Source of the DNA: Halichondria panicea
Taxonomy: Eukaryota; Porifera; Demospongiae; Suberitida; Halichondriidae
Assembly: GCF_963675165.1 (NCBI RefSeq)
Contig: NC_087391.1
Location: forward strand, 3,584,646 to 3,648,645
DNA length: 64,000 nucleotides
Reading direction: 5' to 3'
Shown here: piece after piece, positions 1-64,000 of the stretch
How positions within the stretch are numbered: the stretch's first letter is position 1
How the letters are laid out: each line of letters starts with the position of its first letter
Position numbers and translations under genes: made by a program
Notes under the pieces: generated by a model
The model's database searches: none
Told to the model about the DNA's origin: nothing
The model's input: only the letters and a program-made list of their open reading frames with translations

Positions 1-95
1 TTGTACATACTTATACCTTTGTTCTTGTGCATTTTATCAGTTGTTGAATACGATTTCACTAAACTCAAATGTCTGCATGAACCTGCGACATAACA
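1..95 (+). repeat. 5' LTR, 3' end only
   Basis: Bases 1-95 match 4334-4428 without a mismatch and end in CA, the usual LTR terminus. The rest of this LTR lies upstream of the window. Confidence 0.93.
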
Positions 96-97
96 AT

Positions 98-112
98 TGG
101 CGACGAGGATTA
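98..112 (+). other. Primer-binding site
   Basis: TGGCGACGAGG starts two bases after the LTR end, where a tRNA primer with 3'-CCA would pair to begin minus-strand synthesis. The tRNA identity was not determined. Confidence 0.7.
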
Positions 113-140
113 CAACGGCAACCAAACCAAGTACTACCCC

Positions 141-3100
141 ATGGCTCATCTCTCAATCGGCACTATTGGCTCCTTCCAACCCAGCACGGAGGATTGGAAA
201 GCGTATACAGAGCGACTTCAACTCTTTTTTGTCGCTAACGGCATTGATGACGCAGACATACGTCGTGCAACTCTTCTCACCGTGTGCGGACCGTCAACGT
301 ATGGACTCGTCCGTGATCTACTTGCTCCCGCAGCTCCTACCGAAAAAACATTCGAAGAACTTGTTGCTCTGGTTCAGGAACACCAGCAGCCTACACCCTC
401 ACCCATCGTCGAGAGGTACACCTTCTTTACAAGAGTACAACACTCAGGAGAGACGATCAATGACTATGTGGCCCAGCTCCGCAAGATTGCTAAACACTGC
501 CAGTTTGGCGAAACCCTCAACGACATGCTCCGAGACCGCATTGTTTGTGGATGTCGAGACAAGAAGCTCCAGTACAAGCTTTTGGCTGACCCTGCACTCA
601 CTTTTGACAGCGCTCTGGCTGTTGCAAAGGCATCGGAACTAGCTGATCGTGGCACCAGAAATCTCTCTGGACAGGACGCGTCTGTAAACCGTCTATTGGA
701 CAACCGTCGACGCAAGCCTCCACTCCCTCGGGAGAAACCTCCCTCAATTGGCCCAACACAACCGTGTTTTCGTTGTGGTGCAGCTCATCCGGCAACTACG
801 TGCAAGTTTCGCACAAGCACTTGTCACTACTGCAAGAAGCAAGGGCATATCTCAAAGGTCTGCAGAAAGAGAACAAGAGACTCAAAAGCAGACAAAACTG
901 CATCTAGATCTACTAACCAGCTGACTGGTTCTAATGATGATGATGAGGAGGACACAGATGAGTACAGCTTGTTCTACTCCTCCGCTGGCCGCACTCAGCC
1001 AATCACTGTACCTGTTACTCTCAATGGACTGGATACTACCATGGAAATTGACACAGGTGCAGCCCTCTCTGTGATGAATGAACACACGTACCGATCGCTG
1101 TGGCCTAAACGGAAGCCCCCTCTCAAACCCACTTCAATCCGACTCAAGACCTACACTGGTGAGCACATTGTGGTAAAGGGCATAATTCGTGTGCATGTTC
1201 TGTACCAAGCACAGCAGGCGGAATTGGATCTCCTTGTTGTCGCTGGCAAAGGACCCTCCTTGCTGGGACGAGACTGGCTGGAGAACCTAAGACTGGATTG
1301 GCAAAGCATTAAATACTCAACGACCGTGGCCGACGATCTCCAGGAGATCTTAGACAAGCATTCCACAGTGTTCGGGAAGGACCTCGGGCACATCAAGGAT
1401 GCTCCTGCTACTATTCATATTGATCCAGCGCACAAACCTCGATTTTGCAAGGCCCGTCCTGTTCCCTACTCTCGCCGCTCGAAGGTGGAGAAAGAAATCT
1501 CACGTCTCGAAGAACAAGGCGTTATTGAACCAGTGCAGTTCTCCGATTGGGCAGCTCCTGTCGTACCGGTGGTCAAGAAGGATGGCTCTATCCGACTGTG
1601 CGGTGACTACAAGGTTACTGTCAACACTGTGGCTAAACCTGACACTTACCCTCTACCTCGCATTGAGGACATCTTTGCCTCTCTGGCAAATGGTAAATCA
1701 TTTACTAAGTTAGACCTTGCACACGCCTACCAACAGATCTCACTGACGGAGGAATCCAAGGTCCTGACGACTGTCAACACTCACAAGGGTCTCTTTCGGT
1801 ATAACCGTCTACCGTTTGGGGTCTCAGCTGCTCCATCAATATTCCAACGAACCATGGAGAGCCTCATGCAGGGTCTACCTCACGTAGTGGTGTATATTGA
1901 CGACATCCTCGTGACAGGATCCACTGAAGAAGAGCACCTTCGCACTCTAGAAGAAGTCCTAGACAGACTTGAGAAGGCCGGAGCTCGCCTGAAACGTGAG
2001 AAATGCAGATTCATGCTTTCCATGGTGGAGTACCTAGGTCACCGGATCTCTGCTGACGGTCTCCAGCCCACGGACGCAAAAATCAAGGCATTGAAACAAG
2101 CACCCATTCCCCGGAATGTTACTCAGCTGAAGGCATTTCTAGGCCTCCTGAATTATTATGGCAAGTTTGTACCTAATCTCTCTACTCTGCTCGCCCCCCT
2201 TCACAAGTTACTACGAAAGGCTACTGCCTGGATTTGGGGCCCTGATCAGCAGAAGGCGTTCGACCAGGCCAAGCAAACCTTGACGTCAGACAGAGTCTTA
2301 GCACACTATGACCCATCTCTACCTCTCATCTTGGCATGTGATGCCTCGCCGTATGGAGTTGGAGCTGTGCTCTCTCATCGTTTCCCGGACGGCACCGAGA
2401 AACCTGTGGCCTTCATATCTCGCTCACTTGGTCCGGCTGAAAAGAAATACTCCCAGCTGGACAAAGAGGGGTTAGCTATTATTTTTGGTGTTAAACGTCT
2501 CCACCAATATCTGGTTGGCAGACAGTTTACCATATTGTCTGACCACAAGCCCCTGCAGCACCTGTTCAAAGAGAACGCAGGTGTACCTGTCCTGGCCTCA
2601 GCTCGACTTCAACGATGGGCACTCATCCTAGGCGCGTACAGCTACACGATCGAGTACAAGCCAGGACCAGACCATGCCAATGCTGATGTCTTCAGTCGTC
2701 TCCCTCTCCCAGAATGTGCTACCAAAGTACCGACCCCTGGAGAGAATATCCTGGCTATCAGCATGCTGGAATCCCTACCAGTCACGGCAAGAGAAATTAC
2801 ATCCTGGACAGAGAAGGATCCGGTCCTCTCTCGAGTTCGCCGTATGCTTGCTTCTGGCTGGAGAGACAATACCGACGCAGAACTCAAACCCTACCAGCAA
2901 CGACACACTCAACTTAGCCTCCACGATGGCTGTGTCATGTGGGGAAGTCGCGTGGTCATCCCACCTCCAGGAAGGGAGAGAATTCTCGAGGAACTGCATG
3001 AAGGACACCCGGGCATCTCGAAAATGAAGAGTCTCGCCCGATGTTTTGTATGGTGGCCCGGAATGGACAAAGCACTCGAAGAGAAAGTCAAGCTGTGTGA

Positions 3101-4058
3101 CGCCTGCCAGCGAACCAGGAAACTCCCTCCAGTGGCACCGATTCAACCCTGGGAATGGCCAGAACGCCCCTGGGCTAGGCTGCACATCGACTACGCTGGC
3201 CCTCTTCTCGGACACATGTTCTTGGTCGTAGTAGACGCCCACTCGAAGTGGATGGAGGTGAAAGCTGTACGGCACGCTACCACGGCTACTACCCTCACTG
3301 AACTCAGGTCGATCTTCGCGACTCACGGCATACCTGAATTGCTCGTGTCAGACAACGGATCAGTGTTCACCAGTGTTGAATTCAAGGACTTTGTAAAAAC
3401 ACAAGGAATTCGACACACTACCTCAGCACCATACCACCCCGCAACAAATGGATTGGCAGAACGAGCCGTCCAAACCTTCAAGGCTTACATGAAGAAAGCC
3501 CCTAATGCCCCACTCAGAGACAACCTATCTCAGTTTCTGTTTCAGTACAGAATGACGCCGCACTCCACAACAGGCATCTCCCCATCTGAGCTACTACTGA
3601 ATCGCCGACCTCGCTCTAAGCTTGACCTAGCTATCCCGAACCTGACTCAGAAAGTTCGCGCGAAACAGCTGAAGCAAAAGATTGGTCATGATCAGCATGC
3701 TGTGGCTCGGAAGTTCGATGTTGGAGACAAAGTCTATGTTTGTGATCTGCCCTCCAAGAAGGACTGGGTTCCCGGCACAATTGAAAGTACAGCTGGCCCT
3801 CTGTCTTTCAACGTTACCCTGATGACTGGTCAGACGTTTCGTCGACACGCAGATCATCTTCGCCCCCGCTCTACAGTCGAACAACAACCCCTGACTGATT
3901 GGACTGATATACCGGAACTAGATCATGATACCGAAACACCCGACTTGAACTCTGAACAATCACCACCACCACCAGCTGGCTCGACACTAGCAACTCCAAG
4001 TGTTCGTCGGTCAGCTCGAGCGACAACCGCTCCAGACTACCTTGTGGACCATTACTAG
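141..4058 (+). CDS. Gag-Pol polyprotein of Ty3/gypsy element
   Basis: This is a single uninterrupted frame of 1305 codons. In order it shows an N-terminal gag domain, two zinc knuckles near residues 208-240 (CFRCGAAH.. and CHYCKKQGHISKVC), an aspartic protease with DTGA near residue 302, a reverse transcriptase with YIDD near 585, RNase H with LACDAS near 730, an integrase zinc domain (H-H-C-C) near 950-990 and a DDE core with the HIDYAG, SDNGS and NGLAER blocks near 1015-1105. Gag and pol share one frame, so no frameshift signal is needed. The first ATG is 141, 46 bp past the LTR. No chromodomain was recognised. All catalytic motifs are present, so the copy could be active. Long antisense frames inside it are shadows. 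Confidence 0.96.
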   Translation: MAHLSIGTIGSFQPSTEDWKAYTERLQLFFVANGIDDADIRRATLLTVCGPSTYGLVRDLLAPAAPTEKTFEELVALVQEHQQPTPSPIVERYTFFTRVQHSGETINDYVAQLRKIAKHCQFGETLNDMLRDRIVCGCRDKKLQYKLLADPALTFDSALAVAKASELADRGTRNLSGQDASVNRLLDNRRRKPPLPREKPPSIGPTQPCFRCGAAHPATTCKFRTSTCHYCKKQGHISKVCRKRTRDSKADKTASRSTNQLTGSNDDDEEDTDEYSLFYSSAGRTQPITVPVTLNGLDTTMEIDTGAALSVMNEHTYRSLWPKRKPPLKPTSIRLKTYTGEHIVVKGIIRVHVLYQAQQAELDLLVVAGKGPSLLGRDWLENLRLDWQSIKYSTTVADDLQEILDKHSTVFGKDLGHIKDAPATIHIDPAHKPRFCKARPVPYSRRSKVEKEISRLEEQGVIEPVQFSDWAAPVVPVVKKDGSIRLCGDYKVTVNTVAKPDTYPLPRIEDIFASLANGKSFTKLDLAHAYQQISLTEESKVLTTVNTHKGLFRYNRLPFGVSAAPSIFQRTMESLMQGLPHVVVYIDDILVTGSTEEEHLRTLEEVLDRLEKAGARLKREKCRFMLSMVEYLGHRISADGLQPTDAKIKALKQAPIPRNVTQLKAFLGLLNYYGKFVPNLSTLLAPLHKLLRKATAWIWGPDQQKAFDQAKQTLTSDRVLAHYDPSLPLILACDASPYGVGAVLSHRFPDGTEKPVAFISRSLGPAEKKYSQLDKEGLAIIFGVKRLHQYLVGRQFTILSDHKPLQHLFKENAGVPVLASARLQRWALILGAYSYTIEYKPGPDHANADVFSRLPLPECATKVPTPGENILAISMLESLPVTAREITSWTEKDPVLSRVRRMLASGWRDNTDAELKPYQQRHTQLSLHDGCVMWGSRVVIPPPGRERILEELHEGHPGISKMKSLARCFVWWPGMDKALEEKVKLCDACQRTRKLPPVAPIQPWEWPERPWARLHIDYAGPLLGHMFLVVVDAHSKWMEVKAVRHATTATTLTELRSIFATHGIPELLVSDNGSVFTSVEFKDFVKTQGIRHTTSAPYHPATNGLAERAVQTFKAYMKKAPNAPLRDNLSQFLFQYRMTPHSTTGISPSELLLNRRPRSKLDLAIPNLTQKVRAKQLKQKIGHDQHAVARKFDVGDKVYVCDLPSKKDWVPGTIESTAGPLSFNVTLMTGQTFRRHADHLRPRSTVEQQPLTDWTDIPELDHDTETPDLNSEQSPPPPAGSTLATPSVRRSARATTAPDYLVDHY

Positions 4059-4100
4059 TTTGTAGTGAGTTATTTTATATGTTGATGTAACGCTTCCATC

Positions 4101-4115
4101 TAGTAGGGGAGGAAG
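4101..4115 (+). other. Polypurine tract
   Basis: The purine-rich stretch TAGTAGGGGAGGAAG lies immediately before the TG that opens the 3' LTR. It is the expected primer site for plus-strand synthesis. Confidence 0.8.
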
Positions 4116-4428
4116 TGTAGTAATGTGCATAGTGTTTACTTTTAGTTGTGTTAATTAACTCATTTCCTGTGGTTAACTTTACTTCCTGTATTGTACTTTT
4201 CTGTTATTGTGGTTTCTGTTCGTTAGTAGGTTCTTTCTGTATAGTTGTTCTTTGTTCCCTTTGTGCCTAGCTATAGGGGCCCGCTCCAGGCGGCTCTTTG
4301 TGTATGGGAGCCTCTGCTCCACTGCCTTTTGTCTTGTACATACTTATACCTTTGTTCTTGTGCATTTTATCAGTTGTTGAATACGATTTCACTAAACTCA
4401 AATGTCTGCATGAACCTGCGACATAACA
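4116..4428 (+). repeat. 3' LTR (313 bp)
   Basis: It starts TGTAGTAATG after the polypurine tract and ends ..CATAACA, and its last 95 bp equal bases 1-95. An ATG at 4245 inside it opens a frame that crosses the LTR end and runs in frame into the IQ-motif sequence to 5120. Read-through from LTR promoter activity could therefore make a chimeric protein. Confidence 0.93.
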
Positions 4429-5120
4429 AAAAGGAAGCGGCAAAGAAGTCCCAAATGAAAGCTAAAGAGTTGAGCTTGATTAAGCAAGAGGTAACTAAAC
4501 AGAATCGAATTACATTTTGGGAGACTCAACTTACACAAATGCAACAGATTTCATCTAGCAATATTTCGTCCTTCATTGAGCAAAAAGAAGTTGAAGCGGC
4601 TGTGAAGATTCAGTCTTGTTGGCGTACACATGTTGCCAGGAAAACGTACAATCATCTCCGACAAAATGTTCACTTCAGTAACTATGCCATTGTCATACAG
4701 AGAGCTTTTCGCAGATACACGGAGAGAAAAACACACATGGCTGTCATCTCTGCTAGTCGATCACAGACATTTGCAAGGGCATTGCTTCAAAAAGAAATCA
4801 GCGAATACAGGAGTGGGGCGGCGTACTCATCTGAATCAGTAATTAGAGAGCTTCATGAGAATGTCCAAGAAACTCTTAAAGAGTTCTATTTGTTAAGACC
4901 AGTACAAAATCGATTGTTGAATCAACAAAAACTTGTAGTGACGCAGCTAGAAAGAAGCAGCACTTTACTAACTTCCGCTCCTATTCTTACCGATTCATTT
5001 TTAGTGAAGAATGTCACTAGAACATTTTCTTCAAGTTCTGCACAAATTGCTGATATGGCTCGGATGGCACACAGAGAAGAGCTCAAGACTACAAACTTAC
5101 CGTGGTGGAAGCGAACTTAA
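4429..5120 (+). CDS. IQ-motif (calmodulin-binding) protein, 3' part, interrupted by the retrotransposon
   Basis: The sequence after the LTR encodes about 230 residues: a lysine/glutamine-rich helical start (KKEAAKKSQMKAKEL), two IQ motifs (VKIQSCWRTHVARKTY and IVIQRAFRRYTERKTH), a helical tail and the end ..LPWWKRT. IQ motifs bind calmodulin. Paired IQ motifs with a helical tail of about 110 residues resemble IQCB1/nephrocystin-5, but I could not confirm this. There is no obvious splice acceptor between the LTR and the coding text, so the insertion looks exonic and should disrupt or truncate the gene. The 5' part is outside the window. Confidence 0.75.
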
Positions 5121-5552
5121 TGATTAAAAATTAATATTGTGTATGTATGTATCAAGTATTAATATATACATGGCTATGAGTCAAGGCCCGAGATCATTGT
5201 CTACTACAGGGCCAATTAATAAACTGCTTGTGGTGCAAATTTCCATGTAATAACTTGTTGCCTTGAAAACCATATAGAAGAATGCGTATATACGAAGAAG
5301 AAAAAACCGGTAATTTGATCGATTTTGATGCCATTAACAGACTGACCACAGTGCAATACATATGTGCCATATATAAATTATAATTATTGGCACTGCTATA
5401 TATTTCCTTTAATCTCAGAGGTCAAAAGGCAACAAGAATGTATATATACCGGTACGTATGTGAACATGTTAATTAGAATTATCACTCAACAAAAAATGTA
5501 CAGTATAATACACATGCATGGTATAATTATAATATCAACCATTGTTAAGCTG
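5121..5552. other. Convergent intergenic spacer
   Basis: AT-rich DNA lies between the IQ-gene stop and the last exon of the caspase-like gene. I see no gene or strong repeat in it. Confidence 0.6.
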
Positions 5553-7332
5553 TCACAGCTGCATATCATCTGCAAGTGGTACCCACCAGTAATACTTCAC
5601 AGGTACTTTGCAAATATCTCCCTGTAGTGTGTGTACACGTGCATGTGTGTGTGTACATGAGCTATACAAAATCAGGTATTTTTCTACAATACTTGAAAGT
5701 ATATAGTTACGTGCATGCTTATAATTATAGCATAAATTATAGCATAAATTATAGCATAAATTAAACTTACTTCCGGTTGATGAACAGGACAGGTGTCAAA
5801 CAAGCCATTTCCTGAGAGCTTGGTAAACTACACAAGGATAATAATGAAAACTCATATGCAAGAAAAAATTGACATACTTTTATTGACTCCATAGCATCTG
5901 CTCTCATAGAGGTTTCAGGTACATTCAATGTATCGTCAATTTCAATATTAGGAGAGTTTCGTTGTTCTCTGTTTACCTCCTTCCTCAACTGTTGTAGCTC
6001 ACTAACATCGACTTTATTCTCTTCAACCACACCAAGATAGAACTCCAAACTTTGTTCCATGTGGTCATGAGTTAGCCTGACATGGTAGAGTGAGTCTAAA
6101 GCCGTAGCAGTGTATAAGAAAGCAAGCAAAAAGTTACTGGCTTTATGTACATTTTCTCTATCATCAACAAACTGTATTGATGCAAAACTCCACATCATAA
6201 GACAAATAACAGCGTTTAGTATTTCATCTTGCAACAATCCTCGACTGGCAATCTCTTTCAAGCACTTCCCATCTTCTGTCATAGACCCGAGCCAATCAAG
6301 GCATAGACTACACAACTCCCCAATCTGGAAATTCATTCGTGTGAAGTACTGCGTCACAAAAGTGTACCTGTCAACTGACAGGAGGGATGCAGTGACGTCT
6401 TCTTTCGGCAAACCAGGAGAAATACTGTCTAGCAAACGATTAGAGGGAAGAGAGTTGACATCAAAGTATTTCAATACAGGTTGCATAGCTTTTATGCTTA
6501 GTCCGAAATCAGAACTATAGCAGACAAGAAAAGATGTAAGTGACCTACAAAGAATACTACACTCCTCAAATATTTTATGAATGGGAATTGTTCCACTAGC
6601 AAATGACATCACTCGAATAGCATAGGCCAGGAAGTACGCATAAACTGAATGGCCTAGGGGGCCTATTACCAGAGAAGTCTCAAAAGCAGTACAAGCACTA
6701 AGCACGTAAGTACCTGATCGCAAATTAAGATCGCAAGCAATTAGTTCATTAGCAAAACCACCCGCATAACAGCAATCGAGAGAAATAACAGCATACAGGG
6801 ATTGACAATCAACTTCATTGAGCCAGCTATTCAACATGTCTCCACTCAGAAAAGTGCTCCGCGAGTAATCAAAATCAGCTGGTGCAAGTCCCCACTCATT
6901 GCCAACCTTAATCCCATGCCCAGAGAAATGAAAGAACAAGATTCCATTTTTTCCAGTCATCTTAGCAGCAGCTTGAAAGCTATCCTTTATTCCCTCAATA
7001 GTGCACATGTCAAGATCTTTAGAGGCAGCGAATAACCGAACATTATCTTTTGGTAGCACATTTTGGTCAATTAGTGCCATACAAACCTGATGAGCATCCA
7101 ACACGGTCACAGAACTTAGAGTCTTCTTACTAAACCTGGGGTCAATTTGCTTATCGATGCCATACGCCACCATAAATGTTTGAGATGGGTCATACTGTAA
7201 GGAGTCCACTTTCTGATTTCCAATGAGGATAAAACTGCTCTCTAGGTCCACACTGTAGAGTCTTCTCAGGGCCGGTTTAGATCTACCTTTAGAGGAATCA
7301 GAAGCTCTGACACTAGACTGAGTTCCACCCAT
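5553..7332 (-). CDS. Caspase-like (clan CD, C14-type) cysteine peptidase with N-myristoylation signal
   Basis: Three exons (7332-5878, 5827-5771, 5621-5553; all phase 0, introns 50 and 149 nt) give 526 residues. The catalytic pair is visible: SGHG with His139 and LDCCYAGG with Cys188, in the p20-like fold shared by caspases, paracaspases and metacaspases. The start MGGTQSS fits an N-myristoylation site (Gly2, Ser6), which suggests membrane anchoring. The N-terminus is short and basic with no death, CARD or zinc-finger domain. The C-terminal half (about 270-526) is helical and unassigned. The frame also runs through the first intron to a stop at 5767, but strong donor and acceptor sites (GTATGT, TGTAG) and a continuing frame favour splicing. 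Subfamily is not settled; DCC resembles metacaspases. Confidence 0.85.
5725..5764. repeat. 12-bp tandem repeat
   Basis: The unit TTATAGCATAAA is repeated about three times, inside the second intron of the caspase-like gene just past its donor site. Confidence 0.85.
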
Positions 7333-7633
7333 TTTTCATGAATTGTCAGCACAGTGGTTTGCACAACAGTACAGTACAGATGAGCACAAGCCTTTTATAG
7401 GTTGTTCAGCTGGGTATGAATCGTTGATGCTTTTTAGCTGAATACTTCATTAGCACTGCTAGCTAGATATACATGTAGATCTGTAGTGCATATGACAGTA
7501 AGGATTGGTACATCTATATACAATTAATTAAATGCACTACAGCTATATAGTTGTCTAGAACAACACAATATAATTAAGAAGTAGGTAGCAGACAATGACA
7601 TAAAACAAATACGAGATCAAAATTGTTATAAGT
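7333..7633. other. Intergenic spacer
   Basis: This spacer separates the caspase-like start from the AP4S1 stop. It should contain the caspase-gene promoter and the AP4S1 3' UTR. No other feature is seen. Confidence 0.5.
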
Positions 7634-8601
7634 TCATTTGGATGCCTTTTCTAACACGGCGACTGGTGCTAATACCCTGTTCTTATTCGTTTCCACAATC
7701 TGTCCATTCATTATCATCTCATCCAGAATCATGTGAGCCTTGTCAATGTTGAACATTATCTTTATAATTTTTTAAGGAGGACAATAAAATTTATATTTTA
7801 ACAGGCATGCATACATTGTTAGGATACATCCAGCTCACACTGAAGGAAAATAATAGGTGAATTATTGTGACATAGCAAGCATGTGTTAAACTTACCACAC
7901 TTTCAAAGTATCTATCAAAAGTCTCTACGATGTTGTGAATGAACTCCAAAACACTCAATTCATTCTGAAGAAGTGTAATTATATCATAGTTTATGATAAT
8001 AATGCCATGTGCAGAACTACAATGGATTATGCGTCAGATACACAGCTCTAGGTTGGACAAACATGTCTTTTAAAAGACCCAGAACATTTATTGGAGCAAT
8101 GGGTAATTCCTCAAACATTGGTGTCAGCCTGCTCACATGGCGCTGTGACTACATCAACTACGTACGCACGACAAACAATGAAGTGGACACTCACCTCAGT
8201 GTTATCAACACCAATTATGAAGTAGAGAGATGCATATCTCCGGAATACGATTTTGAAGTTTTTATATTCCATGAAAGAACACTGTGTGTAGTAAAAACAT
8301 AACGTATAAAGCCATAGCTAGATCAATATAATAGTTTTACCCCCATACGTTATACGTGCATGCACAGCGTGGGTAGAGGAGTAAGGAGTAGAGTGATTGG
8401 TCTATGTGTCGGTTTGTGTTAAGAATGCCTATACGAGACCACCCCCCCTAGAATATAACTCACAGCATCTTCACTTCTAGCCAAGCATTTACGAACAATG
8501 TCAGCTTCAGTGGTAACTCTCTCTTCTACTGGTACATACTCATAATATTGGCTGACTCTGGTCTGACCCTGCTTGTTTACAAGAAGAACAAACTTCAACA
8601 T
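7634..8601 (-). CDS. AP4S1: AP-4 complex subunit sigma
   Basis: Five exons (8601-8464, 8281-8195, 7964-7896, 7839-7828, 7759-7634; all phase 0) encode 143 residues, against 144 for human AP4S1. The protein opens [15 protein letters not shown] and ends ..[15 protein letters not shown], closely matching the AP4S1 family rather than AP-1, AP-2 or AP-3 sigma. AP-4 is a heterotetrameric adaptor that sorts cargo at the trans-Golgi network. Exon 4 is only 12 nt and encodes Cys-Glu-Leu-Asp, which aligns with the conserved S-E-L-D before IMFN. An upstream in-frame ATG at 8628 would add nine residues; the family start supports 8601. The gene diverges from the SLC46-like gene 144 bp away. Confidence 0.95.
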
Positions 8602-8745
8602 CTTGCAGCTTGTGCTTTGGCCACTCAAGTTTCGAGAGATGATGAATCCTGGGTTAGGCCACGCCCAATTAAGTTAGGTGTTGTTTGCTGAATCAGCACA
8701 TGCAAGGCCGAAAGGTGACCTTGCAATTGCAAGCGTAGCGCTGTC
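8602..8745. promoter_or_regulatory. Bidirectional promoter AP4S1 / SLC46-like
   Basis: The two start codons lie only 144 bp apart on opposite strands, so the genes probably share a promoter. The spacer holds a MARE-like palindrome and a GGTGACCTT box. Promoter function is inferred from layout. Confidence 0.6.
8686..8698. promoter_or_regulatory. MARE-like palindrome
   Basis: TGCTGAATCAGCA is a perfect 13-bp palindrome (around one central base) differing from the Maf recognition element TGCTGA(C/G)TCAGCA only at its centre. In animals such sites bind Maf/CNC bZIP factors such as Nrf. Binding here is inference. Confidence 0.45.
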
Positions 8746-11059
8746 ATGGCTGTTGTTCCAAAAATGATTTCTACCCTGAAACATCTATTCGCAACACTGT
8801 GGAATGCAAAGATTAAAGTGGAGCCATTGGTTTTTCTCTATATGTTTGTTTGGTCATTCTATGCACCACTGTACCAGCAATACTACTATGTGAGATTTGG
8901 AACGAGTCTATTGCAAGATACAAGCTTCCCCTTGTTAAATAGTTCGCAACCGTATTGCCTCAACAACTCTGAAATTGTGAAATATGCTAGCGAAGCAGGG
9001 AGTCATCAGGTTCAATCTCTCTCGAACACTTTACTTTCATATGGACAGCTGGCAAATCGAGTACCTTCGATAATTATTGTTTTTATTATTGGTCCTCTGT
9101 CAGACCGGTATGGACGTAAGGCTGTGCTGCTTGTTTCAGCCATTGGGTTGGCGTTGCAGTCGGTATTAGCAGTGATAATCACTATGCAAAATCTGAGCCC
9201 ATACTGGTTTATTCTTGCCAACCTTTTGTCTGGTGTATGCGGTGACATAACTGGTATTCTGGCTGGTGCCTTTTCCTATGTGTCCGACGTAAGCTCAAAA
9301 AGGTGGAGATCATTTCGAATAGGTTATACTTGTGCCATGTTTGAAGTAGGTGTAGCACTAGGGAGCTTTTTGTGTGGGCTATGGCTTAGTAATACCAATT
9401 GTGATTTTATTCCTCCAATGTGGCTCGTTATGGGTTGTTCAATTGGAATTGTGGCTTGGATTCTTATTCTTGTCAAAGAATCCTTAACGGATAAAGACAA
9501 GGTTAAAGCGAAAGAAACCCATCCACAGCTGTACACAGTTTTATTGAACGGGCTCAAGCTGTTTGCTAAGGGTCCCTCACTTTGGAAACGATGGGCTGCA
9601 GTTATAACTTTGGACATTCTATTTATAAATGCTGTTGGCAGCTCACTAGTAATTGTTTACTTTTTGAAGTCACCGCCATTTGATGCTGAACCTGTAACTA
9701 TCGGTATTTACCAAGCACTCGTTTCATTGTCCAGTGCGATATGTGCTTCAGCTGTAATATTTGTAACAAGTGTTGTTTTGAAATTACCAGATTCAGTAAA
9801 TGCCTTTCTTGGTGTTTTCTTTCAGTTTGCTGCAAATATGCTGATGGGATTTGCAAGAACAAATATGGAGATATATTTCAGTAAGTATAATCAACACATG
9901 CGTATCTTATTCACCCATTACTTCTGTAGTTGCACTTGTACATGGAGTTCAAGTGATGGGTTTTGCCTCACTGAGAACAATGTTATCCAAGTTAGTTTCA
10001 CCAGAGCAGCAAGGTAAGTGGGTGAATACTACCTATACAGTAATAGATATACTGTAGCACAAGACTGAGTGTTTTATGAGGAACAAGCACAAGGCTGTAT
10101 ATTGCATAAAACTCGAGGAATCTCATGCATGCTATGTGTGTTATCATGTCGACCCTTTCTAAATCCTGCCTCGAGGCTATACGCTAATGTGTAATAAAAT
10201 AATATAACACGGGGGAACTTAACGTGATATAAAATTGTATTTGCGTCAACGTGTTTGAGAGGTTACATGATAGAAGGTCTAACTGCAGGTGCTCTGTTCT
10301 CTGTGGTTGTGTCTTCAGAGTCTGTAGCTGCTCTACTAGCGAGTCTCTTGTGGCCACTTATTCTTCCAGTAATGCTCGATATAAAACTGCTTTGTAATTC
10401 AGGATCAATATATTTTGTGATGGCCGGCTTCAATGTGGTGGCAGCACCTCTTGTGATGTAAGTTTTAAATAGTACACTTATAGTGTAAGTGTTTACGACC
10501 AACCTACATGTACATATATGAAGCATGTTTATTGGCCAACACTTAAGGTTACGGTCAACCGTTTGCTCATTAATTATTCATGAGCTAGATCTAGTGATCT
10601 TTTCCAGCTAGAATGAGCTGGAAGTCCAGCTGAAACGCAGTAGTCACTTCATGGCTCGAATAGACATTTTTACTATAAAGCTTAGGTACAGGCTTCACTA
10701 TATGCAGGGCGGGTCGAAGAGATATTTCGAAAAAAGGCTACTGAAAGCTCACAAGAGGCTGTTTTCCTTGGCTTTGGCCGCCATTTTAAGTGGAGTTAGT
10801 CTACATAATAATTATCATACAGATTGATACACCGATATATGTATCATGTGTGCTTCAAACTTCTCTTATGGCATTTATAGTTTCACAAAAATCATTATAA
10901 GAAAATAATGAATATTCATGAGCAAAATGTTTACCGTAACCTTAAAGGCCTTATTCATGCATAATAATCATTGAGCTGTTTCTTTGTAGAGCCCTACTAG
11001 TTTCTGAAGTACGGCAAACAAAATTTATGACAAAATATGGATACTACTCTGTAAATTAA
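8746..11059 (+). CDS. Major facilitator transporter, SLC46 (proton-coupled folate transporter)-like
   Basis: Exons 8746-9880, 9930-10013, 10289-10457 and 10990-11059 join in frame to 485 residues. The MFS signature GPLSDRYGRK sits between TM2 and TM3, about twelve hydrophobic segments are visible, and SPEQQG precedes a late helix as in SLC46 members. A long first loop with NSS and NNS sites matches the glycosylated first loop of SLC46. Family members carry folates or other small solutes across the plasma or lysosomal membrane; the substrate here cannot be told. Intron 3 (532 nt) contains a 0.4-kb TTAA-flanked element. The gene converges tail-to-tail with TDP1. Confidence 0.85.
10543..10945. 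repeat. TTAA-flanked MITE (piggyBac-like), copy 1
   Basis: TTAA-GGTTACGGT at the left end is mirrored by ACCGTAACC-TTAA at the right end, followed on each side by a further inverted match (GTTTGCTCATTAAT.. and ..ATTCATGAGCAAA). TTAA target sites are typical of piggyBac-type transposition. It lies in intron 3 of the SLC46-like gene. Relatives are at 37010-37545 and 46189-46630. Confidence 0.75.
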
Positions 11060-11589
11060 CTAGTTAGATGTTCAACTTTTACATCACTGAGTCTTGCTTG
11101 TATTGTATATTATAATACCTTAAGGTAACTATTGACGACGGGAAAGTAATTTTAGAGTTTTCCCTGTTTTTAGAGTGCTAATTTTGGCGGATTTGCAGCA
11201 AATTCATTAGCACAATAATTATTTGTCAAAGATGTGTTTATAATTATGTGTGAGTTTTTTAAATATTCTCGGAATTCCAATAGAGCTTCCTGTCATGCGA
11301 CCATAACTAGCCTCTAATACATTGGCCAGCCAGATAGGTGTTTCCAATCTCCGTTTAATATAATTATTCTCTCAATAAAAATTAATGAGATTTCTAAATT
11401 ATGCGTTTTATTATTAGCGCGGACATAATTTAGCGTTAATCACAAATTTGCTAAAAATTATGAGTACCCGTTTATAGTATCATGCATCAATGAGCAATGA
11501 TTCGAGCCAGGGAACCCGTTGTTATAATTAATATTAACTTTATCTGCACAGCTTGCATCATAATTAATCTGTTATAAATTTCCTAAATG
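11060..11589. other. Convergent intergenic spacer
   Basis: AT-rich spacer between the stops of the SLC46-like gene and TDP1. A segment near 11187-11210 (TTTTGGCGGATTTGCAGCAA) recurs inverted near 21870-21892, so it is a repeat remnant. No gene is seen. Confidence 0.5.
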
Positions 11590-14500
11590 TTACTTGGGAG
11601 GTGTCCACATGTTACCACAGCGATCGGGATCATGATACTGAGTGTTCCATACCCACGGTTCATCTACAATTGTTACGACAAAACAGTGAATTTGATATGC
11701 AGAAATTAGTGTATATACGTACGTTACTCACCTTTGGCTGAATACTTGGTCAGAGGAATATCAAACGGAGAACATCGCAAATGCACTTCGGAATCACTTT
11801 TGTCACTTGAATCTGTATAGCCTCAGGTATACATGTGAAAGAAAAGACACTGGTTATATAGCATACCTGACATTTTATCACTTGGAAGACTGAAAACAGT
11901 ACCAGCAGGGCTCTGAAAATAACATTCAATAAAATTAAAACGTCACTTTAATAAACATACAAAATCAGATGGCAAAAAGAGCACTCCAATCTCGTATGAT
12001 CTGATCTTGAGCTGTGTTCCTTTTTTCTCAAAGCAGCCCCATGCTGCCTTTGACAAGTTGGCACTGAATGATTTGCGAATTTTGTCTTGACAGTGAATAT
12101 GCAATAATCACCTTGTTACTAGAAACCAGAGTGCTTTTAGGCAGTCTGGAGATAGCCTTGTATATGTCTTGATATGAGGAGCAGCGTGCGTCCTTCCAGT
12201 CCTTTCGGCTTTCCACTGACTGTAGTTGAAATGTTGCAGTGAACTACAATGTGATATTACAACCATCACAAAATGTTTTCTCACCACATGTAGCTCTTGA
12301 GATAGAGCTGCTTTTGTGCATTCTGCACCGAATAAGGTATCGAACCTCCAGCTACATGCATGCATGCATACAATGTAATTATGTATATGGAAAGGTCAGT
12401 AGTATATTAAACAATTGAGACCTTATAGGAAGGAGTACTGTACATTCATACTGGCATTGTTAGCCTTGCAATAGAAAGGAAGGAATTAACTCTTCGTTCT
12501 ACCAAAGAAAACCGGCCTGGGGACAAGGCTTGAATTCGAGGCTTGTTAGCCTCACAATAGAATGGAAAGAAAATATTTTTCTCACTCCGTTCTACCAAAG
12601 AAAATTGGCCTGGGGACAATAGGCTAGCTACTTGTATAACGTTGGGATGTGGTTTATGTTTGGTAATACACCTGCATGATTGAAATACAAAGGTGATAAT
12701 ATTTTCATGGTTATTAATGAGAGTAAAATCGCAAAAAATGTGTACAATTGGAAGATGCAATGAATCTCATTAAAACACTTTGCAGAAAATGAGCTGAACG
12801 GCTACAAAAATACACTATTATACCTGAAAATAAGGAATATAATAATTATACATGTACAGTAGACTCTCGTTAATCCGGTCACTCTTGGGACCATGCAGCT
12901 TGGCCGGAATAGCGAGGTGGCTGTAGCTCAGGAAATAGCCACGGTGACCTTACCTCGAATCTAATGACTACTTTTGCGGTTCTTGTCTTGAGGATAATGA
13001 AGGATAAAGAATTATTCTGTTCTCTATGTAATCCAATTTTATTTGCTAAACCACACCCAAAACGTCATATCCGGCCGTAATATACGTCTAAAATTACATT
13101 GAAAACCTTGTTTGGGATAGCCAGCACTGGCCGGTAAATGAAATAGCGAGTGGCCGTACTTCAGACAGCCGGAATAGCGAGAGTCTACTGTATACAGGCA
13201 ATCTGTACATAGGCTAATAAAATTAATGATAGGCAGTGGCTTGAGCATAATCTTACTGATCGATGCCCACCTATGTATCCTTCCAGACTTCTTCTCACAT
13301 TGTCAACAGATGGAAATATCTGGAAATTGACGGATACAGAAGATATTGTACATTGCAATTGAACAATTTAAGTGCATTCTCTATCAGCGATTAACAAACT
13401 ATATACTGCAAACTTACTAGTTTTAAATCAGGATTCTTTTGACTGAGACAACCTCTAGTAGTAAATGAGGATGAAAGGCTTTGGAGCCACTCAGCACAGA
13501 GCCAGTTGCTACCAGGTCCCAGAGACCCAATACTGGAAAACTGACCCACCACTGGCCAGTGCTCATCCACACCACTCTCAGAGACAAACTCAGATAAGAC
13601 CTATACATTAACCATGGTCAGTCGCAAATACTACAGAATAGAACAAAACAACAAACCTTTCGTAGCTTTAAGTGCCCCCATTTGTGCATGCTACTTCCAG
13701 TATGAGCGCCAGGCACAGATGCTATCAGTCGTACTCTAAACACAAAAAAGTTGCTATATAAAATATTCATGAGAACCGACAAACCTGGCGGAGCTCATAT
13801 CATGATTCCTGATCCATTTCTTCCACTCATTTAGAGCAGATCCACCATATGCGTCGAGGTATTCCTACAAACACAAATAGGATGATAATTCTATACTAGT
13901 TTTTATGGGCGTGCATACAAGCAGATCGTGTTGGAAATTAGTGCAGTGACTAGCTGTCGAAGAGGATGGTTGTGATAAATAAGAACTGGGCCGGGTTGTA
14001 GTGTTGGATGAGGGAAACATTGGACTGATCCAAACTCTGCGTAAGCGGGATTTACATTAGTAGATTCATTACAGAGAGACTGTACCCCTGAGTTTTTTGA
14101 TCCCAGTCTTTAGCAATCAGATTTGCAGTGTGAACAATGACACGCATTCCACTTTTATATCGCAGAAACATCATCTTGCTGCAGGCATAAACATTACAGA
14201 CATACTTGTACCTGTACTTCGTAAGAACAGGTATGCATAATTCTGAACTGATCACCCTGACATTGTGCATAGATTATGCTCAGAGAGATTACGACTGTGC
14301 GCACAATGATTCGAGGGACCCGTCACAAAATACTTGGTCCCCCTCGGACCAGAGGAGGTACGACACGCGTGCCTCGATTTAGCAATAACGTTGAGCATGG
14401 GCATTATTATCCGCCCACAACGTTATTGCAGAGGCTAATTGCTAAATTGAGGCACGCGTGTCCGTGTCATACCTCCTCTGCCCCCGGACCAAAATGTCAG

Positions 14501-17500
14501 GAAAAAACCATAATAATTATTTGGTCGGGGGGGGGGGGGGGTCGAACAATATTTCAGCTAGCAGCGATCGACTGTTAAAGATTTTATTCTAGCCTTACTT
14601 CAATTGTATTTGCCATGCATAAACTGTTCAAGAAATTATTACAGTGCAGAGGACCTTTACAGGCTCGAATTTTCTCTAATTGAAGAGAGGCTCAAGATTT
14701 CGAGGCTAAGACATGTATAAGCTAGCCAAGATCAAGATCAACTGTTCATGTTGTATGTTGCCTTACAGAGTTGCCATCAGTGTATATAGATATACGGCTA
14801 AACACAAAATGATTCCAGCAAATGCTATCTACAGATTATACACATATACTGTTTTGATTGCTGCAGGCATCGACTTTTACCATAGATAAAAGATTGGCAA
14901 CGGGTCAGTGACTCACCTCACATAAGCTGCATATAAAATGCACATGATACAGCCGTGTTTCGCTCCCTGCCCCGGCCCGGGAAAACTACTTATGGGTTGT
15001 TTTGGAAAATTCAGACCTTATAGGTTAAATTTGGTTTGGATTGCTAGAAGAGGTACAGAACATTCTTTTTCGCTATTTTAGGATGTTTCTGTACCTAGAG
15101 TAAGTAATCAATTTTCGACAGACACCTATAATCGGCGGCTATTACACGAAGCACAGGACGATTTTACACAAAACTAACTATACATGGATCTACAGATGTA
15201 GCTGGTGGCCAGGGGACATGCTTATATAGGATTTGTACTGCTGCACTGAAGAGTGCAGCCCAATCAGATTGCAGTATTTCTAAGCTAACGATATTCATAA
15301 CCGGACGTGCGGTTTATTCATGATGCTTACAGAGCAGTATTGCATAACACAGCAGTACAAATCCTACACAAGCATGTCCCCCGGCCACTCGTTGGAAATG
15401 GGTGCCGGGCTATGCCCAGCTACTACAGATGGGTAAGAAAGTAACAGCTCCCAAAAATTTTGAAAAAATAACTTGTTGCGGACGGAGTGGTGGTCATGAG
15501 AAGTAAGCTGCCAATTATCGTCAGTCAGACATCTATCTCCGTCTTTTCACGCTTACCAAGCACTGAAACCAAGCACTGAAACCATAGATAGAAGAGAAAG
15601 GGATTGGCAACGGAAGCAGTTCACGTGATGCTTTTACATTGAGTGTACACAGATGGGCCTGAAACCATCCGTGTTTCGCCCTAAAACTCCCGGGAAACTT
15701 ATTGTGTCTAACGCCTATTTCTCAAAGACCCCTCCAACACTTAAACACATGCCCCCTGATGGTAGGTATCATTTAAAAATGAATAAAATATAATCTTGAT
15801 TTTCGTGAAGTAGCTAGAGGTACACAGAGCGTCTGTCAGAGGCTTTTTCATACTTGTGCTCCTATAGCACCTATGATATAGCTAAGGTTGTGTTATTAAG
15901 TAGTGTGCTATGTCCCAAATGGCCACACAAATGACGTGAAGTTGATGTTAGTAGTAGAACTGCTTGTAGACTTTTTTTACAGGCGGCAAAAACAATTCTC
16001 ATGAATTATTCATGTTTAGACTCCCACGTTAGAAGTAAGCCTCGAGGCGAAACACGGATGGTACCGGAAGTGCACTCCGTTGCTAATCCCTTTCCTTCTA
16101 TCTATGCTGTGAGCTCTCTTGCAGTGGCTCTGGCAGTGGCCATTGTGCGGAGAATAAATTATTGCTGATTCAGTTAACTGACATGCCCCTCTTATTTTTA
16201 TTTTGCCATTTTGTTTTGATTTGCGAGGTTTCAGACTAAAGGGGGTCCGGATTAGCAAGGGTATACTATAATAGCTTCATGTAAAGGTTTGGCGTCTCCA
16301 CCGAGGCAGCACCCGCGGTGATTTAATTTGATTCATGAATAAATTACTTCTACTTTTTCCCGCAGGTGGTAGCAAAAACGAGAATTATATCAAACTACTA
16401 CCATTGGTAAGTACATATGGCTAACGAATAACATATGTTGGCGGGATATTTGTAGTGGCTGGAATGTACACGACATATGCATTGTGACAATTAGTGGTGA
16501 CCTCCATCGACTGGCATTCGATTCAAGGACACCTGCTTTCTTTCACAACAAGTTTTTTATTGCGAGAGATAGGACAGTAATGGACTGTGCAGAAAATAAA
16601 CTTCTTAGGAGAAAATTAATAGAGAGGAATACCAAAAAGAAGTATAGGTTTACTTTACAGTTGTATGCAAAAGTTTCAAACCTGTGATGAGTTCCAAACA
16701 TGATTTCCAATCTTGCCTGTATAAAAAAGAGATCAACAAGGAATGCAAGTGCAAATAACGCACAGGAAAGAGGGTTATGTTTGGAAACAGCTTTGCATCC
16801 CTCCTTAGTTGTAGAGTAGTTTCTCTTTGGTCCCCGTAAACAATAAGCATTGGTGTACTCCTGTGGTGGTAGAACAGATTGACGTAATTACTCCCTGCGT
16901 GCGCAGCAGGGGTGAAGTGATTGGTGTGTGTGTGTGTGGACACAGCGAACTAAACACTTTCACGGACTGCTAATGAGACAGTGGTTGAAAAATAAGCTAC
17001 TTATAGTTGAACTTGTAGGCAGTCTTTGAAGGCAACAAAAAACACTGTTTCTAATTGATCTAATTGTTGCTTTATAGATTCACGATCATTCCTTCATTCA
17101 TAATGTTAAGATCATGGTAAAATAATCCGTTTGCCGCTGTGAGGTGAATGCTCTATGAGCAATCTTGTTAATTACATCTACTGATGCTCAACACTCCGAT
17201 ATGCTAACAACACAATATCGACTCAAATGCATGTGGCCCTCCCTATGACATTGATGGTGCTTAAGGTTGGGTTGTCCCTCTCCACGAATTAATGTCCTCC
17301 CAATAAATAGTCTGGAAAAACCTTCTAGCCCATTTGCAATGTTTAAGTTGCTATAGGATTGGTCAGGGAAACCAGGTGTGGAAGCAATCAAGCAGGAGAG
17401 AGCCATACACATCAATCTGTCGCAATGTTCTGTAAATGGGGGTGGGGGGGGGGGGGGCAATTGCTACCTACACTAGTAACTAGGACTGCGCAATTGGTAA

Positions 17501-19965
17501 TCTAACTTTGCTTGTGTGATTATAATTATATGATCACTACATACAGCAATGTTGACCAGGAAACGCATTAAATGTTGACATGCAAGTTTTGCATGTGTAG
17601 ACGATGCAACTATATGCAAAAGATTTCATGACAGTATAAGACACAATAATTATTAGCACAGTCGGTTGTGGAACAAACCGTTTAGCTTCAGGATACTGCT
17701 GGATCAGCCAAGGGAGGTCAAAAACGTAGTTAAACTGGGAATACAACAATAATAATATTCTACCTTAATTTAGTATCATACCTGAGCTGACATAACAAGG
17801 TCTCCCACAGACTCTGACAGCAGATCTATGATTATAATTATAGGAAATTATATTATACCGGTATATTTGGCGAATGAGGCAATTGAAGTAATGGCAATTT
17901 TTAGTTGGCAACCCTCATGCACCTTGAGTCCTTGCTTCCCTAATAAATTGCCAAAATATGGCGCCAAATCAAATCAAATATACCCGCTACACGATAGTGG
18001 TAAATACTGAGATCACCTTTGATTCCAATAGCCATGGTGGGTTCATTGAAGCGAGGGGCTATGTTTCTGACTTTGGTAAAGTAAAAAAAGGCAGTGCTGC
18101 TGTCAGTAATGCGAACTGGTTCATCAGTACAATGTGTCCTTGGTTTCTTCTTGGGCGGTTCTTCCAACTCTTCATCAGCTGAAAAAATTCACGTATATAG
18201 ATCCAGCTCAAAGGCTTTTGATTATCTAGCTAAGTAGCCTCATCTTACAGAGTAGTCCTAAACTGACCTTAATTGCACATACCATAATTATTAATGTTAT
18301 TACAGTGGTATCACAATTTAAGCACACAATTAAAGCACCATCTCAGAATGAATACCAGAAACGATAACCGTGCAACCGCTTACAAAAAGGATTCCAAGGC
18401 AATCGCCTTCACTTTTAGGCCTATAACATATACCGCGTACATGCCTGTTGGATATCTCAGGGTATATGCTGCCTTTGATGCAAATTATATTATTTTGAAC
18501 GCCAAATTATAAAAATGTTTAATGATAAAACGATTGATAATCGATTCGCTAATTGAATCGCTATTCGATTAATTTGCTAAACGATACTGAAAGTACACTA
18601 CCACGGAACCAATACTGGGTGTGGCTACTTCGGCACCACGAAGGAGCTAGCTTTACATACATGTTTGTGAGACACGACGCATTATTGGAGCACTAGCTAG
18701 CTGCTTACTGGTCAAAATCTAGGTAGCTCACTGTAGTAGCGTATGCGTATATACAGTGGAACTTCCGAATAAAGGAGACTTTGGGAGCAGAGATTTTGTC
18801 CTGTTTTCGGAGGTTGTCCTCTGGTGGTTACTATTTAAAGCCAAATGTTCATGTATGGTCTGTATGGACCCTATTTCTAGTTCAAAAAGCTATAAGGAAC
18901 TTGCTGAAATCAAGGATATAAAGCATATTCCTTACAGTATGCTATTATAGCATACCGGTATCGCTATAGTGGCAGTATGATTAGCAATAACCTCTGCCAT
19001 ATTGGACGTAAAATGTGGGTGTGGTTTCCTGTTCGTCCATTTATAATACGAGGCAGTTTTGCTGTCCTCTGTCCAGAATCAAAAAGGTCCGCTTGTGAGA
19101 CGTTGCTTTTGTGTACTTAAATAGTGATTTCAATGGGTGCCATAGCTAGATCTAGTGCCCTTTATGAGAGGTTGTCCTTAGCAGACCTTTACTCTTCTTC
19201 CCCCCTGAGAAAAGGTCTGGCCCAGACTAGTGCCACCATAGATAAAAGAGCTACATGGATTGGAAACGGATCACGTGCTCCCATCTGAGCAGCCGTGTTG
19301 TGCTCCCTACCCCCAGGAAACTACTTCTATGGCTGTTTTGGAAAATTCAAACATCTTCAACAATGGGGATTAGCCCCAGAGCGCAACGCGGATAGTTTTC
19401 AAGGCGCTAGATTAAGTGTTTCCACTTCTTTTATCTATGGTGCCACTATGCCTAGACGAGCGCCACCGCCCTCCCTGAAGGAGGTCGGGAATCAAGCCTA
19501 TCCACAGTTTTGTTCTGGCCTGTTACGCAATAGTATCATGAATATCATTCATTCTATGTGGGCGCTAGCCAATAGCGATAATTATTAAAGTGGGTGTTAG
19601 CCACGCCTCACAGTCAATCCAACGTGTGCAAAATTCACATGTGGTAAAGTTGAGTGGGTGTGATCAATCCACTTAAGATACTGCAATCTGATTGGAGCTG
19701 GTGGAGAACAAAACTGTGGATAGGCTTGATTCCCGACCTCCTTCCGCGGATCCGGGCAACGGTAGAGGGCGGCAGCGCCCGACTAGGGCCTAGCCACTAG
19801 CACTCTGAATGTAACATTTTTCTGGCGCTGTAATTACATCTATTACTATAGTATGTGATATAATACTTTTGACTTAATATATATACCTGGATGACTGAAC
19901 TGCTTGAAATGCTCAGGATTCTTTCGGTAGCACTCTCGACCATACTTACACATTGATTTATCCAT
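11590..19965 (-). CDS. TDP1: Tyrosyl-DNA phosphodiesterase 1 with N-terminal PBZ zinc finger
   Basis: Eighteen exons join in frame to 517 residues: 19965-19887, 18178-18017, 17825-17782, 17734-17679, 16860-16764, 16716-16682, 14178-14086, 14036-13919, 13864-13785, 13735-13657, 13600-13418, 13319-13271, 12351-12285, 12219-12112, 12063-11961, 11912-11867, 11812-11732, 11663-11590. TDP1 removes tyrosine and other adducts from DNA 3' ends, including stalled topoisomerase I. Both catalytic HKN motifs are present: His157-Ser-Lys159 with Asn177, and His396-Ile-Lys398 with Asn419, at human-like spacing. Exon 1 encodes a PBZ finger, C6-x5-C12-x6-H19-x5-H25 with [14 protein letters not shown], of the APLF/CHFR type that binds poly(ADP-ribose). 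Residues 34-38 (PPKKKPR in exon 2) could be a nuclear signal. Introns 1 (1.7 kb) and 6 (2.5 kb) are filled with inverted-repeat elements. Confidence 0.95.
12459..12628. repeat. Imperfect tandem duplication
   Basis: Two copies of about 80 bp share TTAGCC..CAATAGAA.GGAA and TCTACCAAAGAAAA..GGCCTGGGGACAA. They lie in TDP1 intron 12. Confidence 0.65.
12857..13190. repeat. TA-flanked TIR element, pogo/Tigger-like MITE
   Basis: The ends CAGTAGACTCTCGTTAATCC and GGAATAGCGAGAGTCTACTG are inverted repeats flanked by TA on both sides. The CAGTAGACTCTCG terminus and TA target fit pogo-type Tc1/mariner elements. No transposase is encoded. It lies in TDP1 intron 12. Confidence 0.75.
14334..14492. repeat. 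Foldback element in TDP1 intron 6
   Basis: Arms from TTGGTCC (14334) to CAATAACGTTG (14392) and from CAACGTTATTG (14417) to GGACCAA (14492) are inverted repeats of about 60-75 bp around a short loop, so nearly the whole unit can form one hairpin. A run of about 16 G follows at 14527-14542. Confidence 0.75.
14527..14542. repeat. Poly-G tract
   Basis: About 16 consecutive G bases; a similar G run lies near 17440-17457. Either may be miscounted by sequencing. Confidence 0.7.
15205..15391. repeat. Foldback element in TDP1 intron 6
   Basis: The arm ..GGACATGCTTATATAGGATT.. ending GTACTGCTG is mirrored by CAGCAGTAC..AATCC..AAGCATGTCC, giving about 40-bp inverted repeats around a 100-bp centre. 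Confidence 0.75.
15583..16109. repeat. TIR element (CCATAGATA family)
   Basis: The left end reads CCATAGATAGAAG..AAAGGGATTGG.AACGG and the right end is its inverse, ..CCGTTGCTAATCCCTTTCC..CTATCTATG. The subterminal CCGTGTTTCGCC is mirrored too. Related ends occur at 14880, 19237 and 52891. Confidence 0.7.
19231..19447. repeat. TIR element (CCATAGATA family) in TDP1 intron 1
   Basis: TGCCACCATAGATAAAAGAG at the left is mirrored by CTTTTATCTATGGTGCCA at the right. It has no coding capacity and abuts the next foldback. Confidence 0.75.
19438..19800. repeat. Foldback element in TDP1 intron 1
   Basis: GAAGGAGGTCGGGAATCAAG.. (from 19477) is mirrored by ..CTTGATTCCCGACCTCCTTC (to 19744), about 40 bp perfect and extending outward imperfectly through GCCACCGCCCTC / GAGGGCGGCAGC. 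Confidence 0.8.
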
Positions 19966-21289
19966 TTTTACTCTGAGAAAATCTACTGCAAAATCTACTG
20001 CACACACCAGAATTGAAAAAAACTTCTAACTCACTTGCCTACGGTGCCAGTGCAGTGCTAGTATAGTCTAGTCGAGTTCGAGTCTGGGGGCTAGTTCTGG
20101 ATATATCCTAGCCTCGATTCAATTTAATCGGCCTTGAATCGAGGCTAGATATATCCATAGATGATACTCAGTACTGTATCATCTATGATATATCCTATCT
20201 AGATCCTTGGTGGCGACCTAGATCTAGCGTTATTTTAGAGATAACTCGGCCTGGGAACAAGCCTGTGGCCTATAGACAGGATTGTAGGAACAAAGAAAGA
20301 AAGAGAGAAGGCCCAAAATAATGTGCTGCAGACCCTGTGTATAGTTTAATAATACATGTAGAACAATATTCTTTCCTTTTTTTTTTTTAGGACAAAACCA
20401 AGTAGATCTAGCAACTGAAAGCTAATGTATGACGACTGCATGGAAGAAAACTGTCTTAGCGAAAGGAAGTTTGTCATACTGGTTAGGTTTTGGGTGGGGG
20501 TGGAGTGTAAATCTGGCGAGGGGAAGGCCTCCGAGAATTCTGCGACACAATGTTACTTCTGTTGAGAACGGGGTCACCCCAATGTTTGGTGCATAGTCTC
20601 TCGCGGCAAATTTCTGCACTGACTCCAGTTGGTTTCAATTTATAGCAATTATAAATGTAACTCAACAGTTAATTGTATGTACCTTCTTTCATAAATCATC
20701 ATACACTTGAAGTACATGATATATAGATCAAAGTCATGATAAACTGCAGATACGTCATTTCCTTCGTAGATCTGCATATACATATACCGGACGGAACTTA
20801 TCGGACAGTGCCAGGTTGGCATTCAAGTTCCACTCCAGAATGACCAAGGCTTTGTAGAACATAAGGTCGGCAACTATGCGTTTCAAGAATAGTTCAATCC
20901 CATAATTATACTTGCATTGGACGGTGCCAGGTTGGCAATTCAAGTTCCGGAATTCTGCAGTGTACTTAGTTTTAAGTCTCTTGGGGACTACTTTCTTATA
21001 GTACTTACTATATAGTTGCTGCTGCTCACTCACTTGTTGTTTTTTGGATATTGTCCTAATACTGTTATGTCTGTAATACTGTCACTGTCATTTTCATGTC
21101 AGTCTTTTGTTTTTTGCTTGTTATTTTTGCCTCCAGTTGTAGCCTTCGATGTAATATATTTTTCACTCTATATAGGAAAGCTACAATCAATTTGACAGAG
21201 CAGTTTGAAATATTAATATGTCTATACCGGTAACACACCACCCTTACGGGATGACATAACTTCTAAAGGAGAATGCTTCGATGTGTTGT

Positions 21290-21640
21290 AGGCGTATTAC
21301 AAGATAATTCTGTTGTATCAACAAACTTCACAAGCATGGTTTGGATGGTTTGGTTGAACTGCTCAACTAAGTCCATTTGCCTGCAGCAATAATTTACATG
21401 TAAGCAATGTCAAAAATGTGTGTATAATTATATGTACGCACTATTATAATTATTATCACACTATTATATTATCACACCTGCATGCGGGTGGTAAGGAGAC
21501 CGATGTTGAATACCCAATATTAATTACCATTAGTCTTATCATCCATATCATTGTGAAACTCTCCACCCTGATTGGAAGTGATGACTCTGGCAGTCCAAAC
21601 ATCATGAAAACCTGGATGTACTTAATTTAGTACGTTGTAG
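21290..21640 (-). pseudogene. Broken retroelement integrase fragment
   Basis: Read on the minus strand, pieces of an integrase core appear in shifted frames: VFMMFGLP, then VITSNQGGEFHNDMD (the D-x-G-x-E-F region), then HRSPYHPHAG, a gap of about 110 bp, then MDLVEQFNQTIQTMLVKF. Frame shifts and stops separate the pieces, so this is a relic. The source family (gypsy or KRBA2-type) is unresolved. Confidence 0.6.
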
Positions 21641-22388
21641 AGAGAAGCAGCAACTCCAGAAGTAAGCTTGTTTTCCAATTTTAAAGAATTTTAGAAAATT
21701 TGTAATAACAATAAAATTATTATGTCTACGCTAATAATAAATCGAAAATGTACTTTTGAGAATATAATAATTATTATGCTAAGCAAGATAGCCCTTTTTT
21801 CATCTATATCTGACTCCAAACGTATGTTTCATTCAACCTTAAAACTCATACTTATTGACCAATAATGAATTTTGCTGCAAATCCGCCAAAATCTTGTACC
21901 GTATAAAATTATGAAAACGCTAAAAATTACTAATAATAGTAACTTAAGCTTTATAGACTAGGTAATGCAAACCTCATCAACAACATCCAGTGTAGTTAGT
22001 TGCTTTCCTTCTGATCACTCTCTTCTCATTCTTTGTAGCCTCAGGATATAAAGTTCTTGAGTGTATATATCTATACGCCATCTAGCCTGCTTTCTCTATT
22101 AATATACTCTCAGTCTGTTCTCTTCAATCTTGATCGTGATGTGTATGCAAACAGGCTAGCTATAGTATGCTACAGCCTGCTCTCATTGGCTAGGGAGGAC
22201 CAAATATCGCTGCCATAGATAGTTCGGGGGACCATCTACAGCGTTACAGAGATATAATTACACAATTTAAGTCACGTAGATTTATGTACAGAGAAGAAAT
22301 GTTTGTGGGTTATAATATTTGCGTTTCAATGCCAAGAAACCACGCCCACCAATAGCTTTGCATGTGAAACGCCGGTACGTGGGAGTTT

Positions 22389-22545
22389 TCGCATTAACTG
22401 CTCTGCCCTTGAAAAATGCGAAATTTTTGCATCTCACGAAAATTTCCCGCTATACAGATTTGCAGCACCATGGGTAGGAATATCAGTACAATACTTATTA
22501 CATAAACACGAAATAAAGAGGATTCAAATAGACATTCTAGCACTT
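22389..22545. repeat. Element end plus ectopic copy of symplekin exon 26 region
   Basis: 22408-22455 is one end of a TATAGCGGGAAATTTTCG-type element. From 22461 the sequence GCAGCACCATGGGTAGGAA.. resembles 42010-42095, which contains symplekin exon 26 (minus strand) and adjoining intron. It looks like an old partial duplication. Confidence 0.5.
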
Positions 22546-22905
22546 CTGCGACCTTGTATTTTAAGATCATCAGTGCACACAGATTAGCTTTCACATGTGT
22601 AGAAAATGTATCTAACCGGTTTATGTGCAAGGTTTCTATTTACAGAATCTCATTCATACAAACAACATGTTGTCACACACCCAGAAATAAACTTAATATT
22701 GATGAGAAAAGTTCCGCATTATTGTCCTAAACTTGTTTAGTGTACAAGGATAATCGTATACAAGTATAGAAACACGAACTGGATTCATACCAATGTTTAC
22801 AGTTCAACTTCCATAATGTGACATGTTTTCCGGTACAATCATGTTTGCAATGGCTCTATACAAATATAATTTTAACAGCATCTCACACTAGTGGGAAAAA
22901 TAACC

Positions 22906-24264
22906 ATGAGTTCACTAAAAAAAGTATTGCTTGTCTTCTGCTTAGTAATTATTATTGGAGGTGAGACTATATACATTTTGTTATACATTATGTTTATATG
23001 GAAACTATTACAGACACAGTCTACTCTCAACTCACCACCAGCTACAGTGACAGAGCTTGTCCAGGACTTCAAACCTTCACGTGCAAGGGGGCAGGGGATA
23101 GAGCTGAATGGCGAATACTTCCCAGCGGAGAAGACTTTATTTACTTTGTGGATGTCTCCAGCACTACAAGAACAGCAACAAGGCGTATCGGAGGAGAAAC
23201 AGCAATAGGCATATTCAACAGCAACACAATAACTGGAAATTTCACAGCCTTGTTAGTAGTATCTATTTCAAATTCTCTGGAAGGAGCCAGGGTATCATGT
23301 CGTGGCTTGGGAAGTACAGACATTGGAATCTTGATCATTCAAATAGCTAGTAAGTACTATACACCTGCACATGCAGCCAAATACATTAATTACCGATGCT
23401 ATTCAGGTACCCCATCAGCACCACATAGCTTCTATCAACTGAACCGACTGATTTCCAGCAGCTCAGTGGATGTGACTCTGGGTTGGAATGCTCCAAATAA
23501 CACTGGTGGTGCTAATATTGTTAGCTACACAGTGACTATCTCCCCTCCAGTACAGCTCCCCGCTAGTGTCGTCTCCACTACCACTGCAATTGTATTCGGG
23601 GCAGAATACAATGTGCTATATAACGTCTGTGTTGTGGCCACCAATTGTATTGGAATGAGCACAACACCTGGAGTATTCACTTTTCAAGTTGGTGCGTCAA
23701 AGGTCAAATTCTTATGTATGAATGAAGTACTAGCTGCTTTGAATGAAGCACTGCTTTAATAACAATTCACAACAGGTAGATGCCCCACACCGGTTGCTCC
23801 CAGCAGTGGGTTGATTGGACCAATGGGGAACAGACTAGTAGGCTCGACAGTGACATTTCAATGTGGCCCAGGGTTTGAGCCGAGTGGATTGGTGACAGCC
23901 ACGTGCATGAGCACACTCATTTGGAGTCCAGACCCAGCAACTTTTCAGTGCACCACAACAAGTGAGCACGGGTATACGATCAGCTTCTATACTTACTATC
24001 ATTCCACAATTCTCAGGTGCACAGGGCACTGTGATGTTCAGCACAATACAACTTGCTATTAGTTTAGTGGTGACATTCATTTCATCAGCACTAATTGGAC
24101 TAGCAGTAGGGGTATGTGGAGCATGCCTGATCATGCACAAACGATCATCTCTAGCAATGGATCAGATGAACAACCCAGCAGAACCAGCTGAATACGAGGA
24201 AGTACAGCCCAACCCATGGAACATTGGAGTGAACGCAGCCTATAGCACAGTTACACAGTCCTGA
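22906..24264 (+). CDS. Type I membrane receptor: Ig-like, FN3, sushi/CCP, TM, tyrosine tail
   Basis: Exons 22906-22960, 23014-23349, 23407-23691, 23776-23961 and 24017-24264 join to 369 residues, all introns phase 1. Exon 1 is a signal peptide (MSSLKKVLLVFCLVIIIG). Exon 2 is an Ig-like domain (FTCKG..AEW..VSCRG). Exon 3 is a fibronectin III domain (TPSAPHSF..VTLGWNAPNNTGG..ISYTV-type strand). Exon 4 is a CCP/sushi module (RCPTPVAPSSGL..ATCMSTLIWSPD..FQC). Exon 5 has one TM helix, a basic stop (HKRSS) and a short tail with Tyr347 (YEEV) and Tyr363 (YSTV). This is a cell-surface protein with possible phosphotyrosine signalling; ligand unknown. The first ATG is 22906. Confidence 0.88.
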
Positions 24265-25576
24265 TTCTACCATAATTATTACTATCAAAATATTGCTCAA
24301 TAATAATTGTAATCGCAGCACCTGAATACTATGCCTTGAGGCATGTTTTACTGTGGTGAAGAGTTTTACTTAAGAGTTATGGAGCATGAGTATTATGACG
24401 GATTTCCTGTCCAAGACGCCAAATTAAAATACCGGCCATGTAGTGCTCATTCCACACCACTCACTCAGACAAGACCTGTACAAGACCTGTACAATGACCA
24501 TCGTCACAAAGGCCACAAAAGAGATGAAAAGCACAATAACACTAAATACACCACATGAAGTAACTAAAAGATACGGTAGGTAAATTGCTATTGTTACGTC
24601 ACTTATAAATATCATTCTAAGCTAAAAACAGTGCTCAAGAGGAATATGAAAATACTAGAATTGCATGGTTAATGCTCTAATCAGGTCTCAAATGTCCTAT
24701 TGTAGCCAACTTTAATTTGGCGCCCTCTCCTCATCAAAGACATTGAAAGTGTTCAACGTAGAGCTACAAAATTCATTATTGGAGTGAAATTAATTTCAGA
24801 GCTTATTTATAAGAGAACACTTGAAACACATCGGATGTGACTGCATGCAACTATTTTAACAGAATCACTCAGCTCTATGGAACAAAATGGCCGCATAGAT
24901 CTATATCCCTATCGGTACATAACTATCAAAACTAAGCTCTACAACGTCAAGGTCATGCATGTGCATGGTTAAGCTTCATTCACAACTTTAGTGGGGACAA
25001 TGTATATGTTCGTTTCATTTTAAATGTCCATGCTCTAGGTTTATACGAATTTTTTTCTCTCTTAGGTTAGCTGACAAGTACAAGCACACACACACACCAC
25101 TCTCATTACTATTCGTTCCCCTCATTATGAAACCTTATTATAAAGGCCAATTGTTATTCTGTGTCTTCAGACACAGAATAACACCAGAAAGGAACAAAAA
25201 ACACATTCACAATTGTTAGGACAGAACCAAAAAGCGTGGCAAGCGAGATCTAATCCTAGTGATTGTTCACATATTGCAAATGTGGTGTTTTTTGTGTGTT
25301 GCCAATGCAGAATAATATCGTTTGTCTAGTACATTGTGTGGGCGAAACCCTTTGAAGTCTAGGCTGCTACTGGCTATTTTTGTATACCTTGTTCCGTATC
25401 ATCCACCACTGCGCTGATCAGAAAAGGCTGAGGTAGCTAGATAATTAATGCGAATGCAAGGGGAAACAGATCCAAAATAATACTTGTTCAGTCTCAACCT
25501 ACATAAAATAATAATTATGTTTGACCATTGAAAAATTAACACACACACACACACACTCTAAATCTATACAATTTAA
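24265..25576. other. Intergenic region with LINE relic
   Basis: Apart from the RT relic at 24715-24960 and a perfect 13-bp hairpin around 25152-25182 (GTTATTCTGTGTC / GACACAGAATAAC), I see only AT-rich DNA and CA repeats (25085-25099, 25538-25556). No gene is supported. Confidence 0.5.
24715..24960 (+). pseudogene. Non-LTR reverse transcriptase C-terminal relic
   Basis: The text LLIKDIESVQRRATKFIIG followed by LIYKRTLET matches the thumb region common to LINE-type RTs (..I..VQRRATK.I.G..). It is short and soon meets stops, so it is an old fragment. Confidence 0.5.
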
Positions 25577-26206
25577 TCAAGTGTTTATATGGAGCTTTAA
25601 AGACTCAAAAATAATCATTGCCATTTTATCATAGCCTTGCGGAGTCATGTGCAATCCATCTACCCAGTACAGGTCCATTTCTTCTGCTGGTAACGTTCCA
25701 AATGGAAGACCGTTCCACAGATCGACAAAAAAAGTACTTGAATCAGATTTTTCACTGTACTGTTTAAGACCTTCGTTAACTTTTGCTTTCTCATTCTTGT
25801 ATGTCTCATTTTTTGGCGACAACTCGTATCTGAATTGAGGAATAGCAAGTGCTAATGTTTTTGCTCCTGTTTCCTTCGCCCTGTCGTGCAGTTTTAGCAG
25901 ATGAGGAAGCAGTTCGTCAGATTTTAAGTTCATACCCAGGTCATTAGTCCCTCCTAGCACTATTACCCAGTCATAGGGCTGCTTAGTTTTTCCAAGCAAC
26001 GTATCTAGACGATGTGTCATTGATGGTACAACGGTTTCGCCAGAAACACCGGCTGTTTCAACATTCACGTCAGTTTGGCAATGTTCTTGTAGGAGCTTTA
26101 GCAGATGTGTTGAGTATGGGTGAAATTCTCCACTACGCTGGAAAGTATAACCTTCAGTTAGGCTATCTCCAAAACACAGCACTCGTTGAGTCATACTTTC
26201 TGGCAA
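25577..26206 (-). CDS. SGNH/GDSL-family hydrolase
   Basis: One exon of 209 residues, a usual length for single-domain SGNH esterases. Block I is CFGDSLTEGY with nucleophile Ser15, block II contains the GVSGET glycine, block III is GGTND with Asn88, and block V is DGLHMTPQGYD with Asp183 and His186. No signal peptide or TM segment is seen, so it is probably cytosolic. Such enzymes hydrolyse esters or thioesters; the substrate is unknown. The intronless form beside intron-rich genes may mean a retrocopy or a transferred bacterial gene. Met1 or Met5 could be the start. Confidence 0.92.
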   Translation of the reverse strand: MPESMTQRVLCFGDSLTEGYTFQRSGEFHPYSTHLLKLLQEHCQTDVNVETAGVSGETVVPSMTHRLDTLLGKTKQPYDWVIVLGGTNDLGMNLKSDELLPHLLKLHDRAKETGAKTLALAIPQFRYELSPKNETYKNEKAKVNEGLKQYSEKSDSSTFFVDLWNGLPFGTLPAEEMDLYWVDGLHMTPQGYDKMAMIIFESLKLHINT

Positions 26207-27007
26207 ACTATAATATTACCAATTACCAATTGCCTAAATTTATTTGTTTCAGACTCATTATTTTTATGATGTCATATCCTGCTAAAAAAACTCAGTAATG
26301 ATGTCAGTATAGACAATAATTATAAAGGACAGCAGTGGACATGCTAAAAAACTCTCTAATTTCTCTCTAAAGTGTTTCAACTACTAGCAGACCAAGTTTT
26401 GTTTAAGAGGGGCCTGGGACACTTTTATCCGGAGAAATAATTATTTATCAGGGGGCAATTAATGTTATGTACTGTGGGGAGTCATAATAGATTCACACGA
26501 GTGTGGATCGACCATAGATCGATGACTGGGACTTTCAGTATTATTAAGACCACTTTTAGTTGCTTCAGACTCTTCAGTTTCACCGCCTAAATCATGCATC
26601 TACTGTATATACCAATAACTGTCAATGTGTCCCTCTAGATCATATACCGTACGCGTACAGCGGGACATTTCGGGAGGTGCAAAATTTTGCACCGGTATTT
26701 CACATGCAAAGCTTTTGGTGAGTGTAGTTTCCTAGCATTAAAACGTAAATAATTAGAACACACGAAATTTTTTGAGGCCAAATAGCGAAAATTTAGCGCT
26801 ATATGGTATACAGTAACCCGGCTGCAACACAGATCCAAATCTGAACGCAAGGGGTTAAAAGTAAATCTGGAACGATTTAGAAAAGTGGGACATGAGTTAG
26901 AAGGCATACACACCATAAAACTTGCACACCATAAAACTCTGGCATCATAATTAATAGTTAATACACATAATTATTGGATCACACAATTATTTTTTTAGGT
27001 CCGATTT
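26207..27007. other. Intergenic region with degenerate short element
   Basis: 26645-26820 has ends resembling the TACCGTA family (ATACCGTACGCG..CAGCGGGACATTTCG and GCGAAAATTTAGCGCTATATGGTATA). No gene is seen. Confidence 0.5.
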
Positions 27008-30000
27008 TCAGTTGTTATAGCTCTCTTGAATATTCCCAGAGCCAGAATCCAACAATGATTCTCTTAGTTTTTCTGGATGGTAGCTTAGAACGTGGAAAGT
27101 AACTGGTTGAGATGGTTGTGTTGTATCAATCTCGGTATTTAACTCATGGTCTACTGTTTGAGCTCCCTCACTAATTCGATTATAAGTTAATTTCCTAGTA
27201 ATTTTGCATCGCTTGCATCGGGTATCCCAAATATGATACACCAGAACACACAGAGAAACAAGAAAAGCTAATCCAACAAGTGTGCTGGTTCCTTTTCGGA
27301 GATTGTCAATTTCGTTCAGTGTATACAGGGCAGTGGCTGACAAAAAAATGGCATTGACCAGAAAGAATCCATCCAGCAGATTGATGAAATAATTTTTGAA
27401 AGGCATGATCACCAACTGGGCAATTGTAAAACAAACCAGCACCACGACCTTCATGAAATATAAGCTGGATATGTGATTTCTAAGTAAAGCAGAACCAGTA
27501 TATAACACCACAAGTACTATCAAGCGTGCTCCAAACCAAAATCGCCACTTGTCCTTGTATGGTGCGCAATACACATCGATAAGAGGCATGAAGCGATTTA
27601 CAATCCTTAATCTTGAGAATATTCTGATTCCAGTCAACAGTATTGTATAAGGTAGTAAAATGAAGACAAGATTAATTATAGAAAGCATGAAGAGAGTGAG
27701 ATGTCCATCTGCCAAATATGTCAAATTTCCATCCAGGTACCAAACTTTGTGATTAAAAATCTCACCTCTTTCAAGTTCAATAGTGACATCATTCACTACC
27801 AGTCCATCAACAGTAGAAGCCAATAAAGTACTGTAAGACAGATGTATCAATGTAGCAAGAACATGAACAGCAGACCTACCAAACAAATCAGAGACTTTAT
27901 TTGAATACCTACTGATCACAACTAGCGAAATTGCAATGATCCACAAGTAGAAAGGGAAGACAAATGAAAGGTGACTGCTGACTATTGTAGTCATGCCATC
28001 ATAGAGACATAAAGGGAATCCTAAACGCAGATTTATAAATGAGAAGAAAATTTGCAGCCAAATTAATCCAGGTGTACCAAGAAATCGTATCCTGTTGATG
28101 TACAAGAAGTTAGCGTAGAAAATTACACCATTAATAGTGCCTGAGGTGAGTGTTAGGTTCAAATAAAAAAGAAGGAATACCAACAGTACACCAACAACGG
28201 CATACACAATAATCAAGAGCAACCACCAATTAGAACACTTTTGGCATTGATAGTCACCAATAACTTCACTGTATGGGGGAGAACATCTTCCACATAAAAC
28301 ACCTTCACGATTCACGCTACAAATTGTTGAACTCTCCAGCGGCAATGTATATACCTTAGGTTTACAAAAATCAATTGGACAGTGGTTTGAGAATCCTAGT
28401 GCTGTTGCATTGATGTCCAAATCGATGGCACCAATCCACGAGGTAGGTGGAATAGTAACAGTACCTTCATTAACATCACAAGTCACGCCAAACTTTTGAA
28501 GTAATGCTGAGCATGTACAGGAATTTACCCCTGAAGGTTTCTGTAGACCCAAAGGGCAGCGTTGTAGGAAAACGGGAATATCCATACTTTTACTCTTGTC
28601 AGAGCCTTGTACATACGTGCTTAATATTCCAAGAGTGTTTGTATTATTGATACTTAAAATGTTGAATGATACATTTTTACAATTACTTTTGTGCATCAGA
28701 ATTACATCTTGTCCATAGGCTAGGTTCCAGTCTAGATCATTATTGTAGGGGAAATTTCGTCCAACATTTGCAAATATGGTGGAGTAGACGGGCTTTCCAA
28801 CCTTATCTAATGCTATCATATTCAAGTAGATGGTTTTCCCAGGATAAGTATGCAATGGGTGATCCAAGTATGTCCTGCCAGTACAATCAAAGCTATCATT
28901 CGATAAGCACAGGCACACATTTTCACCAACTGACGACACTTCTTGTAGATGATTCTCAACTGTCTCTTCAAACACAAAAATGGCATCGTAAATAGCATCA
29001 ACATGTTTTGAGCTGATCAAAATTCCTTTACTGATTCGAACACTAGAATTATAAAGATTACCAACGTATACTGAATTACCTCCAAGTACAGCTGAGTTTT
29101 TTCGAAAAATCATACGAGCATCCATTTTAGTAACATTTTCCAACGTATAAATTAAGTTTGTGGAGTACTGTATAGAGCAAAACGAAGATAATTGCTCATC
29201 ACCATACGAATATATAGCACCACCAAACACTGCAACATTACTATCAAAAAAAAGTGTTGTTGGTTCAACCAGGCTCAGGAATGAGTCATACAGCTGTATG
29301 GCAGCTCCATTTGTCCAAGATGGCCCAAAATTGTTTTGAAATGAGACGTTTCCTCGAAAAAATAGGAAAGTTTTCGTAACTGATATCACAGGTCCAACTA
29401 GATCTTTAAACACACTCGAAGTCGGCGACGATCCTTCCACAACAGCTTCTTGAATGTTCAACAGTTCAATAACACCATGGTAACTGTTATTGGAATTGCT
29501 ATGTTGATTCAAACCAAACAGTTTCAAGTCTTTCAAGTGAAACAGTAACTGTCGTATTGCACCCACTGATTCCGCACGCAGAAATAGAATGTCCGATTTG
29601 GATGTAAGGTTATCAAGTGTAACTCTACAAAAACCATTACTTAGTGGTAACTGTGAAATTGATATAAACAAAGCACTACTGCAGTCGGTACAGTCGTGAG
29701 TAAACGTAGAGTCTTGAATGATAGTGCAATTGTAAAATTCTGTGCGGCCTTCAAGAAACATCATAAAAATTGTGATAGCACTACCAAAAAAGTTTTGGTT
29801 GGATAAAATGTCACTGTACAGTGCTACATTATTGAGAAACAGAGAATTGCTAATGTTTAGAGTTGATAGACTGGGTAAGCCAAGATAAAAAGCTGCAGTA
29901 CTCCCATAGCATATACCCTTATTGTTGACAAACTTTGATCTCTCAATTGTTACTGAAACACTAAACAATGTTTGTTCAAACATAATTGTCATAGCTCCCA

Positions 30001-30775
30001 CACCTGGAAAAGAGTTTAGTAGAGCTTGAGAATCATAGAAGAACACATCTGTGCACTTTTCATCGTACATTTCAGAATGTTCGTAATGGTTGTCGATAAA
30101 ATCTGAGTCTTGCACAACAATCTCGCTGGAATTTAGTGCCAATTCAGAATCAAAAAAATCAAAAAGCATTCCACTACCAATACAAACATTGTGGCCCAAC
30201 ATGTTATCATAGCAGAGAGATGAAGAAATGTTAACATTTCTGTTGGACCGAATTACAAGTCTATCAAAGTAAGTGTCACCAAAAAGATTACAACCAACAA
30301 ATGCAAATCCCCAGTAGTTCGTAATAATTATATTCCGGAGAGTTACATCTACGCAGTGATTGCAAAAAAGAGAAGCAGACAATGTTGCATCAAAAGAGAA
30401 ACCGGTATCAAACACAGTTATTCCTCCACAATCGTTGAATATGATATTCTCTATTGTCAAATTTGAGACATTTATAAAAGCAAATCCTCGTGAAGAATAG
30501 CTACTATTTTGGGCAAGGCACTTAACAAGGGTAGGTGAACTAGGATTGTTCCCATATATGTGTATATTTTGGGAGTTTTCAACAACACAAAATTCCCCAG
30601 GATGAACCAGGTAAGTAATGTTGGAATGAAGCAAGAGATTTGCTGTGCCAATGGTTCGAGTGGACCTACATAGGGCTTCCTCTATCGTGTGGTAATCATC
30701 AGTTTCCAACTGTGGCATAACAAATTGAACCCAAAGAATACTGCATAAAACCATCAACAGCCATCCCAGAAACAT
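27008..30775 (-). CDS. Large membrane protein: beta-helix ectodomain, Cys-rich knot, about ten TM helices
   Basis: A single 1255-codon exon. Residues 1-22 are a signal peptide (MFLGWLLMVLCSILWVQF). About 25-640 carries repeated short strands with conserved asparagines and many N-x-S/T sites (NVSNLTIENIIFNDCGG, RNIIITN), a pattern of right-handed parallel beta-helix (pectin-lyase-like) domains. A Cys-rich part follows (CPLGLQKPSG..CTC, then REGVLCGRCSPPYSEVIG, EGF-like). From about 847 (NWWLLLIIVYAVVGVL) to 1190 lie roughly ten hydrophobic segments, then a polar tail. It is likely a surface receptor or adhesion protein of a sponge-expanded family, which is inference; no named family was recognised. 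It diverges from the POT-like gene. Confidence 0.88.
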   Translation of the reverse strand: MFLGWLLMVLCSILWVQFVMPQLETDDYHTIEEALCRSTRTIGTANLLLHSNITYLVHPGEFCVVENSQNIHIYGNNPSSPTLVKCLAQNSSYSSRGFAFINVSNLTIENIIFNDCGGITVFDTGFSFDATLSASLFCNHCVDVTLRNIIITNYWGFAFVGCNLFGDTYFDRLVIRSNRNVNISSSLCYDNMLGHNVCIGSGMLFDFFDSELALNSSEIVVQDSDFIDNHYEHSEMYDEKCTDVFFYDSQALLNSFPGVGAMTIMFEQTLFSVSVTIERSKFVNNKGICYGSTAAFYLGLPSLSTLNISNSLFLNNVALYSDILSNQNFFGSAITIFMMFLEGRTEFYNCTIIQDSTFTHDCTDCSSALFISISQLPLSNGFCRVTLDNLTSKSDILFLRAESVGAIRQLLFHLKDLKLFGLNQHSNSNNSYHGVIELLNIQEAVVEGSSPTSSVFKDLVGPVISVTKTFLFFRGNVSFQNNFGPSWTNGAAIQLYDSFLSLVEPTTLFFDSNVAVFGGAIYSYGDEQLSSFCSIQYSTNLIYTLENVTKMDARMIFRKNSAVLGGNSVYVGNLYNSSVRISKGILISSKHVDAIYDAIFVFEETVENHLQEVSSVGENVCLCLSNDSFDCTGRTYLDHPLHTYPGKTIYLNMIALDKVGKPVYSTIFANVGRNFPYNNDLDWNLAYGQDVILMHKSNCKNVSFNILSINNTNTLGILSTYVQGSDKSKSMDIPVFLQRCPLGLQKPSGVNSCTCSALLQKFGVTCDVNEGTVTIPPTSWIGAIDLDINATALGFSNHCPIDFCKPKVYTLPLESSTICSVNREGVLCGRCSPPYSEVIGDYQCQKCSNWWLLLIIVYAVVGVLLVFLLFYLNLTLTSGTINGVIFYANFLYINRIRFLGTPGLIWLQIFFSFINLRLGFPLCLYDGMTTIVSSHLSFVFPFYLWIIAISLVVISRYSNKVSDLFGRSAVHVLATLIHLSYSTLLASTVDGLVVNDVTIELERGEIFNHKVWYLDGNLTYLADGHLTLFMLSIINLVFILLPYTILLTGIRIFSRLRIVNRFMPLIDVYCAPYKDKWRFWFGARLIVLVVLYTGSALLRNHISSLYFMKVVVLVCFTIAQLVIMPFKNYFINLLDGFFLVNAIFLSATALYTLNEIDNLRKGTSTLVGLAFLVSLCVLVYHIWDTRCKRCKITRKLTYNRISEGAQTVDHELNTEIDTTQPSQPVTFHVLSYHPEKLRESLLDSGSGNIQESYNN

Positions 30776-31529
30776 TTTATCCTATAGATACATATAGAGC
30801 CCAGTTAGTAGTTAACATGCAAGGCAAATCTAGACTCCACACTATAATATATAGATCTAGTAGCTAGACCTAACTTACTATTGATCTCATTCTGGGATCA
30901 CTTACGTGATAGCAATTAGGGTCCAGTGCACCTTGTAGTTTAGCCTCGATTCCAGGATTGAGGCCTTGTGAAGGAGGCTACTCGTAGTTCTACTATGAAA
31001 GCAAACTTTTAATCACATGACTCACCAGGCAGATGTGATAAAAGACAATATGAGTCAGCCTGCCCTATTGTTCCCTTGTATGTTAGCAGCCCACCATACA
31101 AGTAAAGGAGTTTACATAAAACCAAACTGGGCGACAATACACCATGCACGGCAACACGTTAAATTAGAAACATTTATCAAACATGTGCACGCATATGGGG
31201 GGGGCTATAGTACCCTTCTTGAGCAACAAACAATGAATACAGATTCTATCTACAAAATCTCATGCAGTTGTTTCAAGAGCAAAATATGGTTAATCATGCA
31301 TGTACATGTAGACTATAATTTTTATACACAGATTAGATTTATTGAATGTGAAAATGTTCTTGTCAGTGATATTACAATGACCCCCCCCCCTCCTCCAACA
31401 AACAGTCCCACAGTGAGAAACATAATAATAATCAGTAACTATAATATACCTAACAATTGCAAGCTGACTATAAAATGTAACGAGCATCCAATAATCTACA
31501 AGTAAGACTCAGAGAAGTGTAGAGTAAAA
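30776..31529. other. Divergent intergenic region
   Basis: This spacer should hold promoters for the beta-helix gene (-) and POT-like gene (+). It has C/G runs near 31198 and 31380 and a CCTCGATTCCAGGATTGAGG hairpin near 30943-30962. An open frame at 31017-31505 has no protein-like features. Confidence 0.5.
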
Positions 31530-33089
31530 ATGACTAGGTGTAAGTGCAAGCACAGAGTGAGATATTTCTACTCAAAAGGAGCACTCCTTGTTCTTGTGTG
31601 GGTGCTACTGCTAAGTGTAGTGACCTGCTCCCTTATAAACATAATTGGAGCATCTTTATACTCAATGTCAATACAAGTCAACTCATGGCTCACGTTAATT
31701 CCATTTTTTGTAACTTCCATTTTAGCATTTGTCTCAGGATTACTAGCAGATGTCAAATTTGGAAAATACCCTGTCATTAGAGTGGGATTTGTTTTACTGT
31801 TCATTTCAACAGTATTTACATGTTTATGCCTTTTGATACTTGAAACAGTGCCTAAAGCCGAAGACTATATTGTTTTGAGTTCATTTGTCGCTATTACAAT
31901 TTTGGCCATAATTGGAATTACACTGTGCATAGTTAATATCCTTCAATTGGGATTGGACCAGATGCCTGATGCGTCGTCTTCTAGTATTACAAGTTTCATT
32001 GCATGGTTTGTGTTTTGCGGGTTCTTTGGTTACTGGTTTAGTGATCTGTTAAGAAAAAGGGTTGACAAAGATTGTTTAGAGATGTTTTCGGTATCTGATG
32101 TCAACCTAACATGGAGCTTGCTCACTGTTTTGTGCATGAGTGTAATTCTTATCCTAGACTTCATTCAATCATCAAAGTGGTTAATAATTGAGCCAGCAAA
32201 CGCAATAGAGTCACTAAAAGCAATGCACCGAATTGTCAAGTTTGCAGTGAAGCACAAAACACCTCTCAACCGCAGTGCACTAACTTACTGGGAAGAAGAA
32301 ATTCCCTCCCGATTAGATCTTGGAAAGATTAAGTACGGTGGACCATTCACCACAGAAGAAGTTGAAGATGTCAAAACTACGGCACGCTTAACTCTGGTGA
32401 GCTTTACAATATGGTTTGTACTCTTTGCAACACAACTTGATTCCCATATCAATTCAATTCCTTCAACACTTGTTAATGCTTGCAGTGACGAGATAGTGAT
32501 AAGGTTTACATACGGCAATTCCTGGTGCCTGTTAATAGGGACTTTTGCTTACGAGTTTCTTGTCTATCCTTTAGTCAGAAACAAGATTCCAACTATTCTT
32601 AAGAGAATCGGCATCTCATCTGTTGCGAGTACAATAGTAAGCTTAACATGCCTGAGTTTTGTCATAGCCCAAAATTACATCAGTCAATGGAGCAAGCTAA
32701 TAGCACTCAAATGGACTTCTGCTGTACTAAATTCAGTGATAGACGGCTTAATCAAACAATCCCTACTTACATCAGCCTTGGAGTTTGTGTATGCACAATC
32801 TCCATACAAAATTAGAGGTCTATGTGTTGGCTTCTTCACGGTTCTTATTCTATCAGCAGTCCTAGCAAGTAAAGCTGTTAACGCATTCTATCAAAGTGTG
32901 TTTGTTGCCTTGTCTGTGAAAACTGGGCTATGCACAGTTGCATTTGTTCTTCACTGTATCACTGCCAACTGGTATAAAGGGAGAGTTAGAGATGAAGAAT
33001 ATGCGACACAAAGAGTGGTGGAAGAGGTATATGATCGTTATCTCTCACAATCAGTACGTGGTAAAGTGAAAACACAACTCCAGTGGTAA
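31530..33089 (+). CDS. POT/NPF-like (SLC15-type) major facilitator transporter
   Basis: One exon of 519 residues with about twelve hydrophobic segments. The stretch near residues 70-86 (SGLLADVKFGKYPVIRVG) follows the POT-family signature around GG-x-LAD-x-x-x-GRY-x-x-I. The usual ExxER motif of peptide transporters is not evident in TM1, so substrate specificity may differ. POT members co-transport small peptides or nitrate with protons; here only the fold is supported. The start MTRCKCKH gives a short basic cytosolic N-terminus. Like its divergent neighbour it lacks introns. Confidence 0.75.
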   Translation: MTRCKCKHRVRYFYSKGALLVLVWVLLLSVVTCSLINIIGASLYSMSIQVNSWLTLIPFFVTSILAFVSGLLADVKFGKYPVIRVGFVLLFISTVFTCLCLLILETVPKAEDYIVLSSFVAITILAIIGITLCIVNILQLGLDQMPDASSSSITSFIAWFVFCGFFGYWFSDLLRKRVDKDCLEMFSVSDVNLTWSLLTVLCMSVILILDFIQSSKWLIIEPANAIESLKAMHRIVKFAVKHKTPLNRSALTYWEEEIPSRLDLGKIKYGGPFTTEEVEDVKTTARLTLVSFTIWFVLFATQLDSHINSIPSTLVNACSDEIVIRFTYGNSWCLLIGTFAYEFLVYPLVRNKIPTILKRIGISSVASTIVSLTCLSFVIAQNYISQWSKLIALKWTSAVLNSVIDGLIKQSLLTSALEFVYAQSPYKIRGLCVGFFTVLILSAVLASKAVNAFYQSVFVALSVKTGLCTVAFVLHCITANWYKGRVRDEEYATQRVVEEVYDRYLSQSVRGKVKTQLQW

Positions 33090-33414
33090 AGTAAAAACAC
33101 AACTCTAACTTCACATGATAATACCCTCAGCAACTGAATGTAGTCCCAATATGCACCTCTGATAATAATCATTGCGGGGATGACACGTACAGTGAGTGGG
33201 CAGATATCGTGTTTCAATTTCCAGATTTTGTAGTAACAATAAATCTTGAATTAAAAGATGGTGCACACAAATGTTTATTTGGGGGTCCCTGTTCCAAGGC
33301 TACATATCAATATGGATTCAATTAATGCATGATTGTTACAACAGTGTACTTTCGTTGTAAGGGTATAAAGATTCAAATACGTCACTGTGGCTTTAGTGTA
33401 TAGTTATAGGAAAG

Positions 33415-33815
33415 TTTGGTATGGATTCGTGGATTTGCAAATATATATAATGCTTCGTTCTCGAGTTATGCCTAGTTGTGCTTACTTGGAATGCCATTGC
33501 AGCCTTTTCAGAAGAGTGCGTAGCAAAACTTGTTCATCGAGTGTTGCTACTCTACTTAGTAGTTAGCTCTGCACTAGAACGCTAGCTATTGGTAGCTGCA
33601 AGAGTGAGAAGAGAGTTGCCTGTTGATGCAGCCATTAATTTTAGACTTGAACTTTTGGCATCGATCGTTTTTAACAACAATCATGGATCGATCATTACCC
33701 ACTCAGTTTGCATGCAGCAAAATAATATTCTTCATGATAATTATAATGTGTGTGTAAAAGCTATTAGTAGCTTTATTGTGTAGCTGTGGCACCTCCACCG
33801 AGGCATCAGCCCCAA
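33415..33815 (-). repeat. TGCCTCGGTGGAG element, inverted copy
   Basis: In reverse it matches 48572-49125 and 51412-51915, sharing ATGCCTCGGTGGAG, TAGTTAGCTCTGCACTA (here forward), GATCGATGCCAAAA and CTCGAGAACGAAGCATTAT. Repeated in three places, non-coding. Confidence 0.8.
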
Positions 33816-33955
33816 AGTAATATCACACTTAGCTAGCGATAAGTGTTTTAATGTGTGCACGAGGATGATGCAATAATGTTCTTAGTTACAGTTACGCTGG
33901 AGCATTATTGCATCATCCCAAGTGCACCAGCATTGGCTAGCTAAGTGTGTTATAT
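33811..33955. repeat. Foldback element
   Basis: CACACTTAGCTAGCGATA.. with GGATGATGCAATAATG is mirrored by CATTATTGCATCATCC with ..TGGCTAGCTAAGTGTG, giving a hairpin unit of about 140 bp. Confidence 0.7.
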
Positions 33956-34028
33956 ATAAAAGTTTGCACCAGCAAAAGTTTGATTGCTGATCATGAAGCT
34001 GAAAACCTGTTCAAGCTAGTTTTCAGAT

Positions 34029-34212
34029 TACCGTATAGCGGGTAATTTTCGTGGGGTAAAAATTCGTTTATCTGGAAAACGGTTGGTTTTCGTGAGTCAA
34101 AATTTCGTTTAGTCTCGTTGCCTGCACTGCATTCATACATTCCGGTAAGCCACGCCTACGTTAAAATTTTGTGGAGGTCAGCTTGCCCACGAAAATTACC
34201 CACTATACGGTA
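34029..34212. repeat. TACCGTATAGCGGG MITE
   Basis: The ends TACCGTATAGCGGGTAATTT and ..AAATTACCCACTATACGGTA are inverted repeats. Other copies are at 36853-37001 and 54890-55097, with weaker ones at 44400-44545 and 45104-45285. Confidence 0.85.
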
Positions 34213-34554
34213 TAAAAAAGCTACCTAGCTTCAAGCTGCACTTTTGAGAGGCGGGATGACTTGAATGATGATCATCAAGTCATTAAAGTACTGTCACATG
34301 AGTGGATTTGATGGATGTCATTGGCTGTAGGCCATAATGATCAGAAATAATCCACAGCTAGGCGTATAGTTGCATGATGGGTATATAAGCTGAACACTGT
34401 ATTACTGCTCATGTTACTGTACATGAATCATGTATGAAAGTTTCGAATGAGCCAAATCAGCAGAGAATTTAACACTTCTTTTTTTGCTTGCTGGCAAGAA
34501 TCGTGATGTTATACAAGTACCGGTATAGGTGTTTGTTTGTCTTTGCGAAGAGTT

Positions 34555-34631
34555 ACAGTAGACCTTCGTTAATCTGGCCACCTTTGGAACAAGTGCATTT
34601 TGCCCCACGAAAATTACACACTATACGGTAA
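34555..34631. repeat. Composite of a pogo-like end and a TACCGTA-family end
   Basis: ACAGTAGACCTTCGTTAATC (compare 12856) is followed within 50 bp by GAAAATTACACACTATACGG, the inverted end of the TACCGTA family. Each is a lone end, so this is a remnant or nested junction. Confidence 0.6.
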
Positions 34632-35299
34632 TGACCAATATTGGTGCATTATTAGTACCAATCTTCATCTAAAATACTTCTAGCTCTGTGTAATAATATA
34701 CAATATTTCTTACCATACTAGAGGGCTACACGAAACGTTTTTCTTTTCAGGCTAAGAATTAGACGCTTGCAAAATAAGAATAAAATAACGTACTGAGTCA
34801 AGGAAAACAGCCCAGATCTAGAGGGGTTCTATAATTATACCTGTGATCACCTCTGGGTGGGAGGGCATTCTGACAGCCGTAAGTTTCGTTCTCCAGTAAT
34901 GCAGCAAGACAAATCCTAACATTAGCTGAAACCCGACCTCTCGTCCTAACGGAAGGTCGGGCCACGCCCAACTAGCAATGCCATTACAGTTATTGATGCA
35001 ATTGCAATGCTAGATTTGCAGTCACTGCGAGCCACATGTACCCCTCTTTACATGCAAGCATTATTATACGTAGATGTTTCCTGATTCCATTACCCACACA
35101 GTGCATCCAGTCAAGAGAGTAGAATATACCACAAATGTGTGAGTGGTTGTGCTTAAATGTATCTCAAGATTGGAACATTTCTAAGAAATTGTGCTGATAC
35201 CATTGTGTAGGTGAATGAATAAGCTACAACATTAATCAAAAACTTTTCCCAAAAGCTGTTATTGTGGGAAATCCATTTACTAGTAGGTGAAAACGAGAG

Positions 35300-35866
35300 T
35301 AGCCTCGAATCCATGCCGATTAAAATACGGCCTGGTATCTATTGCATGTGTAATTAATCATAGGCGTGACCTGTCCACGCCCGTGTACTATCTACTGCGC
35401 ACGAAGCTTTATAGCTAGCTAGCTAGCAAGCTGTGGCCCTCTACGGTGTTGTCGAGAAGGCTTGCATACTAGTCTGAAGCCAGAAGAGGCTCTCATCTAT
35501 CTATGATGGTTGGATGGTCGTGATGTTTTGAACTTGGTTTCTGTACAGACTATGGCAAGCCTTTGACTTATGTGCTTCCAACTGCAACCATAGGTCCATC
35601 GTAGAGGTAGATGAGAGCCTCTTCTGGCTTCAGAATAGTGTGCAAGCCTTCTCGACAACGCAATAGAGAGTATAAGCCACAGTTTCACAGGAGACAAGTA
35701 TTTGTGAAAGAAACTAGTAAACAAACTAGTTTACGGTATAATTTTACAAAGGTTTACTAAAGTATAACGAATTCCCCAGATTCTGGGGAACTTAGTTTGC
35801 GCATGTGTACTATCACCCATGCAATAGATACCAGGCCGTATTTTAATCGGCCTGATCTCGAGGCTA
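35300..35866. repeat. TIR element with internal foldback
   Basis: The outer ends TAGCCTCGA..GCCGATTAAAATACGGCC..GGTATCTATTGCATG are mirrored at 35816-35866. Inside, AAGCCAGAAGAGGCTCTCAT (from 35478) is mirrored by ATGAGAGCCTCTTCTGGCTT near 35610-35630, and GTTGTCGAGAAGGCTTGCA by TGCAAGCCTTCTCGACAAC. Confidence 0.85.
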
Positions 35867-36291
35867 AAACAAGGGTGATCGTGAAAAAAATGTGTAACAT
35901 CAATTATCTCTGGAACTATATGGACAAATTTTTCTTATCAAAGTTATTCAAGCTTTCTCCCTAACCGATTACCCACTATAATTTATATAACAATATTAAT
36001 CACCACAAACCCCACCACCTTATGCAAACATTTTTGGAAGCTCATTCATTCACCTACACAATGGTATCAGCAGATGTTCTTAGCCAATCACAAACATTTG
36101 TGGTATTCTACTCTTAGACTGGATGCACTGTACATCTTTACAAAAAACCACACCTCCAACTCCAATAGTAATTTTAGTTCTTTAGTAATTATGGCATGGA
36201 TTAACAATTAGTTAAGAACAAAATAATCATTCCCAAGGAAGCAAATAGAATTATCAAAAAAATGTACTTCATGAATCATTAATAGTCCCAC

Positions 36292-39200
36292 TTAGACAGA
36301 TGTACTGGATTCGTCCAGGTTTTGATCAGTGTTAATTTCTTTCACAGGTTGTTTCTGTTTTGTAGTTGATTCTCTTCTTACCTTGCTCTTTTTGGCAGAT
36401 ATTTTTCCTACGTCTTCCTCAGTACATGCTTGTTCAACGATAACTAGTAGTGTCTTTGGTATAACAGCTCGCTACAATGGAGTAGAAAGTAATTTGTTAA
36501 CACATATATAGCACAAGTACAGCTAGCCTCTTACACAGGCTTTGACAAAAGTGCACTCTGGGCGACCTAACAATAATTAGGAGCAAAATTGGGGGTGTAG
36601 ATGAGGCTAAAATACAGCATACTGAAGAGATTCTAGGTTAAGGCCACTACACTGAACACTTACCTGGTGTGGCGTTAGATTTTGCACATATGATACCATT
36701 GGATCTCTTAAACCAGGACTCATCTGTGGAACAGAACAAAATAAATAGAGTTGCTATCCGTAGAGATTAAACAAGAAGTAATAATTATTATGCATCATCA
36801 ACTACAGTTGTTGCATAATTATAGTTGTCATAAAATTATATATGCATGTACATACCGTATATAGTGGGATATTTTCGTATGGTGGAAATTTTCGTATTTC
36901 GTATATTGTAGAGCATTATTATCATACGAAAATTAAAACTTTATTTAATTGGGCAGTTTACACGAAATTTACACCAACAAAAAATTACCCGCTATACGGT
37001 AATTAACTCGAGGCGCACCGCGGCGCCATGGATTATGGTTTGTCTGTTTGTGATTTCTGAGCCTCACTAGGATGCCGTAGCGCTGCGTTTACAGCATGGA
37101 TAGCCTCCACACAACGTTATAATAGTGACAGATTTTTATGTTAAGGATATGAATTTTTTTGTGAAACTAAATGCCTTGATTGAAGTTTGAAGAACATAAT
37201 AACTTGGTTTATTATTCTGTATGAGTATCATCTCCAAAATATCTTCCAGTGAAAGCTCGCTCAAGTTAACAAACTAGTAGTAACATTTCTAGCTCTGTGT
37301 TCTTGCTCTTATACGATGCTTCTTACTATTCTGGAGGGCAGCTCAGTAGCCATATCTCTTCGAGCCGCCCTGCATAATCATAGTGAAGCTACAGTAAAAA
37401 CTTGTACTGGAAAGCTTAGGTACCTATCCAGTAAAAGTGTCTACTTGCGCCATGAAATGACTGCTGCGTTTCCTGCTCATGATCACTTAGATCTATCTCA
37501 TGAATAATTAATGAGCAAACGGCTTACCGTAACCGTAAGGTTTGTTGTCGTATAAAAGCAAGTTAGAAGCTTAAATTGCACGATGGCTGCATGGCCTAGC
37601 TACACGTGGCCTTTATTCGAGGTACTTATTATTGCGGTACAGGCTCGGTTCAGCTCTAGTAATTAGCCGCTGATTGATCCGCCAATGTACAATGTTATTG
37701 CTGTTGTTCACTTAAAGCTGATTGAACACACAGCAATAACATTGCATGTGGGAGGATAATTAGCGTTCAATCCAGAGGCTAATTGCAAGAGCTAAACCGC
37801 GCTGGTAGAGTACGGTAATTATACCCAACCACTGTTAACCTGTGCTGCTCACCTCAAGCACATTCTCCAGCTGGTGTTGTGGGAGCTGAAGCATTACTTG
37901 AAATGAGAGAGGTTTGGTGACCTGTGCAAAATAGTAGCCACCTGTACTACATTTGTAATTTCATAGGCTCCTATAATTATACATGTAAACTATGCACTTT
38001 TAGCACCATAAACACACTGTGGGGTGAACAACAACAAATGTACCAGTACATGTATGTTCTTGTATCAAGAGCATTCTTAATGCAAGCGCGTTGATAGCAA
38101 ACCTCACACCATAACGTTTGGATTCTCACGAGCTAGGCAAAACAATTATAATATTAATTTATTTACCTCACAACATTTGACAAATCCTTGCCACACCTTA
38201 GGCTGCTTCCATACCTGAAGGTAAGAAACATTGCTACATAACACCTACATTACAGTGTACCTAATCCAAATTCTTCATGGTTTGATTACGTGTACAATAC
38301 TAGTCACCTGTTTGCTGATGAGCTTCGCTAAAATAGTTATGACAAAGTTGATCAATTTGGGACATATCCCTAAACTCTGCAGCACCTGCAATCACCAAAA
38401 TCATGTTTCAGAACAAATAAAAAAATTGGTTAAATCCGACCAAATCAACAATGTCTCAATGGAGCGTGGATAGGGTGAGGAAAACCTTTTTTCTTATTTC
38501 TACAAGTATACTTTTTGTAGGGTATGGAGTTGTACATTCACACAAACAACGTACAACGTACTGTTCTCATGAAGAGAGTGGGTATGGGAGTTTGTTCCAA
38601 CAACTGCTGAAGGACAACTGCTAACACCTCCTGTGTGTACACTGACTTTTCTTGAAAGCAGAAATTTGTAGCTGCATGATTATAATGTACAGCAATCAAC
38701 ATTCACAAGGACATGAAACTGTACGAATTAAACGCAGTAAAAGTTGTACCTTTTACAGTAGCCTTCATTAAAGTGTCGTCACTCGAGCAATCAATGTTGT
38801 GTAGAGCAATAAGTAACTCAGAGGGTGAGATAGGACTAATGCTGTGACCCTGGTCTCCTGTGAATTTTTCGCAACGAGTTACTAAACATTTAATGTTCAA
38901 ATAGTGTAGAAATTTACCTTTGAAAGAAACCAAGAGACGCTCAAAGATGTTTTTCACTAAACCCGGACTCAACTTGATAAATTTTGGAAGGGCAGCTATC
39001 ACCTCTTGCTGTTAATCAAAACAAAAACATAAGCTTCATAGTACAGATCTAATAAATATTCACCTTCTTTAGACCATGCAGTACAGGTATGAGGAAACGA
39101 ACATCTGAAGAATTTCTTTGGTACAGCTCCCTCACTCTCTGCACCAGTTCAGCGGATGGAGGAGCTGGAATACAGAATGAATAAATGTAAATTTGCAATA

Positions 39201-42200
39201 ACAATGAACAATCCATTTCAGAGCAACATGTTATGGAAGAGGAGCTTAATGAAACAGAATTCTAAAATAATGGCTAGAGATGATCTTCAATTTTCAAGGA
39301 AATTTAGTGTTGTTATGACATTGTGCATTTCCTGCCGTCTGCAAAGAGGTCAGAGATCACATCTGGTAGTGTACATGCATGCAGCTTTGCAGCTCTTTTC
39401 TCACTCTTGTAGCTAACAAAAAGCTAGCACTTTAATGCAAGTCTATTTCATAAGAACGTTTGTGCGAACAGATGATACTACGAAAGATTTTGAAGAGACT
39501 GGAACAGCCTTCCCTGTAGCCATAACTTGAGAAAGAAGCTTTAGTTGCAAATCCACGAATCAAAATCCAAGAGAGCGTGGCTAGAAGCCTATATAGAAGC
39601 TGTTAGTTTTCGTCGCATTACAAACCGTTGAGCAGTTACAGCTGGAATAGACACACGGTCAGCTTTACCGTATCCCTCGTGCGGCTACGCCTCGAGGCAT
39701 AATAATCTATTTGTTTACACTGTCCTGAACGCTATCTTTCTATTCTGCAAAACATAATGACTGTTTAGTTACACGTTTGCTTTGACTTGTTGTCGGTGCT
39801 TGGATATACACATGTTATAACGTTAGGTTGAGTGCTTACAACAGTCTGTGAGTATGTGAAGCATCCTCATAATAAGGGTCTCTCCACCAGGGGGGCATTT
39901 CTCCACCAGCTGCAAAAGCTCAGGTGAGTCCATACCAATCAGAGACAACTGCAAGAAGAGACACACTGGTATACACACCTTATCATAAATACGTACGGTA
40001 ATCCACGAATTAAAATCCTAGAAAACGTGACTAGAAGCCTATAGAAAAGCTGTTACTTGCTACAATACGTGCTGTAGAGCCAAATTTTCGGGGATCAAAT
40101 ATTTCGCTGATTGCTCAAAAAAGATTATATTTTTGAGGATAAAGGTTCTAATTACATAATTGCAAACTTTTGTGGTCCAAGGTCATCTGCAAAAATTGCG
40201 GAAATTATGCACCTCAAAATTTGGCGCTATAGATTGCATGTCTGACATACGTATTGTGTTACTGAGCAATATTGTGCACCTCCTATAATACAGACAAACA
40301 CTGCAATACTTACCGGCTGGTCAAGGTGGCTATGGATAATCTTTTTCACTGTGGCTGTAGTACTGGTGTACACAATTGCCAAACTAGTAGGGAAATGCGA
40401 ATTGACACAGCCCAACTATTATCATACACTCACTCTTTGAGTAGCTTGTGATTGAGAGGCAACAAAGACAGAAACAGATTCATGCATATCCTCACAGTGT
40501 CCTCACTCCAGTCAGTTGCAGCGTAGCCTATAGGCACAGTTCAACTAAGTGATACGTGGTTACAGTTACTGCAAGACTATTTCATACAGTGCTAGACCCT
40601 GCAAATGATATTGGTTCTGGCTTTTATCATTTCTGAGGCTGAGGCTGCCCTCTACTATACTCCTCAAATTACACGTACTAAAGAAAAAATATTAGAGAGA
40701 AGCCACAAAATATTGGGAAGACAATGCACTCATTACCAATGTCATCCAAGTTGTTCTCCTCTAAAAAAGTGGGGTGGTCACTGAGTAGAAACTGAAGCTG
40801 GTGAAGGGCATACCTCTATAAGGATTAAATATGTACGTCACAGTCAGAACAGTACAAGCTAACACATACACTTTTTAGGGATTGGACAATCAAAATAATT
40901 TGCGTAAGCAGTTGGTCTCACCTCAATCTTCATGGAAAGCTCTGGCTTGGAGTACAACTTCTTCACAAAGTGTAGAGTTTGAGCCCTTACCTAAATTGGA
41001 TAAGTAAAATTTGAACACAAAGGTTTACCGGCAATGTACAATGTACTTTTCTATTATGCTTCTACGGTTATAGAGAAAGTTGAAAGGTAAATTTTTACGA
41101 CCGTTATATAAATACGAAACTCACAAACTCACAAGTTCAATATCACTGTTTGTGACCTCCAACAGAGCCTCTAAGAAGTCATTAGCGCCCCCTGGCCCCT
41201 GAGGGCGTTTCATTACCAACTCCTTCAGTGTGGACACACCTAGGAATGCTCGTTCCTACAAGCAGTACAGCCAACGAAAATTGAATTGTGGTCCTCTCAC
41301 GGTACAAAGTGAAATAAACACATACTGAAATTGACACACTAAAACGTGTATACAGTGTACATGGTTTTTAGAAGAGCCAAGCTTAGTAACAAACCTCATC
41401 CCTGCAGTACGACTTGATGATATCAAGAGCATTTTTTGTAATTTTAGGTGCCTCCAACACCAATCTTGTGAACAGCCTTTGGAAAAACGTTTTAAAAAAT
41501 TGAATAAGTTTTCCACGTTTTGCAGTACGGCTACAATTCTTACACACCTGTCTTTTGGACCTAGCTTTTCCTTAGCTCCCAGCAGCAGTCCAGTGAAACA
41601 CACATCATACTGGAAGTTGTTCTGAGCACTACTTACGTATCCCTCAGATATGCTGTACTCTGTGAAAAGCCAGGCTATAGCCAGGTCCATGTTGGTGCGT
41701 AGATCATCCAGAATAAACTCCAACAGGGCTGAGGGTGTCAGATTCAAGTGATACATTGTTCTTGATCAAAATAATATCTATGAAATTTGACTTATTACAC
41801 AATATTAATATTGTATGTATCCCTAATCCTGGAACAGTTAGTTTGCAATTGCATATCATTATACATAAAAAACCGCATACTTGTGTTGAACTCTTGACCA
41901 AACTGACTGACTAAGCTGATGATTAACTTTATTCGAGCCTGCAGTGTACAAAGGATATCAGCTTATGTTTGCTGATCGAGGAGGTAATCATAACACTACA
42001 AACCTGACTTGCAGCACCATGGGTAGGAACATCTGTATGAAGAGAATAACACTTACTATATAAAGAGGAAATTCTAACACTTCAACCACTCAATATGGCT
42101 GCCACGTGCAGAGATTATAGTATTAGATAGGGTCAAATGCACTGAGGCTACTATTTGAGAGCGGCTTCTGGTATGTATGAAAAGTAGCACTTACTTTCAG

Positions 42201-45200
42201 CCTCTAGGATCCTTTTGAACGTTGCAATAGACATTTCTTTGTTTAGACTGAGTGAGAGAGGCTTTACTACAGTTGACAGGTCAAACATTCGAATCCGTTT
42301 CAGTTTCTGTTTAGTAAGCAAAAACATAATGTTGGTGCTTGAGGAACTTTACACGTGATGAAGGCATGCAGGAATAATAAATTATAAGCACATAGTATTC
42401 AACTTAGGTTCTTTTCTTAGTATTTGCATGCACAGTTGACTGACCTGAGGGGCTACTGTTGTTGACTGTGTGAGGAAATAAAAAGAGATCATAGTGAAAT
42501 AATTATCATGAAGATCATAGTGTATTTATAAAATACAGTACACCAGGAGTTCACTCATGAGTGCACTGAATACTCACTCACCTTTCTCTTCTCTTTTTTC
42601 ACAGGCTGCTTTGCAACAACTGTAATGTAAAAAATTTGTCTGGATGTTTAACAACAATTTCCCAAATGTACATGCATCAAACGACTTGAGAAGAAGTACA
42701 TGCATGACATGACTTACAGTGTACACTACCATTCATTGTACACACAGTTTCCAAGTGGGCATAAGTTTACCTTCCGCTTTTGGCTTAGAAGGAATTGTCA
42801 CCAACTGTACACAGAAACAAAAACAAATAACGTTAGAGAAGCAAGCATACATGTATGCATACTCTACCCAACATGATCACTATAAGAGATTGGCATAATT
42901 ATTATACTCACATTTGATAATGGATCGAGTCCTAATGGTCTGTTTGCATCCATACCAAAGAATGCAGTGTATGCCAGTGGAAACATGGGGTCCGTCACAT
43001 TCGGCATGCCCAGTAGGTTGCCAAGGTACTTCAGCTCTGCCATGCTGGTCTCGAAATCAGGCTGCAGGTAAGAAATTTTGAGCAATAAATCCGGTGTTTC
43101 GAATAGGCTTTATGCCACCAGATTTCTGGCTACATTGTAGTGGTATCTCTCCAGATTTCATACAGGTTTACTATGCAGGGGAAATGGACTGGGGGTTAAT
43201 GAAGAAACAAAGTGTGTACAGCTAAACCTGGGGCATCTAATTGAGGGTATACTATGGTACCATAAGGTGACAATTTACAGGTCAAATTTTCTGCGATTTC
43301 ACTGTTTACCTAACCGCCACAAACTCGGACTCCCTGTATGTACATACAGAGATCGTTTAGTCTTGTCACAGTGTACACTCATTGCACTCACTTTTTTGTC
43401 TTCGTCCACAGACTTGTCTCCTTCAACACTTTCCCGTGTTTTCCTACGTTTTCTCTGTCCCTCCCCCTCCTCTCCACGGTGCTTACGAGGGTCTCGTGGT
43501 CCAGAACTACGGAGCGGAGAAGGACTCCGAGAATGCTGTATACAGAACAAACATAGTTGGTACCTCTACAGCACATGCACATCTACAACTCATAAATGTT
43601 TACTGTACAATGAACATCATCCACTTGAATACAAAGTTACAGCAATTCACACTTGAATGGTGTACAAAATTACATGCACTGATCAAGTGAGCAATGTAGT
43701 ACATACTATACACTTACCTGTCTCTGTTGTGGTTTAATGCCTTTGGCCTCAGCACCTATTCCTAAACCAGCAGAGGTCATTTGAGATGCCAGCAATCTGG
43801 CTAGGTGGGTCACCTGCACCATACAGATGGGTTAGAGGCACACTTTCGTGCACTAAGATCAATAGACTCGGTGTAGAGAAGCAAATGTTTCAAGCTGGTA
43901 ATATCATTCACTACGAGGTGTATGGCTATATACATGTAATTATAATGAGTGATTACATATTTCAATGTACATGTATACGTAGAGTTTTGTAAAGGCCACC
44001 AAACAAAATACAAACATAAATACACGTGTCACACACAATACACACTCTGTGAACGTTCTATTACATGTATGGGACACACCTGAGCATTAGTTCCTGCTGC
44101 AGCAATGGGTGTGAAAGAGCTAAGAAATGACTTGGGCAGTCTAAAGGGGAGAGACTTCATGTTGGTCATCACTAGCTCGGTAACTGCCTCAGGGGAGAGC
44201 AATGGCCTCAGGTCTGCATGGGTACAATAAATATGTAGTACACGTGTTAACAGTTGTTTGAGGTTTCAAAACGAAAACGATACATGTATGAATGAAATTC
44301 GCCAACAAGTTATGTCGGTTACTCAAGGAGTCGTCCAGGTAAAAATTTACACCTAGCTACTGTACTAACGATAAACCAATTGGCAATTACACACAGAAGT
44401 TGTAGAGCATCAACGAAAATTAAAACTACGAAATTATTTACGGCAATAGGTTTAACGTCACTATCCTGAGCTGTACAAATATTAAAAATACGAATAAGTC
44501 AGTTCAAAAATTTGCACCAACAAAAATTACCCGCTATATATATTCAATGCATATACACATTGTACATGTATACTAAATTATATATGAACACACCTGCTGC
44601 TGTCATGTCAATGGCCTCCATGAGAGCAGTCCCCTTGTCAGGTGCCGCCGGGCTGATACTAAGAGGTTCCACACCACCACGTTCCTGACCCTGGAATAGT
44701 AGGGACACATGGATTTGGTAGTGTCAAATCTTACACTGTGTTGCAAGTTACAAAACAAAGCCATGGCAGGATAGTTATAATTATGTGCAATGTATGTTGC
44801 TAAAAGTATAGTCACTGACACAACAGGTGTGTGTGACTAACCCACCCTTGTGGACAGTCTCTGTCTCTTGGCACTAGGAACATCATCTACCGTTTTTACT
44901 GACGACGCTCTATATAGGCAGAGTATTTATATTTTATTACAATGTGAAGTAATGGTTACATGAAGCTAGTACAGTGAATAAAAGTGTAATTACCACTGTA
45001 ATGTATTCACCTGGCTCGTTTCAGTCTTTCAGATGACATTTTGGGAGCGATTTTTGTTATCTACAAATTAGACACAAGATGTCACAGTGTGTACGTATAT
45101 ATATACCGTATAGCGCAACATTTTCGTGGGGCTTAATTTTCACTGTTTTCGTGGGTTAGTAATCCTCCACAAAAATGAATACGGACACAACGTCATTTGA

Positions 45201-48200
45201 CCAAATAGCGCAACGAAATATATTAGAGACCATTCCATGAAATTTAAGTGCCTTAAAAATGTAGCGCTATACAGTAGTACGGTACTTAAATAAGATATTA
45301 GGCAGGATTCAGTACACTTAAGTGAAGGACACACGTATAAGTCATGTACATGTACATGTATTAACCTTACTTAATACTGACTATTATAATAACAATATTA
45401 CAAACCTCAGCTTGAGTACAGCCTAGATCGGTTAGAAGGGTTGTTAGTTGACCCCTACACTCAACTGGAGGAACATACATGTATGTAAGCTCACGTATAT
45501 CATTCAGCATTAGATAAAGCCCACACAAGCAACTCACATGAAGACTGTAACTTTAACAAGCTTAACAACTGGGTCTGTAAGAGAAGAAGGTCATACATAC
45601 ACATACATGGCATTTAGAATCTAAATTGTCAAATTACGAGAAATCAAAGGTACGTAGGAAACACGGGCATGTAAATGGAGATCATGGCCTATAATTACTG
45701 TTACTGTTGGTCGAAACTATACTTTTATTTACTTTTATTCTTCACAATTAAAATTAAACGGTACGTAGCTAGCAATACGTGTACGTACGTACATGTACTC
45801 CAAACATGTTGGTCTCACCTTCAACTGTTTTCTCACACTGGTGATTTGAGAGGTAGCAAAATGAGGAGGAAGGTTGGCTACAAGCAATGCAGACAAAAAA
45901 TAAACCAATTTTTCGTTCGCACGTTAAAAGGAATTTAATTGACAATGATGTACATTTACGTATGTACGTACTTACCATGCAAATGTTCGAAGGACTGCAG
46001 CACAGTATTTATGTACTTGGACCGTTGTTTGGCAATATTTGCGAGACACCCAACAGCAGTCATCAGGTTCACACTGCACATGCAATCACATGAAGAACCA
46101 GTGGTTGCATAGTAGTCACTATCTGACTATACACACACTGCAATGATAGTGCCCTAAATTTTCCAGTAACGAGCACACAAAGGACTGCACTTAGGGTTAG
46201 GGTAAACTGTTTGCTCATTAATTATTCATGGCTAGATCTAGTTATCGTGAGCAGCTAGAATGAGCTGGAAGTCCAGCTGAAATTCAGCAGTCATTAATTT
46301 TCATGGCTCGAATAGACACTTTTAGTATTATAGCTGAACTATTGGCAGGGCCACACGAAGAGTATTAAGGCTACTGAAAGCTCACAGGAGGCTGTTTGTC
46401 TTGGGTCTGACCACCATTTTAAGTATATCTCGTGAGGCCTACAAAGAAAAAACGCTTCGTGCTGCCCTCCAGTATGGTAAGAAGCATCGTATAAGACCAA
46501 GAACATATAGCTAGAAATTTGACTTCTTCCACTGGAAGATATTGAAGATGATACTCATCATACAGAATGCTTCGAACATTTACAAAAATCATTACGAATA
46601 GTCATGAGCAAACAGTTTACTGTAATCATGCATGTACATGTATGTGTACACATTTCCACATTTTAGACACAGAACATTTCCTCAGAGCCATTACTTGCCT
46701 TGATATGGAAGGCGAGGAGACTAGTGAGAGAAGAGTGCCAACAGTGGTACCAGCCTCCTCACGCAGCTCAGCCAGATTCAACAGGGGGTGGTCCATGGAC
46801 ACCTGGAGACAATTAGTGAAATTCAAAATAATGTGCGATTTTCAATTGCAGTTTTGGTATCTGAATCATCAATAGCACACACTTACAATGTCAAGAGACA
46901 CATCCAGCTCTTGTGATCTAGTAGGCTGTTCAGAATGCTATAACAAAAATGTTATGAGTATTAATGGACACACCCCATTATTATTATAACGCTAACTATC
47001 ATACCGGATCTTTCTTTGTCTGGCAGAGGATAAGCACCTCCATGAACTTGATAGCCATAGTCCGAACACTGCACAACAGAGAGAAAATAGAATTCAGTGC
47101 ACCAACACAGAGTGTAGAATATTCCTACCCATCATTTTCAGACTCTGATAAATCGCATACTCTTAACTTGAGCTCTTGGAGAGACTGTGGGAAAAATGAA
47201 GCTTTAGACATTTACACTATTCAACATAAAATATGAACATTGTCACCACTTAGAGGCACACTTTCGTGCACTAAATCAATAGACTCGGTGTAGTACTGCT
47301 CCATATCTACACAATTGTACCTCCCACATGTCTTGAACCTCATCTTCAATAGCACGTAGTTTAGAGACATGCTGAATGCAGAATGAAAGGAGACAGCACA
47401 ATTAACAGTATATACTGTACATGTACATGTGTATTACACAGCTTACAATTAGGGCTATCTTGTAGAGCTGCACAATGCACACAAGGAGTCTTTTGATGAC
47501 ATTCACCGAGTTATCGTCCATCATGTATGAGAGCATAGGAATTACTCTCACCAGCATTCCAGAGTCAGCTTTGCTGCACAGGGGAAGGACAGAAAAGCCA
47601 GCAAATACATTGAATGAGTCGCTAGCTGTGCCATTTTTCATTACAAAATTAATTACCGTATTTACTTGATTAAACGCCCTTCATATCAAAGTCTGTAGTC
47701 TGTTAAAACGAGATGGGCGCTTATTCGAAACGGGCGTTTATTGTTATGTCTACTCCAGAGTCTACTCCAAACTCTTGCGCAGCAGCAGCTATTATGCTCT
47801 TTTGGCTACTGCCACAGCTCTCAGCTTAAATCTTAAGTCGTAGGAGTGGTGTTTCTCCCTGTGTCGGTATCTCTCTCTCTCTGTTATCATAAATACTATC
47901 TATCATTCTATGCTGCCATGCTTGCAACTGGTTCCACATGCTAATTCAGCTCCGTCCACAGTGCCACGCCCCATATATGCATCTATGGGCGTTTATTGAC
48001 AAAGACAGAGCTTTACCATGGGCATTTAAACGAGATGGGCGTTTAATCAAGGAGGGCATTTAATCAAGTAAATACGGTATACACATGCAATATACACGTA
48101 CTGTACATCAACAAAATTAATGCACTTAATAATGATCGATAATTAAATGATAGGCCTTTGTCCATGATTATGTATAAGTAGGTCATACTATTAATTGATG

Positions 48201-50603
48201 TCCGGTTACCATGCATCCTCCATGAAAGCCACCACAAATTTCCTCACATCCGCCGACTGATCTCCCTGGAAAGCTATTACCTCCTGAAAAGAGAACACAA
48301 AACACGACTAATTCAGTGGTACCAATAAGAGAGTGTACGTTAGAAGTCTCAAGATACTTTACATGTCAAGTTAGCACCCACACACCTGATACAGGAACCT
48401 TACTTACAGAAGGCATTACTCACCTCCAGAAAACTGTCGAGTAAGCTGGGGTCTTTTTTTAGTATCAGTTCTTTCACCTGCAGCAAATATCCACATGTAA
48501 TAGTATGACATAACCGTTTAATGGAGATGTGCCCCACTGGTTGGTACTAGACAAAAATGAAAGCACCACGGTGATGCCTCGGTGGAGGTGTCAAAGCTAT
48601 ATATCATAAAGCTACTAGCTATTAGCAATAGCTTTTACACACATTATGATTATCATGATGAACATTTTTGCATTATGCTGCATGCAGGCAGAATCCAGAA
48701 TCACAGAGAAATTCGAAGCACAAATGATCGACCATGATTGTTGTTAAAAAGGATCGATGCCAAAAATCCTTAATGGCTGTATCAGCAGAGCCTTGCAGCT
48801 CTATTCTCACTTTTGCAGCTACCAATAGCTAGCATTTTAGTGCAGAGCTAACTACTGAGTAGAGTAGCAACACTCCATGGACAAGTTTTATTACGCACTC
48901 TTCTGAAACGCTGCAATGGCATTCCAAGTACGCAAAACTAGGCACAACTCGAGAACAAAGCATTATTTTGCAATTCACGAATTAAAACATCTAAAAGCCT
49001 ACAGAAACTCTTGCTTGCACTTCATTGATCCTTGAGCAACTGTAGCAGTCTACATAGACAGACAGACAGACAGACACACACACACACACTACCGTGTACC
49101 TCGCTTGCGCATGCGCACCGAGGCCTAATAACCACCACTACACAAAACTTCTAGGCCTAGTTTACTGAGACAAAATGTGTGTTGAATTGAAAGCGAGTGT
49201 TGAAAACGGCTACCACTTGGCAAAAATTCTAGGCACATAGAACTGTATCCCTGCTGCATGTGGACCGATTGGTATTAAGAACATTGCCTTGTGAAATTTT
49301 AGTATACTTTATATGGGTACCTTTGGCGATTTGCCGAGCAGGTGAAGATCGCCAAAGACTCATGGTGATGCACATTCAATAATGCTATGCAGTATGATTG
49401 ATTTAAAAATCGCCAATTATACTTCTGAATCAACAAGTGCAAACATTTTGGGGGGAAATGGGGAGAAGTAGGGTCTAAGCTGCTCAACGACATAAATGAC
49501 AATCGGACATACGGAAGGTTGGGCCACGCCCAACTACTTGTCATACAGCTTGTTGATAAGTCAACTGGAGCGGTAGGAATAAACACTAACTGTTGCTATG
49601 AACCTAAGTGTTTGTTAAGGTAGGAGGGTGTGGCTATGTTTGAGCATGCTCAGTTAAGAAAACAATGGCAATGTGACCTCCGCACCTAAGAAGGCGTTAC
49701 CGTAGCTTCCACCGTTGCAAACAATCCTGACATCCAATGTGCTCAATCACAGTGATGTGTTCTCTGTGTAGGCTGATTTAAATGCGAGGGGAAAAGATTA
49801 GTTAGGGACCACGACGACAGCGACAGTACGCTATCACTAGTTTGTCCTGTGGAACTAGTTCTCTAGATTATCTCGCTGAAGAACGTGAGAAGATGAACAA
49901 AAAATGATTTTAGTTTTGCTGTTTATAAGTTTTTCATACGATGTACAATTCAGTTCATATTTCGCAACAAATGTCACAAGTGATACGGGCAATAGGGTGA
50001 GATCCAGAGGGGAGTTTTTGTGTTTTTGACCTAACCCTACTATTAGGTAGTGCTAATCATTGACATACAGATGTATATGTACGCGCACTGTACAAGGTCA
50101 GACTACGAAAGTAACGTGAGAATACCTGGTAAGGAAGGGGATGGTACGAGTAACAATTGTGTATGCTGTTAGTTGTACCTTATGCAAACAGTTTAAAGCC
50201 ATCCCAGAAAGCTGCGCTTCGTTCAGCAAGCCAACAACCTAGAGCAGAGACAACAATTCACGACAGTTACACAGATCAGAGTGACATTTATTTATTTCGA
50301 CTGATACTCCCAGATATGTGTAATGTTTGTATTTGTTTTAGCGGTTTTGATTCCAGAACATTTCAACATGTAGTCATTGTTCTTACCATTAATCTACTAG
50401 TACAAAATAAAAACGCAAACTCAGAATAAACCACTGCAGAGCATAAACCACTGCAGAGCTTAATGCTACTTGATAGCAGCTGGTTGTGCTAAGATCTAGT
50501 TGATGGGCTCCTAATGGAGTAGATCTACCTTGGCTCTTGTAGGCTGTGCCTCTTGAGATTCTTCATCTTCTTGTCTAGCACCAAGTGGAACGAATCCAGA
50601 CAT
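36292..50603 (-). CDS. SYMPK: Symplekin, scaffold of the mRNA 3'-end cleavage/polyadenylation machinery
   Basis: Forty-four exons join in frame to 1215 residues (human about 1274). Exons: 50603-50529, 50238-50179, 48477-48424, 48283-48210, 47573-47447, 47371-47321, 47184-47129, 47068-47005, 46937-46887, 46802-46699, 46073-45976, 45877-45819, 45574-45538, 45464-45406, 45060-45011, 44909-44846, 44690-44594, 44213-44080, 43813-43718, 43535-43392, 43061-42912, 42804-42771, 42619-42582, 42465-42445, 42306-42195, 42032-42004, 41938-41881, 41728-41548, 41476-41395, 41255-41133, 40990-40922, 40815-40737, 40527-40434, 40383-40314, 39948-39840, 39164-39064, 39008-38918, 38857-38750, 38671-38562, 38385-38308, 38214-38167, 37921-37853, 36723-36664, 36471-36292. 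Family landmarks are N-terminal HEAT text ([18 protein letters not shown]), [16 protein letters not shown] and the C-terminal block [12 protein letters not shown]. It works with CPSF and CstF in the nucleus. Intron 10 is GC-AG; exons 24 and 26 are 21 and 29 nt. Confidence 0.95.
36853..37001. repeat. TACCGTA MITE in symplekin intron 42
   Basis: TACCGTATATAGTGGGATATTT and ..AAAATTACCCGCTATACGGTA form terminal inverted repeats of a 149-bp unit. Confidence 0.8.
37010..37545 (-). repeat. TTAA-type MITE relative, inverted, in symplekin intron 42
   Basis: In reverse it carries blocks of the 10543 and 46189 elements: ATGAGCAAACGG..TTACCGTAACC, GGAAAGCTTAGGTAC and TATACGATGCTTCTTAC. The outer end is degenerate. 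Confidence 0.65.
45104..45285. repeat. TACCGTA-family MITE in symplekin intron 14
   Basis: TACCGTATAGCGCAACATTTTC at one end and ..TAGCGCTATACAGTAGTACGG at the other. The right end is diverged. Confidence 0.65.
46189..46630. repeat. TTAA-type MITE, copy 2, in symplekin intron 10
   Basis: It shares long blocks with 10543-10945: GTTTGCTCATTAATTATTCA, AGCTAGAATGAGCTGGAAGT, CATGGCTCGAATAGACA and AAGGCTACTGAAAGCTCACA. The end is CATGAGCAAACAGTTTACTG. Confidence 0.8.
47654..48079. repeat. TACCGTATTTACTTG element in symplekin intron 4
   Basis: TACCGTATTTACTTGATTA at the left is perfectly mirrored by TAATCAAGTAAATACGGTA at the right, with repeated AAACGCCC/GGGCGTTTA text inside. A 426-bp non-coding TIR unit. 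Confidence 0.85.
48572..49125 (+). repeat. TGCCTCGGTGGAG element in symplekin intron 2
   Basis: It starts ATGCCTCGGTGGAGGTGTCA and ends after a (GACA)n(CA)n tract with ..GCGCACCGAGGC, giving short inverted ends (TGCCTCGGTG / CACCGAGGC). It matches 51412-51915 over most of its length. Confidence 0.85.
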
Positions 50604-50892
50604 GACTAACCTTCTCTTAGGAGCAAAAAGAGGTCTTCAGCAAGCAGTAATGTACCTGTACCACTCCAGAGTACATTTATACACCTGTACTTAAAAAATT
50701 AATGATTGACACATGTGCGCGTACAGTGCCAAAAGAGTTAACTTACAGACGGTCAAAGTTTGTTACCATGGTGAATACCAATTTTTAACCTGTTTTAGAC
50801 TCAATATACTTCCGCTATCAAGAGCTAGAAAGAGGTTTGATTCACCCTTTTTACCTGGTACTCCCTGTGCTGTTTCTGCTGTTTGGAACAAA
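50604..50892. promoter_or_regulatory. Bidirectional promoter symplekin / coiled-coil gene
   Basis: The start codons of the two genes are 289 bp apart and divergent. The spacer has an ACTTCCGC box (ETS-type core) near 50810. Shared regulation is inferred from spacing only. Confidence 0.6.
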
Positions 50893-53800
50893 ATGAGCTT
50901 AGTCTTAGGTGCTGCATCTAACTTGTCTGTTGTTGAACTGACAGCTGATGTGAACAGTACAGTGGAACAGCTCAAGGAGCTGGGTAAATTAATAATTAAT
51001 TTTGTTCTTTCTAGTATGTACGTCCTCGAGTACATCCTAAGATTTATCAATGGTAGATCTAGCACAATAGAATTCAAAAATGCATGCCCAATTTTATTTT
51101 TTCAGATGCCCAACTGAGAAGCAGAGGGAAAGTGGACCCTGGTTCCATTTATATTGATGAAATCATTGCAGCATTCAGGGAACTAGTAGGTTAACAGTAT
51201 TAAGTGATTAATTAAGTACACGTAGATATTCTTTCAGACAAGGTAACAGCATGCCCAAAGAGTCCTTCCAAATGCAGCTATATAGCTACCATGCACTGTG
51301 CGAGGTATCTAGCTGAAATAAGTTCCTTCTCAAAATTATAAAATAAAAAGTGCTTAAATTTGAAATTCGAGTACAAAGAACAGTTAAGTATGCAGCTTAA
51401 AATGAAAGCACCATGCCTCGGTGGAGATGCCAAAGCTACATAACATAAAACTACTAGACACACTGTACTTATCATGCATTACTGCATGCAAACTCGAAGA
51501 GTGGGTAATGATCAACCATGATGGTTATTAAAAACGATCGATGCCAAAAGTTCAAGTCTAAAACTAATGGCTGCATCAGCAGAGCCTTACAGCTCTCTTC
51601 TGATTCTTGCAGCTACCTGTAGCTAGCGTTCTAGTGCAGAGCTAACTACTAAGTAGAGTAGCAACACTCGGTAAACAAGTTTTGCTATGCACTCTTCTGA
51701 AAAGGCTGCAATGGCATTCCAAGTTAGGCATAACTCGAGAACGAAGCATTATGTTGCAAGTCCACGAAGGAAAACATGACTAGAAGCCTATAGAAACTCT
51801 TACTTGAATGTCATTGATCCTTGAGCAGATGTAGCAGTCTACACACACAGACAGACGACACACAAACACACTACCGTATACCTCGCTTGTGCATGTGCAC
51901 CGAGGCATGATTAAGATTCGCTTATAATTGAGTAAGCGTAATAATTCTACGGTACTCTTACGTATTCTAGGATACTAAAAGACACAAGGCGCATGAATTA
52001 CTGGAGACAGAGACCATCAAGGCCAGCATCCTTAGGCACAGACTGGCTAACTTTCCTCACAAACTCAAGGCTGAAATCAATGGTCAGCATTGCTTGTCCC
52101 CCTCTCTCTGTACATGCAATAAATTATACATGTATTAGTGTTAGTTTGTCAATCATACATTTAGTAGAAACTGGGTCACTTTAAAGCAATCTTTTAAAAT
52201 CCTGTTACATGTAGATCTAATACAGTCAGCTCGAGATACTAATGAAGCTGAAATGAGGCGGTTGCAAGTGAGTGATTATTCTAACACACAGCACGTGTTC
52301 ATGTCTCTTCATTATAGTCTGAGCTAAAAGACATCGATGAGGAGGCAGATCAGTCAGAAAAAACACATGAAGTGTTGAAATTACACAATGAAGTATTAGA
52401 GTGAGTCATTTGCATTGGCTATAATCATTTGTGTATCGTATGGCCATGTATTGTACATGTAGGTCACAACAAACCAGCTTGAAGTCCAAGCACTCAAGCA
52501 TGGTGAAGAAACTCAATGATTGTATGGGGAAGAAATCAAAGTAAGCACTTCTTACATATCACATGTACAATTCTCGTTGTGACTAACGTAATTGACCAGG
52601 ATGCAGATTAAATTGAATGAGACCCAAGACAAGCTTAATAGCACTAACACAGAGGTATAATTATACATGTACATGTACATGTAATATTATGCTCATGCAT
52701 GCTCTGATTCTGTAACAAAGATAATGATGCGTTCAAGTCTACTATTTTAACTGTGTAGATACAGCGACTAGAGTCTGAAATGATGAAATTAGAACAAGAC
52801 ATGATCCAGGCTAAACTTCAGTTCGATCATGAGAGGAGTAAGCTCTCTCAACAAACAGTGAGTATATGATACTGTACATTCTTGAGTTAAACCATAGATA
52901 CAAGAGAGAGGGATTGGAAACAAGGTCACGTGCACCAATACTCTTACAGTAAATTGAGTGGCCGATCCGCATTATATGCACTAACCCTCAAATTGGTAGA
53001 TAAAGAAGGCAAATACCGAGGTAAGCCAGGCTGGTTAGAGAGCATTATTAATGCATGTATCTGTCATTACTTAATATTGTTGGGTGGCTAGGTCTGTCTA
53101 AAAATGACGGTAGTTACCATTGTGGAGGTGTTTTTGGAGTTTATCTCGCCTGTAGTACTGCTGTCTGTACACGTAGGGCTAGAAAACTGGATGAGGAGAT
53201 AGTTCCTTATTTTCTCTATTGCTTCAGCTAGTTTAATGTGTTTGCTAGGTTCTTTGTGAGGGGGCTGCAACCAAGAGCTTGTACTTTTGGAAGTTCTGAA
53301 GTAGTGGTTTCAATTCTAAAAAGCTTATTTTATTTGCTTTCTAGTGAAACTAGTCTTCCAAACTGAATAAAGTGCCTATGCCTTTTTTGTCCACAGATCT
53401 GTTGCGTCATCGGGGTAAACCTTGCAGAGAAAGAATACCAACATTAGCTAAATGTATGACTACCTTAAGGTGACATATTTTCGCGTGTATTAATTTCAGC
53501 TATTTCTGTGAATGAGAGTAAAATCGCAAAAATTAGTACTCGCAAATAATTGGCCGCCCTCTTGTTTAATGTATCCAGATCGACATTTCGCAAAAAATTA
53601 TACCAGCAAAATGTACAAAACTGTAAAAACGCAAACAAATCTACCTGTGAAAATACGTCACCTTAAGGTATGTGCCTTACTAGCACCACAGATTCAAGAT
53701 GTTAGCATAGCTGGGCGTGGCCCAGCCACTGTTTTGTGTGTACACTATTGCTATAAGCCACGCCCACCATACTTCCGTCTAACGAGGGTAGTACATGTAA

Positions 53801-56800
53801 ATTAAGTTTACATGACCTCGTTTCCAATCCCTCTCTCTTATGGTTAATTACAATGTATGACGTAGCTACCTATTCGAATTTTCTAGTTTTAAAGGTGTTA
53901 TTGGCTAGATCAATCGAAGTATAATTACTTGAGCAGGCCGTATGATAAGTTCTCCTATTGATAAATTTGTATAGAACGTACCCTACATGTATGTTGTATC
54001 AGGCGGACGCCAATGAGAAATGTGCTGAAAAGAATGCCGAGAACCAAAGTCTTACAAAGTGAGTTCTCCTCATAGAGTGCTGCTCTGTTTCACTTGTTAC
54101 CATTCCAGGGAACTTAATAACCTCAAATCAGAAGTTGTTGAGACTGCTCTTATTGTCTGTGACAAAAATAAGGTGCTTTTATAAATGCTACCATCATAAT
54201 TATAGCTATGTTTCCAACTTTAGCACATACAGTAACATGCACATGCATGTACATCTAGATCAAACGAATCTTTTCTGTCTATTCCTTCTCGCACAAAAAC
54301 TAGTTCAAACTCACCCAACTAGTGTGTACATGTACTTGTTTTCAGTTTATACCTCTATAATCCAGGCACTACATGATGTAGAGGCTAGTATTCGCATGCT
54401 AACCGCTCTGGAGGATGAGCTCAAAAGGAAGCTTGAAGAGGGAGAGGAGAAGACCAAGAGATTGCAGAAGAGTTGGTAAGAGTGTGCCTTAGTATGTTCA
54501 GTAGATGTAGATGTAGATGTCTAAAACCGAACTTACATGTATAGCCCGAGGTGTGTGGGCGGCCACGTGTGTTATAGTCGTGTATATAATTATGTAGTCT
54601 GTCAACACAACAGGGCAGATTTAAGACTAAGAAGCGTACTTGTATACACAGCTAAAATTCGAGAAATTTTAATAGCAGTTGTGAACGTGCGCCTTCGTAG
54701 ATAGACTGTGCAGCACACTACAAAGCACACGCGGCTGTATTCATGCGAATGGCACAGCTTTGTTTCTTCTGAATCTGCTGTGATCTAGTCCCTTTGCTCT
54801 GCCACTAGGCTTCATCACTTATTTCCAATACTACTTCACATTTATTGCTAGACATGCTAAACATGTTACAACCACGTCGATAGTTTCATTACCGTATAGC
54901 GTGTAATTTTCGTGGGGCAAAATATTCGTGGTTTTCGTGGTTGGAGGTCTGACCACGAATATTTTACCTACAAATAAAGCAACCTTGCCTACCTTTACCT
55001 GCAGTGCAAGCTCCAACCATGAAAATATTACCCACGAAATGTCTCGATATTGCTGAACCACGAATTTTGTCCCCCGAAAATTACCCGCTATACGGTATCA
55101 CCTCAGTGCTTTAGTTACTATGCTATCATGAGCTTGCTGTATAGCTGTATTTACATGCGTACATGTATAGTAGGTTTGCATTTTCCTACATAATTATTTG
55201 CTTGTGTAGCCAATTTGAGACACAGCATGAAGTCAACATCTATGTTCACATTAGCAAACCCTCAGTTATAATTATAATAATGTCTGTACCTGCAGCACGA
55301 GTACAGAGCAGGAGACAGTCAAGATGAGGGCAGATTTTGCCAGTAAGAAAGCAGTTATGCTGGAAAAGACTCTACTGGTATGCATAATCTGATTGATCAA
55401 TGAACGTCAATGTACCCCGGGCCCCCCCCTCATTGTATAGTTTCAGAAGGAGTTCGAGTCAGAGGCTGTTACAATAACAAAACTTCAGGAAGTGAAGAAA
55501 GCCTTGAAGAGAGGTATGTATGTACATGTATTTTATGACAGGCCCTTATACTCTTATACCGTATATTAAGTGTATGATCTCAATCGTATGCTCTAGATCA
55601 CAAGCTTGCTCAAGAGGGCAGTGCTATGCAGTCCAGGGCGCTCAAAGGCATACTGGAGAAGTGAGAGATATTTCTGAAAACATGTAGTGTCACTAGATAG
55701 CACTGTACTCTACCGAGATTACACCCCACCAAAATTGTTTGCTACATGTATGCAGCAGCTTAGTGGGATGGGCTTATTTTCAAAACGGTAGTTTTTGTCT
55801 CCAATTTACGTCCAGTTGTTTGCCTATAAACTCTGAGTAAATGCAATGAATGCAAAACAATGTTAGTGGGGATGATGTAGATTGGTATAAAACGTTCATT
55901 ATAGAAAAGAGTACATGCCATCATCATTATCATCGGGGTCTGCATCAGGGAAGGTTGTTCCTTGTCTCTACAACTTTACAATTATATCCAACAATCTTCG
56001 AAGATATTACGCTCTTCTAACAAGCTTGACAAACTGTATGAACTGATTCACTCTCAAATACCGTAAAATGACACTACATTGTAGCCTATGCAAGAAGAAT
56101 TTTTGGGGTGGGCGTAAAAGTAGCACGTGTCTATATGTGTGTACACTGTTGGTGCACTGTTACATACATGCATATACCAGTAGTGTGTTATTGTGTACTC
56201 AAGGATTGAATAATGTCTACAATGCATGTAGTGTGAATGGGTCCAAGCGCACACTCCTCTACCAAGCAGAGGAGGGGGCCAAACTGGAGGCCGAGAACAA
56301 GGATCTCCATTTCAGAATAGCACAGCTCAAAGAGTCCCATGCGTGAGTAGTAGATGTACATGATACTGTACAGCTTAATCACATGCGTCGTTACTTACTT
56401 ACTTACATAGTGTGAATGTTCAACTTCTGAAAGATGAGATGACTGATGGAAAAGTTGCAATGGACAAGGAAAGAAAAACAAGGTACTTTCTACAGTGACT
56501 TGTGCTTTTTGCTGGGCGTGCATTTCTTGAATTAAATATTCTTATAATTATTTCTCCAGTATATACCTATCCATGTATTGTACATTATACATGCATCTGG
56601 AAGGGCTTAGGTTATACATTGTACATGTACTTATTTATGCATTAAAGAGTAGCCTACTACATGTGTAGGGTGACTACAGTAGACAGGTTTCACTGAAGTA
56701 TTGTTCAGTTGATTTAATGTTTACATGTAGAGATGTTTGTGCTATCATTCAGTCAATCACCCATCATAAGTGTTGTCCTCCCTTACTACATGTATGTAGG

Positions 56801-59800
56801 GAGGTAGTGGAGGAGACATACAATGCTCTGCAGGCTCAGCTGGTCGCTGTGAAGGTAGAGCACACCACCAACATAGCCAAAATGGCCACTGACACAGCAG
56901 ACGCTCACAAAAACTACTCTGACATGTGTGATAAGGTGAGCCCTATCTCACCTTCCTGTCACATCACTGTGCAAATTAATTACAGTGGAGCCATACATGT
57001 TAATTGTTAGTAAAGATAATTATTGCATGCATGTTAATTTTACTCAATAACCTGTCCATAATAATTATACCTCGAGGCGTGGCCGCATAAGGGATGCGGT
57101 AAAGCTGACTCAGTTATGTGTGTGCATGTGTGTGTCTATGTGTCTGTTCCAGTTGTAGCTGCTGGCTGTGCTCAACAGTTGCAATGCCAACAGATTCTAT
57201 AGGCTTCTACCCACGTGCTCTTGGATTTTGTTTTCTTCTTGAGTTTACTCACAGTGAAGGCTGTTGCAGTCTTCTTAGAGTCGTTCATAGCATCAACAAT
57301 TTTCTATTGAACTTACTTGTATGAGTTAACCTTACACCAAAGCGCTTGGCTACAAGAGTCAGCTGCAAACAGAAGCTGCAGCCATTTGTGAACTCTGGCC
57401 TCTTTGCAGATACAAATGTACTAGGAAAAGCACCTTATCATCATTCTGATAGATCACAGTAGATCACATGTATGTTTCCTTGAAGATCATCTCTGTAGCC
57501 CACCAGCTCAGGTTCTTCTTCCATAACACTCCAAAACTTTTTAAGGGAAGCTAAGGGAAGCAAAACATGCCTCGAGGCATTCAGCACCAGTGCTTGCTTG
57601 CAACATTCATTCATAGTCATTATTGTATTATACATGTTATGCTCTTGTTTCTTGTTGTTGTAAGCAAGCTTTCTTTTTTCAGGCAGCAAGTTTGGAGAAA
57701 GAGCTGGAGGTGCTTGGCATATCCATAATGACCATCAGCCGTGAGCTCAGCATTGCCAGCACACGCCTCAACTCCATGAGAACCACTCTTACTGAGAAGG
57801 TTCACGAGTTAGAGGTATCTGTTTGTGAAAAATTAATCCCGTACAAGCATGTTAGTGTAACGACAAATCTAGTACTCTTGACTCAAAGTCGATTATTCGG
57901 GTTGGTTGAAGCTATATGTACCTAGAACATACATGGGCCTAACACTCGCTCACTTTGAAATATCTGTATGCACATGTACATGTGCAGTGGGACTGTCATG
58001 TATGTATCTTGTTACGGCTGTAGTTAGTGCATGGACCCGAATCTCGCTCTTTTTGAAATGTCTGTATTTATGTATGTTAAGATGCACTCATACAGAGTGC
58101 TTTAATTTACTGTAAATTAACGTTGTCTTTCTATATAGCAAAACATTGCTGATATGACCGATGAAATCACAGATAGAGACGATACTCTCTCAGAAATAGA
58201 GGTTTGTAAACATGCTACTAGCATGCTTCTGACATTTCACTGTTGGCACTCCCTGTAGCCAGTCTGTGATTCTCTTGAGTCTGATTTCAAAGAAAAGGGT
58301 GATCATTATGAGACAAAGAAAAAGGATATTATTGGTGTGTTTCCAGCATCAATTAACCCTTAGATTATACCGGTCATACTGTCACACAGCATTGAAGAGC
58401 AAACGTTCTGAATTGGATGATGGTATAAAGAGAATTGAGAGAGATTTAGAAAAAATTCACTTACCACAGGTACGTACATGTACCATGTTATACCACGATT
58501 AATATGGGGGCCGAAAAAATGGTTGCCACGTGACAGTTGCCACTTAAAAGTTCCACTGCCACTGCTGCTACCGCTACCGCGATTTGTACTACTAAATGGC
58601 GCAGGTCCGGAGCCACGCTCACCTACAAGCTGATGGCTAAAGTGCTGGAAAACTTTCCTCTTCTGATCTTCACGATCGAAATCTTGAGAGAGCTCTAGCA
58701 GAACTGCAGCTGGAGGTTCTAAACAGCCATAGCTATAGATTAGATAGAATTTTAGGTTAGCGTAGGCATGGTGGAAGTGGCGATAACTGCCTCGCGGTAT
58801 TCTAGGCAGCAACCGTTTACCGCAAATGCGGTGAAAGTATTTGTGAGGTAGCTGTTGTTAGCGGGGTGCAATGCACGCGGGTAGCGATGGCGGGTGACCC
58901 TTCCATAGCCACCATACTTAATTTGTTCAACGTTCAATACCAACCTAATCTTTTTTGCCTTCTGGGGTCCTCAGCACTAAAGCATTCTTACATTGCGTGA
59001 CTGTACATGTATGTTTAATACAGGAGAAGTTACGTATGGAGTCACTACGATGTCGTACTTACACTCGACAGCGTCTGCGTGAGAGGGTGATAGAAGTGGA
59101 AGAAATGGAGATGAGAGTGGTGGAGGCCAGGAAACAACTCGCTGCCATCACAAACGAAAATGAGAGGTGAATATAATTATTGTGTGTTCTCTCGTACATG
59201 GTGCAGTAAATATATATACATGTACGTGTACCTATTGATGGGCGTGGCTTAGTTGAGGAGAGGGGTTGGCGTGAGGTTCAACAACAGGTTCACTCTTTGT
59301 CCTTGGCTGTACGTGCGTGTGTGTGTGTGTGTGTGGAGAGGGTACATGACATACGTGAACTATACAATCATCATACTAGCTAACTCACTTTGATCATCCC
59401 CAGCATGATACGTAATTCATGATACGTACCCAAGTCCAATACAGTTGAATGTGCATCAGCCTTTGCAACAGAGTATAAAACAGTTACAGTACAATTAACA
59501 ATTCAAAGTGCATTCGTTAATTGGGTCAATTGCTCAGTCCCTTTTCACTTGTACAACTCTCTTGCTAATTCATATGTGCTCACTCATTGCTCAACATTTC
59601 CACGCATCCACAGGATTGAAAAGGTAAGTGTACTCGTATTTTACACAGTAAATGCTATGTGAACTGCTGAAACTTCTTACAGGCAAGCGATGATTTGAGC
59701 AACGATATTGAACAGCTGAAAACACTTTTTGCAGCTAGAACTGAAGTTGAAAAGCAGCTAGATGACGCTTTGAGAATGCACAGAAGTGAGTGTATAAAAT

Positions 59801-60155
59801 GTGCAGCCCGTATGTACATAAATGTATGCAGGTAAGTTATCCAAGCAATGGAAGGACAATGAGGAATTAGAAAAGGTGGGTGGTATTGCCTACTTTTATG
59901 TTTGTGCCAATGCTCCAATTATAGACAGCATCTAAAAGAGATGAAGTACTGCTAAGTGACCTCACTAGGGTAAAGAAAGAATCGGAAAAAAGGCTGGAAA
60001 AGTATGTATTGAACCATTGTATTGAAACCGTTGTACACTATAATTAATCATTATTTCCTCAAAGGATCACTTCGATTCATGAAGGATTTGATCGAGAGCT
60101 ACAGGAGTTTACAGACTATCTTACAACTGCAGCAATAGTTGACTCCATGCAATGA
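50893..60155 (+). CDS. Long coiled-coil protein, family not assigned
   Basis: Twenty-seven exons join in frame to 743 residues: 50893-50983, 51106-51185, 51971-52082, 52215-52267, 52318-52400, 52463-52540, 52600-52654, 52759-52857, 54003-54058, 54109-54172, 54366-54475, 55296-55377, 55447-55513, 55597-55660, 56232-56342, 56411-56482, 56800-56935, 57683-57814, 58139-58201, 58259-58334, 58390-58469, 59024-59166, 59614-59623, 59683-59785, 59832-59875, 59925-60001, 60065-60155. Almost the whole protein is heptad-rich (SELKDIDEEADQSEKTHEVL, LKRKLEEGEEKTKRLQKS), with no other domain. The size and all-helix build resemble CCDC175/CCDC178-type proteins of the ciliary or spermatogenic set, but this is a guess. 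Exon 23 has only 10 nt and is needed to keep frame. It may be a structural or tethering protein. Confidence 0.85.
51412..51915 (+). repeat. TGCCTCGGTGGAG element in coiled-coil gene intron 2
   Basis: It starts ATGCCTCGGTGGAGATGCCA and ends ..TGCACCGAGGCA, with the same internal blocks as 48572-49125. This copy has the clearest inverted ends. Confidence 0.85.
52891..53844. repeat. CCATAGATA-family element with a nested MITE
   Basis: CCATAGATACAAGAGAGAGG at the left is mirrored by CCTCTCTCTTATGG at the right, with GATTGGAAAC..GGTCACG / CCTCGTTTCCAATC also mirrored. A separate TTAA-bounded element lies inside at 53465-53666. Confidence 0.7.
53465..53666. repeat. TTAAGGTGAC MITE, nested
   Basis: TTAAGGTGACATATTTTCGC and its mirror ..GAAAATACGTCACCTTAA bound a 202-bp unit with TTAA at each end. 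Confidence 0.75.
54890..55097. repeat. TACCGTATAGCG MITE in coiled-coil gene intron 11
   Basis: TACCGTATAGCGTGTAATTTTC and ..GAAAATTACCCGCTATACGG are inverted ends; inside, CGTGGTT../..AACCACG pieces allow further folding. Confidence 0.85.
57068..57580. repeat. CCTCGAGGC element in coiled-coil gene intron 17
   Basis: TACCTCGAGGCGTGGCCGCA at the left and ..CATGCCTCGAGGCAT at the right bound the unit. A stretch near 39600-39700 carries the same text inverted (GTCAGCTTTACCGTATCCCT, GCGGCTACGCCTCGAGGC), so this is a second member of the family. Confidence 0.65.
58505..58960. other. GC-richer block in coiled-coil gene intron 21
   Basis: The stretch is richer in GC than its surroundings and has a minus-strand open frame from 58812 with GERGSGPAPFSS and GSGSSSGSGTF. 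No family was recognised. It could be a piece of another gene or a mobile element. Confidence 0.4.
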
Positions 60156-60694
60156 ATGTTGTTATTATTATTACATGTCACATGTACTATATGTATACTC
60201 TTATCTACTCTTGATGTTGTATATGAAAATTTGGCCAGCTTGGTGTGACTCCTGCATGAATCAAATTGGTACACCCACTCATTTAATTAATATTGCTTTT
60301 TGGGGTGGTCCGTTCAATATAATTATATGCTGAGAAACTAGACTAGAGTCAGAGTCTGGACTAGAGTACGTCTGGAGTGAGTGTTAGGCAAATAAAAATG
60401 AAATTGTCCCTAAACATGACCAATGTGCATGGATTGTATCTCAAATTCCCAGCGAGACATGGCACAATAATAATAAATTATTATTGTATCGTAGATCTAT
60501 GTTTTAATATGGTAGCAATTAAGCGCAAGCAGTTGGGCTATTTTGGTATAATTATCCTAAGGCTGTGCATGGTGGACTGATCAAAGCATAATTATTGTTA
60601 TAGCGCCAATTATACACTGTATATAGATCTACATGTACGTACGTATGTATGACTGCATATGTCTAAATGTTAACTAATTTGTTGTCGTTGCAGT
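60156..60694. other. Intergenic spacer
   Basis: AT-rich DNA between two genes on the same strand. It probably holds the promoter or a 5' untranslated exon of the aminotransferase gene. No other feature is seen. Confidence 0.5.
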
Positions 60695-63405
60695 ATGGAT
60701 TGTGCCAAACCCGCTGGTATATTCCAGTTCTCTGTTGTGGATGAGCTAATTCACCAGTCTGAGGTATGGCAGTGTTTGCTATTGGCGTAGAGAAATTTGG
60801 GTATAAATACAGACAATTAAGTGATCAGTTTCTCAACTTGCTGTATAGCCTAGCTATAATTATAACAAGAAGTCCTCAAAAAGATTTACAGCACCAAGTA
60901 AATCTTTTATGACGCTGGACTCTAATGATCGAGGGAGGACTGGGTTCATTATTCATTATTTAGTAATAAAGATAAGTGCATTGTCAATAAAAACGTTGAC
61001 CTCGCTGACATCAGCAATAATTTTATGCTGCAAGCAAAGAGGGAGCTATGTTGATCTGAAACAAGTTTGCAACTAACATTTTATCTTTTTGCTGGAAAAT
61101 CATAAAGAAAACAGATGGTACAAGTGGTGATTATATATAATGATACCACGTAGGAAGAGTTCAAGCCAGTCCCGTTTCCATTTGAACTACCAAAATTTGA
61201 GGGAACTGTGAATTTTGGAGCTGAAATGAAAGCTAAGCACTTCTATCTAAACGTAAGTATTGAATAATACTACAACAATAATAGAGTTGAATTAAAAAGG
61301 AATCTTGGACTTTTCTGAATCATGGAGCGTTTGGATCTGCAATAAAAGAAGGACTAAAATCCAGCGAGGTATAAGGCTGTAGTTTGCTCATTAATGCAAT
61401 CACTCAGCCCTGTTTTATAGATGTGGCGAGAGTATTGTGAGCAACAACCTCTCAAGTTTATGGATCGAGAAGTGTTTCAACATCTCATTCATGGACTGAG
61501 GAAACTAGCACGTTTTGTAGGTGCGTACTTTCATATTTACACAGTTAATTGACATAATTAAGAAACTAATGTTACTTTGCAGACGCAGATCCCGCGGATA
61601 TTGTGTTTGTACAGAATGCAACTACTGGGATTAATGCAGTGGTGAGATCTCTGGTTAAGAAGTTCCAGCCTGGTGACTCTATTCTCATGATTGACGTTGC
61701 CTATGGTGAGCGTATGCACATGCTGTATTGCAAATGGAGGTGTTAGTATTCACACTCTTGACTTTAGTGTCGAGGCAGGCTTATGCCTAATGACAAGTGA
61801 ATAGGAATCTCGTCACTGTAATGGTTATATGCTCTTTGCAGGTACTGTGAAGCTTGTGATTGAGGATGCTACTAGAGGCACAGGTATCACAATCAACGAA
61901 ATCAAGCTCCCTATTCCAGTGACATCACCGCAGGAGGTAAGCTTGATGAATAGTTCCTAGCTATCAAATTATTTATTACTTCTTTCAGATTGTGAAGCTC
62001 ATTGAAAAGTCACTACAGTGAGTCACATAATTATACATGTAAAGATGGTCATTTCACTGATACTTCTTTACAGGCCTAGCACTAAACTGGCTGTGTTGGA
62101 TCACATTCCAAGTAACCTTGCCTTCATTATGCCTATAAAGGTACTGTACATCAATACAGTCTGATTGTGCCCATGCTATAATTATGTGATTATCTTTTGG
62201 CAGAAATTAGTTGATGTCTGCCATGAAAGGTACGTATCCATGCAGTATTGTGTGAAGGCCCTATGACTCCTTTCACAATACAGAGGTGTGCAGGTGCTTG
62301 TTGATGGTGCTCACTGTCTGGGATCAATGAAGATTAGCATGAGGTTTGCGCTCTGTTTCTAATTCTGTCCTCAAATAGTCATAGTAAACTGATCGATGCA
62401 TTTAGCCACCGTTTCATGCTTTTCTATCCAGAGAATTGGGTGCAGACTACTATGCTGCCAATGGTCACAAGTGGCTCTGCTCTCCAAAGGTGAAGTGCAT
62501 AATCCCCTGAGTTCAAAAGTATCAAACACCTCTTCTTGCAGGGAACGGCTTTCTTGTATGTAGCTAGAAGCCATCAGCACATGATCCACCCTCCAGTAAT
62601 CTCATGGGGTTTTGGACACGGCTTCACATCTGAGTTCTCTTGGATTGGTTAGTGTTAATACTAATGAAGAGTAATGGTATTGAATTGACTGTTTTATAAT
62701 GAATACACAGCCTCAATGGACTACACCCCATACCTCTCCTTTCTCACTGGTGAGACAAAAATCTAGAACCTGATTGTAATCATTATTCTGTGTACATGGC
62801 AGTGCTCGATTTTTGGGATCATTACGGACAGGACAAAATGATTAAGTACATGTATGACACATCAAAAGAAGCAGGTGAACATGGATTTATAGTATGTCTT
62901 TGCAATGCCTATTAGTTTTATTATTTTGTATATGTATTTAGGATACTCATTCATTACTATTGCTGTGTAGGCCAACTACTGTGTGAGGCATGGCAGACAA
63001 GCTTGGTGGCAGATATCAGCATGTGTGGTCCAATGGCAGTGGTGAAGCTACCGGAGGGTGTGGTCCCACACTCGGCTAATCTGAGCCCCCCGTACAGTGA
63101 CCCAGCTGCACATGCTGTCATGAACATTCTCCACTTCCAGTACAAAATTGAGGTGAAGTACTATTAATACTGAGCATGAATTGTTGTCCTAATTTAAAAG
63201 TAGTAAGTGTAGCATGCGATGTAATTATAGAGAGCATACCTTAGTGGTAGTTATGTACTGCAACATTTTCCAGGTACCTGTGCGAGTGATAAATGGAGAG
63301 TTGTATGTACGGATTTCTGCTCATGTGTACAATGAACTCGGTGAGTTCAAGGTTCTTGCTGATGCAATCCTGGCTATCGTGAAGAATAACAGGACAACAC
63401 AGTGA
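60695..63405 (+). CDS. PLP-dependent class-V aminotransferase, isopenicillin-N-epimerase-like
   Basis: Sixteen exons join in frame to 441 residues: 60695-60763, 61154-61252, 61300-61368, 61421-61520, 61583-61705, 61842-61936, 61989-62017, 62074-62140, 62204-62229, 62284-62343, 62432-62489, 62542-62647, 62711-62749, 62803-62874, 62971-63152, 63274-63405. The protein has FLNHGAFG, the cofactor-contact block NATTGINAV, the PLP aspartate in VLVDGAHCLG and the Schiff-base lysine in ANGHKWLCSPKG, in family order. Related enzymes include CefD-type epimerases and cysteine desulfurase-like lyases; the substrate cannot be told. No targeting peptide is clear. The AG just before the first ATG could be a splice acceptor, so an upstream exon is possible. 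Confidence 0.9.
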
Positions 63406-63666
63406 ACTTATAATTAATGGCTTGAACATCTTGAACAACATGCAGGTAGCGACATACGTACACATGTACGTCATAATGTGTTTATAATTATGTTTATATG
63501 CTGACAAACACTTTGATGAAGGCATCTTGAATCTGTGCATGCAGTTATTAATCTGTGCATGCAATACTGTTTCAAATTTGTGGCAATTGGTTATTATAAT
63601 TATAAGCCATAAAATAATCCTTAACTAGTATTAAAAAAGATAATAAATAATAATTATTAATGAAGT
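63406..63666. other. Convergent spacer
   Basis: AT-rich 3' UTR region shared by two convergent genes. A short duplication of TTAATCTGTGCATGCA lies at 63531-63562. Confidence 0.5.
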
Positions 63667-64000
63667 TCATAATTTTGGTCTAATGAGAGATTCCTGTTTA
63701 CATGTAGCGACCATACTTCCATCTTCAGCGTACACCCTGAAAGAGGGAGTATACACTATAATTGCAGCACTAAAACAGTCAATACCTAGCTTACCGGCAG
63801 GTGGTCAATGATCTTCCATCCATAGCTCGCTCCACTTCAGCAACATAGAGGTACCAGTGCTGGGCTGCCACAGGACAGTGGAACCATACACTGTGGTCCA
63901 GTGATGTGACGAGGTCTATCGGTAGACCAGGGTACATGTTCAACACCAGTCTGGCCAAGAGCATGTCAGATGCATACACAATTGCTATTCTGTGGTAGTT
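63667..64000 (-). CDS. ACOT8: Acyl-CoA thioesterase 8-like, C-terminal exons (partial)
   Basis: The last exon is 63736-63667 and the preceding one 64000-63795, continuing past the window edge. The readable 90 residues include YASDMLLARLVL, the active-site block TSLDHSVWFHCP (Asp-His of the second hot-dog fold) and the end MVATCKQESLIRPKL, as in ACOT8/TesB thioesterases, which hydrolyse acyl-CoAs, in animals usually in peroxisomes. The C-terminus is PKL rather than the canonical SKL of mammalian ACOT8. Only the C-terminal part is visible, so orthology is probable rather than certain. Confidence 0.8.

Follow-up and report, generated by a model that had tools for sequence, protein, structure and literature searches.

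TDP1 frees DNA ends from trapped proteins and is an anticancer-drug target. The human enzyme is not known to carry a PBZ, the zinc finger that binds poly(ADP-ribose) (PAR). This is consistent with the distribution of the finger in mammals, where it is reported only in APLF, CHFR and SNM1A (PMC4245714). The N-terminal region of human TDP1 is dispensable for catalysis and required for the complex with PARP1, and PARylation promotes recruitment of the enzyme to Top1 damage (PMC6009676, citing Das et al. 2014); the same region bears regulatory modification sites (PMC6009676). The PBZ itself is illustrated here by human APLF, in which ADP-ribose is reported to be contacted by Y381, Y386 and R387 (PMC6264785), and in which binding is said to be over 1000-fold tighter when its two PBZ fingers act jointly (PMC4030884, PMC6264785).

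Two further systems are close to the one described here. In Dictyostelium the PBZ is found in Ku70, Ung, Rad17, Chk2 and CHFR, a set with repair proteins, Ku70 for one, whose vertebrate counterparts lack it; the Ku70 finger is required for chromatin enrichment after breaks, a working precedent, and the Dictyostelium ligase III has a different ADP-ribose reader, a macrodomain (PMC5087659, PMC8529158). The Dictyostelium set differs in belonging to an amoeba and in consisting mostly of double-strand-break and checkpoint proteins, and the words Tdp1 and tyrosyl are absent from the main text of both papers. Ligase K/ligase E, known from bdelloid rotifers and certain further animals, likewise place a PBZ on an end-processing or end-joining repair enzyme (PMC6264785, PMC10665377), but they represent a horizontally acquired ligase family and are neither TDP1 nor LIG3.

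The locus analysed here lies in a 64,000-nt stretch of Halichondria panicea DNA (the window) and very probably encodes a TDP1 composed of an N-terminal PAR-binding PBZ, a short NLS-like linker and a two-triad core, with splicing, PAR binding and recruitment predicted from the sequence (Table 1). To obtain the exons, open frames were compared with TDP1 and GT-AG borders that keep the frame were picked, so that the GT-AG borders and agreeing phases of the 18 exons are partly by construction, having been chosen for frame and homology. Position 11590 is the last base of the stop codon, in agreement with the original prediction. Residues 58-494 of the spliced protein matched the Pfam profile Tyr-DNA_phospho (positions 2-445 of 445, 437.4 bits, E=7.7e-131), residues 57-518 matched human TDP1 structures (e.g. 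PDB 6dhu, 6mj5; E=2.9e-137), and a two-sequence alignment gave 51% identity to the human TDP1 core. Comparison with one human sequence revealed that both H-K-N triads are kept, H157/K159/N177 in exons 6-7 and H396/K398/N419 in exons 14-15, the catalytic residues of TDP1. The gene product is predicted to be a TDP1 with an ordinary two-triad core, capable of hydrolysing 3'-phosphotyrosyl bonds. It resembles human TDP1 in the catalytic core and both triads and differs at the N-terminus, where a PBZ stands in place of the human region needed for the PARP1 complex. A weak Pfam match of the spliced protein to RHINO (E=0.0025) was under its cut-off and was disregarded. All three TDP1 profile matches in the 131-Mb assembly (39 contigs) fell in this gene, giving a single TDP1 locus. 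Its neighbours in the window are a caspase-domain protein (5773-7335, minus strand) and an MFS transporter (8719-10011, plus strand) on one side, and an fn3/Sushi protein (22965-24059, plus strand) and a GDSL hydrolase (25583-26215, minus strand) on the other.

Table 1. Predicted features of the TDP1 gene (window coordinates) and of other PBZ-bearing loci of the same assembly (prefixed coordinates).
Feature	Position	Strand	Description
TDP1 coding gene, complete	19965-11590	minus	18 exons, 1563-nt CDS, 520 aa, no internal stop
TDP1 exon 1	19887..19965	minus	start codon (ATG, A at -3) and PBZ finger, C6/C12/H19/H25; donor CAG/GTATAT, phase 1
TDP1 intron 1	18179..19886	minus	1708 nt, GT...AG, phase 1
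TDP1 exon 2	18017..18178	minus	acidic/basic linker, NLS-like PPKKKPR, then homologous core begins
TDP1 exon 6	16682..16716	minus	ends GTHH, first catalytic His, H157
TDP1 exon 7	14086..14178	minus	K159 and N177, first H-K-N triad; PF06087 over cut-off
TDP1 exon 14	12112..12219	minus	H396 and K398, second triad, PHIKTY
TDP1 exon 15	11961..12063	minus	N419
Other TDP1 exons (a)	17825-17782, 17734-17679, 16860-16764, 14036-13919, 13864-13785, 13735-13657	minus	
Other TDP1 exons (b)	13600-13418, 13319-13271, 12351-12285, 11912-11867, 11821-11732, 11663-11590	minus	
Foldback 1 (MITE-like, dispersed)	19435..19816	.	perfect 40-nt arms 19477-19516/19705-19744; outer limits by eye
Foldback 2	19228..19448	.	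22-nt arms 19228-19249/19427-19448
Apparent DNA ligase III with PBZ	C3:3317595-3320669	minus	PBZ at C3:3319095 between OB-domain end and BRCT, one strand, <3 kb
Apparent HPF1 with N-terminal PBZ	C13:2632516-2635584	plus	start-codon exon with PBZ at C13:2634016, then PF10228 (E=1.2e-15)
APLF-like gene	C15:2875294-2878362	plus	two or three PBZ fingers, at least some intron-split after CYR; several fingers or half-fingers over 2876339-2876862
Sub-cut-off PBZ stretch	C8:2014018-2017077		at C8:2015518, 22.2 bits, just under cut-off, reads RPDCYWGKNCRTQVNKPHHA

The ligand spacing C6-x5-C12-x6-H19-x5-H25 that had been proposed for exon 1 was confirmed, all four ligands being present. The unspliced exon 1 frame matched the Pfam profile zf-CCHH (PF10283) with 55.1 bits (E=7.2e-15), the spliced reading at similar length with 54.3 bits (E=1.3e-14), and the full 520-aa protein over residues 3-28 (profile 1-26 of 26) with 49.3 bits, all three above the curated cut-off of 22.7 bits. 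The nearest solved sequence is human APLF PBZ1 (PDB 2kqb, E=2e-14), to which the finger aligns ungapped over 25 residues (16 identical, 3 similar) in the unspliced reading, final G included. Y8, Y13 and R14 align with APLF Y381, Y386 and R387, and the retention of these Tyr/Tyr/Arg contacts makes PAR reading by the TDP1 PBZ a good inference. The assembly yielded a list of 12 PBZ-like stretches with E<=10, four of them over the zf-CCHH cut-off, and the exon 1 finger headed this list by score (E=1.1e-12); a chance finger was ruled out by the profile score and this top rank in the genome. Simple arithmetic puts at about 3e-5 the probability that any of the four over-cut-off PBZs should by accident lie within the 2 kb preceding TDP1 and on its strand. 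The finger shares its ligand spacing and PAR-contact residues with human APLF (PDB 2kqb, 2kuo) and differs in setting: APLF has two fingers in a scaffold/histone chaperone, and in the present gene one finger stands at the front of an enzyme. By analogy with the paired fingers of APLF, the lone TDP1 PBZ may bind weakly and could need other contacts.

The attachment of this finger to TDP1 depends on the join between exons 1 and 2. Exon 2 begins at 18178 with the acceptor border TTTTTTCAG/CTGATG, and its phase-1 join to CAG/GTATAT is in frame. The stretch of exon 2 ahead of its first in-frame Met aligns with human TDP1 FYLTRVSGVKPKYN; the acceptor is closely preceded by a stop, and no in-frame ATG precedes the human-homologous stretch. 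Homologous sequence without a preceding ATG calls for coding sequence in another exon on the 5' side, closed by a phase-1 donor, and exon 1, 1.7 kb upstream, fits exon 2 in phase. The continuous frame from exon 1 through exon 2 into the TDP1 core that was originally predicted stands; the two H-K-N motifs themselves lie in exons 6-7 and 14-15, not in exon 2. The region 20600-18200 was scanned for other first exons (ATG to phase-1 donor, at least 8 codons, donor score at least 6), a scan that took ATG exons only and would miss an internal exon between exons 1 and 2. It gave four candidates: two correspond to exon 1, which has two ATGs, a third overlaps it in another frame, and the fourth is a 16-codon stretch at 19040-18992. 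The splice changes the consensus HPG to HPAD, and the near-equal scores of the two readings (54.3 bits spliced vs 55.1 bits unspliced) mean that the zf-CCHH profile does not favour the splice. The other PBZs of the genome are also without HPG, reading HPW in LIG3, HVG in HPF1, and HDV and HSD in the APLF-like gene. We are highly confident that the exon 1 PBZ and TDP1 form one gene, a predicted fusion with an N-terminal PBZ in which exon 1 is spliced to exon 2.

Two alternatives to this constant fusion were weighed. Exon 1 could be a separate gene, encoding a tiny PBZ peptide or serving as the final exon for a gene further upstream: read straight on, it keeps HPG and meets a stop 12 codons later, and its open frame also extends 20 codons upstream of the ATG. 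This is highly improbable, since TDP1 exon 2 would be left without a start codon, and among the 17 open frames that reach 55 aa on the minus strand of 20030-26500, each compared with Pfam, only the GDSL hydrolase gave a match (E<=0.01); it sits beyond the plus-strand fn3/Sushi gene. That interval holds 37 open frames of this size, of which the 17 minus-strand and 4 of the 20 plus-strand frames were scanned, and small exons of unknown genes would escape such a scan. A somewhat less remote, still unlikely case is that of alternative first exons, with the PBZ in some TDP1 transcripts only and a PBZ-less TDP1 coexisting. The second ATG-to-phase-1-donor stretch at 19040-18992, within intron 1, could serve as such an exon; its donor, however, is weaker (GAG/GTTATT), and at just 16 codons it is too short for a domain scan and may be a chance match.

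How the PBZ exon came to stand beside TDP1 is a further matter. Exon 1 is indeed separated from exon 2 by about 1.7 kb holding two foldback elements, as the original prediction noted, the intron measuring 1708 nt and containing two inverted-repeat elements. The possibility drawn from it, exon capture, weighed here as a recent event in which the foldback elements moved the PBZ exon beside TDP1, is not supported and is distinctly unlikely. Besides the position of the two repeats between exons 1 and 2, it could call on the match of TDP1 residues 3-47 to the first-exon region of HPF1 (44% identity, E=3.2e-6), but outside the finger that match consists of acidic/basic linker. Both elements belong to dispersed families, lie wholly inside the intron and do not carry the PBZ. 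Foldback 1 has at least 39 further matches over at least 254 query bases with 81-92% identity (40 scored of 178 first-look candidates in the assembly), and foldback 2 has partial relatives only, with 49 further matches of 70-98% identity over parts. Nor is the length of intron 1 odd for this gene, in which introns 4, 6 and 12 measure 818, 2503 and 919 nt. By eye, the TDP1 intron after HP is without equal in the other PBZ genes: HPF1 has no intron there, the APLF fingers are split after CYR, and in LIG3 a join close to that point would need an apparent GC donor (GC-AG intron) and falls in another phase. Shared PBZ exon borders among TDP1, LIG3, HPF1 and APLF were also considered as a trace of exon shuffling; the borders differ by eye, and nothing follows from them.

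Beyond TDP1, the same assembly seems to carry PBZs in DNA ligase III, in HPF1 and in an APLF-like gene, which is new here. The ligase pieces matched the human DNA ligase 3 core (3l2p) with E=3.3e-39 as a joined query, against a best E of about 7e-4 for ligase 1, and the BRCT part, taken as read and searched by itself, gave four matches, every one of them a BRCT chain of ligase 3 (best E=2.7e-12). The gene on C15 is termed APLF-like by its split multiple fingers only, and the stretch just under the cut-off on C8 resembles CHFR. Given the reported restriction of the mammalian PBZ to APLF, CHFR and SNM1A, it is TDP1, LIG3 and HPF1 that are the departures. Drosophila HPF1 (CG1218) probably bears a PBZ as well; two papers searched for it gave no passage to that effect. 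Profile searches of the assembly further returned 56 PARP stretches, 55 of them over cut-off, and 10 PARG stretches, and XRCC1_N matched at two places (C9:6447441-6448000 and C8:6169962-6170684). On C15, PARP catalytic domains form a cluster on the minus strand (692184-770253), apparently of five or six tandem gene copies.

Returning to the fused PBZ-TDP1, the most likely and simplest reading of its function is direct PAR docking of TDP1 at trapped-topoisomerase breaks. PARP would form poly(ADP-ribose) at a break where topoisomerase I is trapped or the 3' end is otherwise blocked; docked on this PAR, the PBZ would keep TDP1 at the break; the core would hydrolyse the 3'-phosphotyrosyl bond; and the PBZ-bearing ligase III of the same genome could be drawn by the same PAR signal and seal the nick. 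That the PBZ acts in place of the PARP1 contact is plausible, as it sits in the region that matches, by position only, the N-terminus of human TDP1 engaged in the PARP1 complex. More tentatively, and with rather less than even confidence, a PAR reader in each protein of the repair chain, namely HPF1 (PARP cofactor), TDP1 (end cleaner), LIG3 and APLF (scaffold), might reflect a scheme of early animals for repairing topoisomerase-I lesions and single-strand breaks, for which vertebrates later substituted protein contacts through PARP1 and XRCC1.

Neither repair proteins with a PBZ nor the enzyme TDP1 are new in themselves; the PBZ-TDP1 combination is a variant. No mention of a PBZ joined to TDP1 was found in the literature searched, of which the available text was partial and mostly without subscription papers; the combination may well be catalogued already in domain databases such as InterPro, which lie outside that search. 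It is fairly likely that other invertebrate TDP1s also carry a PBZ. No TDP1 relative was confirmed in viral contigs (protein query, two-sequence alignment) or in prokaryotic contigs (alignment scan), a non-eukaryotic sample that says nothing about animals.

The PBZ-TDP1 architecture suggests a second route by which TDP1 reaches damage, reading PAR itself as opposed to binding PARP1. An old origin would mean that TDP1, LIG3 and HPF1 each lost a PAR reader in vertebrates, and what took over its role would become a direct question. If it is lineage-specific, the sponge gene would offer a natural fusion experiment on the PAR recruitment of repair enzymes.
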